From IMG/VR virus record IMGVR_UViG_3300046492_000076, positions 1 to 38,814 of that record: 38,814 bases of DNA. One strand, 5' to 3'. The position numbers were made by a program, and so were the translations under genes. Below the pieces are notes generated by a model, which worked only from the letters and a program-made list of their open reading frames with translations, was not told the DNA's origin and searched no databases. Below are positions 1 to 38,814 of this stretch, piece by piece. How positions within the stretch are numbered: the stretch's first letter is position 1; each line of letters begins with the position of its first letter. This stretch comes from a virus.

Positions 1-1
1 C

Positions 2-70
2 GACGATGCCGAACCCGAATCCGACGAAATCACTTCCGCGCGTGCACTAGTCCGCGCTCTTTCCAACTAA
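2..70 (+). CDS. Prohead protease, C-terminal end (partial)
   Basis: An open frame enters from the left edge and stops with TAA at 68-70. It encodes an acidic tail rich in D, E and P followed by ITSARALVRALSN. It lies 10 bases before the capsid start, where HK97-type phages place the protease, and the protease N-terminus is at the right end of the window. I infer that both pieces belong to one gene; joining the window ends directly does not keep the frame, so some sequence is missing between them. Confidence 0.7.
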   Translation, partial: DDAEPESDEITSARALVRALSN

Positions 71-80
71 GGGGGTCCTA

Positions 81-1247
81 ATGGACGCTACTACTCTGAG
101 CGCTAACTTTGAGGCGCGCGAGAAGGCTACCGCTGAGCTTCGTACTCTGGCGGACGAGTTTGCCGGTAAGGACATGGACGCTTCCGCGCGGGAGAAGGAG
201 ACCAAGCTTCTCGGCGCTATCGCGGACTTTGACGGCCGGATCAAGCGCGGTATTGAGGCGATCAAGGCTACCGAGTCCGTAGAGCGCGCGGTTGCTGGCC
301 TGAACCTGGGCGGCGGCAAGCGTGAGAACGTGCGCGACGAAAACGCTGAGCTTCGCGGCCTGTCCTTCGGGCAGCACGCCGAGTTTGAGCCGGAGAAGCG
401 TACCGACAGCACTGCTACCGGTGCCCCGGTCATTCCCCGGACTCTGTTCGGTCAGCTAATGGCCGAGCTTGTCAACCGCTCCACCATCATGCGGGGCGGT
501 GCTTCCTCGTTCACCACGTCCGGCGGTGAGCCCCTAGACTTCGCGGTCGTTGTGGGCCGTGCTGCGGCTCAGATCGTGACTGAGGCGGCGAACCTGCCTG
601 AGTCCACCGGTTCGACCGTGACGCGTTCGATGGGCGCTTACAAGTACGGTTACGCGTCTACCTTCTCCAGCGAGCTTCTACAGGATCAGAAGCTAGACCT
701 AGTCGGCTTCCTGGTGGGCGACGCTGGCCCGGCTATCGGCGCGGGTATGGGTGCGCACTTCCTCACCGGTACTGGCACCGGTCAGCCGAAGGGCATTATC
801 TCGGCGGCTTCCGCTGCAACCGCTACGTTCCTCGCCACCGCGAAGGACGCGACGGTTTCTGACGCGCTGATTGACCTTTACCACGAACTACAGCCCCAGT
901 ACCGCGCGGGCGCTTCGTTCGTCGTGTCGGACAAGACTGCGGCTCAGATGCGGAAGCTAAAGGACGCTTACGGTCAGTACCTATGGCGCACTTCCGTTGA
1001 GGTTGGCGCTCCGGACACCTTCAACGGTCGCCCGGTTCTGACTGACGTTGGCGTGCCGGATGACAAGGTTCTGTTTGGTGACCTGTCGAAGTACCGCATT
1101 CGGTTCGCGGGTCCGCTCCGTGTCGAGCGTTCGCTAGATGCGAAGTTCACGACCGATCAGGTTGTGTACCGGTTCATTCAGCGCGCGGACGGCCTGCTAG
1201 TGGACGAGCTGAGCGCGAAGGTGCTCACCATCGGCGGCGGAGCCTAA
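81..1247 (+). CDS. Major capsid protein, HK97 fold
   Basis: This 388-residue protein forms the icosahedral shell. Residues 1-100 are charged and helical, as expected of the delta/scaffold domain removed by the protease. The rest is typical of phiC31/HK97-type capsids: a TGAPVIPRTLFGQLMAELV segment near residue 113, then a TGTGTGQPKGI segment near residue 232, which is characteristic of this family. The ATG follows a GGGGG ribosome-binding site. It lies between the protease and the connector gene. By hand count about 10 of its 35 leucine codons are CTA, an otherwise rare codon in Streptomyces. Confidence 0.93.
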   Translation: MDATTLSANFEAREKATAELRTLADEFAGKDMDASAREKETKLLGAIADFDGRIKRGIEAIKATESVERAVAGLNLGGGKRENVRDENAELRGLSFGQHAEFEPEKRTDSTATGAPVIPRTLFGQLMAELVNRSTIMRGGASSFTTSGGEPLDFAVVVGRAAAQIVTEAANLPESTGSTVTRSMGAYKYGYASTFSSELLQDQKLDLVGFLVGDAGPAIGAGMGAHFLTGTGTGQPKGIISAASAATATFLATAKDATVSDALIDLYHELQPQYRAGASFVVSDKTAAQMRKLKDAYGQYLWRTSVEVGAPDTFNGRPVLTDVGVPDDKVLFGDLSKYRIRFAGPLRVERSLDAKFTTDQVVYRFIQRADGLLVDELSAKVLTIGGGA

Positions 1248-1268
1248 GGGCTGAGGGTCTGGGGTTGG

Positions 1269-1288
1269 ACCTACTCAATTGAGTAGGT
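1269..1288. promoter_or_regulatory. Palindromic operator/stoperator site 1
   Basis: Perfect 20-bp palindrome ACCTACTCAATTGAGTAGGT, extended to GGACC/GGTCC arms at 1267-1290. It fills the gap between the capsid and connector genes. A hairpin or bidirectional terminator role is also possible. Confidence 0.75.
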
Positions 1289-1316
1289 CCGGCCCCGTTC
1301 CCGGGAAGGCGCACGG

Positions 1317-1685
1317 ATGACATACGCGACGATAGATGAGCTTCGCGCGCTGGACGGCCTAGAGGATTCCGGGGTTTTCTCGGATGCGGTACTCAGCGAG
1401 GCAATCGACATTGCCAGCGAAGACGTAGAGGTTTACACGGGGCAGACCTGGGACGGCCTTATCAATCCGGTCCCTGAGGGTATCCGGTGGTGCGTGCGGA
1501 TGATGGCGCGGCAACTCTGCCTTGACGCCGTTTCCCGTATCCCGGACCGGGCGCTACAGCTACAAAGCGAATTCGGTTCTATTCAGCTTTCGCAGGCTGG
1601 TGGTAATTGGCGACCTACGGCGCTGCCTGAGGTGAACGCCCGACTGAATCGCTACCGCGCACGCCTGCCGTTCATTTTCATGTAA
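1317..1685 (+). CDS. Head-tail connector (HK97 gp6-like)
   Basis: A 122-residue protein directly after the capsid gene. It begins with MTYATIDELRALDGLEDSGVFSDAVL and continues with helices and a VEVYTGQTW motif, the pattern of phage gp6-like head-tail connector proteins that form a ring under the portal. Position and size agree with that role. The next gene begins after 9 bases, so the genes are probably cotranscribed. The assignment rests on the N-terminal pattern and order, not on a catalytic motif. Confidence 0.75.
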   Translation: MTYATIDELRALDGLEDSGVFSDAVLSEAIDIASEDVEVYTGQTWDGLINPVPEGIRWCVRMMARQLCLDAVSRIPDRALQLQSEFGSIQLSQAGGNWRPTALPEVNARLNRYRARLPFIFM

Positions 1686-1694
1686 GGGGGCCGA

Positions 1695-2126
1695 ATGCCG
1701 TTCATGTTTGACGTCAAGTCGGCCCTGTTCGCTGAGCTACAGACCGGTGTCCCGGCGGGTACTCAGGTCACCTACGCGGAGACTGGCAAGGCTGATCGCC
1801 GGAACCAAATCTTCCTGGGCAACGCGACCGATGATGACAACGAAGTAGCGGGCATGCGTAAGGGTCCGCGCAAACCGACGAACGTCTCAGGCACGATCGA
1901 AGTTCACGCCGTGGTGGTTACCCCGGGCAAGCCGATCGACGCTGAGCGGACCGTGTACGGGCTCCGCGATTTAATCGCCGACGCGTGCGCCGCTGTGGAC
2001 CGTGCCAGCGTGGCGGGGCTCATGGACCTACGGCCGGAGTCTTCCTCCGTCGATACAGCGGAAACCACTGACGGCGCTTACTCAGCGCTTACCGTTCGCG
2101 TGCATGTGCGCGGGCGGATCACCTAG
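1695..2126 (+). CDS. Probable tail terminator / tail completion protein
   Basis: A 143-residue protein between the connector and the tail tube. It has an N-terminal helix (FDVKSALFAELQ), central strands (SGTIEVHAVVVTPGK) and a C-terminal strand (YSALTVRVHVRGRIT), the arrangement of Gp-U/HK97 gp10-adjacent tail terminators that cap the tail. RBS GGGGG precedes ATG. An alternative is another head-tail joining protein; gene order favours tail terminator. Confidence 0.6.
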   Translation: MPFMFDVKSALFAELQTGVPAGTQVTYAETGKADRRNQIFLGNATDDDNEVAGMRKGPRKPTNVSGTIEVHAVVVTPGKPIDAERTVYGLRDLIADACAAVDRASVAGLMDLRPESSSVDTAETTDGAYSALTVRVHVRGRIT

Positions 2127-2143
2127 ACGAAGGGGGCTAAGCC

Positions 2144-3145
2144 ATGGCGCTTGACGCTTCAATCGGTATTGGCGTTGAGAGCGCGTACGGTACCGCTGCA
2201 ACGACCACGAAGGGCTATGAGGGTCACGCGGACTCTTGGAAGACTACGCGGGACTTTATCGAGTCCGTAGGCTTCCGGAAGGGGCTACAGACTGCCCGCG
2301 CGGATCGCCGGAATATCGTCAACATGGGTGGCGACGGGGAACTAGAGGTAGACCTTCTAGACGCTGGCGCTTCCGCCCTTCTCTCCGGCGTGTTTGACGT
2401 GTACGACGGCGGTGTGAACGATGGCGCTGGCCACATCACGCACACGTTCACCACGTCCACGCACACCACGGCCCCTAGCTTTACGGCTCAGATGATCCGG
2501 CCGACCACGGACAACACGCTTGTTGCCTACACTCACGTTGGCTGCATGGCGACCGGTTGGACTCTCACGTCTGAGACTGAGAAGCCTGTCACCTTTGACG
2601 CGAAGTTCGATTTCCAGGACGTGACTCACACGTCCACTGAGGCTAGCTTCCTCCCGGTTGTCTACCCGGACGACGCACGGGCGTACGACTGGACGGCGGT
2701 TGCGCTGACCCTTAAGCGGGCGGATGGCAGCGCGGTCACTCTGGACGCTTCGAAGTTCAGCCTCACGGGAGACCTGGGCCTGAACACTGACCGGCGATTC
2801 CTTCGGGGTTCCTCGCTTAAGAAGAAGCCTGTCCGTGCCGCTGTGCCGACCTACGAAGGCAGCCTAGAAGGTGACTTCGGCGGGGACGCTGTGAAGCTGT
2901 ATGAGGCGTTCCTAGCGGGCGAAATCATCAGCGTGACCGCAACCCTAACCGGCATCACTCCGGGGACTTCGGTCAAGTTCGAGGCTCCGGCGGTTCAGCT
3001 AACGGGTGAGAGCCCGGTTGCGTCCGTCGATGACCTTACGAAGATCACCCTTCCGTTCCGCGTGCTTGACCCGGGAGACGGTACTACGGCAGCGCTCAAG
3101 GTCACTTACGTTGAGACTGATCCCGCGTACAACCCCGGTGGCTAA
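2144..3145 (+). CDS. Major tail tube protein
   Basis: A 333-residue protein beginning MALDASIGIGVESAYGTAAT, a typical start for siphoviral tail tube proteins. It is beta-rich and includes a C-terminal domain (residues ~215-333) with repeated strands that may be an Ig-like decoration. It lies after the tail terminator and before the tail chaperones, the conserved position. RBS AGGGGG is 7 bases before ATG. It uses CTA leucine codons often, as the capsid gene does. Confidence 0.85.
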   Translation: MALDASIGIGVESAYGTAATTTKGYEGHADSWKTTRDFIESVGFRKGLQTARADRRNIVNMGGDGELEVDLLDAGASALLSGVFDVYDGGVNDGAGHITHTFTTSTHTTAPSFTAQMIRPTTDNTLVAYTHVGCMATGWTLTSETEKPVTFDAKFDFQDVTHTSTEASFLPVVYPDDARAYDWTAVALTLKRADGSAVTLDASKFSLTGDLGLNTDRRFLRGSSLKKKPVRAAVPTYEGSLEGDFGGDAVKLYEAFLAGEIISVTATLTGITPGTSVKFEAPAVQLTGESPVASVDDLTKITLPFRVLDPGDGTTAALKVTYVETDPAYNPGG

Positions 3146-3147
3146 GC

Positions 3148-3167
3148 ACGTACTCAATTGAGTAGGT
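3148..3167. promoter_or_regulatory. Palindromic operator/stoperator site 2
   Basis: Core TACTCAATTGAGTA is perfect, with one arm mismatch (ACG instead of ACC on the left). It fills the 28-base gap between the tail tube gene and gene 3174. Confidence 0.7.
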
Positions 3168-3173
3168 GACCCC

Positions 3174-3608
3174 ATGGCGCAACGCTCGGAATTCACTGTT
3201 CAGGTCGATGGCCTGAACGAACTAAACCGGAATCTCCGGGCGTTGCGTGACCGGGACCTGAACCGGAAGGTTCGGGAGGTCAACAAGATGGCGGCCGAAG
3301 TCGTCAAGCCTGAGGCGCGGCGTACGGCCCCTGAGGGTCACCGGGACGCGAAGTCTTCCCGACGCTACCGGCCCGGCAAGCTAGAGCGCAGCATCACCGT
3401 TATTGCGTCCGCGAAGGGCGCTCAGGTCAAGGCTGGTTCAGCGGCCCGTGTGCCGTACGCGGGTGCTATTCACTTCGGTTTCCCTCGCCGACACATTCGG
3501 CCTAACCGATTCCTTTTCCGCGCTATGGCCCGGAAGTCAGACGAAGTATCCGCCACGTATGAGCGCGAGATTGAGACCGTGCTTCGTGACCATTTGGAGA
3601 GCGACTAA
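3174..3608 (+). CDS. HK97 gp10-like neck/tail completion protein
   Basis: A 144-residue basic protein with the HK97-gp10-like pattern: N-terminal VDGLNELNRNLRAL, a central ARRTAPEG segment, then SAARVPYAGAIHFGF and IRPNRFLFRAM near residues 90-125. In this family the conserved YA..IHFG segment is diagnostic. These proteins complete the neck or tail tube. Its last base overlaps the ATG of the tail chaperone gene (TAATG), indicating translational coupling. It lies after the tail tube gene rather than before it. Confidence 0.75.
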   Translation: MAQRSEFTVQVDGLNELNRNLRALRDRDLNRKVREVNKMAAEVVKPEARRTAPEGHRDAKSSRRYRPGKLERSITVIASAKGAQVKAGSAARVPYAGAIHFGFPRRHIRPNRFLFRAMARKSDEVSATYEREIETVLRDHLESD

Positions 3609-3883
3609 TGCCCGCACGTAAGACCGTTGACGACATGTCCGAAGTTCTCTCGCTGAACATCGACAGCCTGACCCTTGACGAAATCGACGCTATCGAAGAG
3701 ATCATCGACGCTCCGCTAGACGCGCTCTCGAAGCCGGGCATGCGGAAGGCGAAGCTACTCAAGGCCATGGCCTACGTGATCAAGCGGCGCGATAACCCGG
3801 ACTTCACGATTGAGGATGCGGGCAAGCTCCGTATTCAGCTCAAGACGAAGGCGAAGGCGGACCCTACCGGGACCAACGCGTAG
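3608..3883 (+). CDS. Tail assembly chaperone, first part (gpG-like)
   Basis: A 91-residue acidic/helical protein directly before the tape measure gene. It has the pattern LTLDEIDAIEEIIDAPLDAL and KPGMRKAKLLKAMAYVIKRR, the usual look of actinophage tail chaperones that coat the tape measure protein during tail assembly. The start overlaps the previous stop. The second part (gpT) is read from another frame immediately downstream, probably after a -1 frameshift near 3855-3875. Confidence 0.8.
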   Translation: MPARKTVDDMSEVLSLNIDSLTLDEIDAIEEIIDAPLDALSKPGMRKAKLLKAMAYVIKRRDNPDFTIEDAGKLRIQLKTKAKADPTGTNA

Positions 3884-4071
3884 TTACGTGCGCCCGCCTA
3901 GTAGGCCACTTCGAGGGGCTTACGTGGCGGGACGTCCGGTCCCTTGAACTGAGGGACTTTAACGCGTTGGTAGAGCAGATGACGAAGGACGTTGAGGCTC
4001 AGAACAACGAACACCGCCGGGCACCTTCCGGCCGGTCGAATGGGGAGCGACGAACCCCCGTAATGACGTAG
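3883..4071 (+). CDS. Tail assembly chaperone, frameshifted extension (gpT-like)
   Basis: The -1 frame relative to gene 3608 is open from before 3850 through 4069-4071 (TAG). It encodes about 62 residues after the gpG stop (VTCARLVGHFEGLTWRDVRS, then DFNALVEQM and a hydrophilic tail). There is no good start codon or RBS, as expected for a frameshift extension. Many siphoviruses make a G-GT pair this way. The exact slip site is not clear: the stretch around GACCCTACCGGGACC (3860-3874) is the best place, but no perfect XXXYYYZ heptamer is present. Confidence 0.65.
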   Translation, partial: VTCARLVGHFEGLTWRDVRSLELRDFNALVEQMTKDVEAQNNEHRRAPSGRSNGERRTPVMT

Positions 4072-4079
4072 GGGGAACC

Positions 4080-6263
4080 GTGGCACGTCCCATCACGATC
4101 ACGCTGCTAGGCGACGTCTCGGACCTAGTGGATTCACTGGGCGAGGCTTCGCGGGAAGTTGAGGGGTTCGGGTCCAGGGCCGCGAAGGTGGCTGCCGTTG
4201 CTGGTGGTGGTATCGCTGCTGCCCTGGTGGGTGGCCTAAACGAAGCCATGGATCAGCAGCAGGCTACGGCGAACCTTGCCGCTCAGCTAGGCGCGAACCC
4301 GGAGCAGACGAAGCAACTCGGCGCGGCTGCCGGAAAGATTTACAGCGACGGGTACGGGGACTCGATCGAGTCGGCGAACGAAGCGCTTAAGAACCTTTGG
4401 CAACAGGGTCTAGTCCCTGCCGGTTCGACTGCCGCTGAGATGTCCAAGATTTCAGAGTCCGCGCTGAGCGTGGCAACGGTCCTGGGCGAAGACGTCGGCC
4501 CAACGGCTAACGCTGTCGGACAGATGCTTAAAACCGGCATGGCGAAGAATGCACAAGAGGCATTCGACATTCTGACGCGCGGTGCCCAGGTCGGCGGCAA
4601 TAAGGCGGAAGACCTTCTAGACACGTTCAACGAATACAGCGTGCAGTTCAAGAAGGTTGGCCTAGACGGCAAAGACGCAATGGGCCTGATCTCTCAGGGG
4701 CTCAAGGGCGGCGCGCGAGACGCGGACCTAGTGGCGGACTCGATCAAGGAATTTTCGATCCGCTCGATTGACGGCAGCGCGACGACGATTGCGGGCTTCA
4801 AGGCTATCGGCCTGAACGCGAACGACATGCGCGAGAAGATCGCTGCCGGTGGCCCCGCCGCGAAGGAAGCCCTAGGGGAGACCCTAGACAAGCTCCGGGC
4901 GATTCAGGACCCGGCTAAGCGCGCGGCTGCCGCAACGGAACTGTTCGGTACTCAGGCTGAGGACATGGGACAGGCTCTCTACTCGCTGAACGTGAGTACG
5001 GCTGTCGATGGGTTGGGCAAGGTTGACGGCGCGGCGAAGGCTGCGGGTGACCAAATGTCGAACACGGCGTCAAGCAATATCAAGCACTTCGAGCGGGCGC
5101 TAACTCAGTCCGTGGTTCAGGTGATCGGGTCGAAGGTGATTCCGGCACTGACCGCGCTTACGACCGGGCTACAGCCGGTTGTGTCCTGGGCCATGCAGTC
5201 CGCTAAGTGGATCATTGCCAACCGTGAGCCCCTGGCAATCGTCGCCGGAGTCATCACGGCGGTTCTGCTGCCCGCGCTGGTTCAGTGGGGTGTCACGGCC
5301 ACCATTTCGGCGGCGGCAAGTGTGGCGGCATGGCTGTCTAGCACCGGGGCAGCAACGACCGGGGCGGCAAGTCAAGTGCTAGCTTCGTGGGCCGTGGTCG
5401 GCGGGTGGATCAAGCAAGCCGCTCAGGCAGTGCTGTCCGGGGCTATCACCGTGGGTGCGTGGGTGCTCATGGGTGTTGAGTCAATGGCTAACGCTGCCAT
5501 CATCGCTGCGGCGTGGCTTCTGTCCATGGGTCCAATCCCGATCATCATTGCGGCAATAGTCGGTCTGGTGGCGCTGGTCATTCTCAATTGGTCCACCGTA
5601 AAGGACTGGACCGAGAAGGTATTCACGTGGATATGGAACCGGATTAAGGACGTTTTCAACCTGATCCTATTCCTGTTCAAGAACTTCACGGGGCCTGGGC
5701 TGATCATCAGTCATTGGAAGTCGATTATGAACTTCACGAACACGGCCTTTACCTACGTGCAGAACAAGGCGAAGGCGGGGCTTGACGCGGTCGTCAACTT
5801 CGTGAAGGGGCTTCCGGGGCGGATCGCTTCGGCCGGTGGCGCGCTGGTTAGCTCCGGCGACAAAATCGGCTCGAACATCATTAACGGAATCAAGAACGGC
5901 CTAGGTCGCCTAGGCGGGTTCGCTGCCTCACTCGGCGCGGTTGTTACCAACGCGACGAAGGGCGCGATGAACCACGTTATTGACCTGATGAACTGGGCCA
6001 TCCCGGACAAGCTCGGATGGGGTCCGGTTGCGATCAGCATTCCCAGCAACCCCATTCCGAAGATCCGTGCCATGGGTGGCCCCGCGTCCGGCCTCACGAA
6101 GGTCGGTGAGCGTGGCCCTGAGTGGCTGAACCTGCCGAAGGGCTCTTCGGTCATCCCGAACCATGCCGGTCCGTCCGGTGGGGTTGTGGTCAACGTGCAG
6201 TCGAACGCTGATCCGTACGCAATCGGTCGTGAAGTGTCCTGGGCACTGCGCACGGCCCGCTAA
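4080..6263 (+). CDS. Tail tape measure protein
   Basis: A 727-residue protein, the longest in the tail module, starting with GTG after AGGGGG. Tape measure proteins set tail length and help DNA ejection. Evidence: N-terminal helical/coiled region (LVDSLGEASREVEGFGSRAAKV), a TP901-type segment (LAAQLGANPEQTKQLGAAAGK; then ILTRGAQVGGNKAEDLLDTF), hydrophobic spans at roughly residues 380-505, and a glycine-rich C-terminal domain (ERGPEWLNLPKGSSVIPNH) common to actinophage tape measures. It is short for the family, implying a short tail. Confidence 0.92.
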   Translation: MARPITITLLGDVSDLVDSLGEASREVEGFGSRAAKVAAVAGGGIAAALVGGLNEAMDQQQATANLAAQLGANPEQTKQLGAAAGKIYSDGYGDSIESANEALKNLWQQGLVPAGSTAAEMSKISESALSVATVLGEDVGPTANAVGQMLKTGMAKNAQEAFDILTRGAQVGGNKAEDLLDTFNEYSVQFKKVGLDGKDAMGLISQGLKGGARDADLVADSIKEFSIRSIDGSATTIAGFKAIGLNANDMREKIAAGGPAAKEALGETLDKLRAIQDPAKRAAAATELFGTQAEDMGQALYSLNVSTAVDGLGKVDGAAKAAGDQMSNTASSNIKHFERALTQSVVQVIGSKVIPALTALTTGLQPVVSWAMQSAKWIIANREPLAIVAGVITAVLLPALVQWGVTATISAAASVAAWLSSTGAATTGAASQVLASWAVVGGWIKQAAQAVLSGAITVGAWVLMGVESMANAAIIAAAWLLSMGPIPIIIAAIVGLVALVILNWSTVKDWTEKVFTWIWNRIKDVFNLILFLFKNFTGPGLIISHWKSIMNFTNTAFTYVQNKAKAGLDAVVNFVKGLPGRIASAGGALVSSGDKIGSNIINGIKNGLGRLGGFAASLGAVVTNATKGAMNHVIDLMNWAIPDKLGWGPVAISIPSNPIPKIRAMGGPASGLTKVGERGPEWLNLPKGSSVIPNHAGPSGGVVVNVQSNADPYAIGREVSWALRTAR

Positions 6264-6273
6264 GAGGTTGGGG

Positions 6274-6293
6274 GCCTACTCAATTGAGTAGGT
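6274..6293. promoter_or_regulatory. Palindromic operator/stoperator site 3
   Basis: CCTACTCAATTGAGTAGG is perfect at 6275-6292, inside the gap between the tape measure and distal tail genes. Confidence 0.72.
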
Positions 6294-6312
6294 CCCCTAG
6301 GAGGGGCTGAGC

Positions 6313-7089
6313 ATGGCAGAACTTGACGAGTGGACCTGTTCCTACGATGGGCTAGTCATGGGGGAGGCTGACTCCGCAATCTCGATCGTTGGCGTTGACG
6401 GTTTGCTGACGCTGCCTGAGGTTCGGAGCGCGGATCTAACCCTGATCCAGCGTGACGGACTATGGGCCGGTGACGACTACCTGAACGGCCGCACGGTCAC
6501 TCTCACACTTGAGGTCTACGGGGACAGCCCGGAAGAGTTCACAGCGTCTCTCAGCGCCATACAGACGGCTTTCCGGCCCGGTCGCGCTGAGCTTCCCCTC
6601 ACGTTCAACTTCCCGGGGCTTGCCGGGAACCTCACGGGTGTGGTCAACGTCCGTCCCCGGAAGCGCTCCGGCCCGCTTGACCTGAACTTCGCCTACCGGG
6701 TGTGCAATGTGGTGGTTGAGTTGTTCGCCACGGACCCTTACATCTACGGGGCAAGCCCGCGCACCGTGGGCCTTACCGGCAGCAGCAACCCGGCGGACCT
6801 TACGACGTTCACTGAGTACGGCGGGACTCCGGCGCTTCCCTCAATCGCCTTCACGGGCGCTACCAACCCCGTGATTACGAACCCTGTCACGGGCGAGTAT
6901 TTCGGCGTGACGTACACGGGCTCTTTCACGGCGGACAGCGTGGCCGAGAAGGTCACCACCGTTGGCGGGGCGGACATCACGGGGCTTATCACGGCCGGTT
7001 CTACGTGGCCGGAGTTCCCGAACGGGGATCACAGCTTGCACCTATCCAGCGGTACCGCTGTGATGACGTGGCTAGACAGGTGGGTGTAA
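6313..7089 (+). CDS. Distal tail protein (Dit-like)
   Basis: A 258-residue protein immediately after the tape measure, the usual place of the Dit protein that joins tube to baseplate. The N-terminal half carries the Dit-like pattern: LPEVRSADLTLIQRDGLWAGDDYLNGRTV, then a long strand pair (LTLEVYGDSPEEF) and VVNVRPRKRSGPLDLNF, VVVELFATDPYIYG. The remaining ~100 residues look like a beta-sandwich. RBS AGGAGGGG. Its TAA overlaps the next start (TAATG), indicating translational coupling. Confidence 0.75.
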   Translation: MAELDEWTCSYDGLVMGEADSAISIVGVDGLLTLPEVRSADLTLIQRDGLWAGDDYLNGRTVTLTLEVYGDSPEEFTASLSAIQTAFRPGRAELPLTFNFPGLAGNLTGVVNVRPRKRSGPLDLNFAYRVCNVVVELFATDPYIYGASPRTVGLTGSSNPADLTTFTEYGGTPALPSIAFTGATNPVITNPVTGEYFGVTYTGSFTADSVAEKVTTVGGADITGLITAGSTWPEFPNGDHSLHLSSGTAVMTWLDRWV

Positions 7090-8165
7090 TGACCGCGCGC
7101 TACACGGTGGTGAACTACAACACGCGGAGTCAGGCAGTAATCAGCACGCTGCCTATCGCGGGGCTTTCGTACACGGACACCCTGAACGCGTCGGGTTCGG
7201 CAACCGTCACAATCCCGCTGAACGCCCCTGAGGCCAACGCCACGGACCTAGTGCCCGGCGGGTCCGGGTTCATGATCCTGAGGGACGCTGAGCCTGTTTG
7301 GGGCGGGGTTCTGTGGGGTGCGTCGGCGGACCTGGGCGCGGGAACGCTCACCCTGTCCGCTTCCGGCTATCACTCGCATTACAACAACGTGCACTTTGCC
7401 GCCGGTTACACGGCTACGGGGATGGACTCCGGCGCGATGCTCCGGGACTTCTTCGCGCGGGCTAACGCTGGTGGCAGCAACGGCATTGCGACCGACGCTA
7501 GCGGCGTGGCGAACACCGGACAGCTACGCGATAGGAACTGGACGAAGTACGAATTTAAGTCCATGGGTGACGCGATCACGGAGCTTGCCGAAGAGAACAA
7601 CGGCTTCAACTTCCGGTACCTGCCGCTGTACGGCCCGGGGAACACGACCGTGAAGAACCGCGTCATGATCTCCCCTCAGGGCGGTACAGACCTGGGGATC
7701 GTGCTTACGCACCGGGTGAACTGCAACGTCACCGGGGTTACGTACGACACGTCTTCGCTGGCAACCAACGTCTACGTATTCGGCGCGGACAACGGCAACG
7801 GCGAGAAGCTACTAGGCACGGCGATAAACCTTGATCTGTGGAACGCGATTCCGGCTAAGGACGTGGTCCTAACCTACGCGGACGTCAAGGAAACTCAGAC
7901 GCTTCTAGATAAGGCGAACGCTGCGGCGAATGTGGGCCGGATGCCGATTGCCTCGCCGACGCTCACCCTTTACCCCGGCCTGTTCGACCCAACGACCTTC
8001 ACTAACGGGGACTTCGTCGAGGTCGAGTGCGATTACGGCTATGTCGCGCTTCTCGATTCCTTCGCCATCACTGAGCGGAAGGTTGACGTTGACGACAACG
8101 GCACGGAGACCGTAACCCTTTCGCTTGCTAACAGGGAGCTATTCCTCAGTGGGAATTCAGACTAA
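7089..8165 (+). CDS. Tail hub / Tal-like minor tail protein
   Basis: A 358-residue protein coupled to the Dit gene by an overlapping stop/start. A start 84 bases upstream is in frame, but the TAATG overlap favours 7089. Features expected of siphoviral hub proteins (gp27/Siphovirus ReqiPepy6 Gp37-like): an N-terminal beta region (ATVTIPLNAPEANATDLVPGG, PVWGGVLWG), a middle YHSHYNNVHFAAGY segment and a C-terminal domain with FTNGDFVEVECDYG. It would cap the tail and take part in cell-wall penetration. Confidence 0.65.
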   Translation: MTARYTVVNYNTRSQAVISTLPIAGLSYTDTLNASGSATVTIPLNAPEANATDLVPGGSGFMILRDAEPVWGGVLWGASADLGAGTLTLSASGYHSHYNNVHFAAGYTATGMDSGAMLRDFFARANAGGSNGIATDASGVANTGQLRDRNWTKYEFKSMGDAITELAEENNGFNFRYLPLYGPGNTTVKNRVMISPQGGTDLGIVLTHRVNCNVTGVTYDTSSLATNVYVFGADNGNGEKLLGTAINLDLWNAIPAKDVVLTYADVKETQTLLDKANAAANVGRMPIASPTLTLYPGLFDPTTFTNGDFVEVECDYGYVALLDSFAITERKVDVDDNGTETVTLSLANRELFLSGNSD

Positions 8166-8964
8166 CGCCCTTCCGCCTTCTCTGGTGGCGGACCTAAACG
8201 ACATTCAGAAGCGCATCACGTCCCTTGAGCGCAAGCCCGAACCGCTGAACCGCTTTGACCGCTATCCGTGCGTCGAGTGGACGGCCCAGGACCGGCCCCT
8301 AGTCGGGGGCAATGTTTGGTCTTCGGCGAGTATCGCGGACGTTACCGGGCTCACCTTCGATCGGGTCGAGTGCAAGTTCATCACGGACTTTCTCTATACC
8401 GGCAAGCGTGAGGCGGAGATCCGGCTAGCCACCTTCCGGCACTTCGGTAACGGCTCGAAGGCGTGCGTGAGCGCGTCCAGTGTCCTGAACCTCACCGGGC
8501 AGGCTTCCCGCGCGATCGGGCAGGTTCTCTTCCGTTGGATTCACGGAATCCCGTTCGGGTGGGACTACGCGGGAGACACGTCCGTCTACACCCTTGAGCT
8601 ACAGCACCGGTACAAGACTGGCCCTGAGGCGTACGACCCGAACCACCTTCAAGTAGGTGCCTTCTTCCGGTACACGAAGGACGCGAAGGCTCCGGCTAGC
8701 TTCCTTTACACGGATGCTGACGGCGCGGGCGACATTGCCTTGACGGTACGGGACGGAAGCACTACCGCCGGATGGGTGACCATTCCGGACGGGCAGGTAG
8801 CCCCGAACGTAATCAACGGGTCGTACGCGATCAGCGCTATGCAATATTGCGTGGGGCTTCCGGCGGACCGAATTCCCGACGCGACTACGGCCGGAGTTGC
8901 CTACATCACGGGCTCAGGCTCTTCGTGGGGACGCGCGGGCGACATTACCGAAGCCTACTTCTAG
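8149..8964 (+). CDS. Minor tail protein
   Basis: A 271-residue protein starting at GTG 8149, chosen because AGGGAG lies 11 bases upstream; a TTG at 8125 is in frame but lacks an RBS. It overlaps the hub gene by 17 bases. The N-terminal helix (LPPSLVADLNDIQKRITSLERK) could be a trimerising coiled coil, followed by a beta-rich body. The order after Dit and hub suggests a baseplate or receptor-contact protein. No catalytic motif was recognised. Confidence 0.6.
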   Translation: MGIQTNALPPSLVADLNDIQKRITSLERKPEPLNRFDRYPCVEWTAQDRPLVGGNVWSSASIADVTGLTFDRVECKFITDFLYTGKREAEIRLATFRHFGNGSKACVSASSVLNLTGQASRAIGQVLFRWIHGIPFGWDYAGDTSVYTLELQHRYKTGPEAYDPNHLQVGAFFRYTKDAKAPASFLYTDADGAGDIALTVRDGSTTAGWVTIPDGQVAPNVINGSYAISAMQYCVGLPADRIPDATTAGVAYITGSGSSWGRAGDITEAYF

Positions 8965-8973
8965 GAATCACGA

Positions 8974-9216
8974 ATGCACCTAGCACAGTTGATTGCCACG
9001 GCGGAGAGTGCGGCCCCTGCCCTGCTCTTCGTCGCCTACTCACTACAGCGCTGGAAATCCGGCATGCGGGAAGCGTGGCGGGACGAAGCTGAGGCGTACA
9101 AGGCACGGGCTACCCGGCTTGACGCGGACGTTTCGATCCTGACCGCTGAGGTTCGCCGACTGAGCGACGAAAACGCCCTTCTACGCAACCGGATCGAAGA
9201 CCTACTAGCACGCTAG
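8974..9216 (+). CDS. Small membrane-anchored coiled-coil protein
   Basis: An 80-residue protein with one hydrophobic segment near residues 11-25 (SAAPALLFVAYSL), then a long charged coiled coil (WRDEAEAYKARATRLDADVS and a heptad-like ILTAEVRRLSDENALLRNRI). Such proteins occur near tail-fibre and lysis genes of actinophages and could be a holin-associated or spanin-like factor, or a tail chaperone. Function not recognised; topology is inferred from hydrophobicity only. Confidence 0.6.
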   Translation: MHLAQLIATAESAAPALLFVAYSLQRWKSGMREAWRDEAEAYKARATRLDADVSILTAEVRRLSDENALLRNRIEDLLAR

Positions 9217-9218
9217 GG

Positions 9219-9238
9219 ACCTACTCAATTGAGTGGGT
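9219..9238. promoter_or_regulatory. Palindromic operator/stoperator site 4
   Basis: ACCTACTCAATTGAGTGGGT: one change (A to G) in the right arm, extended by GG/CC to 9217-9240. It separates gene 8974 from the fibre gene. Confidence 0.68.
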
Positions 9239-9253
9239 CCTGAGGGAGGCACC

Positions 9254-10645
9254 ATGACCACCTACGCCCTACCGGCTGCCATCCCGACCGTTCGGGTTCA
9301 CGGCACCTACGTTGGCCCGGACGGAAGCCCGCTAGCCGGTTCTGTCACCTTCTCCGGCCCTGGGCTACTGACCTTCGCCGGTTCTGATCTCTTCGTCGCT
9401 GGCCCGGTCGTGGCGAAGCTAGACGCGAACGGTCACTTTGAGGTGATCCTTCCGGCGACTGACTACGCGGACATGAACCCCAACGGTTGGTCCTGGACCG
9501 TGAAGGAAAACCTCACCGGGGTTACCGGGTCGCGCACTTACCCGCTTCTACTGACGTCCGGCATGGGGGAGATTGACCTAGCGGACGTCGCTCCGACCGA
9601 TCCGGCCCCGCCCGTCTACACGCCCGTTCCGGGGCTCAGCGCGTACGAAGTTGCCGTGTCGGATGGCTTCGTTGGGACTGAGGCTCAGTGGCTAGCGTCG
9701 CTCAAGGGTGACCCTGGCGTAGTGACCACGGTCAACGGCAAGACCGGTTCTTCCGTCACGCTGGCCGCTTCTGACGTCGGGGCTATGCCTGCCACGAACA
9801 CCGGAATTGCGGTTACGGGTGCAGCGGGCGGATACCGCTCATTCAACTTGCAGACTGCCGGTGTGAACCGCTGGCAAATTCAGGTGGACGACGGGGCGGA
9901 GACCGGAAGCGGCACGGGATCTAACTTCCGGCTGAGCGCGCGGGATGACGCGGGAGCGTTCAAGTACACGGTCCTTTACGCGGACCGGGCTACGGGTGCG
10001 CTGGCAGTCAACACCACCCTTCCGGTTACTTCGTCCAAGCTCAGCGTTGCAGGTGCGTTCGCTCTCAAGAATGTCGGTGCTCCGGCCGTAGACGCGAACA
10101 GTGTTCAGCTCTACTCGAATGCGGGTACGGCGTGGGCTGTACGCGGCGACGGAAAGACAGTTGCGCTAGGCACGGGCATTGCAGCCGCTAGCACGTCTTC
10201 GGGCGCGTACGTGGGGCAGTACCGGGACGGCGCGATACCGGGAACCCTTGAGCGGTGGGACGGGTCCGCGTGGCAGGTGTATGACACGGGTTGGGTGGCG
10301 CTCCCTATGCCCACGGGCTATGTGTGGTTCAGCACGAACGCTCCCGCGCTGTCGATTCGCCGGACGGGCACCTTTGTTCAGCTACGTGGCCGGATCACGC
10401 GGAGTGCGGGCAACATTCCGGCAGCCGAGACGCTTACCGCGCTTATCCCCGTGGGTTTCCGTCCGGCGGGTCCGTCCGGTGGCTATGTGGAGTCTCAGTG
10501 CTCCACTAGCGCTGTCGCTCCGGCGTACACGGGAACCGTTCGAGCGGAAATCCGCACTACCGGAGATTTCATCATCGGTAGCGGCGTGGCCCTGGGGTCT
10601 AACTGGATCGGCTTTGGCGGCGGAACTAACTGGACCACTGACTAG
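9254..10645 (+). CDS. Tail fibre / receptor-binding protein
   Basis: A 463-residue protein starting at ATG 9254 after GAGGGAGG; an in-frame GTG upstream falls within the palindrome and is rejected. Residues 1-125 are an Ig-like/attachment domain (VHGTYVGPDGSPLAGSVTF). Next comes a short segment resembling phage fibre linkers (PGLSAYEVAVSDGFVGTEAQ WLASLKGDPG), which is common in tail fibres; then a TVNGKTGSSVTLAASDVGA motif and a C-terminal beta-rich domain. This position, just before the endolysin, is usual for the host-binding fibre. Confidence 0.78.
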   Translation: MTTYALPAAIPTVRVHGTYVGPDGSPLAGSVTFSGPGLLTFAGSDLFVAGPVVAKLDANGHFEVILPATDYADMNPNGWSWTVKENLTGVTGSRTYPLLLTSGMGEIDLADVAPTDPAPPVYTPVPGLSAYEVAVSDGFVGTEAQWLASLKGDPGVVTTVNGKTGSSVTLAASDVGAMPATNTGIAVTGAAGGYRSFNLQTAGVNRWQIQVDDGAETGSGTGSNFRLSARDDAGAFKYTVLYADRATGALAVNTTLPVTSSKLSVAGAFALKNVGAPAVDANSVQLYSNAGTAWAVRGDGKTVALGTGIAAASTSSGAYVGQYRDGAIPGTLERWDGSAWQVYDTGWVALPMPTGYVWFSTNAPALSIRRTGTFVQLRGRITRSAGNIPAAETLTALIPVGFRPAGPSGGYVESQCSTSAVAPAYTGTVRAEIRTTGDFIIGSGVALGSNWIGFGGGTNWTTD

Positions 10646-10652
10646 CAGTATC

Positions 10653-10676
10653 GCCCCGCCCATTCCCGGGCGGGGC
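10653..10676 (+). terminator. Terminator-like hairpin after fibre gene
   Basis: Perfect 9-bp stem GCCCCGCCC / GGGCGGGGC with a 6-base loop and no U run. U-less terminators of this kind are known in phiC31. It lies between the fibre and endolysin genes. Confidence 0.65.
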
Positions 10677-10696
10677 TCCCTAGGAGGGGATTTCGC

Positions 10697-11539
10697 ATGA
10701 CCGTTTCTGGTATTGACGTTGCGTCGTATCAGTCGAGCACGTACAGCACTGCGGGGCTGTCCTTCGTCTTCGTGAAGGCGACGGAGAACACCGGATACGT
10801 AAACCCGAAGTACGCGGCTCAGGTGGCTCACGGCCGGTCCGCTGGGCTAGTCGTGGGGCATTACCACTTCGCGCACCACGGCAACGCTGAGGCTCAGGCC
10901 GATTACTTCCTAGCGCACGCTCAGCTAAAGCCGGGCGACATCATCGCGTATGACTGGGAAGAGGCGAAGACCACTCAGGCTGACCGAGACGCGTGGATCA
11001 AGCGCGTAAAGGCGAAGGCTCCGACCTACCGGGTTGTCCTGTACTGCAACAAGTCGTTTTGGAAGTCGCGGGACAGCGAGAATTACGCGGCGGATGGCCT
11101 ATGGATCGCCGATCCGAACAGTCCCGCCGGTCACCCGGACGTCAATCACCCATGGGTGTTCCACCAGTACAGCGAAGCGGGCGGCATTGATCACGACGTC
11201 GCTAACTTCTCCAGCCTGGGGGCGCTCAAGGCGTGGGCTACCGCGCTGATCCCGAAGCCGAAGCCGCCCGTAAAGGCTCCGGCGAAGCCGTCCTATCAGC
11301 CGTTCCCGGGTGCTGCCTGGTTCTCTAAGGGCCGTAAGTCCCCGATCGTTCGGGCAATGCACGCGCGCCTAGTGGCCGTGGGCTGCAACAAGTACAAGTC
11401 GAGTGCGGGCGCGGACGTGATCGGTTCCGGTGACGTCGCGTCGTATGAGGCGTGGCAGCGAAAGTGTGGTTACAAGGGTGCTGCTGCGAAGTGGCCGCCC
11501 GGCAAGACCACGTGGGACAAGCTCAAGGTCCCGCGCTAA
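10697..11539 (+). CDS. Endolysin, GH25 muramidase with C-terminal wall-binding domain
   Basis: A 280-residue peptidoglycan hydrolase. Residues 4-185 form a GH25 lysozyme domain with the acidic residues of the family: D7 in GIDVASYQ and D86/E88 in AYDWEE, plus the VFVKATE and VVGHYHFAHHGNAEAQADYF segments. A proline/lysine linker (PKPKPPVKAPAKP) leads to a C-terminal domain (~residues 200-280) resembling actinobacterial peptidoglycan-binding modules. RBS AGGAGGGG. The putative holin gene follows, making a lysis cassette. Confidence 0.92.
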   Translation: MTVSGIDVASYQSSTYSTAGLSFVFVKATENTGYVNPKYAAQVAHGRSAGLVVGHYHFAHHGNAEAQADYFLAHAQLKPGDIIAYDWEEAKTTQADRDAWIKRVKAKAPTYRVVLYCNKSFWKSRDSENYAADGLWIADPNSPAGHPDVNHPWVFHQYSEAGGIDHDVANFSSLGALKAWATALIPKPKPPVKAPAKPSYQPFPGAAWFSKGRKSPIVRAMHARLVAVGCNKYKSSAGADVIGSGDVASYEAWQRKCGYKGAAAKWPPGKTTWDKLKVPR

Positions 11540-11592
11540 CAGGCCGTGACGTTGGTCATGGGTGTTGTGTCCGTTTTTAGGGGCATGCGCCC

Positions 11593-11835
11593 GTGGCCGG
11601 CGTCTGGCCCAATCTCACGGAGCGTGACAAATTGAAGGCTTGGACGAAGGCGCACGCAACCCGGCTTTACGCGGTGCTGTCCGTGGCCGTGGTGGTGTTC
11701 GCGCACTACCGGCCCGGGGTTCCTGTGGACGCGGTGCTTACCGGCGCGGGTGCGCTGCTAGGTGTCGGCGAGGCTGCCCAGCGTGCGGCGAAGAATGCGG
11801 CGAAGGCCGTTCCCGTGGCGAAGCGAAAGCGGTAG
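11593..11835 (+). CDS. Putative holin
   Basis: An 80-residue protein starting GTG, after AGGGGC. It has two hydrophobic segments (residues ~26-40 LYAVLSVAVVVFAHY and ~47-60 VDAVLTGAGALLGVG) and a strongly basic C-terminus (AKNAAKAVPVAKRKR). This is the usual plan of small phage holins, and it is directly downstream of the endolysin. It would form the membrane lesion that releases endolysin. Assignment is from topology and position. Confidence 0.68.
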   Translation: MAGVWPNLTERDKLKAWTKAHATRLYAVLSVAVVVFAHYRPGVPVDAVLTGAGALLGVGEAAQRAAKNAAKAVPVAKRKR

Positions 11836-11866
11836 GCAATCGACTCCCTAGCCCCTAATTGAGAAC
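11833..11866 (+). promoter_or_regulatory. Candidate phage-specific promoter element E1 (kinase)
   Basis: TAGGCAATCGACTCCCTAG, then CCCCTAATTGAGAAC. It belongs to the recurring element family and starts about 55 bases before the kinase ATG, at the junction between late and early genes. Confidence 0.55.
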
Positions 11867-11889
11867 ACCGGCTAGGGAGAGAAGGCCGA

Positions 11890-12468
11890 ATGCCCCAACA
11901 CATCGCGCTTATGGGCCGCATGCGGAGCGGTAAAGACACCGTGGCACTTCGCCTATGCGCGGAGCACGCCTATACCCGGATCGCATTCGCCGACCCGCTC
12001 AAGACAATGGCCCTGGCCCTAGACCCGATCATGGAATCGGACAGGTTCGGCGGTACCTATCGGCTCAGTGACATTCTCGCCGAAGAGACCGAAGGCGACC
12101 CGTGGGAGTACGCGAAGGACAACTACCCGGAAGTACGCCGGACGCTACAGCGATTGGGCCAGTCTCAGCGCGCACTAGATCCGGACTACTGGATTCGGCT
12201 ACTGCTGCCGAAGGTGGACAACGCCGATAAGTGGTCCCTGCCCGTTGTGGTGACTGACGTCCGGTACCGGAACGAAGCCGAAGCTCTCAAGGCCCGTGGC
12301 TTCCGCATGATCCGTGTGGTCCGCCCGGACTCTGTGACGACCGACACACCGGCGGACCGGCATGAGTCCGAAGTGGGGCTAGACCGGTGGACGCCGGACG
12401 CCATGATCCTGAACGCCTTCTCGGTCGCTGAGCTGCATAGACGCGTAGACGAACTAGTCGGCAAGTAG
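11890..12468 (+). CDS. Deoxynucleoside monophosphate kinase
   Basis: A 192-residue P-loop kinase of the phage dNMP kinase type. The Walker A motif is GRMRSGKDT near residues 10-18, followed by IAFADPLKTMALAL near residue 33 and a C-terminal VVVTDVRYRNEAEALKARGF segment typical of T4 gp1/phage dNMP kinases. It converts dNMPs to dNDPs to supply phage DNA synthesis. It is first in a transcription unit led by element E1 and followed by a hairpin terminator. RBS AGAGAAGG precedes ATG. Confidence 0.9.
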   Translation: MPQHIALMGRMRSGKDTVALRLCAEHAYTRIAFADPLKTMALALDPIMESDRFGGTYRLSDILAEETEGDPWEYAKDNYPEVRRTLQRLGQSQRALDPDYWIRLLLPKVDNADKWSLPVVVTDVRYRNEAEALKARGFRMIRVVRPDSVTTDTPADRHESEVGLDRWTPDAMILNAFSVAELHRRVDELVGK

Positions 12469-12478
12469 CTAGACCAGT

Positions 12479-12510
12479 GCCCCTCACCCCTCACCGGGTG
12501 GGGGGCTTTC
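12479..12510 (+). terminator. Terminator after kinase gene
   Basis: CCCCTCACC pairs with GGTGGGGGG (one G-U), followed by CTTTC. It closes the kinase unit just before a palindrome and a new promoter. Confidence 0.7.
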
Positions 12511-12521
12511 GTCGTTGACTG

Positions 12522-12541
12522 ACCTACTCAATTGAGTACGT
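12522..12541. promoter_or_regulatory. Palindromic operator site 5
   Basis: ACCTACTCAATTGAGTACGT, with changed bases only in the outer right arm. It lies 3 bases upstream of the -35 box of promoter P12545, a good place to repress it. Confidence 0.75.
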
Positions 12542-12544
12542 GGC

Positions 12545-12574
12545 TTGCGGGGCACCTACGAACGTGCGTAGGTT
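12545..12574 (+). promoter_or_regulatory. Host-type promoter with operator-like inverted repeat in the spacer
   Basis: -35 TTGCGG (12545-12550), 18-base spacer, -10 TAGGTT (12569-12574). The spacer holds CCTACG-N6-CGTAGG (12555-12572), the same geometry as the main palindrome but with different inner bases. Two other places (27528 and 28380) have the same boxes and the same downstream leader (GCAAGCAC...CGACGAAGGG). It should drive gene 12615. Confidence 0.72.
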
Positions 12575-12614
12575 CCTCATTGCAAGCACACGACAGCGAC
12601 GAAGGGGCGGGATC

Positions 12615-13925
12615 ATGGACGCGAAGGTCTGGGAGATCATCACGGCGGGCGACGCGGACGAGTGGCACGCCTTCCCCGAAGGGTTCAACACGCTGTGCTC
12701 CCCGGACCTTCTGTCCCAGGGTGCGGAGCGCTTCACGGCAGATGAGATGTTCTCCTCGGAATCGTCTGCGGAGGTCTGCCCGGAGTGCTACAGTAAGCCT
12801 CGCAAGTCCACCACGAAGCACAAGCCGAAGGGCAAGACCATGGCAGCGAAGAGCACCGCGACCGACACGGCCACCGCTGAGGTCAAGTACGACGTCACGA
12901 AGCCCGAAGGCAAGGCGGCCCTTGAGACCATTGCCGCCAACGCTGAGCGCATCCTGAGCCTACGCGCTGAGGACAACGAAGAGGCCGTTAAGGCCCTGTT
13001 CGCCGAGACGGACGAGATGATCAAGCGGCTGTCCGGCAAGGGTGTTGCCGCCTTCCGGGCCACGGCTAAGAAGCAAGTTTCGGACGCGCTCGACGCGGAG
13101 ATCGTGAAGCCGTCCACGGAGATTGCCCTTCCGACCGACTACCGGGAGATTGAGGGTGTCTCCGCGCTGGTGGACGAAGGCGCGAAGAAGATCCGCGAGG
13201 GTATCAAGGTCGGGCTCAAGATGGTGGACCTTGCCCGCTCCGTGGGTGAGATTCAGCTTGCCCAGCGGCTCAAGATCATCGACCCGAAGACCGGGCTGCC
13301 GGACCTGAACGCCGAGACGAAGCCCGCTAAGGACTCTTCGAAGGACACCTACGGCATTGTCCTGTCGGAGATCGCGGCGGACGACGTAGACGCGAAGGCA
13401 ATGCACGCGTCCATTCAGAAGGCCACTCAGAACCGGCGCTCGGATGTCCTGGTCAAGTTCCTTCGGGACCTTGAGACCGTTCAGACACCGGATGAGATCC
13501 GGTCCCTGTTCCCGACCATTCAGCTTGCGGACGAGAAGGGGGCCGAAGAGTCCTACACGGAAGCCGTGTACGCCCTGTACGCGGAGAAGGGTGTCACGCT
13601 GCCCCGGAAGGGTCGCACGGAGCTTGCGGCGGAAGCGGCGCGTGAGAAGGCCGCTAAGGCGAAGGCTGCCCTTGAGGCGGCGGACAAGCCCAGCGAGGGT
13701 GACAGCGAGGGTGGCGAGGGTGCGGGAGAAGGCGCGGCTGAGGCTGCCCCGGTGGACCCGATCGAGTACGCAACGGCCTACATCACGAAGCTGACGAAGG
13801 CCAACAAGGGTTTGAAGGTGGACGTCTTCGGCAAGCTGGACGACGAAGACAAGTCCAAGACGCTGGACGCGCTGAACGCTCAGCTTGGCACGATCAAGGC
13901 CCTGATTGCGGAACTGAGCGTGTGA
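12615..13925 (+). CDS. Large Ala/Lys/Glu-rich protein of unknown function
   Basis: A 436-residue protein whose function I do not recognise. ATG 12615 (after GAAGGGGCGGG) is chosen because the upstream extension overlaps the promoter. Residues 1-75 contain three cysteines (LCSPD ... VCPEC) suggesting a metal site; a second ATG at 12840 (MAAKSTATD) could give a shorter product. The middle is helical and charged, with a DYREIEGVSALVDEGAKKIREG segment. A Gly/Glu linker near residues 355-375 (EGDSEGGEGAGEGAAEA) joins a helical C-terminal domain. It is cotranscribed with nothing obvious downstream, as a hairpin follows. Confidence 0.75.
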   Translation: MDAKVWEIITAGDADEWHAFPEGFNTLCSPDLLSQGAERFTADEMFSSESSAEVCPECYSKPRKSTTKHKPKGKTMAAKSTATDTATAEVKYDVTKPEGKAALETIAANAERILSLRAEDNEEAVKALFAETDEMIKRLSGKGVAAFRATAKKQVSDALDAEIVKPSTEIALPTDYREIEGVSALVDEGAKKIREGIKVGLKMVDLARSVGEIQLAQRLKIIDPKTGLPDLNAETKPAKDSSKDTYGIVLSEIAADDVDAKAMHASIQKATQNRRSDVLVKFLRDLETVQTPDEIRSLFPTIQLADEKGAEESYTEAVYALYAEKGVTLPRKGRTELAAEAAREKAAKAKAALEAADKPSEGDSEGGEGAGEGAAEAAPVDPIEYATAYITKLTKANKGLKVDVFGKLDDEDKSKTLDALNAQLGTIKALIAELSV

Positions 13926-13944
13926 CCTGCTCAATTGAGTAGGT
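13925..13944. promoter_or_regulatory. Palindromic operator/stoperator site 6
   Basis: ACCTGCTCAATTGAGTAGGT, one base different from consensus. It begins exactly at the stop codon of gene 12615. Confidence 0.7.
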
Positions 13945-13952
13945 GAGCGGCA

Positions 13953-13967
13953 GGCAATCGACTCACT
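13953..13967 (+). promoter_or_regulatory. Partial promoter element E (GGCAATCGACTCACT)
   Basis: The 5' half of the recurring element is intact, but the CTAGCCCCTAAGTGAGA half is replaced by a GC-rich hairpin. It may be a degenerate copy; it lies 74 bases before gene 14027. Confidence 0.4.
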
Positions 13968-13970
13968 CGA

Positions 13971-14000
13971 CGGCCCCGGGGCCAGACTCCGGGGCCGTTC
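13971..14000 (+). terminator. Terminator-like hairpin
   Basis: Perfect 9-bp stem CGGCCCCGG / CCGGGGCCG (13971-13979, 13989-13997), followed by TTCC. It would end the transcript of gene 12615. Confidence 0.6.
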
Positions 14001-14026
14001 CCATAGGCAGACACAAGGGAGACACC

Positions 14027-14326
14027 ATGAGCGCGGACACCACCAGCCGGATTTACGCCCTTCTCGGCAACGACAACCCCAACACCGGGGCCACGATCGG
14101 GGAGTCATGCCCACTGAATTCCCTTGCCGACTTCGAGAGTGCGGCCCGGCGGATGCTGGGGGACCTTACCGAAGTAACCGGCGCTGAGCTTGACGGGTGC
14201 GATTGGGTGGAGTTGTTCTCCGACATGATCGAAGAGTCCCGCGTGTGGATGGCTGCCTTCGCTGAGACCCTTCCGCCGCTCACCCGTGAGACCTGGGCAG
14301 CGATGGATAAGGCGCGGTTCGCGTGA
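14027..14326 (+). CDS. Hypothetical protein, acidic
   Basis: A 99-residue acidic protein (MSADTTSRIYALLGNDNPNT...) starting at ATG 14027 after AAGGGAG. No known domain was recognised. The second half is rich in aromatic residues (WVELFSDMIEESRVWMAAF). It overlaps the next GTG start by 4 bases (GTGA), so the two are translationally coupled. Confidence 0.7.
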   Translation: MSADTTSRIYALLGNDNPNTGATIGESCPLNSLADFESAARRMLGDLTEVTGAELDGCDWVELFSDMIEESRVWMAAFAETLPPLTRETWAAMDKARFA

Positions 14327-14481
14327 CCGATGTTCCGTGCTGTCTGTGCGGCGTGCGGAAGCCGGATGCCGAGATGTTCGAGTGCCTAGGTCAGTTCATA
14401 TGCGACGGGCACGAACCCGAAGACGTACAGGCGCACGTGTCGTTCAAGCTCTTCGGCAAGCTACCGCCTAGGAAGCGCTGA
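14323..14481 (+). CDS. Small Cys-rich (zinc-finger-like) protein
   Basis: A 52-residue protein read from GTG overlapping the previous stop. It contains CCLCGVRKPDAEMFECLGQF followed by ICDGHEPED: a C-x2-C pair, then C and C/H, consistent with one zinc-binding unit. Its function is unknown; small zinc proteins near replication genes often bind nucleic acid or host proteins. A strong terminator follows. Confidence 0.6.
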   Translation: MTDVPCCLCGVRKPDAEMFECLGQFICDGHEPEDVQAHVSFKLFGKLPPRKR

Positions 14482-14502
14482 GCGTCCCTCTCCGCCCCTC
14501 AT

Positions 14503-14539
14503 AGCCCCGTCTGGCCCCAGTGGTCGGGCGGGGCTTTTT
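14503..14539 (+). terminator. Rho-independent terminator
   Basis: AGCCCCG ... CGGGGCT type stem (outer arms 14503-14509 and 14530-14535) with a long GC-rich loop, followed by TTTTT. It ends the 12615-14481 unit, directly before repeat A. Confidence 0.8.
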
Positions 14540-14562
14540 CATGCCCTCAGCGGGCCGCACAG

Positions 14563-14663
14563 TGACGAAGTGACGTAGTGACTATTACTTGGGAACCACT
14601 CATAGAACAGATACAAGCCATGTAGAGCCCACCGGAAGCGTGCGCCACCGCGTCACTTCGTCA
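14563..14663. repeat. Repeat A: 101-bp element with inverted octamer iterons
   Basis: The left end has TGACGAAGTGACGTAGTGAC (8-base period, TGACGWAG); the right end CGTCACTTCGTCA is the perfect inverse of the first 13 bases. A homologous copy, repeat B, is at 33849-33951; shared blocks include ATTAC, CATAGAAC, ACAAGCC, TGTAGA, ACCGGAA and CGCCAC. It lies between a terminator and promoter element E2. It could be a replication origin or an activator/repressor binding platform. Confidence 0.75.
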
Positions 14664-14666
14664 CCG

Positions 14667-14698
14667 GGCAACTGACTCCCTAGCCCCTAAGTGAGACC
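14667..14698 (+). promoter_or_regulatory. Candidate phage-specific promoter element E2 (nuclease)
   Basis: GGCAACTGACTCCCTAGCCC then CTAAGTGAGACC, starting 61 bases before the nuclease ATG and 3 bases after repeat A. Confidence 0.58.
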
Positions 14699-14727
14699 AA
14701 CACACGGAGCCTAGGGAGGCACCACGG

Positions 14728-15567
14728 ATGGCTATACGCACTGTCCATAAGGGCGGCGGACGCTTCTACTTCGATACCGACACGCCGGAGATCAAGGTTC
14801 CCGGTGTGACGTCGGTTATCGGCATGCTCGCAAAGCCCTTTCTCCAGCACTGGGCAGCGAAGATGACCGCTGAGCTTGCCGTTGACTCATGGGACTTCGT
14901 GGCGAAGATGGCGGAGCGGGACCGGGACGGCGCAATCTCGTACCTGTCCGGCGCGGCACGTCGCTACACGAAGACGCGTGCGGATATCGGCAGCGAAGCG
15001 CACGACCTGTTTGAGCGCATGATCCGGGGTGAGCACGTCGGGCGCGTCTCTCTGGATATGGAGCCGTACCGGCGTCACTTCGCTGAGTTCCTGGACGCCG
15101 TAAACCCGGAGCTAGTTCGCGCGGAAGACGTCGCCTGGTCTGACACTCACGGCTATGCCGGTTCGTTCGACGGCATGCTACGGATTTGGGTTGACCCGGA
15201 GACCAGGAAGCCCACGCCGGACCGTTCGGGCGTTCCCGCGCTGGTTATGGGCGACTGGAAGACCGGGAAGAACACCTATCCGGAAGTCGCGTTGCAGATG
15301 GCGGCTTACGCATTCGCGGACCGCATCATCTCGCCGGACGGCACTTCTGACCCCATGCCGGAATTCGACGGCGGGGCCGTTCTCCACATCACTGCCGATC
15401 AGTGGGCATTCAAGCCCGTGCGTATCGACCGGGACGTGTTTGAGGTCTTCCTTTCGCTGCGGCACATCTTCGATTGGGACCGGGAGATTTCCAAGACGGT
15501 CCTAGGTAAGCCCCTGGCGAAGTCGTACGGAGAGCTTGTCACCGGTACTCAGCGAAGGGCGAAGTGA
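14728..15567 (+). CDS. PD-(D/E)XK exonuclease, RecB/Cas4-like
   Basis: A 279-residue nuclease of the phage RecB/Cas4 type. Motifs visible: IGSEAHDLFERMI near residue 90, GYAGSFDGML near residues 141-150 (catalytic D), VMGDWKTGKN near residues 173-182 (D-x-K), then EVALQMAAYAF near residue 185 (the Q-x3-Y helix). It probably processes DNA ends during phage recombination or replication. It leads a unit under E2 and overlaps the lipoprotein start. RBS TAGGGAGG. Confidence 0.85.
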   Translation: MAIRTVHKGGGRFYFDTDTPEIKVPGVTSVIGMLAKPFLQHWAAKMTAELAVDSWDFVAKMAERDRDGAISYLSGAARRYTKTRADIGSEAHDLFERMIRGEHVGRVSLDMEPYRRHFAEFLDAVNPELVRAEDVAWSDTHGYAGSFDGMLRIWVDPETRKPTPDRSGVPALVMGDWKTGKNTYPEVALQMAAYAFADRIISPDGTSDPMPEFDGGAVLHITADQWAFKPVRIDRDVFEVFLSLRHIFDWDREISKTVLGKPLAKSYGELVTGTQRRAK

Positions 15568-15569
15568 AC

Positions 15570-15842
15570 ATGAACCGACGTCGTATCGCGCTGTCCGTCG
15601 CTGGCGTGTCCGTGGGGCTACTGGCCCTGTCCGCGTGCGGTGACAAGTACGTAGAGCCGTTCAGGGACGCCCCGCGCTCCGGCACCACGAACAGTGCCCC
15701 GGCGGACGTCATCGAAATGCCGGACGGGTTCAACAACCTTGCCACGAAGTGTGACCACGGAAACCGGCTGTACGTGACCTATCACGGTGACTCGGCGTAC
15801 GGCGCTCCGGCAGTCGTCAAGGGTGACCCTTCCTGCCGCTGA
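15570..15842 (+). CDS. Phage lipoprotein
   Basis: A 90-residue protein with a classical lipoprotein signal: MNRRR, hydrophobic core IALSVAGVSVGLLAL, then the lipobox LSAC with Cys 23 as the acylated residue. The mature part is short and hydrophilic with two more cysteines (KCDHG ... PSCR). ATG 15570 is taken; GTG 15564 overlapping the nuclease stop is an alternative. Phage lipoproteins often block superinfecting phage DNA entry or a surface receptor; that role is inferred. It is coupled to a nuclease gene in the early operon. Confidence 0.82.
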   Translation: MNRRRIALSVAGVSVGLLALSACGDKYVEPFRDAPRSGTTNSAPADVIEMPDGFNNLATKCDHGNRLYVTYHGDSAYGAPAVVKGDPSCR

Positions 15843-15848
15843 GTGGCT

Positions 15849-15879
15849 GGCAATCGGCTCACTAGCCCCTAAGTAGAGG
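15849..15879 (+). promoter_or_regulatory. Candidate phage-specific promoter element E3 (Gp3-like gene)
   Basis: GGCAATCGGCTCACTAGCCC then CTAAGTAGAGG. It is 148 bases upstream of the next start, the longest leader in the family apart from the tRNA copy. Confidence 0.55.
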
Positions 15880-15961
15880 GGGACGGAGCGGCCGGAAAGC
15901 GCAGCGAGATGAACCCGGTTCGTCCGGCGGATGAGACATGCGCAAACCCCGCCCGTCCCCC
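15878..15961 (+). promoter_or_regulatory. Long-range inverted repeat in the leader of the Gp3-like gene
   Basis: GGGGGACGG (15878-15886) and CCGTCCCCC (15953-15961) are perfectly complementary 9-base arms, 66 bases apart, between element E3 and the gene. A folded leader could act as an attenuator or hide upstream starts. Possible short leader ORFs begin at 15909 and 15931. Confidence 0.45.
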
Positions 15962-15996
15962 TTGCCAACGTCGCTACACAAATGGAGAGAACCAGC

Positions 15997-16704
15997 ATGG
16001 GTGTTCAGATTTTCGACACTGACCCGGACGCGAAGCCTGAGAAGCGCGAGAAGACCGTTTACGAGACTCCGGACTTCCTGTTCCGGACCGGCATGAAAAA
16101 CCCGGTGACCGGCAAGCCGATGTCCCTTTCGGAGTGGCGGGTCACTACCGCTGAGAAGGACACGGCGGACGCCATCGCTCAGCTTCTCGGCGGTGAGGTC
16201 ACGGAGTGGGAGACCACAAAGGAGGACTATCTCCAGGTCCTTACCGCGCGTGACTCGGTCGAAATCGTCATCGACAGCGCGAAGGACGTAGATGACCGGC
16301 TGATCAAGTGGGGGCTTCACGGCCCGGAGCATGAGTGCGACGGCGTTTACTTCCTCTCTCCGCCGGAGGATGCCGGAGACCCGTGCGGCTGCCCGAAGTT
16401 GCTCAAGGATCGGAAGGCGGCTGCCGCTAAGAAGCGCGGTCCCTCGCCTCACGTCACGGTGGACTTCCGCCTTGCCGAGGATTACGACCTGGGCCGCGCG
16501 CGTCTCACGTCTACCGGCTGGAAGTTCCTTGAGACCCTGCACGAAGTCAAGGATGCGCTTGACGCCGTGAACGGTCCGGCGCTGTGCGTGCTCCGCCTTG
16601 AGCTTGTCGAGTTCGACAGCGACACGTACGGCCGAGTGTCCTACCGGAAGCCGGTCATTGACGTGGTCGGCGCGTACAACGATGCGATTGCCGAAGAGCG
16701 CTGA
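15997..16704 (+). CDS. Gp3-like protein, candidate recombination directionality factor
   Basis: A 235-residue protein beginning MGVQIFDTDPDAKPEKREK, followed by SLSEWRVTTAEKDTADAIAQ and LLGGEVTEWET. I recall this pattern from the actinobacterial Gp3-like family, which includes phiC31 gp3, the factor that turns the serine integrase from integration to excision. Length (phiC31 gp3 is about 244) and place in the early region agree. It has three to four cysteines (HECDG ... DPCGCPK), so a metal site is possible. ATG 15997 is preceded by GGAGAG; in-frame starts at 15931 and 15982 exist. Confidence 0.62.
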   Translation: MGVQIFDTDPDAKPEKREKTVYETPDFLFRTGMKNPVTGKPMSLSEWRVTTAEKDTADAIAQLLGGEVTEWETTKEDYLQVLTARDSVEIVIDSAKDVDDRLIKWGLHGPEHECDGVYFLSPPEDAGDPCGCPKLLKDRKAAAAKKRGPSPHVTVDFRLAEDYDLGRARLTSTGWKFLETLHEVKDALDAVNGPALCVLRLELVEFDSDTYGRVSYRKPVIDVVGAYNDAIAEER

Positions 16705-16706
16705 TC

Positions 16707-16871
16707 GTGTCCCACACCGTAAGGGACTTCGCGTCCATTCTCCGGGGGCTGCCGGATGTCGATATCCAGCGGCCCCTATGGGAGTTCACACCGGCTGAGC
16801 GCCCGTACGTGATCCATGAGCGACGCCGAAGGTTTGGCGTTGACGACGAAGCGGGGTTCGACTTTGGGTAA
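16707..16871 (+). CDS. Hypothetical small protein
   Basis: A 54-residue open frame from GTG 16707, 2 bases after the previous stop: begins MSHTVRDFASILRGLPDVDI and ends with a basic/acidic segment (HERRRRFGVDDEAGFDFG). Base composition at third positions is consistent with coding. It overlaps the start region of the next gene by 56 bases if that gene begins at 16816. Unknown function. Confidence 0.5.
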   Translation: MSHTVRDFASILRGLPDVDIQRPLWEFTPAERPYVIHERRRRFGVDDEAGFDFG

Positions 16872-17163
16872 GCGAGGCAGCGTTGCCGATTACGCGGGGG
16901 AGGCTCTTTTCGCGGGGGACCTGATCACCTATGCGGTTCGCGCCGGTAACCGGGTGCGAATGGCGGACGCCGTAATCATGAAAGCGACCGCGAAAATGGC
17001 CGGTGGCAGGCTCCGCGCCATGCTGCTAGTCCAGCCCACGGGAGTTGACTCCGGGTACGGGCTCACTCAGCGCGAGACGCTGCGGTCTTCGTGGATCTCC
17101 GCTGAGCACGTGCGGTTGATTCACTCCGGGGTCATGTCCAACCTTGCCGAAGGGGACGAGTGA
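16816..17163 (+). CDS. Hypothetical protein
   Basis: A 115-residue protein from ATG 16816; a TTG at 16864, just before the stop of the previous small gene, is an alternative that would remove the overlap. The body has alternating strands (DLITYAVRAGNRVRMADAVI, GRLRAMLLVQPTGVDSGYGL), suggesting a small beta-barrel. It ends with GTGA overlap into the next gene. No family recognised. Confidence 0.65.
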   Translation: MSDAEGLALTTKRGSTLGKRGSVADYAGEALFAGDLITYAVRAGNRVRMADAVIMKATAKMAGGRLRAMLLVQPTGVDSGYGLTQRETLRSSWISAEHVRLIHSGVMSNLAEGDE

Positions 17164-17390
17164 GGGACTACACGGTCCGGATTGACCCGCTGCACAACTA
17201 CGCCGAGAGTGCCTATCGCTGGCGGGTGTGGCTAGGCGGCAAGGTGCCCGAAGGGGTGGCGCGCGAAGTGGTCGGCGAGGGTGAGACGCACCTCCGGCAC
17301 TCGGCAGTCAAGGCCGCTCAGCGCTGTATCAAGGCGCACGCGAAGGGCAAGCCGTACACGGACGCGCGAGAGTTCACCATCCGCGCCTAG
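17160..17390 (+). CDS. Hypothetical protein, dsRBD-like length
   Basis: A 76-residue protein coupled to the previous gene (GTGA overlap). It shows two strands followed by a helix (YRWRVWLGGKV, REVVGEGET, AVKAAQRCIKAHA), an arrangement seen in many small actinophage proteins of unknown role. A strong terminator closes the unit. Confidence 0.65.
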   Translation: MRDYTVRIDPLHNYAESAYRWRVWLGGKVPEGVAREVVGEGETHLRHSAVKAAQRCIKAHAKGKPYTDAREFTIRA

Positions 17391-17401
17391 CTAGGGCCAT
17401 A

Positions 17402-17438
17402 GGCCGGACGTTCCCATAGCGGAGCGTCCGGCCCTTTT
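17402..17438 (+). terminator. Rho-independent terminator
   Basis: Perfect 9-bp stem GGCCGGACG / CGTCCGGCC (17402-17410, 17425-17433) with a 14-base loop and CTTTT tail. Confidence 0.85.
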
Positions 17439-17449
17439 GGCGTTGAGGG

Positions 17450-17469
17450 ACCTACTCAATTGAGTAGGC
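17450..17469. promoter_or_regulatory. Palindromic operator/stoperator site 7
   Basis: CCTACTCAATTGAGTAGG is perfect at 17451-17468. It lies between a terminator and the 17482 unit. Confidence 0.73.
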
Positions 17470-17481
17470 GGAGGGAGGCTC

Positions 17482-17661
17482 ATGGACCGGGTGATCAGAC
17501 CAGGCAACACGCTGCCAACCGGCGACGTACGGGCAATGGGCGCGGGTGACGTGCTGTGGCTGGACCCGGGGCTTAGAACGTGGGCTGAGTGGCCCAGGTA
17601 CACGGACGCAATCCGCCATGCAATCGGGCGTGGCGCTGAGGTTAGGTGGCTGAATGGCTGA
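17482..17661 (+). CDS. Hypothetical small protein
   Basis: A 59-residue protein from ATG 17482 (MDRVIRPGNTLPTGDVRAMG, then WLDPGLRTWAEWPRYTDAIRHAI), with RBS GGAGGG. It overlaps the next gene by 8 bases, so the two are likely cotranslated. Unknown function. Confidence 0.6.
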   Translation: MDRVIRPGNTLPTGDVRAMGAGDVLWLDPGLRTWAEWPRYTDAIRHAIGRGAEVRWLNG

Positions 17662-18148
17662 GCCCAGACCGGGTGACTTCGCACTCACCCGCATAGAAGG
17701 ACTCACGGGGCGGGCAATCGCACTGGGGCAACGGCTGATCGGGGACGGCGCTCCCGTACAGCACGCCATGTTGTACGTGGGGGACGGCAAGGTAGTTCAG
17801 GCAATGCCGGGCGGGGCCGAGTGCATCCCGCTGAGCGAAGCCAACGCGCCTGTTGTGTGGTCCAGCGACGTTATCCGGCTGACGGACTGGGAACGGCAGG
17901 TGATCGTGTCTACCGGCTATTCGCTGGTGGGCACGCCTTACAGCTTCCTTGACTACGGGTCGATTGGGCTTGCCACGTTCGGCATTCGTCCGCGCTTCGT
18001 GCGGGACTTCGTGGCTAACTCCGACCACATGATTTGCAGTCAGCTAGTGGACTTCGCCTATGACATGGCGGGTGTCCACCTGTTCAGCGACGGCCGGATA
18101 CCGGGTGACGTGACTCCGGGCGACCTTTACCACCTGCTACAGCCGTGA
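17654..18148 (+). CDS. Permuted papain-like (NlpC/P60, YiiX-type) protein
   Basis: A 164-residue protein with the permuted papain-like pattern: N-terminal RPGDFALTR, catalytic-type His in VQHAMLYVGDGKVVQAM (residues ~35-50), then VSTGYSLVGTPYSFLDY and the Cys in MICSQLVDFAYDMAG (Cys near residue 127). Enzymes of this fold cleave amide or ester bonds in cell wall, lipids or proteins. There is no signal peptide, so it acts in the cytoplasm or is released at lysis. It sits in the early region, away from lysis genes, which is unusual; anti-host or anti-phage roles are possible. Confidence 0.68.
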   Translation: MAEPRPGDFALTRIEGLTGRAIALGQRLIGDGAPVQHAMLYVGDGKVVQAMPGGAECIPLSEANAPVVWSSDVIRLTDWERQVIVSTGYSLVGTPYSFLDYGSIGLATFGIRPRFVRDFVANSDHMICSQLVDFAYDMAGVHLFSDGRIPGDVTPGDLYHLLQP

Positions 18149-18291
18149 TGTTCCGGGGCCGCTGGACCGTACAGAAGTGCGGCGGGGTGTGGGGAGTGTT
18201 CCGGCCGTGGGAAACCCTGCCGTGCCTCACCTACTGGGACCACTGGGACGCCATCCGGCGCGCTCAGCAACTAGCAAGGGGACTCAAGTGA
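18148..18291 (+). CDS. Hypothetical small Trp-rich protein
   Basis: A 47-residue protein whose ATG overlaps the previous stop (TGATG) and whose stop overlaps the next GTG. Seven tryptophans in 47 residues (GRWTVQKCGGVWGVFRPWET, then YWDHWDAIRRA). Tight coupling on both sides supports it as a real gene. Unknown function. Confidence 0.6.
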   Translation: MFRGRWTVQKCGGVWGVFRPWETLPCLTYWDHWDAIRRAQQLARGLK

Positions 18292-18713
18292 AGGTATGCC
18301 GACTATGCGGGCGGGGAAAGCCCGCTGAACAGTTCCTAGCCGGTAAGGCGAAGAAGGAGAGTTCCGCGTGTGCCACGTGTCGCCGGAAACGGCAGGCTCA
18401 GCACCGTAAGGACTACTACCGGAAGCTACCGCCGGACAAGCGCCACACGGTCACGCACAAGCGGCGCGCTGAGGCGTACGGCGTAGAGCACGTGGAGTAT
18501 TCGCGCCTAGCCATTCTCCGGCGCTGGAAATCGCGGTGTTGCTACTGCGAGGCAACCGCAACCCACCTTGACCACGTGCACCCGCTTTCGAAGGGCGGGG
18601 CCGACGCTGAACACAACATCGTGCCTGCCTGCCGGACGTGCAATCTCCGGAAGGGGGCTAAGACCCTCGCCGAATGGGCCGAGACGTTCGGTCCGGGCGA
18701 TCTGCCTTTCTAG
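18288..18713 (+). CDS. HNH endonuclease
   Basis: A 141-residue nuclease starting GTG 18288 (GTGA overlap). The N-terminus has a zinc pair (KVCRLCGRGK ... ACATCRRKR), and the HNH domain has CCYCEATATHLDHVHPLSKGGAD, then NIVPACRTCNLRKGA with the expected D-H, H/N and C-x2-C pairs. It may be a homing-type nuclease or a DNA-processing enzyme. A second, different HNH gene lies beside terminase at 34631. Confidence 0.85.
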   Translation: MKVCRLCGRGKPAEQFLAGKAKKESSACATCRRKRQAQHRKDYYRKLPPDKRHTVTHKRRAEAYGVEHVEYSRLAILRRWKSRCCYCEATATHLDHVHPLSKGGADAEHNIVPACRTCNLRKGAKTLAEWAETFGPGDLPF

Positions 18714-18722
18714 GGAGTGCGC

Positions 18723-18911
18723 ATGCTCGCAATCGTCACGCCGAATGACCCCGGTTGGTTTCCGTGGACGTTCGAAGCGGAGAAGGGGCCGCGCGACGAA
18801 TACGCGGTGACCATTTCGCTTGCGGGTGAGCCGCACGACTCGACCGTGTACGCGACGGCGGACGAAGTGCGAGACATGATCACGGCCCTTAAGGCGGTGC
18901 TCGAAGGCTAG
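18723..18911 (+). CDS. Hypothetical small protein
   Basis: A 62-residue protein from ATG 18723 with AGGGAG upstream. It is MLAIVTPNDPGWFPWTFEAE followed by strands and a C-terminal helix (ATADEVRDMITALKAVL). Unknown function; it ends at element E4. Confidence 0.6.
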   Translation: MLAIVTPNDPGWFPWTFEAEKGPRDEYAVTISLAGEPHDSTVYATADEVRDMITALKAVLEG

Positions 18912-18940
18912 GCAATCGACTCACTCACTTGTCAGTGAAG
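18911..18940 (+). promoter_or_regulatory. Candidate phage-specific promoter element E4 (primase-helicase)
   Basis: GGCAATCGACTCACTCACTT then GTCAGTGAAGG, starting 49 bases before the primase ATG. The 3' half diverges in sequence but keeps an AGTGA block. Confidence 0.52.
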
Positions 18941-18959
18941 GCACTTCGAAGGGAACCCA

Positions 18960-21455
18960 ATGCAGTTCGGCGAAATTCTGGGCCGCTTCACTGACGTGAG
19001 CGAAGAGCAGGACGGGGGCTATCTCGCGCTGTGTCCGGCGCACGGTGACTCCCGTCCGTCGCTCCGGGTATGGCGCGGCGAAGACAACAAAGTCCGCATG
19101 ACGTGCCGTGTCGGATGCAAGACCGAAGATGTGATCAAGGCCGTGGGGCTTTCCTGGGCGGACATGTTCAACGCCACCGGGGAAAGCCTCACGGTTCCGA
19201 CTGAGCGGGCACAGCTTGTGTCCGGGGCGTACGTGGCTCAGCTTGCCGACTACGCCGAACAGGCTTCGTTCCGCCTTCTCGACTTCACGTCTTCTCTCGC
19301 CGCTCAGGCGCGGGGCTACATGACTCGGCGGTTCGGTCTGGACGAAGACACGGCTGCCGAACTAGGTATCGGCGTTGACGCTGGCGGGCCGCCTTCGTCC
19401 GTGCTGCCGTACCTGTCCCGCTCGTATCTCGCGTTCCCTCGCCTTACGGTTCCGCTCCGGGGCTTCGATGGTGAGCCGCGCGGGTTGCAGGGTCGGGACC
19501 TGTCCGGCGACTGTCCGGGCCGGTGGGTGTCCCTGATGAACCCTGAGGGCTTCCGGTGGGCTCCCTACGGGGTTTTCAGGGGGCAGGGTGGCTATGGGGT
19601 TGTCCTGGTCACTGAGGGGCCGGGAGACGCGCTCACAGCGGTTTCGTGCGGGTACGACGCGGTAGCGATCCGGGGTGCTTCCCTCGCTGTGTCGCCGGAC
19701 CTGATCGCGGAACTTGCGGCGGGGCTTCGCGGGTCTCAGGTCATCATCTGTGGGGACAACGACACGGCCGGAAACGGCTTCACGAAGCGTCTCGCGGATG
19801 GGCTTGCGGCACTCGGCGTGTCCGTGGCAACCCTTGAGATCCCGTACGCGGGTGCGGACCTTACGGACTGGCGTGAGCGTGTCGGCCCGCGTGCCTTCCC
19901 GGTGCTGCTGCATGAGGCTGTCAAGGGCGCTCAGACGCTCCCTGGGGCTCACGGATTGGCCGTGCCGGACGGAGACACCGGGGCACTGATTCCGGACGCT
20001 GACGAAGCGCGTAGGGCCGTCCGGCTGGTCTCTGAGCTTATGGAGCGCTACGGGTCCAGCGACGTTCTGAACGCACACGCTTTGGTGACGTTCACCGGGG
20101 GCCGGATCAAGTACGCCCCGGGTCTTGGCTTCTACGTGTGGAACGGGACCATTTGGGAGCGCAGTGAGACGCGCGTCCGTCAAGCCATTCACTACATGGG
20201 TGCGGCGCTCACGGTGGCTGCCGCTGAGAAGTCCGCTGAGCACCGGGCGAAGGGTGGAGACCCGAAGGACGACCCGGGGGAGAAGCTGAGGAAGACCGCG
20301 AAGGGGTTCACGCTCACGCGGAACATTGACTCACTCATGCGTGAGCTTCGGGCAGTGCCCAGCGTGGCCGTTGAGGCGGAAGCGTTCGACGCGCGGGAAG
20401 ACCTGCTCTCGTTCCGGAACGGCACGGTGAATCTCCGCACGGGCAGGCTCCGGGAACACTCGAAAGCGGACATGCTCACGTACGCCATGGACATTGACTA
20501 TGACCCTGAGGCGACGTGTCCGCGCTGGGAAACGTTCCTCGCCGAGATTTTCCCGGACTACCCGGAACTAGTGGACTACATGCGCCGGATGGTGGGCTAC
20601 GGCATTACCGGCAGCGTGGCCGAACAGTGCTTCTGTGTGTTCTGGGGCAAGGGTGCTAACGGAAAGTCCGTGTTCACGGAGACCGTTGGGTCCGTGTTCC
20701 GGCCCCTGTCCAAGACAACGCCTTTCGCCACGTTCGAAGACAAGGCATCCGGCGGCATCCCCAACGACCTAGCGGCACTTCGAGACGCACGGCTTGTGAT
20801 GGCGTCCGAAGGCGAATCGGGCAAGCCTATGTCCGAAGCGGTTCTCAAGCGCGTGACCGGAAAGGACGAGATAGCCGCGCGCTTTCTCCGACAGGAATTC
20901 TTCACTTTCAAGCCCCGGTTTTTGCTCATGCTGGCCACAAATCATAAGCCCAAATTCCGGGGCCAGGATGAGGGGCTTTGGCGGCGCGTGAAGATGATTC
21001 CCTTCAAGCGCTACTTTGCGCCGAGTGAGCGGGATTACACCCTTGACGCAAAGCTTTTGGCGGAATCCCAGGGCATTGCAGCGTGGGCCGTTCGTGGCGC
21101 TGTCGAGTGGTTCGCGGGTGGCTTGCAAGATCCGGCCATCATCGCTGAGGCGACAAAGGAATACCGGGAGACGTCAGACGCGCTTGCCGGATTCTTCCCG
21201 GGCGTACTTGAGCCGTGCGAGGAAGGCGAGGCAATCGACGGAGCGGCGGCTTTCAATGCCTACCTTGAGTGGTGCGAAGCCGAGAATCTGCCGCTCAAGG
21301 AACGGTGGACCCGACGTGCCTTCTATGGGGCCATGGAAGAGCGCGGAGTGACCCGGCGGAAGCGGGCACAGGGGATTGTCCTGATCGGCTGCCGCATCCC
21401 TCCGACGGGCACGAAGGCGACCGGTCCCGGGATCTTCTCCCGTGACGCTGAGTGA
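18960..21455 (+). CDS. Primase-helicase (TOPRIM plus D5/SF3 helicase)
   Basis: An 831-residue replication protein. N-terminal zinc-type site: LCPAHGDSRPSLRVW (residues ~21-35) and MTCRVGCKTEDVIKAVG. TOPRIM-like region: VLVTEGPGDALTAV (~216-229) and VIICGDNDTAGNGF (~261-274). C-terminal D5/pox-type helicase: Walker A FWGKGANGKSVF (~561-572), Walker B-like region LVMASEGESG, and sensor ATNHKPKF. It unwinds and primes at the phage fork. It is followed by DNA polymerase. The start is 13 bases after a GAAGGGA site. Confidence 0.92.
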   Translation: MQFGEILGRFTDVSEEQDGGYLALCPAHGDSRPSLRVWRGEDNKVRMTCRVGCKTEDVIKAVGLSWADMFNATGESLTVPTERAQLVSGAYVAQLADYAEQASFRLLDFTSSLAAQARGYMTRRFGLDEDTAAELGIGVDAGGPPSSVLPYLSRSYLAFPRLTVPLRGFDGEPRGLQGRDLSGDCPGRWVSLMNPEGFRWAPYGVFRGQGGYGVVLVTEGPGDALTAVSCGYDAVAIRGASLAVSPDLIAELAAGLRGSQVIICGDNDTAGNGFTKRLADGLAALGVSVATLEIPYAGADLTDWRERVGPRAFPVLLHEAVKGAQTLPGAHGLAVPDGDTGALIPDADEARRAVRLVSELMERYGSSDVLNAHALVTFTGGRIKYAPGLGFYVWNGTIWERSETRVRQAIHYMGAALTVAAAEKSAEHRAKGGDPKDDPGEKLRKTAKGFTLTRNIDSLMRELRAVPSVAVEAEAFDAREDLLSFRNGTVNLRTGRLREHSKADMLTYAMDIDYDPEATCPRWETFLAEIFPDYPELVDYMRRMVGYGITGSVAEQCFCVFWGKGANGKSVFTETVGSVFRPLSKTTPFATFEDKASGGIPNDLAALRDARLVMASEGESGKPMSEAVLKRVTGKDEIAARFLRQEFFTFKPRFLLMLATNHKPKFRGQDEGLWRRVKMIPFKRYFAPSERDYTLDAKLLAESQGIAAWAVRGAVEWFAGGLQDPAIIAEATKEYRETSDALAGFFPGVLEPCEEGEAIDGAAAFNAYLEWCEAENLPLKERWTRRAFYGAMEERGVTRRKRAQGIVLIGCRIPPTGTKATGPGIFSRDAE

Positions 21456-21536
21456 ATTCCGCGGGGCACGCCGGCCACGGGTATACGGGTAAGAAACGGA
21501 CATCGCGGGCCTAGTCCGCTACACAGAGAGTCACAG

Positions 21537-21564
21537 GGGCACCTACTCAATTGAGTGGGTGCCC
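21537..21564. promoter_or_regulatory. Palindromic operator site 8, long hairpin form
   Basis: GGGCACC and GGTGCCC arms enclose TACTCAATTGAGTG: a 28-bp palindrome with one mismatch in the core. It lies in the gap between primase-helicase and DNA polymerase. Could also terminate or stall transcription. Confidence 0.7.
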
Positions 21565-21586
21565 TTCGTGTTTGGAGGGCTCACGC

Positions 21587-23443
21587 ATGATCGAGTACCG
21601 GCACCGGGTAGCGGGCGACGTCGTAACCGTCCACGTTCCGCAGACCCTCGCCGACCTGTCGAAATTCCGCACGTGGCTCCGCGATGCAAACCGCCGTGGC
21701 CCTATCGCGCTGGACACGGAAACGACCGGCCTTGACATATTCGGTCCGGGCTACCGGCTACGCACTGTGCAATTCGGCGACGCAAACGACGCATGGGTAA
21801 TTCACTGGGAGCGCGGGGGGCATTTCCAGGGTGCGGCATCCTGGGCGCTCAAGGTCGTTACGAAGTTCCTGATTCACAATGCGCCGTTTGATTGGCTGGT
21901 CTTGGACCGGCATGCGGACACGTCCCTTGAGAGCCTTGCTCCGCGCACGGTGGACACTCGCCTACTCGCTGGGCTTGTGGACCCGCGACAGCCCCAGGAA
22001 GGCGGCATAGGGACCGGCCTTAAGCCGCTTTCCGCCTACTGGTTCGACCCGGACGCCCCGGACACTCAGGGCGACCTTACGGCCGTGTTCCGGTCGATGG
22101 GTCTCACGAAGGCAACCGGGTGGGCAGGCATCCCGCTGGATCACCCGACGTACAACCTTTACGCGGGTCTAGACGTGATCTATACCGCGCGCCTGTTGCC
22201 GTGCCTGGTGGCTGAGCTTGACGCACTCGGCGTGCGGGACCGGCTGATCAAGTACGAACACGAAATAGCCCGTATCTGTGCCCACATGCAACGGCGCGGA
22301 ATCGTGCTGGACGTGGACTATGTGCACACGCTGTCCGGCATGCTGCGGGAAGAGGAAGAGAAGTACCGGGACGTGGCAGCGTCCTACGGCGTGGAGAACG
22401 TCAACTCGACCCGGCAAATCGCTGAGGCCCTTATGGCTATGGGCGAAGTTCTGACGGAGACCACGGCATCCGGCGCTGTCAAGGTCGATAAAGCCGTGTT
22501 GCTTGCGCTGGCGGACCTTGACCGGGACTGGCAGCGCGAAGGGCTCAGGGACAGCAACCCGCTTGCCGAAGCGGTGCTCAGGTCGAAGCGTGCGGGCAAG
22601 TGGTGCACCACGTACGCGGACACCTTCCTTGAGACCATGGACGCGGACGGGCGGATTCACCCGTTCATCAATTCCATGCAAGCACGCACGGGCCGTATGT
22701 CGATTACCCGTCCGGCGCTTCAAACGCTGCCTTCGTCCGATTGGATGATCCGGCGCGCAATGCTGGCGGAGCCCGGTGAGCTTTGGTTCTCCGTGGACTT
22801 TCAGGCAATCGAAATGCGCGTGTTGGCCGCGCTGGCAGACGTCAAGAGGATGAAAGAGGGATTCGCTTCCGGCGGGTCTGACTTCGATATCCACCTTTAC
22901 ACGGCTCAGCTAATCAAGGGCATTGACGCCACTCCGAAGCACCGAAAGATTTTCAAGGGTGCCGGGTTCGGCAAGGTGTACGGCGGCGGGGTTGGCACGG
23001 TCGCGCGTCAGACCGGGGCCGAAGAGGATGAGATCCGGCACGCGTTCGCGGAGTATGACCGGGTGTTCCCGGAGATCCGCCGTGCGTCCGCCCGGTGGCA
23101 GCGTGAGGCTTACCAGACTGGCATGGTGCATGTCTCGGTCACTGGGCGACGGATGCCCCTTGACCGACACCGGGCCTACGCCGTTGTGAACTACGCCTGT
23201 CAGTCGGCGGCCCGTGACTGTCTGGGGCAAGCCCTGATCAATATGGAGGACGCGGGACTGTTGGACACGCTCCGGCTGCCGATCCATGACGAAGTGGTCG
23301 GGTCTGCCCCGGAAGCGGAAGCCATGGACGTTGTGCGCGAGATTGAGCGCTGTATGACCTTTGACCTGTTCGGGGTGCCGATCGTGGCGTCCGGGGAGAT
23401 CAAGGGTCGGTCGTGGGGAAGCCTGTACGGAGCTGACTTCTAG
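21587..23443 (+). CDS. DNA polymerase, family A with 3'-5' exonuclease
   Basis: A 618-residue polymerase. Exonuclease motif I LDTETTGLDIFG near residues 43-54, with FLIHNAPFDWLV. Polymerase motif A VDFQAIEMRVLAALADV near residue 402, motif B/O-helix HRKIFKGAGFGKVYGGGVG near residue 452 (K-x3-G-F-G-x2-Y), and motif C IHDEVVGSAP near residue 566. It replicates phage DNA. ATG 21587 with TTTGGAGGG is chosen; a TTG at 21551 falls inside the palindrome and is rejected. A terminator follows. Confidence 0.94.
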   Translation: MIEYRHRVAGDVVTVHVPQTLADLSKFRTWLRDANRRGPIALDTETTGLDIFGPGYRLRTVQFGDANDAWVIHWERGGHFQGAASWALKVVTKFLIHNAPFDWLVLDRHADTSLESLAPRTVDTRLLAGLVDPRQPQEGGIGTGLKPLSAYWFDPDAPDTQGDLTAVFRSMGLTKATGWAGIPLDHPTYNLYAGLDVIYTARLLPCLVAELDALGVRDRLIKYEHEIARICAHMQRRGIVLDVDYVHTLSGMLREEEEKYRDVAASYGVENVNSTRQIAEALMAMGEVLTETTASGAVKVDKAVLLALADLDRDWQREGLRDSNPLAEAVLRSKRAGKWCTTYADTFLETMDADGRIHPFINSMQARTGRMSITRPALQTLPSSDWMIRRAMLAEPGELWFSVDFQAIEMRVLAALADVKRMKEGFASGGSDFDIHLYTAQLIKGIDATPKHRKIFKGAGFGKVYGGGVGTVARQTGAEEDEIRHAFAEYDRVFPEIRRASARWQREAYQTGMVHVSVTGRRMPLDRHRAYAVVNYACQSAARDCLGQALINMEDAGLLDTLRLPIHDEVVGSAPEAEAMDVVREIERCMTFDLFGVPIVASGEIKGRSWGSLYGADF

Positions 23444-23452
23444 TCACATTGT

Positions 23453-23497
23453 GAGCCCCGTCACCTGGGATTGCTACTCCGGGTGGCGGGGCTCTTT
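23453..23497 (+). terminator. Rho-independent terminator after DNA polymerase
   Basis: GAGCCCCGTCACC pairs with GGGTGGCGGGGCTC (near-perfect), followed by TTT. It ends the replication transcript. Confidence 0.82.
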
Positions 23498-23500
23498 GCG

Positions 23501-23528
23501 TTGCGTGACGTACTCAATTGAGTAGGTC
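23501..23528 (+). promoter_or_regulatory. Promoter-like site with palindrome in the spacer
   Basis: -35 TTGCGT, 16-base spacer, -10 TAGGTC. The palindrome (site 9, 23508-23527, ACGTACTCAATTGAGTAGGT) occupies the spacer, so a bound protein would block RNA polymerase. Confidence 0.55.
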
Positions 23529-23593
23529 CCCGGACCAAGATTCTTTAGAACTTTCTTCTGACGGGCCGTCGAACGCGTGCACCTTGCATGTTG

Positions 23594-23615
23594 TTGGTTA
23601 CGGCCGCGTAACCAA
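23594..23615. repeat. 22-bp inverted repeat TTGGTTACG-N4-CGTAACCAA
   Basis: Perfect 9-bp arms with a GCCG spacer. It occurs once in the window and matches neither of the other repeat families. It may be an operator or an RNA hairpin. Confidence 0.6.
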
Positions 23616-23711
23616 GATCGTTCTTATCATCCCGAAGGTTGAGGGCGGGTCTCACCTTAGAAACCCACACAACCTACACACCGTGTCCCGTGTCACGTAC
23701 GCAAACAACCG

Positions 23712-23741
23712 TGGACCACCACCTACGCAACGGCGTAGGTT
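23712..23741 (+). promoter_or_regulatory. Promoter-like site with class II inverted repeat
   Basis: -10 TAGGTT (23736-23741) overlaps the right arm of CCTACG-N6-CGTAGG (23722-23739), as at 12545 and 27528. The -35 (TGGACC at 23712) is weak. Downstream GCATCGCAGCGACGG resembles the common leader. Confidence 0.5.
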
Positions 23742-23896
23742 CACGGCATCGCAGCGACGGACGCCCTGATCAAGCCCCGGTCAAAGCAAACGCCCGGGTA
23801 GGGCTTGGTTCGTCGCGTCTCCCGTTCGGCCTGTCCTCGGCACCCCCTTGCCTAAAACAGGTTGTGACCTAGGCCACACGCACTGAGCCCCTTCCG

Positions 23897-23928
23897 GGCA
23901 ATCGACTCACTCACTTCCGAGTGAGACC
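23897..23928 (+). promoter_or_regulatory. Candidate phage-specific promoter element E5 (sigma-like gene)
   Basis: GGCAATCGACTCACTCACTT then CCGAGTGAGACC, starting 52 bases before the sigma-like gene. Inverted arms CTCACT/AGTGAG are clear here. Confidence 0.57.
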
Positions 23929-23948
23929 AACCGGAAGGACACACGCTC

Positions 23949-24839
23949 ATGTCTGACAGCCTCACTCTCGACACCATCCGCGCCGCTCAGGGCAATGACC
24001 TCAACGCCACCACGGACGTGATCAAGGCGACGGAGTCCCGGGTCATGGCGCTTGCCAACCGGGCCGCTAGCCGGATGCGCGACGGTTCCCGCCGGGCACT
24101 GGACCACGTAGAAGAGTTCGCACAGATCGGCCGTGTGGCCGTGTGGGAGTCCCTGAGCCGCTTCGAGGGTGACAGCGTCGATTCCTTCTACGGCTTCGTC
24201 TACGCCACCGTAGAGCGCCGTCTGTTGGACGCTGTGCGGGAAGAGCGGACCCCCGGTGCCGACAGCGACGCACTAAAGGTCTTCCTGAGCATGCTGCCCC
24301 TTGCCGACAATGACGGGCACCTTGCCGAGAAGCTGTCCCAGACCGTTCCGCCTAAGGGACGTCGCCTGAGCGCGGACCGTGCGAACGCTGCCCGGCTTGC
24401 GTGGCAGGGGACTGACTCTCTCGACGCGTTCACGCCCGGAGACCCGGACGAAGGAACCGACTCGATCGCGGACACCCTCGCTTCCGCCCTGGGCATCCCG
24501 GAAGACCTGCTCACGTCTGCTGACTTCACGGCAGATGAGTCCCGCCGGAAGCACGCGATCGTTAACGCGATCTTGGACCTGATGGGCCAGGGACAGCGTG
24601 ACGTCATCCGGCACAGCTTCGGTATCGGCGGGGTTGAGGACTTCGGCTATGGCCGTGAGGACAACCGGGACGCTGAGCTTGCCGCCTTCCTGGGCACTGC
24701 CGTTGGGAACCTCCGTCCGGCCCGCACGAAGGGTCTCAAGTCCTTCGCTAAGCGCTACGTCAAGGCCGTGGCGACGTCGCCGGAGCACGCTGCGGAACTG
24801 ACCGAAGCCGCCGCAAAGAACGTGGGCCGTCAGCCGTAA
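23949..24839 (+). CDS. Sigma-factor-like protein
   Basis: A 296-residue protein with sigma-70-like traits. Residues ~50-98 resemble region 2 (VEEFAQIGRVAVWESLSRFE, then FYGFVYATVERRLLDAVREE). Residues ~205-275 resemble region 4 (ILDLMGQGQRDVIRHSFGIG ... LAAFLGTAVGNLRPARTKGL). A long acidic insert of ~100 residues separates them. It may direct RNA polymerase to phage promoters such as the E elements, one of which precedes this gene. phiC31 early promoters are known to need a phage factor; equating this protein with that factor is inference. Confidence 0.66.
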   Translation: MSDSLTLDTIRAAQGNDLNATTDVIKATESRVMALANRAASRMRDGSRRALDHVEEFAQIGRVAVWESLSRFEGDSVDSFYGFVYATVERRLLDAVREERTPGADSDALKVFLSMLPLADNDGHLAEKLSQTVPPKGRRLSADRANAARLAWQGTDSLDAFTPGDPDEGTDSIADTLASALGIPEDLLTSADFTADESRRKHAIVNAILDLMGQGQRDVIRHSFGIGGVEDFGYGREDNRDAELAAFLGTAVGNLRPARTKGLKSFAKRYVKAVATSPEHAAELTEAAAKNVGRQP

Positions 24840-24845
24840 GCGGCA

Positions 24846-24877
24846 GGCAATCGACCCCCTAGCCCCTAAGTGAGACC
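24846..24877 (+). promoter_or_regulatory. Candidate phage-specific promoter element E6
   Basis: GGCAATCGACCCCCTAGCCC then CTAAGTGAGACC, directly after the sigma-like gene and 51 bases before ATG 24897. Confidence 0.57.
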
Positions 24878-24896
24878 AGCGAAACGGAGTACGGCA

Positions 24897-25145
24897 ATGG
24901 CGGCAATGGACAGCTACAACCTGTCGGACGGCAGCACGGTCCGCACCTTTCAGATCGGCGAAGACACGGAGTTCGTCACGCACAACGGGGCGGGCGAAGT
25001 GATCAGCACGGTTCGGCTCAGCGGAGTTCACGCGTCGAACGTCCTCCGCACTCTGCGCCACGCGGACGCGCTCACGGCTTACCACGGCACCACCACCATT
25101 CGGGTTACCGGCAGCCGCACCACTCCGGCCCGGTTCCTGAACTAG
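24897..25145 (+). CDS. Hypothetical protein
   Basis: An 82-residue protein from ATG 24897; GGAG lies 7 bases upstream, and the in-frame GTG 24870 is inside the promoter element. Beta-rich: SDGSTVRTFQIGEDTEFVTH and TTTIRVTGSRTTPARFLN. Unknown function. It is led by E6. Confidence 0.65.
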   Translation: MAAMDSYNLSDGSTVRTFQIGEDTEFVTHNGAGEVISTVRLSGVHASNVLRTLRHADALTAYHGTTTIRVTGSRTTPARFLN

Positions 25146-25168
25146 CACAACGGGGCTTCGGCCCCTCA

Positions 25169-25240
25169 GCCCGGATCGTTCAGCGGTAGGACGCCCCCGA
25201 TGCGCAAGGGGAGACGCGGGTTCGAATCCCGTTACGGGCA
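25169..25240 (+). tRNA. tRNA-like gene with an aberrant anticodon arm
   Basis: A 72-base cloverleaf: acceptor GCCCGGA/TACGGGC (one G-A mismatch), D-arm GTTC/GGAC, T-arm GCGGG-TTCGAAT-CCCGT, discriminator A. In the canonical register the anticodon loop GATGCGC gives TGC (Ala) but two C-A mismatches in its stem and A at position 33. Shifting the stem by one base pairs CCCC/GGGG, puts T at position 33 and gives GCG (Arg), with one stem mismatch. It may be decayed or non-standard. No encoded CCA. Confidence 0.6.
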
Positions 25241-25266
25241 CGCAAGAAGCACAACAGGCACTCACG

Positions 25267-25662
25267 GTGGGAGAGACCGTGCGGGTTTGGCGAGTAGCAC
25301 ACCGGAAGCACAAGGATCGGAACGGATTCCCTTCCGGCCCGTACACAAGCGGCGGAGTCCCGGAAGACATTGCCGACGCGTTCAACGAAATGCGGTACGC
25401 ACACTGCGACGACCGGCACCCGTCCCCTTACTGGGATCGGACGCTGACCGGCATAGGCGACACGGAACACTGCGCGTTCAACTCGCTGTACGCGCTGAAT
25501 GCATGGTTTGAGCACGAATGGCGAGTGTTGCTCTTCGCCCACGATTTCGCGGTTTACGAATACGACGTGCCGGAAGAGCACGCGCGAACCGGCGAATTCG
25601 GCCAGACGCTTTTTAACCGCAATCACGTAACCCTGATCAGCACTACCGACATCACGGACTAG
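25267..25662 (+). CDS. Conserved hypothetical protein
   Basis: A 131-residue protein from GTG 25267 with GGGAG near. It is aromatic and acidic (MRYAHCDDRHPSPYWDRTL, AFNSLYALNAWFEHEWRVLL), ending with FAVYEYDVPEEHARTGEFGQ. I recall proteins of this kind annotated as hypothetical in Streptomyces and their phages but not a function. It is followed by gene 25672 after 9 bases. Confidence 0.68.
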   Translation: MGETVRVWRVAHRKHKDRNGFPSGPYTSGGVPEDIADAFNEMRYAHCDDRHPSPYWDRTLTGIGDTEHCAFNSLYALNAWFEHEWRVLLFAHDFAVYEYDVPEEHARTGEFGQTLFNRNHVTLISTTDITD

Positions 25663-25671
25663 GGAGAGCAC

Positions 25672-25968
25672 ATGACCATTCGCGTAGAGAAGAAGGCAAC
25701 GGCCACGCTCACGGCGGACACGGGGCGCGTGCTGGCATGGACCATGGACAAGGAACCGGCGCACATCTCGATTGCCGTTCCGGGCGACCGGGCGAAGATG
25801 ACCCCGGTTCAGGCGCGGGAGCTTGCAACGTGGCTTCTCGAAGAGTCCGAGCGCGTCACTCAGGCCAACCGGCCGAAGCCGCGTACAGCCCCGGCAAGCC
25901 GCTTCGGCACTCCGGCTGAGCAGGCTCTCAGGTCTCAGCTTCTCGGTGAGCGCGTGCGCACGTGGTGA
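25672..25968 (+). CDS. Hypothetical protein
   Basis: A 98-residue protein with RBS GGGAG. Strands (ATLTADTGRVLAWTM, HISIAVPGDRAKM) are followed by a helix (TPVQARELATWLLEESERV) and a Pro/Ala-rich tail. Unknown. Its stop overlaps the next GTG. Confidence 0.65.
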   Translation: MTIRVEKKATATLTADTGRVLAWTMDKEPAHISIAVPGDRAKMTPVQARELATWLLEESERVTQANRPKPRTAPASRFGTPAEQALRSQLLGERVRTW

Positions 25969-26150
25969 AGCCCGATCCGGACATGCCGCCACCGTGGCGA
26001 CCGGCTGACCAACAAGCCCGGTTCATCGCTGAGCGGCTGGACATCTTCCGCATTGCGTACGGCGTAGCGCGTCAAGTCGAGTGGCCCGAAGGGCTCTACT
26101 GTGACGACGTGGTAAGCCTCGCCCGATTCCTGGCAGGGGACACACAGTGA
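25962..26150 (+). CDS. Hypothetical small protein
   Basis: A 62-residue protein in a chain of overlapping starts and stops (GTG 25962 or 25965; stop overlaps GTG 26147). Residues 20-60 form helices (ARFIAERLDIFRIAYGVARQ, DDVVSLARFLAG). Unknown function. Confidence 0.6.
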   Translation: MVKPDPDMPPPWRPADQQARFIAERLDIFRIAYGVARQVEWPEGLYCDDVVSLARFLAGDTQ

Positions 26151-26320
26151 GCGAAGAGCAGGCGAAGCCCCTTACCCGGGCGGAAGCCCTGGAAATCGGC
26201 ATAGCCCACGTCACGAAGGTAGCCACGAATTCGCGCGGGTTCATGGACGGCGCGAGTTTCCGGGAGCGCGCGGAATTCGCTGAGCGCTACGCCCGGTTCC
26301 TTATCAACGAAGACAACTAG
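26147..26320 (+). CDS. Hypothetical small protein
   Basis: A 57-residue protein from GTG 26147 (GTGA overlap with the previous stop), VSEEQAKPLTRAEALEIGIA then ASFRERAEFAERYARFLINE. Helical and acidic. It and gene 25962 have similar size and C-terminal pattern (AR(Y)FL at the end), so they could be distant relatives. Unknown function. Confidence 0.58.
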   Translation: MSEEQAKPLTRAEALEIGIAHVTKVATNSRGFMDGASFRERAEFAERYARFLINEDN

Positions 26321-26330
26321 GAGAGACCGA

Positions 26331-26789
26331 ATGGGAATCAAGCACGATCTAGACCTAGTGGCCCAGGGCGCTCCGGCGCTTGCCGGGAAGCTCTTCTACC
26401 GGGTTGAGGCTGACGCGTTCGGCTTCTACAAAGTCAGCATCCGTAAGGCCCGACTGTTCTTCGGGTCTAAGCCGGTCAAGTTCACTGAGACGCTGATTCA
26501 CCCGGACGACGTGGCCCGGGGCTTCCCTGCCATCCTGGACGCGCTGCACCATGCGCACGCCGTGATGACTGCCATAGAGCAGGCTAAGAGCGCGTTCACG
26601 GACACGCTGGCGGTACTGGGCGACCATGCGGCCCCGGTGGGCACTGTCGGACCGGCTGAGGCTGCACCGGCCCCGGACTTCGTGGATACCTACGCCAACC
26701 CGTCGCTAGTCGGCACGGAGTCCGCTCCGCCGGTTGCTCCCGTGGGGGTGCCCCAGGTGGCGACGCTTCCCGTTCCTCCGCCCCAGTAG
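26331..26789 (+). CDS. Hypothetical protein with Pro-rich tail
   Basis: A 152-residue protein with GGAGAG upstream. The folded part (residues 1-95) has VEADAFGFYKVSIRKARLFF and helices around ALHHAHAVMTAIEQAKSAF. The remainder is Ala/Pro-rich and probably disordered. Unknown. A terminator follows. Confidence 0.65.
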   Translation: MGIKHDLDLVAQGAPALAGKLFYRVEADAFGFYKVSIRKARLFFGSKPVKFTETLIHPDDVARGFPAILDALHHAHAVMTAIEQAKSAFTDTLAVLGDHAAPVGTVGPAEAAPAPDFVDTYANPSLVGTESAPPVAPVGVPQVATLPVPPPQ

Positions 26790-26802
26790 AGACAAACCGT
26801 TA

Positions 26803-26836
26803 CCGGGTGTCATCCTTCGGGGTGATGCCCGGCTTT
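26803..26836 (+). terminator. Terminator-like hairpin
   Basis: CCGGGTGTCATCC and GGGTGATGCCCGG pair (one or two mismatches) across a TTCG tetraloop, followed by CTTTC. It ends the 24897-26789 unit. Confidence 0.72.
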
Positions 26837-26879
26837 CGGCGTTACCGGCATATTGATTCTCTGGACACAAGGGGAAGTC

Positions 26880-27071
26880 ATGGAACGTGAAACGAACGTA
26901 TCCGCCGTATGCAATGAGGCGCGCGCTATTCCTAGCCGTACGGAGGATGGCCGCAAAACGATCACGCTGGATATCGTCCGCCGGGCGGGTCGGGTAGTCG
27001 GCGGTACGAAGCTGCACCTAGAAAGGGAAGCGGCCGAAAGTCTCTATCGACAATTGGGCGCAATCCTGTAG
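26880..27071 (+). CDS. Hypothetical small protein
   Basis: A 63-residue protein from ATG 26880 with AGGGGAAG upstream. RKTITLDIVRRAGRVVGGTK then LHLEREAAESLYRQLGAIL. Pattern: two strands and a helix, as in small DNA-binding or protein-binding modules. Unknown function. Confidence 0.6.
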   Translation: MERETNVSAVCNEARAIPSRTEDGRKTITLDIVRRAGRVVGGTKLHLEREAAESLYRQLGAIL

Positions 27072-27110
27072 GATCGGCGGGCACATTCCGTGTTCAGGAG
27101 GGGAAAAGAA

Positions 27111-27437
27111 ATGCCGCTCGACCCGATCAAGCTAAATGCCGGTCACCTGGGAATCCGCGTGAAAGATGGCGTCTTCAAGCTCATGGGACAGCCGGACGTC
27201 CCGGTAGCCGGAGCAACGGTGACGGTGGACCGTGGCGAGGCAGCGAAGCGCATCACGGCAACCCGCGTGCTCACAACGGGGATCTTCGCGCTTGCGCTCA
27301 AGAAGGACGCAACGCGACTGTTCGTCACGATTGAGGGTGCGGACGGATCGGTCATGCTGCGGGAAGTCGCGGCTTCGAAGGAAGGCAAGGCGCGGGCACT
27401 CGCAGCAGCGGTGACCAGCCTCAACGCCACCGCATAG
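27111..27437 (+). CDS. Hypothetical protein
   Basis: A 108-residue protein with a strong RBS AGGAGGGG. Residues suggest an alternating strand domain (GIRVKDGVFKLMGQPDVPVA, GATVTVDRGE, FVTIEGADGSVMLREV) and a C-terminal helix (EGKARALAAAVTSLNA). Small actinobacterial PH-like membrane-shock proteins look similar, but I cannot support that assignment. A strong terminator follows. Confidence 0.62.
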   Translation: MPLDPIKLNAGHLGIRVKDGVFKLMGQPDVPVAGATVTVDRGEAAKRITATRVLTTGIFALALKKDATRLFVTIEGADGSVMLREVAASKEGKARALAAAVTSLNATA

Positions 27438-27456
27438 CCCGAACCGCAGTACAGGA

Positions 27457-27493
27457 ATCCCCCTGCCGGTTACCGCCGGTATGGGGGATTTTT
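27457..27493 (+). terminator. Rho-independent terminator
   Basis: ATCCCCC / GGGGGAT outer stem with an inner CCGG..CCGG hairpin, followed by TTTTT. Clear terminator after gene 27111. Confidence 0.85.
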
Positions 27494-27504
27494 GCGTTCC
27501 GGGG

Positions 27505-27524
27505 ACCTACTCAATTGAGTACGT
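27505..27524. promoter_or_regulatory. Palindromic operator site 10
   Basis: ACCTACTCAATTGAGTACGT, the same variant as site 5, and again immediately upstream (3 bases) of a TTGCGG -35 box. Confidence 0.75.
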
Positions 27525-27527
27525 GGG

Positions 27528-27556
27528 TTGCGGGCACCTACGCGATCCCGTAGGTT
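27528..27556 (+). promoter_or_regulatory. Host-type promoter with class II inverted repeat
   Basis: -35 TTGCGG (27528-27533), 17-base spacer, -10 TAGGTT (27551-27556). The spacer holds CCTACG-N6-CGTAGG (27537-27554). The leader CACGTAAGCACGAACACGAC followed by GAAGGG is shared with 28409. Confidence 0.75.
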
Positions 27557-27593
27557 GGTCCACGTAAGCACGAACACGACGAAGGGACACACC

Positions 27594-28028
27594 ATGATCC
27601 ACACGGTTACGGCGCACACGGGCAGCACGAAGGCGAAGACGTACAAGGTTGTGACCGGCACCGTGGCCGGGTACCGAAGCCGCCCGATCGGCCCGAACCA
27701 CTACACGGTAGACGTGGTGATCATCGACGCGGACGGCGTGGAGTACGTGACCGGTACCGCCCGGATCATCTCTGAGAAGTGGGTTGCTGAGCCCGCGAAG
27801 GCTGCCGCACCGGTCAAGCCCATGGGCAAGGTTTCCCAGCGTCGGGCGGAGCGTGCCGCGTACTTCGCTGCCATGCGTGAGCGGATGGACGCCCGGAAGG
27901 TGGAGCGCACGCCGAAGCTGAGCGAGGCTTACGGCCGGTACATCTCGGATGGGCTTGCCGACACGGATGGCTACTACGCCCCGCTTGATTTCCAGGCGTG
28001 GGCCGCAACGGTCGGAGCGGGCATCTAA
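27594..28028 (+). CDS. Hypothetical protein
   Basis: A 144-residue protein whose ATG lies about 38 bases after the -10 box of P27528. The N-terminal half is a beta domain (AKTYKVVTGTVAGYRSRPIG, YTVDVVIIDADGVEYVTGTA). The rest is basic and helical (QRRAERAAYFAAMRERMDAR). Unknown. As a gene under an operator-containing promoter it is likely expressed immediately after infection and repressed in the lysogen. Confidence 0.68.
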   Translation: MIHTVTAHTGSTKAKTYKVVTGTVAGYRSRPIGPNHYTVDVVIIDADGVEYVTGTARIISEKWVAEPAKAAAPVKPMGKVSQRRAERAAYFAAMRERMDARKVERTPKLSEAYGRYISDGLADTDGYYAPLDFQAWAATVGAGI

Positions 28029-28043
28029 GAGCCTTTCTAGGTG

Positions 28044-28066
28044 GGGACGGGCACTCATCCCGTCCC
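28044..28066 (+). terminator. Terminator-like hairpin without U tail
   Basis: GGGACGGG (28044-28051) and CCCGTCCC (28059-28066), perfect 8-bp stem with a 7-base loop, between genes 27594 and 28093. Confidence 0.62.
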
Positions 28067-28092
28067 TGCCTTGTTAGGCCCTGGGAGGCACC

Positions 28093-28374
28093 ATGAGGGG
28101 CGTTACGGCCCTACTCGCTGTGTGGCTTCTCTGCTGCGCAGTGCACGCACCGGACACCCGTCCCCGTGTGACGTTCGAACTACCGCCGAGAGAGGCAGCG
28201 ACCGTGACTGTTCAGACTGACAGCGTGTGGACCCGCGCGACGAATTCCCGCACGCTGGCCGTGGTGGTGGACTCCGTGTCCGGCGGTTGGGTGCACTACA
28301 CGTGGTGTGCGTCCGGGTGGCAGCACCGGCGGCCGGTAGAAGAGTTCACGCGGATGTTCGAACCGCTGGACTAG
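28093..28374 (+). CDS. Exported small protein
   Basis: A 93-residue protein with an N-terminal signal peptide or anchor (MRGVTALLAVWLLCCAVHA; cleavage likely after HA at about residue 19). No proper lipobox. The mature part is beta-like (TVTVQTDSVWTRATNSRTLA, WVHYTWCASGW). It acts outside the membrane; together with the lipoprotein at 15570 it is a candidate for superinfection exclusion, which is inference only. Confidence 0.65.
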   Translation: MRGVTALLAVWLLCCAVHAPDTRPRVTFELPPREAATVTVQTDSVWTRATNSRTLAVVVDSVSGGWVHYTWCASGWQHRRPVEEFTRMFEPLD

Positions 28375-28379
28375 GCGAG

Positions 28380-28408
28380 TTGCGGGCACCTACTCAATTG
28401 AGTAGGTT
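28380..28408 (+). promoter_or_regulatory. Host-type promoter with the main palindrome exactly in its spacer
   Basis: -35 TTGCGG (28380-28385), 17-base spacer, -10 TAGGTT (28403-28408). The palindrome (site 11, 28388-28407, perfect ACCTACTCAATTGAGTAGGT) covers the spacer and most of the -10. The leader GCACGTAAGCACGAACACGA then CGAAGGG is shared with P27528. This is the best evidence that the palindrome is an operator. Confidence 0.8.
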
Positions 28409-28445
28409 GGGCACGTAAGCACGAACACGACGAAGGGCGGACACC

Positions 28446-28772
28446 ATGGCTGAGCGATTCTTCGCCTACTGTGAGCACAAGGGTTGCAAGGCGCGTAAGC
28501 CGTTCCTCGCCCCGGTCGTGGGTGGCGCACCGGTCATCCGCACGGACAACGGCCTTGAGAACCTGTTTAACGCGTCCTACTTCCGGCCCGCTGGGATTGA
28601 AGCCCCGATGCGCCGCCGGGGGATTTGGTGCGACGCTCACGGCCCGATGCGCGTGGAAGCGCTGAGTGCCACTTACAACCCGGACAAGGTTTGCGACGGC
28701 CGTTGCACGAACGCGAAGCGCGGATCTTGCGACTGTTCGTGCCGGGGTGAGAACCACGGTTCGGCTGCCTGA
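28446..28772 (+). CDS. Cys-rich (zinc-binding) protein
   Basis: A 108-residue protein starting about 38 bases after the -10 box of P28380. Cysteines: AYCEHKGCKAR near the start, IWCDAHG in the middle, and a dense C-terminal set KVCDGRCTNAKRGSCDCSC then RGENHG. That C-terminal pattern recurs in actinophage and actinobacterial proteins. It probably binds one or two zinc ions and may contact nucleic acid or a host factor. Unknown function. Confidence 0.7.
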   Translation: MAERFFAYCEHKGCKARKPFLAPVVGGAPVIRTDNGLENLFNASYFRPAGIEAPMRRRGIWCDAHGPMRVEALSATYNPDKVCDGRCTNAKRGSCDCSCRGENHGSAA

Positions 28773-28788
28773 GGCACCACCTAGGGGG

Positions 28789-28808
28789 ACCTACTCAATT
28801 GAGTAGGT
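28789..28808. promoter_or_regulatory. Palindromic operator/stoperator site 12
   Basis: Perfect 20-bp palindrome, with outer GGG/CCC arms extending it to 26 bp (28786-28811), followed by TTCTGTTGTTT. It could also terminate transcription. Confidence 0.75.
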
Positions 28809-28884
28809 CCCTTCTGTTGTTTCCGGGGGCACGCGCATGGTTAAATCTTCTCAGCAGGCAGGGACGACGAAACGGAGTAGGGCC

Positions 28885-29148
28885 ATGGCGAAGCGACCGG
28901 AATACGTGATCAGCCACCCGAACGGCGAAGACCACATTCGTGAGGCGAAGGGCGGCAAGGTTCCCACGTTCGCCACCTGGGCTTACTACCCGGCGGAGCA
29001 CCCGCACCGCACGGCAGGGGCCGGATGGGTGCACATGGGTTGGAGCTACCAAACGACCCTGGCAGACGCTCAGCGGAAGGCACTGCCGGATTTCCGCAAG
29101 CACGGTACGAAGGTGACTGCAACCCGCGTGCTCCCCTGTCAGCCGTAA
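28885..29148 (+). CDS. Hypothetical protein
   Basis: An 87-residue protein from ATG 28885, preferred because GGAG lies 7 bases upstream; an in-frame ATG at 28837 would add 16 residues. MAKRPEYVISHPNGEDHIRE, then AGAGWVHMGWSYQTTLADAQ and a basic C-terminus. Unknown function. Confidence 0.65.
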   Translation: MAKRPEYVISHPNGEDHIREAKGGKVPTFATWAYYPAEHPHRTAGAGWVHMGWSYQTTLADAQRKALPDFRKHGTKVTATRVLPCQP

Positions 29149-29163
29149 AGCGCGCCACCTGAG

Positions 29164-29192
29164 GGACCTACTCAATTGAGTAGGTCCTTTTT
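29164..29192 (+). terminator. Palindrome site 13 as a terminator
   Basis: GGACC/GGTCC arms around the palindrome (core 29166-29185), directly followed by TTTTT. This copy has all parts of a rho-independent terminator and ends gene 28885, while its core matches the operator family. Confidence 0.7.
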
Positions 29193-29199
29193 GCGTTTG

Positions 29200-29215
29200 G
29201 TGAACAGTCGTTCAC
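29200..29215. promoter_or_regulatory. Inverted repeat GTGAAC-N4-GTTCAC, with a degraded second copy at 29223
   Basis: Perfect 6-bp arms. A related GTAAACAAGCGTTCGGC starts 23 bases downstream, so two turns of the helix apart. Operator-like; it lies upstream of promoter P29278. Confidence 0.48.
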
Positions 29216-29277
29216 TGAGTCGGTAAACAAGCGTTCGGCATGTTGCGGAACTGTTACGAAGCGGACACCTTGAAGGT

Positions 29278-29306
29278 TTGACAACCTACGCGCGTAGACC
29301 TGACAC
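29278..29306 (+). promoter_or_regulatory. Promoter-like site before the paralogue pair
   Basis: TTGACA is a perfect -35 (29278-29283); 17 bases later TGACAC is a poor -10. The spacer contains the palindrome CTACGCGCGTAG (29287-29298), again an inverted repeat between the boxes. Confidence 0.45.
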
Positions 29307-29349
29307 TCTCTTTACTTGCACGTAGCACACAGTTTGCCCGGGGGGCAAC

Positions 29350-29730
29350 ATGACCAGGGTCTTTGCCGCCAACACGCACACCGTGCGGCTCTTCCTGTGT
29401 GTGCCCGAACCCCTGCTCAGCGGCAACGGATGGCACTGGGGACCGCACCCGGACATGCCCGAAGTGGGCCGAGACTTCGCGTACAACTCCGCTGAGCTAG
29501 TACGGGTGTTCCGCACCTGGGGACTCATCATCGCGCGGGACGTGGTGGGGGACCGGTGGGACGGGTTCAACCTGTCCGCGTACGGCGTTGTGAGCGGCAA
29601 TCTCCTAGGCCGGGACACCTGGGCGCGTGACCCGCACACGGGAGCGCTAGAACCCCACGGAGAGCCCTGGGCGCTCTTCGAGGCTCAGGCCCGGGTGCCG
29701 GACGACATGGGGCCAATGTTGCCCCGGTAG
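29350..29730 (+). CDS. Unknown protein, paralogue of the next gene
   Basis: A 126-residue protein (MTRVFAANTHTVRLFLCVPE ... GNGWHWGPHPDMPEVGRDF ... WGLIIARDVVGDRWDGFNLS). It aligns over its length with gene 29767: T-V-x-L-x3-PE, G-x-W-x-W-x2-P, G-LIAR, R-x3-F-x-L-x-A-x-G-x3-G-x-LG and a P-x2-G/T-x3-P segment. The two are diverged tandem duplicates. No domain is recognised. It precedes the integrase module, so an immunity or anti-defence role is conceivable but unsupported. ATG follows GGGGGGCAAC. Confidence 0.68.
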   Translation: MTRVFAANTHTVRLFLCVPEPLLSGNGWHWGPHPDMPEVGRDFAYNSAELVRVFRTWGLIIARDVVGDRWDGFNLSAYGVVSGNLLGRDTWARDPHTGALEPHGEPWALFEAQARVPDDMGPMLPR

Positions 29731-29766
29731 GCGGTTTCAAGACACGGTGGCGGGTAGGCGTTGGTT

Positions 29767-30204
29767 GTGGCACGGATCATCACGGCAACGGTGAACATCT
29801 GCCTAGGACTCCCCGAAGACATGGGGCGCGGCCGGTGGCGTTGGGCGCTGCCCAGGGGGGACAACCCGATAGGCGTTGAGGCCGTGTTTCGGGGGGAAGA
29901 CCTTGAGTCGGTCATGGCCGTGTACGGGGCACTGATCGCGCGCAGTACCGACGTGCGGGGCCTTGAGCGCTTCCGGCTGACAGCTCACGGCCGGTTCACG
30001 GGTCGGGTCCTGGGCGAGGCTCAGTACGTGTGGCACCCGAAGGCGCGCACGTTCGTCCCGGTCGCTCCGCCGGTCATCCTGTGGCCGGAACCCGAAGACT
30101 TGCCCCCGGAGCTGCGGGCGCTGGCCCAGAGTCCGGCAGCCGTGTCCGATGCGCCGTGGTGGGAGCGCGGAGCGGACATAGGCACGCTCCGGGACGTTCG
30201 CTGA
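29767..30204 (+). CDS. Unknown protein, paralogue of gene 29350
   Basis: A 145-residue protein from GTG 29767. The first ~100 residues match gene 29350 (TVNICLGLPEDMGRGRWRWA, YGALIARSTDVRGLERFRLT, AHGRFTGRVLGEAQYVWHPK). The C-terminal extension (WPEPEDLPPELRALAQSPAA) is extra. Two genes 36 bases apart suggest a tandem duplication and later divergence. Confidence 0.66.
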   Translation: MARIITATVNICLGLPEDMGRGRWRWALPRGDNPIGVEAVFRGEDLESVMAVYGALIARSTDVRGLERFRLTAHGRFTGRVLGEAQYVWHPKARTFVPVAPPVILWPEPEDLPPELRALAQSPAAVSDAPWWERGADIGTLRDVR

Positions 30205-30251
30205 GCACAACGGCCCTACGCACGGGCGTATATGGCCCCTGGGCGCGCGGG

Positions 30252-30267
30252 TAGCCTCCCGGGTATG
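30252..30267 (+). promoter_or_regulatory. Possible leaderless promoter at gene 30265
   Basis: TAGCCT lies 7 bases before ATG 30265, so transcription could start at the A of ATG. No good -35 at the proper distance. Leaderless mRNAs are common in Streptomyces. Confidence 0.4.
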
Positions 30268-30459
30268 GGACTAGTAGACGGACACCACAGCGGGCCGAGA
30301 GAAGCCGTTGTGAAGGCTCTCAGGGACATGGCTACGGGTTGGCACCTTCGGGGCAACGATGCGATGCGCGATGACGCGACGGAGCAGGCTGACGCGGTTG
30401 CCGCCGGTGCTGATCATGTGTCACACGGTCTAGCCACGTACGAAGTAACCCCTGACTGA
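30265..30459 (+). CDS. Hypothetical small protein
   Basis: A 64-residue protein: MGLVDGHHSGPREAVVKALR then helical DMATGWHLRGNDAMRDDATE and ADAVAAGADHVSHGLATY. There is no RBS, in keeping with a leaderless start. Unknown function. Confidence 0.55.
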   Translation: MGLVDGHHSGPREAVVKALRDMATGWHLRGNDAMRDDATEQADAVAAGADHVSHGLATYEVTPD

Positions 30460-30558
30460 CCCTGTTACGTAGCGACTACGCGGCGCTACGCTTCTTTTCG
30501 TCACGCCGTCCCTGGGATGACGTGATGACCGGTCACGCACTCAAGATCGGAAAATCGA

Positions 30559-30816
30559 ATGAATACCCAAGCGGACAGCGCACGCGCGCTGAGAAGGTCG
30601 CTTGACACCCTGGCAGCGGGGTCTCAAGAGGCAACCCAATCTCCCTCGCTGCCGGATATCGCCTTCCGTGTTCCTCCGGCGTGCTTCACGCGCTTAGTTC
30701 GTCACCTTGAGCGGTGCTCGGACTGTCCACAAGCCCCATGTGTCACCGGGAGCACTCTTGCCCGGCTATGGCTTGCGGTGGAGGAAACACGGGAGCGTGT
30801 GTCATGGCCGGAATGA
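30559..30816 (+). CDS. Hypothetical protein with C-x2-C motif
   Basis: An 85-residue helical protein (MNTQADSARALRRSLDTLAA) with LERCSDCPQAPC near residues 53-61. Possibly a single metal site. The gap 30460-30558 holds only a short TACG-rich hairpin region (TTACGTAGCGACTACGCGGC). Its stop overlaps the next gene by 13 bases. Unknown function. Confidence 0.55.
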   Translation: MNTQADSARALRRSLDTLAAGSQEATQSPSLPDIAFRVPPACFTRLVRHLERCSDCPQAPCVTGSTLARLWLAVEETRERVSWPE

Positions 30817-30983
30817 TCATTCGCGTCTATCGGGTCGATCCGGCTAGCGGTCAAGAGGTGGAAGTCAGGCCCCGGGAGCTTGTACCCGGGAGACGTCCGC
30901 CGCGTAATTTCTGCCCCGTCGCCTACCCGCAATGCATGTGCGTACGGTGCGAAGCACAACGGGGGGCGGTGGGAGCGTCGTAA
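30804..30983 (+). CDS. Hypothetical small Cys protein
   Basis: A 59-residue protein from ATG 30804 with GGGAGCG upstream. MAGMIIRVYRVDPASGQEVE then PRNFCPVAYPQCMCVRCEAQ: four cysteines in a cluster, which may bind zinc. Unknown function. Confidence 0.5.
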   Translation: MAGMIIRVYRVDPASGQEVEVRPRELVPGRRPPRNFCPVAYPQCMCVRCEAQRGAVGAS

Positions 30984-31044
30984 TGATCCAATCGGGTGGC
31001 CCCGGTGATCGCACTCCAGCGGTTACCGGGGCCGCCCTGTGTCC

Positions 31045-31059
31045 TACGCTGGGGTCATG
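31045..31059 (+). promoter_or_regulatory. Possible leaderless promoter at gene 31057
   Basis: TACGCT ends 6 bases before ATG 31057 and no RBS is present, as in leaderless Streptomyces mRNAs. GTTACC at 31022 lies 17 bases upstream as a weak -35. Confidence 0.42.
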
Positions 31060-31293
31060 CCGAAGGACAGTGCGAAATGGATGCAGCAGCAGCGCGAGGA
31101 AGCGCGTAAGGCGGACCCTGAGGGCTACCTAGCCCAGCGGCGGGACGAGATGGCCGACTACCGCCGGAAGAAGCGCGTTGAGGCCCTAGAAGCCATCGTT
31201 GAGATGGTTCAGCGGGACCTAGACAACGGCGGGTCCGTGGTGGACGTGGCGACGGCCCTTGAGGCCCTAGGCGTACGGGCTCCGAAGCGGTGA
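31057..31293 (+). CDS. Hypothetical charged helical protein
   Basis: A 78-residue protein (MPKDSAKWMQQQREEARKAD then LAQRRDEMADYRRKKRVEAL and EMVQRDLDNGGSVVDVATAL). It is highly charged and likely a coiled coil. A short C-terminal helix-turn-helix-like stretch (VVDVATALEALGVRAP) could be noted, but it is too short to call a DNA-binding domain. It is coupled to the nth-like fragment by a GTGA overlap. Candidate for a lysogenic gene because of the leaderless promoter. Confidence 0.58.
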   Translation: MPKDSAKWMQQQREEARKADPEGYLAQRRDEMADYRRKKRVEALEAIVEMVQRDLDNGGSVVDVATALEALGVRAPKR

Positions 31294-31802
31294 CCGCGAA
31301 GGCGAAGATTCCGCAGACCCACACGGGGCTAGTCCGGCAGGCACGGCGTATCAACCGGGAGCTAGCTGAGGTCTACCCGTACGCACACTGTGAGCTTGAC
31401 TTTGAGAACGCGTGGCAACTGCTAGTCGCAACCGTGCTCAGCGCTCAGACCACGGACCTACGGGTCAATCAGGTGACCCCTGCCCTGTTCGCTAAGTACC
31501 CGACCCCTGATGATCTCTGGGGTGCGGACCTGGGCGACGTTGAGGCCCTGATCCGGCCTACCGGCTTCTACCGGGCGAAGGCCAGAACCGTTGTGCGCCT
31601 TGCTACGGCCCTAGTGGCTGACCATGGCGGAATGGTGCCGCTCACGCTCCCGGAGCTTGTCAGCCTGCCCGGTGTGGGCCGGAAGACAGCGTTCGTGGTC
31701 ACGGGCAACGCCAGCGCTGACCAGGCAAGCCGTGCGGGTCTGACGAACCGTAGTGCTAAGGTGTGCACCCCCTTCGGTTTTCACACTTCGGCACCACGGT
31801 AG
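31290..31802 (+). pseudogene. nth: Truncated endonuclease III (nth) N-terminal fragment
   Basis: A 170-residue frame. Residues ~15-143 match Streptomyces endonuclease III closely: AHCELDFENAWQLLVATVLS, AQTTDLRVNQVTPALFAKYP, RPTGFYRAKARTVVRLATAL, and the helix-hairpin-helix LPGVGRKTAFVVTGNA with the catalytic lysine. The match ends there: the catalytic aspartate region (VDTH) and the Fe-S cluster cysteines are missing, replaced by ~28 unrelated residues running through the candidate attP. It should be inactive alone. The end point beside the integrase suggests a link to the attachment site. GTG start overlaps the previous stop. Confidence 0.85.
31753..31794. other. Candidate attP
   Basis: Imperfect inverted repeat GTGCTAAGGTGTG (31753-31765) and CACACTTCGGCAC (31782-31794), 10 of 13 positions pairing, around CACCCCCTTCGGTTTT. 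Size and form fit serine-integrase attP sites (about 40-50 bp). It lies just upstream of int and just after the point where nth similarity stops. Inference from position and symmetry. Confidence 0.5.
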
Positions 31803-31832
31803 GCAACCGCCTCCCTAGCCCGTAGGTGAGAG
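31802..31832 (+). promoter_or_regulatory. Candidate phage-specific promoter element E7 (integrase)
   Basis: GGCAACCGCCTCCCTAGCCC then GTAGGTGAGAG, a more diverged copy 65 bases before the integrase ATG and after candidate attP. In this order integration would keep this promoter with int. Confidence 0.48.
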
Positions 31833-31866
31833 CCCGCAAGGGTCCACCTGCTACCTAGGGAGACCC

Positions 31867-33639
31867 ATGGTCCCGCCGCACACGTTCCCCGTCCCTGGGA
31901 CGTTCCTCGCCGACCCGACCGAGACCGTTGCCGCCGGGTACACGCGTCAGTCAGCCGCGAAGACCAACAAGACCGAAGCAAGCCCCGTGACTCAGCGGGC
32001 AGCGATCGAAGCCGGGGCCGTAGAGCGATCCGCGCGATTCCTCCGCCACTTCGAAGACATCGGCATTTCCGGATGGAACCCGGACGCCGAACGGCCCGGC
32101 TTTGAAGCAATGCTGACCGCAGCACGCTCCGGCGCTTTCAACATGCTGATCGTGTACGACGTCAGCCGCTTTTCCCGCCGCGAAGTCGTGGACGCAATCC
32201 CGATCGTGACGGAACTGCATAGGCTCGGCGTCACCATCGTTTCGCTTTCGGATGGCACCTTTGCCCCGGGCGACACCATGGCCCTGATTTACCTCATCAT
32301 GCGCCTTGACGCGACGAACAAGGAAAGTTCCGTCAAGTCGAAAAAGGTACGCGACGTGAAAGCCGCTCAGCGTGCCGAAGGTTCGTGGTTGGGCGGAATG
32401 ACTCCGTACGGCCTTACCGGCGAGAAGTACATTTCCGGGAAGCTGGACCTGATCCGGCTTGTGCACGAAACCGACGAAGCCGCGAACCTCCGCGCTGTCT
32501 GGGCCACGATCAAGGCGCACAAGGATGCGGCAACGGCACGGGGCAACGCGAAGAACCCCGGTTCGCTGTCGTTCATCTGTGAGTTCATGAACGCCACGGG
32601 AGTACCGACCCGGGGGCAGAACACCGGGAAAGAGCGCGCCGGGTCTCAGTGGACCGTGCGCACGCTTAAGGGCATCCTCCGCAACCCCGCCATTGCCGGA
32701 ATGCGGGCAGACACGATCTATAAGGCGAAGGCGGACGGCTCTCCCGGACGGACGCTTGCCGGGTACCGGATTCAGCGCGACGAAGACGGACGGCCCCTCA
32801 TGCTGTGTGAGCCGATCATCCCCGTGGCCGAATGGTACGAACTACAGAAGTGGCTTGACGGTCGGGGCCAGGGCGTAGGCGTAGCACGCAACACGACGCT
32901 TTGTAGCGGACTTCGCACGGCCGAAAACACGGCGGTTCTCACGTGCGTATGCGGTCGGCCCATGTCGGGGCTCACAAGCGGCCCTAAGCCCGTGTACCGG
33001 TGCTCACGGGGCAGCAGCGTGCCGAGTGTCCCCGGAGAGCACACCGGCCGGAATGCGGTCATGCAAAGCCACCTAGACGACTTCGTAGCGCGTGCGATCT
33101 TCGCGCTGATCCAGGACGCGACGGCCGATGACCCGCAACCCGGGACGCTGGCGATCGTGACCGAAGCCGCAAAGGTCTTCGCAAGCCGCCTAGAAGCCCC
33201 TGAGACCGCTTCGGAGCGCACGGCCCTAGTGGCGGAGCGGGCAGACGCTCAGCGGGCGCTAGACGACCTTTACGACGACCTTGAGGCCGGGTTGTACGAA
33301 GGCCGGACCGGGCGTGAGCGGTTCAAGGCCGCGAAGGGTCGCATAGACGGCCGGTTGGTCGCTGCGGGCGCGCGTCTGTCGGAGCTGGCCGAACCGGGCA
33401 CCGTGGATCTCCCGCTAGACGAGTGGCTGTACCCGGGTGAGGGTGGCGACCCGATCGGCAAGGGTTCGTGGTGGCACGGAACGCCCCTTGAGGACCGACG
33501 CGCCTTCGTGGCCCTGTTCGTCCGCCGCATCACCATCTTGCCGCCGGAGAGCGCACACAGGGGCCGTATCAAGGGCGGGTACGACGTAACGCCCCGCGTG
33601 CTGATCGAGTGGGTACAGCCGGACGCCGAAGACGAGTAG
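31867..33639 (+). CDS. int: Large serine integrase, phiC31 type
   Basis: A 590-residue recombinase (phiC31 integrase is 605). N-terminal resolvase domain: catalytic Ser 29 in GYTRQSA, then MLIVYDVSRFSRREVVDAIP and IYLIMRLDATNKESS, almost identical to phiC31 in places. Recombinase domain near residues 170-300 (LRNPAIAGM, GYRIQRD). Zinc-ribbon domain near 355-400 (TCVCGRP ... VYRCSRGS), where the fourth Cys of phiC31 appears to be Asn. A coiled coil (ERADAQRALDDLYDDLEAGL) follows. It inserts the phage DNA at attB. ATG follows CTAGGGAG. Confidence 0.95.
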   Translation: MVPPHTFPVPGTFLADPTETVAAGYTRQSAAKTNKTEASPVTQRAAIEAGAVERSARFLRHFEDIGISGWNPDAERPGFEAMLTAARSGAFNMLIVYDVSRFSRREVVDAIPIVTELHRLGVTIVSLSDGTFAPGDTMALIYLIMRLDATNKESSVKSKKVRDVKAAQRAEGSWLGGMTPYGLTGEKYISGKLDLIRLVHETDEAANLRAVWATIKAHKDAATARGNAKNPGSLSFICEFMNATGVPTRGQNTGKERAGSQWTVRTLKGILRNPAIAGMRADTIYKAKADGSPGRTLAGYRIQRDEDGRPLMLCEPIIPVAEWYELQKWLDGRGQGVGVARNTTLCSGLRTAENTAVLTCVCGRPMSGLTSGPKPVYRCSRGSSVPSVPGEHTGRNAVMQSHLDDFVARAIFALIQDATADDPQPGTLAIVTEAAKVFASRLEAPETASERTALVAERADAQRALDDLYDDLEAGLYEGRTGRERFKAAKGRIDGRLVAAGARLSELAEPGTVDLPLDEWLYPGEGGDPIGKGSWWHGTPLEDRRAFVALFVRRITILPPESAHRGRIKGGYDVTPRVLIEWVQPDAEDE

Positions 33640-33644
33640 GGACT

Positions 33645-33676
33645 AGCCCCGTACCGGGAGACCGGGCGGGGCTTTT
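33645..33676 (+). terminator. Rho-independent terminator after int
   Basis: AGCCCCG (33645-33651) pairs with CGGGGCT (33667-33673), then TTTT. Confidence 0.82.
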
Positions 33677-33848
33677 CCATGTCTGCCCATATGACATGTC
33701 CATGCCTATCAATGCAGGGTGTAAGCGTCCGCTCACGGTGGGTGAGGCACCTACTCAGCGGGATTTCAGCGCCGGACGCGTGAGGCGATTGCCCCTGAAC
33801 AATCTGTAACCAATCACCTAGCAATCACACCCTCAGTAATCAACACCA

Positions 33849-33951
33849 TGACGAAGTGACGAAATGACCATTACCCGGTAACCATCCATAGAACCAATAA
33901 ACAAGCCCTGTAGACGCAACCGGAACCGCACGCCACTACGTCATTTCGTCA
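33849..33951. repeat. Repeat B: 103-bp homologue of repeat A
   Basis: Left end TGACGAAGTGACGAAATGAC (octamer period); right end, read in reverse, TGACGAAATGACGTAGTGGC. The interior shares blocks with repeat A in the same order and spacing (two extra bases). Both copies follow a terminator and precede an E element. Confidence 0.75.
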
Positions 33952-33991
33952 TCCGCCCGAACAGTGGTGCGCGTCACACGCCATCCGGGCA

Positions 33992-34038
33992 GGCAATCGA
34001 CTCACTAGGCAATCCACTCACTAGTTACTAAGTAGAGG
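33992..34038 (+). promoter_or_regulatory. Tandem promoter element E8 (tRNA unit)
   Basis: GGCAATCGACTCACTA at 33992-34007 is followed at once by GGCAATCCACTCACTA at 34008-34023, then GTTACTAAGTAGAGG. The second copy is full length and lies 143 bases before tRNA-Ile. Confidence 0.52.
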
Positions 34039-34150
34039 GCGGTTTACCGCGCACCCTTCCGGGATAGCCCATACGGCGGACAGAGTCCCGTCCCTCTCAG
34101 CCCACGTTATCCGCCCTACTCTCCGGGGCGTTGTAGGACGTGGGCACGTC

Positions 34151-34225
34151 TTGCCGGTAGCTCAGTCAGGTTAGAGCGACGCCCTGATAAGGCGTAGGTC
34201 ACGGGTTCAACTCCCGTCCGGCGAA
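34151..34225 (+). tRNA. tRNA-Ile(GAT)
   Basis: A 75-base cloverleaf: acceptor TTGCCGG/CCGGCGA (one T-G), D-arm GCTC/GAGC, anticodon arm ACGCC-CTGATAA-GGCGT (anticodon GAT), T-arm ACGGG-TTCAACT-CCCGT, discriminator A. No full CCA encoded. It reads ATC/ATT codons. Confidence 0.9.
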
Positions 34226-34336
34226 CCGTGGTGCAGACAATAGGGCCGTGACTGGCGCGACGATATGCACCCTGGGTGAAACCGTCCCTCACTGCCCGGC
34301 TAGTCACCGGGTAAGCGGGAAGCGAGTAACCCTCAA

Positions 34337-34409
34337 GATTCGGTAGCTCAGTTGGTAGAGCATCGGCCCCATACGCCGATATGCGCTGGTTCGAGTCCAG
34401 CCCGAATCA
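34337..34409 (+). tRNA. tRNA-Met(CAT), with C at position 33
   Basis: A 73-base cloverleaf: acceptor GATTCGG/CCGAATC perfect, D-arm GCTC/GAGC, anticodon stem TCGGC/GCCGA, loop CCCATAC (anticodon CAT), T-arm GCTGG-TTCGAGT-CCAGC. The universally conserved U33 is C. Anticodon CAT could also be an Ile2 tRNA if modified. Confidence 0.82.
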
Positions 34410-34494
34410 CTCGGCCTCATGCACGGGGCCGTCCCGCGATGTGCTTGCGTTCGTGCTGGGATAGTCACCCGGTGCGAGAGTGCGGCGCATCTGC

Positions 34495-34576
34495 CCGCCG
34501 TTGGTGGAATGGTAGACACGACGGTCTTAGGAACCGTTGCCCTTCGGGCATGGGGGTTCGAATCCCTCACGGCGGA
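34495..34576 (+). tRNA. tRNA-Leu(TAG)
   Basis: An 82-base class II tRNA: acceptor CCGCCGT/ACGGCGG perfect, anticodon arm ACGGT-CTTAGGA-ACCGT (anticodon TAG), long variable arm TGCCC-TTCG-GGGCA type, T-arm GGGGG-TTCGAAT-CCCTC, discriminator A. It reads CTA (and other CTN) codons, which are unusually common in this phage's structural genes. Confidence 0.9.
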
Positions 34577-34585
34577 CAATCGCTG

Positions 34586-34605
34586 ACCTACTCAATTGAG
34601 TAGGT
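34586..34605. promoter_or_regulatory. Palindromic operator/stoperator site 14
   Basis: Perfect ACCTACTCAATTGAGTAGGT, between tRNA-Leu and the HNH gene. Confidence 0.75.
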
Positions 34606-34630
34606 CCACTTCTCGTTAGGTTTCTCGGCT

Positions 34631-34984
34631 ATGCGCACACGGTGTCTGGAATGTAGGGGGTGGGCTACTCACAGGGGTAGGTGCGAAGAGCACCACCGTT
34701 CCTATGAGTCCAGCCGCTCACGTACGTCCCATGCCAAGAGGCGCGAGGCAATCGCCCGTGGGAACAATGCTGCTGCCCGTATGCGTGCTGCCGTGAACAA
34801 GGCAGGCGAGGCACAGTGTGCACGCTGCCGGTTCGTCTACCTGTCAAGCGCCATCGACATTGACCACGTGCTACCGCTAGCTAAGGGCGGTGACGACGTG
34901 GTGTCGAACGTGCAAGCGCTCTGTAAGCCATGCCACAAGACGAAGACGCGCGAAGACTTTCAGGCTAGGCGTCCGCCTTTCTAA
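34631..34984 (+). CDS. HNH endonuclease next to terminase
   Basis: A 117-residue nuclease: RCLECRGWATHRGRCEEHH at the N-terminus, basic middle (SHAKRREAIARGNNAAARMR), HNH domain CARCRFVYLSSAIDIDHVLP then LAKGGDDVVSNVQALCKPCH. Many cos phages carry an HNH protein directly before the terminase genes, which works with terminase to cut cos. The pairing here supports that role. It differs in sequence from the HNH at 18288. Confidence 0.88.
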   Translation: MRTRCLECRGWATHRGRCEEHHRSYESSRSRTSHAKRREAIARGNNAAARMRAAVNKAGEAQCARCRFVYLSSAIDIDHVLPLAKGGDDVVSNVQALCKPCHKTKTREDFQARRPPF

Positions 34985-35199
34985 TTGGGTTGGGTCTCTG
35001 ACTTGCTGTGTCCGATTTGGTCCGGCAAAAGTTCAGAGACCTACCCCGCTGGCGATCCCGGCCCAAGCTCAAAACACGCGCGCTAGGTGTAAGCCCGTTT
35101 TTGCCCCCTCCGCGCTGTCGGACCTGGGCGAAGCCCGATCAAGCCCCGTGAGAACACTGCCCGGAAGGGGTTGTTAACAGCCCCGGAAGGTGGTGCGAA
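34985..35199. other. Candidate cos / packaging region
   Basis: 215 non-coding bases between HNH and small terminase. Perfect inverted repeat GGTCTCTGA (34993-35001) and TCAGAGACC (35033-35041) flank CTTGCTGTGTCCGATTTGG and related sequence. In phiC31-like phages cos lies in this interval. The exact cut site is not visible in sequence. Confidence 0.5.
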
Positions 35200-35640
35200 G
35201 TGGCGCGTAGCAAGAACCCCGATCTGAGGACCGGGAACGCGAACACGGTTGCTGAGCCTGCTGCCCCTGTCGTCTATGAGGGGCGTGCTCCGCGCGTACC
35301 GGCCTCACTGGGGTCGGCGGGCAAGGAAGTGTGGCGGGCAGTCTGGCAAGCCGGTAGCGGGGCGTACAGCCCTGATACGGACCGCAACATCATCATGCGG
35401 TACTGCGAACTACACGACCGGCGGGCGCACCTACTCAGCGCGGTGGACGCTGACGGACTCATGACCGTGGGCAGCACCGGGCAACCGGCAGTGCATCCGG
35501 CCATGCGGTACGTGGAATCGACCGAGAAGGAACTACGGGCGATTGAAACCGTCATCGGCTTTACGCCGGAAGCGCGCATGCGCCTAGGCATCGTTGCCGC
35601 TGAGGCGCGGAAGGTGGCCCTGAGCCCCGAAGACTTCTAA
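35200..35640 (+). CDS. Small terminase subunit (P27-like)
   Basis: A 146-residue protein starting GTG. AAPVVYEGRAPRVPASLGSA then GKEVWRAVWQAGSGAYSPDT, and a C-terminal LRAIETVIGFTPEARMRLGI: the pattern of P27-family small terminases, which bind DNA at the packaging site and recruit the large subunit. Position between HNH and the large terminase agrees. Confidence 0.82.
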   Translation: MARSKNPDLRTGNANTVAEPAAPVVYEGRAPRVPASLGSAGKEVWRAVWQAGSGAYSPDTDRNIIMRYCELHDRRAHLLSAVDADGLMTVGSTGQPAVHPAMRYVESTEKELRAIETVIGFTPEARMRLGIVAAEARKVALSPEDF

Positions 35641-35651
35641 GGGGTGAGCGC

Positions 35652-37208
35652 GTGACCGGCATTGATCCTGTGATCGCGCGGCACATTCCGGAAGACGCCC
35701 CGTTCCCTTCTGAGGGTTACCGGGTCGCTAACTGGATTGAGAAGTTCTGTTACCTCACGGGGTCCTTCGCCGGACAGCCGTTCAAGCTACTGCCGTGGCA
35801 GCGCGCTCTTCTAATCGACGCGTACGCGCTGGTTCGTGATTCCTTCGGGCGCTACGTCCGTAAGCACCGGACCATTTGCGTGTGCGTCGCCCGTAAGAAC
35901 GGGAAGAGCACGCTTGCGGCAGCCATCATGCTTTACCACCTAGTTGCCGACCGGGCCGACGCTCAGCGACAGATCATTGCCGCCGCGAACGACCGGAACC
36001 AGGCACGCATGGTGTTCGACGCTGCGAAGCAAATGGTGAATGCCTCGCCGAAGCTCAGCGCAGTGTGCGACGTTCAGCGGGACATCATCCGCTTTAAGGA
36101 CTCGACCTATCGCGTTGTCTCGGCGGACGCCGGAAGGCAGCAGGGTCTCAACCCGTCCGCTGTATCGCTGGACGAATACGCCTTCTCGAAGTCGGCGGAT
36201 TTGTTCGACGCGCTAACCCTGGGATCGGCCGCACGGAATCAACCAATCTTCCTTGTGATTTCCACTGCCGGACCTGATCCCGATGGACCCTTTGCCGCGC
36301 TGTGTGAGCAGGGGGAGCGCGTTAACTCCGGCGAAGCCGTAGACGAGACTCTGTTCTACCGGTCGTGGGGTCCGCGTATCGGGGACACGGTGGATCACCT
36401 AGACCCTGAGGTCTGGCGAGTCTGCAACCCGTCTTACGACATCCTGAACCCGGAAGACTTCAAGGCCGCTTCCCAGCGGAGCAGTGAGGCTAGCTTCCGG
36501 ATCTACCGGCTTTCACAGTTCGTCCGTGGCGCGTCTACGTGGCTGCCTCACGGCCTATGGGACTCCCTTGCGACCGAAGACACCCTAGAGCCCGGAACGG
36601 CCGTTGTACTGGGCTTTGACGGGTCCTGGAAGGGTGACAGTACGGCGCTGGTGGCTTGCCGGGTCGAAGACCTTCGGGTGTTCGTGCTCGGCCACTGGGA
36701 GGCTCCGGCGGATGACGCTCATTGGCGTGTTCCTATGGCTGACGTCCGGTCCGCGCTGAACGATGCCCTAGACGCGTACACGGTCCGGAACCTTGTTGCC
36801 GACCCGTACCGCTGGGAAGAGACGCTAGACAACCTTGAGGCGGACGGCCATCCGGTTGAGGCGTTCCCTACTAACTCCCTTAAGCGCATGGTCCCGGCTA
36901 CTCAGGCCGTGTACGACGCTGCCCGGGACGGCCGGTTGTCCCATGACGGTAACCCGGCATTGGCGCGGCACGTGGGTAACGCTGTGCTCCGCGAAGACAA
37001 GAACGGCGCGCGGGTCACGAAGGAATACGCGGCTTCTCGCCGAAAGATTGACCTTGCCATTGCCATGATCCTTGCCGTTCACGGCGCTGTGATGTGGCGC
37101 GAGGAAAACGCTGGGCTTGTCCATGACGCCCCGATTATCGCCACCGGCCACCGCGAAGACGGAACGGCCTGGGCCTACGGCGGAACTTCCGATCTGTTTG
37201 ACGACTGA
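35652..37208 (+). CDS. Large terminase subunit
   Basis: A 518-residue packaging motor. Walker A CVARKNGKSTLAAAIMLYH near residues 77-95, Walker B AVSLDEYAF near residue 168, motif III FLVISTAG near residue 198, and the nuclease domain with VLGFDGSWKGDSTALVACR near residue 318 and DPYRWEETLDN near residue 382. It cuts concatemers and pumps DNA into proheads. It is the HK97/phiC31-type (Terminase_1) family. GTG start; palindrome 15 follows the stop. Confidence 0.94.
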   Translation: MTGIDPVIARHIPEDAPFPSEGYRVANWIEKFCYLTGSFAGQPFKLLPWQRALLIDAYALVRDSFGRYVRKHRTICVCVARKNGKSTLAAAIMLYHLVADRADAQRQIIAAANDRNQARMVFDAAKQMVNASPKLSAVCDVQRDIIRFKDSTYRVVSADAGRQQGLNPSAVSLDEYAFSKSADLFDALTLGSAARNQPIFLVISTAGPDPDGPFAALCEQGERVNSGEAVDETLFYRSWGPRIGDTVDHLDPEVWRVCNPSYDILNPEDFKAASQRSSEASFRIYRLSQFVRGASTWLPHGLWDSLATEDTLEPGTAVVLGFDGSWKGDSTALVACRVEDLRVFVLGHWEAPADDAHWRVPMADVRSALNDALDAYTVRNLVADPYRWEETLDNLEADGHPVEAFPTNSLKRMVPATQAVYDAARDGRLSHDGNPALARHVGNAVLREDKNGARVTKEYAASRRKIDLAIAMILAVHGAVMWREENAGLVHDAPIIATGHREDGTAWAYGGTSDLFDD

Positions 37209-37227
37209 CCTACTCAATTGAGTAGGT
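37208..37227. promoter_or_regulatory. Palindromic operator/stoperator site 15
   Basis: Perfect ACCTACTCAATTGAGTAGGT starting at the terminase stop, in the gap before portal. Confidence 0.75.
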
Positions 37228-37249
37228 CCCAATCTGAGGGGTGCCCGCA

Positions 37250-38611
37250 ATGGGTCTGTGGTCCAGCCTATTCCGGGCACCTAAGCCTGAGCCTGAGGCG
37301 CGCGTCTGGGATGACGTCTCCGGCAACATGTTCCCTTTCCCGGGAATGACCGCTGAGTCTGGCGAGACTGTCAACGCGTCTACGTCCATGACGGTTAGCG
37401 CGGTCTTCGCCTGTATCCGTCTGCTGAGTGAGACCGTGGCGACCCTGCCGGTTTCCACGTACACGAAGCGGGGCGGCGCGCGGAAGGAAGTCAAGTCTCC
37501 GTTTTGGCTGGACTACCCGACAGCGGAGCCCGGTGGTATTGGCCGTATCGACCTGATTTCTCAGATCATGCTGTCGCTGCTACTCGACGGCAACGCCTAC
37601 ATTGCGGTGACGTGGAACGGGCCGAACATTGTTGCCCTGGACGTTATCGACCCGTCAAAGGTCATGACGCACACGGTCATTGTGGACGGCAAGCGCCGTA
37701 AGGTCTTTGACTGTTGGGACGTTGACCAGGACGGGCACGAAGTTGCCCTAGGTTGGTTCACGGCCCGCGACATCTTGCACATTCCGGGGATGATGCTGCC
37801 GGGCGACTTCACGGGCGTTTCGCCTATCGCCTACGCGCGTGAGTCCATCGGCCTGAGCATTGCGGCTCAGAAGTACGGCGCGAAGTTCTTTGCGAACGGC
37901 GCTATCCCGGGCGCGGTTGTGACTGTCCCGGGCGCGATGTCTGAGGACGGCATGGCCCGTGCGCGTGACGCGTGGCGGATGGCGAATTCCGGGGCGGACA
38001 ACGCTCACCGGGTCGCGCTGCTGACCGAAGGCGCATCGTTCTCCAAGATCGCCATGTCCCCGGACGAAGCACAGTTTCTCCAGACCCGACAGTTTCAGGT
38101 CCCGGAGATTGCGCGGATCTTTGGCGTCCCGCCTCACCTGATCTCCGACGCGACTAACTCAACGTCGTGGGGCTCCGGGCTCGCTGAGCAGAACCAGGCA
38201 TTCGCCATGTTCTCTCTCCGGCCGTGGCTAGAGCGGATCGAAGCGGGCTTTACTCGCCTGCTCTTCGCTGAGTCCGCGAACCGACAGCTATTCGTCAAGT
38301 TCAGCCTTGACGGAATCCAGCGCGGTGCCCCGAACGAGCGAATGACCATGTATCAGACCGGGCTCATGAACGGCGTCTACTGCATTGACGAAGTCCGGGG
38401 CTGGGAAGACCTTGAGCCCCTGCCGGACGGCCTAGGCCAGAAGTTCCGTGTTCCCGTCAAGTTCGTGGACGTCGAAGCGGACTACGTACCGCCTGTCACT
38501 ACGGCGGGCGAGACTCCCGCGCACATCGAAACCGAACCCGGTAAGGGGGGAACGAATGACGATAGCGGAGCGCCGGAACCTAACGGGGACGGCGGAGATT
38601 CGGGCGACTGA
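37250..38611 (+). CDS. Portal protein
   Basis: A 453-residue HK97-type portal starting at ATG 37250 (GAGGGG upstream; GTG 37241 is within the RBS). Typical segments: STSMTVSAVFACIRLLSETV near residue 46, GNAYIAVTWNG near residue 115, and FFANGAIPGAVVTVPGAMSE near residue 212, then PHLISDATNSTSWGSGLAEQ near residue 303. The portal ring is the DNA entry and exit gate. The C-terminal tail is acidic/Gly-rich and overlaps the protease start by 56 bases. Confidence 0.93.
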   Translation: MGLWSSLFRAPKPEPEARVWDDVSGNMFPFPGMTAESGETVNASTSMTVSAVFACIRLLSETVATLPVSTYTKRGGARKEVKSPFWLDYPTAEPGGIGRIDLISQIMLSLLLDGNAYIAVTWNGPNIVALDVIDPSKVMTHTVIVDGKRRKVFDCWDVDQDGHEVALGWFTARDILHIPGMMLPGDFTGVSPIAYARESIGLSIAAQKYGAKFFANGAIPGAVVTVPGAMSEDGMARARDAWRMANSGADNAHRVALLTEGASFSKIAMSPDEAQFLQTRQFQVPEIARIFGVPPHLISDATNSTSWGSGLAEQNQAFAMFSLRPWLERIEAGFTRLLFAESANRQLFVKFSLDGIQRGAPNERMTMYQTGLMNGVYCIDEVRGWEDLEPLPDGLGQKFRVPVKFVDVEADYVPPVTTAGETPAHIETEPGKGGTNDDSGAPEPNGDGGDSGD

Positions 38612-38814
38612 TGGGGACACCATCACGATGCGCGGATACGCCTACCGCTTCAATGAGCTAAGCCACAACCTAGGCGGGTTCCGGGAACGGATCTTGCCGG
38701 GTGCTGGCGAACGCTCCCTAGGCGTAAACGACGTCTTCGCCACGTTCAATCACGATAACAACAACGTGCTTGGGCGGCAGTCTGCGGGAACGCTGCGGAC
38801 CGGCGAAGACGCCG
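38556..38814 (+). CDS. Prohead protease, N-terminal part (partial)
   Basis: 86 residues before the window ends: MTIAERRNLTGTAEIRATDG, then GYAYRFNELS, a GGFRERILPGAGERSL segment and FATFNHDNNNVLGRQSAGTL. This is the N-terminal half of HK97-type prohead proteases, whose conserved NH-x-x-N region is visible. It cleaves the capsid delta domain. ATG overlaps the portal gene in another frame. The C-terminal end is at bases 2-70. Confidence 0.88.
   Translation, partial: MTIAERRNLTGTAEIRATDGDTITMRGYAYRFNELSHNLGGFRERILPGAGERSLGVNDVFATFNHDNNNVLGRQSAGTLRTGEDA

Follow-up and report, generated by a model that had tools for sequence, protein, structure and literature searches.

A widely used integrase comes from phage phiC31 (Lomovskayavirus C31), whose early promoters were reportedly mapped in the 1990s and are said to be active only during lytic growth. 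A repeated element, GGGTTGCCGACTCCCTTAC, stands before the early genes and the tRNA of this phage, and the published early promoters presumably coincide with it. Masked leaders are known from phage T4: the early read-through RNA of gene e folds so that its ribosome site is hidden, whereas promoters within the 5′ arm of the hairpin give rise to RNA that is translated (PMC3014915). In cluster K mycobacteriophages the SAS and ESAS repeats accompany the translation starts of some non-structural genes and mostly share one orientation. Subclusters differ in their ESAS consensus; SAS is itself the ribosome site, and RNA pairing is reportedly not supported by the ESAS inverted repeats (PMC3203893). 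A phage sigma factor, an early promoter of the phiC31 type, and a mask of the T4 type are each already known; what appears to be new is that a phage sigma factor (gp12) can be tied to such an element through co-variation, and that a putative mask over the leader of the sigma gene itself recurs in dozens of phages. No description of the gp12–element tie or of the sigma-leader mask was found in the open-access literature searched.

The stretch of DNA analyzed here (the window, a virus record of 38,814 bases) has the gene order of phiC31 and is a phiC31-like Streptomyces phage. Its genes relevant to the present analysis are as follows (start positions, unless a range is given).

11890, dNMP kinase gene
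12540, long gene in the repressor position
14728, exonuclease (gp1) gene
15931, gp3 homolog
18960, primase gene
21551, DNA polymerase gene
23949–24839, + strand, gp12-like sigma gene with sigma-70 regions 2 and 4 and a middle segment of ~95 residues
24897, gp13-like gene
31867, serine integrase gene
34151, tRNA-Ile gene, in the tRNA cluster
35652, terminase gene

The open reading frame at 23949–24839 encodes a 296-residue homolog of phiC31 gp12 (~52% identical), with relatives in 31 phage records at 28–54% identity; homology and a position after the DNA polymerase gene, as in the phiC31 order, place it in the gp12 family, and it falls in PHROG 15865, RNA polymerase sigma factor (E 5.6e-95). 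A first-pass annotation had called the product sigma-like, with an insert of ~100 residues between regions 2 and 4; both points are borne out. Sigma-70 region 2 is detected by Pfam (PF04542, 30.3 bits against a cut-off of 24), and a profile of 52 relatives searched against solved structures matches SigB region 2 over residues 9–97 (E 8e-8) and RpoD region 4 over residues 192–261 (E 5e-5). Region 4, with its helix-turn-helix, is seen by the alignment profile only, the single sequence giving no Pfam match there. Nearly all of the best Foldseek matches to an AlphaFold2 model (mean pLDDT 86.7) are sigma factors; whole-chain TM-scores are low, as expected for flexibly linked domains. The stretch between the two regions measures ~95 residues and holds a segment strongly conserved in the family, PPKGRRLSADRAxAARLAW; residues 106–155, PPKGRRLSADRA, are among the family's most conserved stretches. 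Phage phiC31-type members, gp12 of phiC31 included, have ~100 further residues after it. By profile and fold search, gp12 is thus a sigma-70 relative with a SigB/FliA-like region 2 and an RpoD-like region 4; it departs from that family in its middle segment, where the PPKG(R/K)RLS motif lies and no sigma region 3 match above cut-off was found, and in the contiguous core of the element described below.

The same annotation had listed a repeated promoter-like element before this gene and others. Searched with up to 2 mismatches, GGCAATCGACTC has 17 matches in the window against 4.3 (sd 2.0) in shuffles, including every site on that list, and CTAGCCCCTAAGTGAGA with up to 3 mismatches has four against 0.04 expected. 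One listed position needs correction (11833, the true start being 11835), and the spacing of about 50–65 bases before early gene starts applies to most copies (49–65), the exceptions being the gp3 homolog and the tandem pair before the tRNA cluster. All copies lie on the + strand.

11835–11864, + strand, element before the dNMP kinase gene, 55 nt to start codon 11890
13953–13964, + strand, half copy, second half missing, followed by a strong GC hairpin
14667–14696, + strand, element before the gp1 exonuclease gene, 61 nt to start codon 14728
15849–15878, + strand, element before the gp3 homolog, 82 nt to start codon 15931
18911–18940, + strand, element before the primase gene, 49 nt to start codon 18960
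23897–23926, + strand, element before the sigma gene, 52 nt to start codon 23949 (core 23897–23914; second block T23922, G23923, A23924, G23925)
24846–24875, + strand, element before the gp13-like gene, 51 nt to start codon 24897
31802–31831, + strand, element before the serine integrase gene, 65 nt to start codon 31867
33992–34037, + strand, tandem element with starts at 33992 and 34008, 143–159 nt before the tRNA-Ile gene

At the half copy (region 13953–14000), the GC hairpin ACGGCCCCGG...CCGGGGCCGT occupies the expected initiator place and an operator-like palindrome lies just upstream; this may be a disabled or attenuated promoter beside the repressor gene. A block of ~110 bp occurs twice in the window (14557–14666 and 33843–33957), each time just upstream of the element, before gp1 and before the tRNA cluster; its ends are inverted (GACGAAGTGACGTAGTGAC and GCGTCACTTCGTCAC), and it possibly represents host-type promoters or a replication site.

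In a profile of 106 phiC31-like and 57 window-like sites, a contiguous core spans positions of about −1 to 18 and is followed, at a fixed distance, by a second block centered on G27-A28-R29 (G27 is present in 89% of window-like sites). The core does not divide cleanly into −35 and −10 boxes, and separate boxes were dropped as a description, the spacer between core and second block (positions 19–25) being poorly conserved. This pattern of conservation suggests that the second block is the start region, with initiation ~27 nt after the element start, at core position 27–28, and thus a probable sigma gene start site at ~23923–23924. The promoter would then probably consist of one contiguous core plus an initiator, a point that the first-pass annotation had missed.

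That the element is a promoter is indicated by its copies before tRNA clusters, where nothing is translated. The tandem pair at 33992 and 34008 precedes no protein gene and has no start codon to serve, and in all ten phages examined a copy stands 128–148 nt ahead of the right-end cluster, counted to its first tRNA, again with no gene start to serve. The element, repeated on one strand 45–75 nt before early genes and also before the tRNA cluster, has the arrangement expected of a phiC31-type early promoter; in sequence it differs from the element of phiC31. The place of most copies, 50–65 nt before start codons, is where start-associated motifs generally sit, and covarying hairpins that mask the Shine-Dalgarno sequence at the sigma gene and several others (see below) would also suit an RNA leader motif of purely translational function, such as a riboregulator or protein-binding hairpin, with promoters elsewhere. 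We consider this improbable: many copies are unmasked, the core is kept whether it pairs or not, the second block stays at its fixed distance, and the tRNA-cluster copies were decisive in rejecting a purely translational element. Like SAS and ESAS, the element is a mostly one-orientation motif repeated at gene starts and varying by group; here, however, the paired arms covary, with the conserved core placed upstream. An identity with SAS/ESAS (a 13 bp ribosome-site repeat, GGGATAGGAGCCC, and non-pairing 17 bp inverted repeats) was dismissed, the motif being different and the pairing of the element covarying.

Repeated intergenic sites are also typical of phage repressor operators, a reading of the element that is most improbable and was rejected; the element is asymmetric and confined to one strand, and a separate palindromic repeat probably fills that role. 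This palindrome, GACCTACTCAATTGAGTAGGTC, and its variants lie in many intergenic gaps of the window (1261–1296, 3147–3168, 6270–6297, 9217–9240, 13925–13944, 21537–21564, 28786–28811, 29164–29187, 34585–34606, and 37207–37228); it is the counterpart, with a changed center, of an equivalent palindrome in phiC31, CTACTCACGTGAGTAG. The two repeats are probable repressor operators, and relatives use unrelated palindromes in the same role (for example, CACCTAGTAACGTTACTAGGTG in Shady).

To compare phages, 61 gp12-bearing loci were gathered from virus and genome contigs, together with relatives from phage collections, giving 57 distinct leaders, and an 18-mer from each phage's gp12 leader was searched in that same phage. 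Most loci have 3–13 copies of it on the + strand; copies on the − strand are almost absent. The sequence varies widely among phages (GGTCACCGACTCCCTTAC, GGGCTTAACCCACTCACT, GGGAATTCCTTGCTCTCT, and others); such concerted change within each phage indicates a trans-acting reader. Core distance is correlated with gp12 distance (r 0.78–0.83), and remains so given DNA polymerase, primase, gp3, or gp1 (partial r 0.66, 0.67, 0.79, and 0.76, respectively; all p 2e-4); given gp12, by contrast, the partial Mantel correlations of those four proteins with the core are only 0.18, 0.10, −0.02, and 0.09. Because the gp12-leader core adjoins gp12, the test was repeated with the leaders of distant genes, compared independently of that core. 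The primase, gp1, and gp3 leaders, none of them near gp12, track gp12 given their own gene (partial r 0.42, 0.62, and 0.53), and the DNA polymerase leader, which has no element in the window and served as an unplanned negative control, does not follow gp12 (r 0.06).

Since the element follows gp12 divergence after control for other proteins, even at distant leaders, gp12 is very likely its reader; co-variation is an association and not proof of binding. The per-phage versions, the co-variation, and the tRNA copies together give good support to the earlier idea of a sigma-like protein with a repeated promoter before its own gene, and self-activation of the sigma gene is what we infer from it. 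Host RNA polymerase with another phage factor might instead read the element, gp12 serving a later promoter class or merely co-evolving. Many small uncharacterized proteins encoded among the early genes are potential activators, and the first gp12 must arise from some gp12-independent promoter; the partial Mantel tests, however, pick out gp12 against four other early proteins, and gp12 belongs to the sigma-70 family, so that we hold such a factor to be unlikely.

The promoter element before the sigma gene is well supported; the first-pass annotation had overlooked a predicted Shine-Dalgarno-masking hairpin there and at some other copies.

23890–23938, + strand, sigma-gene masking hairpin of two stems, with covariation and predicted masking
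23890–23897 with 23931–23938, + strand, outer stem of the sigma leader, CCTTCCGG with CCGGAAGG, the CCGGAAGG arm holding the Shine-Dalgarno sequence
23906–23912 with 23919–23925, + strand, inner stem of the sigma leader, CTCACTC with GAGTGAG
11844–11853 with 11870–11879, + strand, dNMP kinase mask, CTCCCTAGCC with GGCTAGGGAG, the GGCTAGGGAG arm holding the Shine-Dalgarno sequence
14676–14683 with 14711–14718, + strand, gp1 exonuclease mask, CTCCCTAG with CTAGGGAG (Shine-Dalgarno)
31811–31818 with 31855–31862, + strand, integrase mask, CTCCCTAG with CTAGGGAG

Most of the 57 leaders have a hairpin of the sigma-leader type, the stems differing considerably in sequence. Since the Shine-Dalgarno region was misaligned in some rows of a MAFFT alignment of 16 leaders, covariation was assessed by permuting arms between leaders (24 leaders <80% identical, 10,000 permutations) rather than with a covariance model. 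Arms pair with their own partners at −18.4 kcal/mol, compared with −12.9 kcal/mol when arms are swapped among the 24 leaders (z −8.9; none of the 10,000 permutations did as well); control segments from upstream are flat (z −0.3 and +1.3), pairing of the 5′ arm with an unrelated segment upstream scores z −1.8, and the inner stem covaries at z −6.4. An Rfam scan of the sigma leader gave no match above gathering score, only chance matches. The predicted cost of opening the Shine-Dalgarno sequence averages 9.9 kcal/mol in full-length RNA and 3.5 kcal/mol in RNA from the inferred start (beginning ~26 nt before the start codon), the difference exceeding 3 kcal/mol in 48 of 57 leaders. In five annotated relatives, masking is stronger at the 47 gene starts that have the element than at the 101 that lack it (mean z 1.75 versus 0.0, p 1.1e-4), also when gp12 is left out (p 0.0016).

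The promoter does not require masking, as leaders and element genes without it indicate: no strong, convincing mask was found in several sigma leaders (L013, L015, L016, and L041) or at many element genes (gp2, gp3, gp13, and primase), and in the window the Shine-Dalgarno sequences of the primase (18960) and gp13-like (24897) genes are unmasked. Very long element hairpins are present in the dNMP kinase leaders of phage TG1 (L005, 16790–16846) and Rowa (L003, 18691–18746); that of TG1 has ~19 bp followed by TTTTT, and both could also be terminators in read-through RNA.

The stems contain few G-U pairs, and complementarity is strong on the other strand too (z −6.8), so that a DNA-level palindrome remains compatible with the pairing data. 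The hairpin might accordingly act as DNA, either as an operator palindrome or as an extruded hairpin promoter of the kind found in coliphage N4, pairing being nearly all Watson-Crick and significant on both strands. We judge this very unlikely and prefer an RNA hairpin, since the Shine-Dalgarno sequence is recurrently involved (the 3′ arm covers it in masked leaders) and the loops are variable; loop lengths and stem register differ between phages, and the tRNA copies do not share the sigma-leader hairpin.

With the hairpin taken as RNA, the closest parallel is found in the T4 leaders of gene e (lysozyme), soc, 49, and I-TevI, where, as proposed here, the hairpin hiding the ribosome site contains a promoter in its 5′ arm; prediction and covariation both point to a conserved hairpin over the Shine-Dalgarno sequence in read-through RNA of the sigma leader. 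The gene e leader is unrelated in sequence, and its mask delays a late gene until late promoters fire, whereas the genes concerned here are the sigma gene itself, early genes, and the integrase gene.

We regard as probable a scheme in which the phage has its own promoter class, read by gp12-RNA polymerase, and a masked sigma leader released by local starts. Host RNA polymerase carrying gp12 (gene 23949) would bind and read the element, a contiguous core of 18–20 bp with an initiator block ~27 nt from the core start. At the sigma, dNMP kinase, exonuclease, and integrase genes, the promoter core lies in the 5′ arm of the predicted hairpin and the Shine-Dalgarno sequence in its 3′ arm. Read-through RNA from upstream, carrying the whole hairpin, would be poorly translated; RNA begun at the local promoter would be free of the 5′ arm and open to translation, as in T4 gene e. 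Most sigma factor would then come from transcripts initiated by sigma itself, and the feedback would be sharper than that of a promoter alone.

A further candidate site lies upstream of the sigma hairpin.

23863–23878, + strand, CRP-type palindrome TGTGACCTAGGCCACA, without a second copy of this type in the window

The mycobacterial CRP consensus is TGTGA-N6-TCACA (PMC7739888), and TGTGACCTAGGCCACA fits this consensus, itself mycobacterial, with one change. Of the 57 leaders, 25 have the pattern GTGR-N6-YCAC upstream of gp12, against 0.3 expected, and the site upstream of gp12 is the sole such site in the window, in phiC31, in Rowa, and in effect in TG1; its distance to the start codon varies from ~65 to 95 nt. 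A host CRP-type regulator would be a plausible primer of the sigma gene. More tentatively, and with some doubt, the switch may be double-gated: sigma mRNA would be translatable only if gp12-RNA polymerase starts inside the hairpin, leaky read-through in the lysogen would give no sigma factor, and a host CRP-type regulator at 23863 would set the first burst according to cAMP state.

For early-promoter recognition in phiC31, gp12 as the sigma factor that reads these promoters is a specific, testable answer. The family supplies ~57 natural sigma–promoter pairs of changing specificity, and such phage-specific pairs, with a leak guard, would serve as orthogonal expression tools in Streptomyces. For the phages themselves, gating of the sigma gene at the RNA level would give the lytic switch an all-or-none character.
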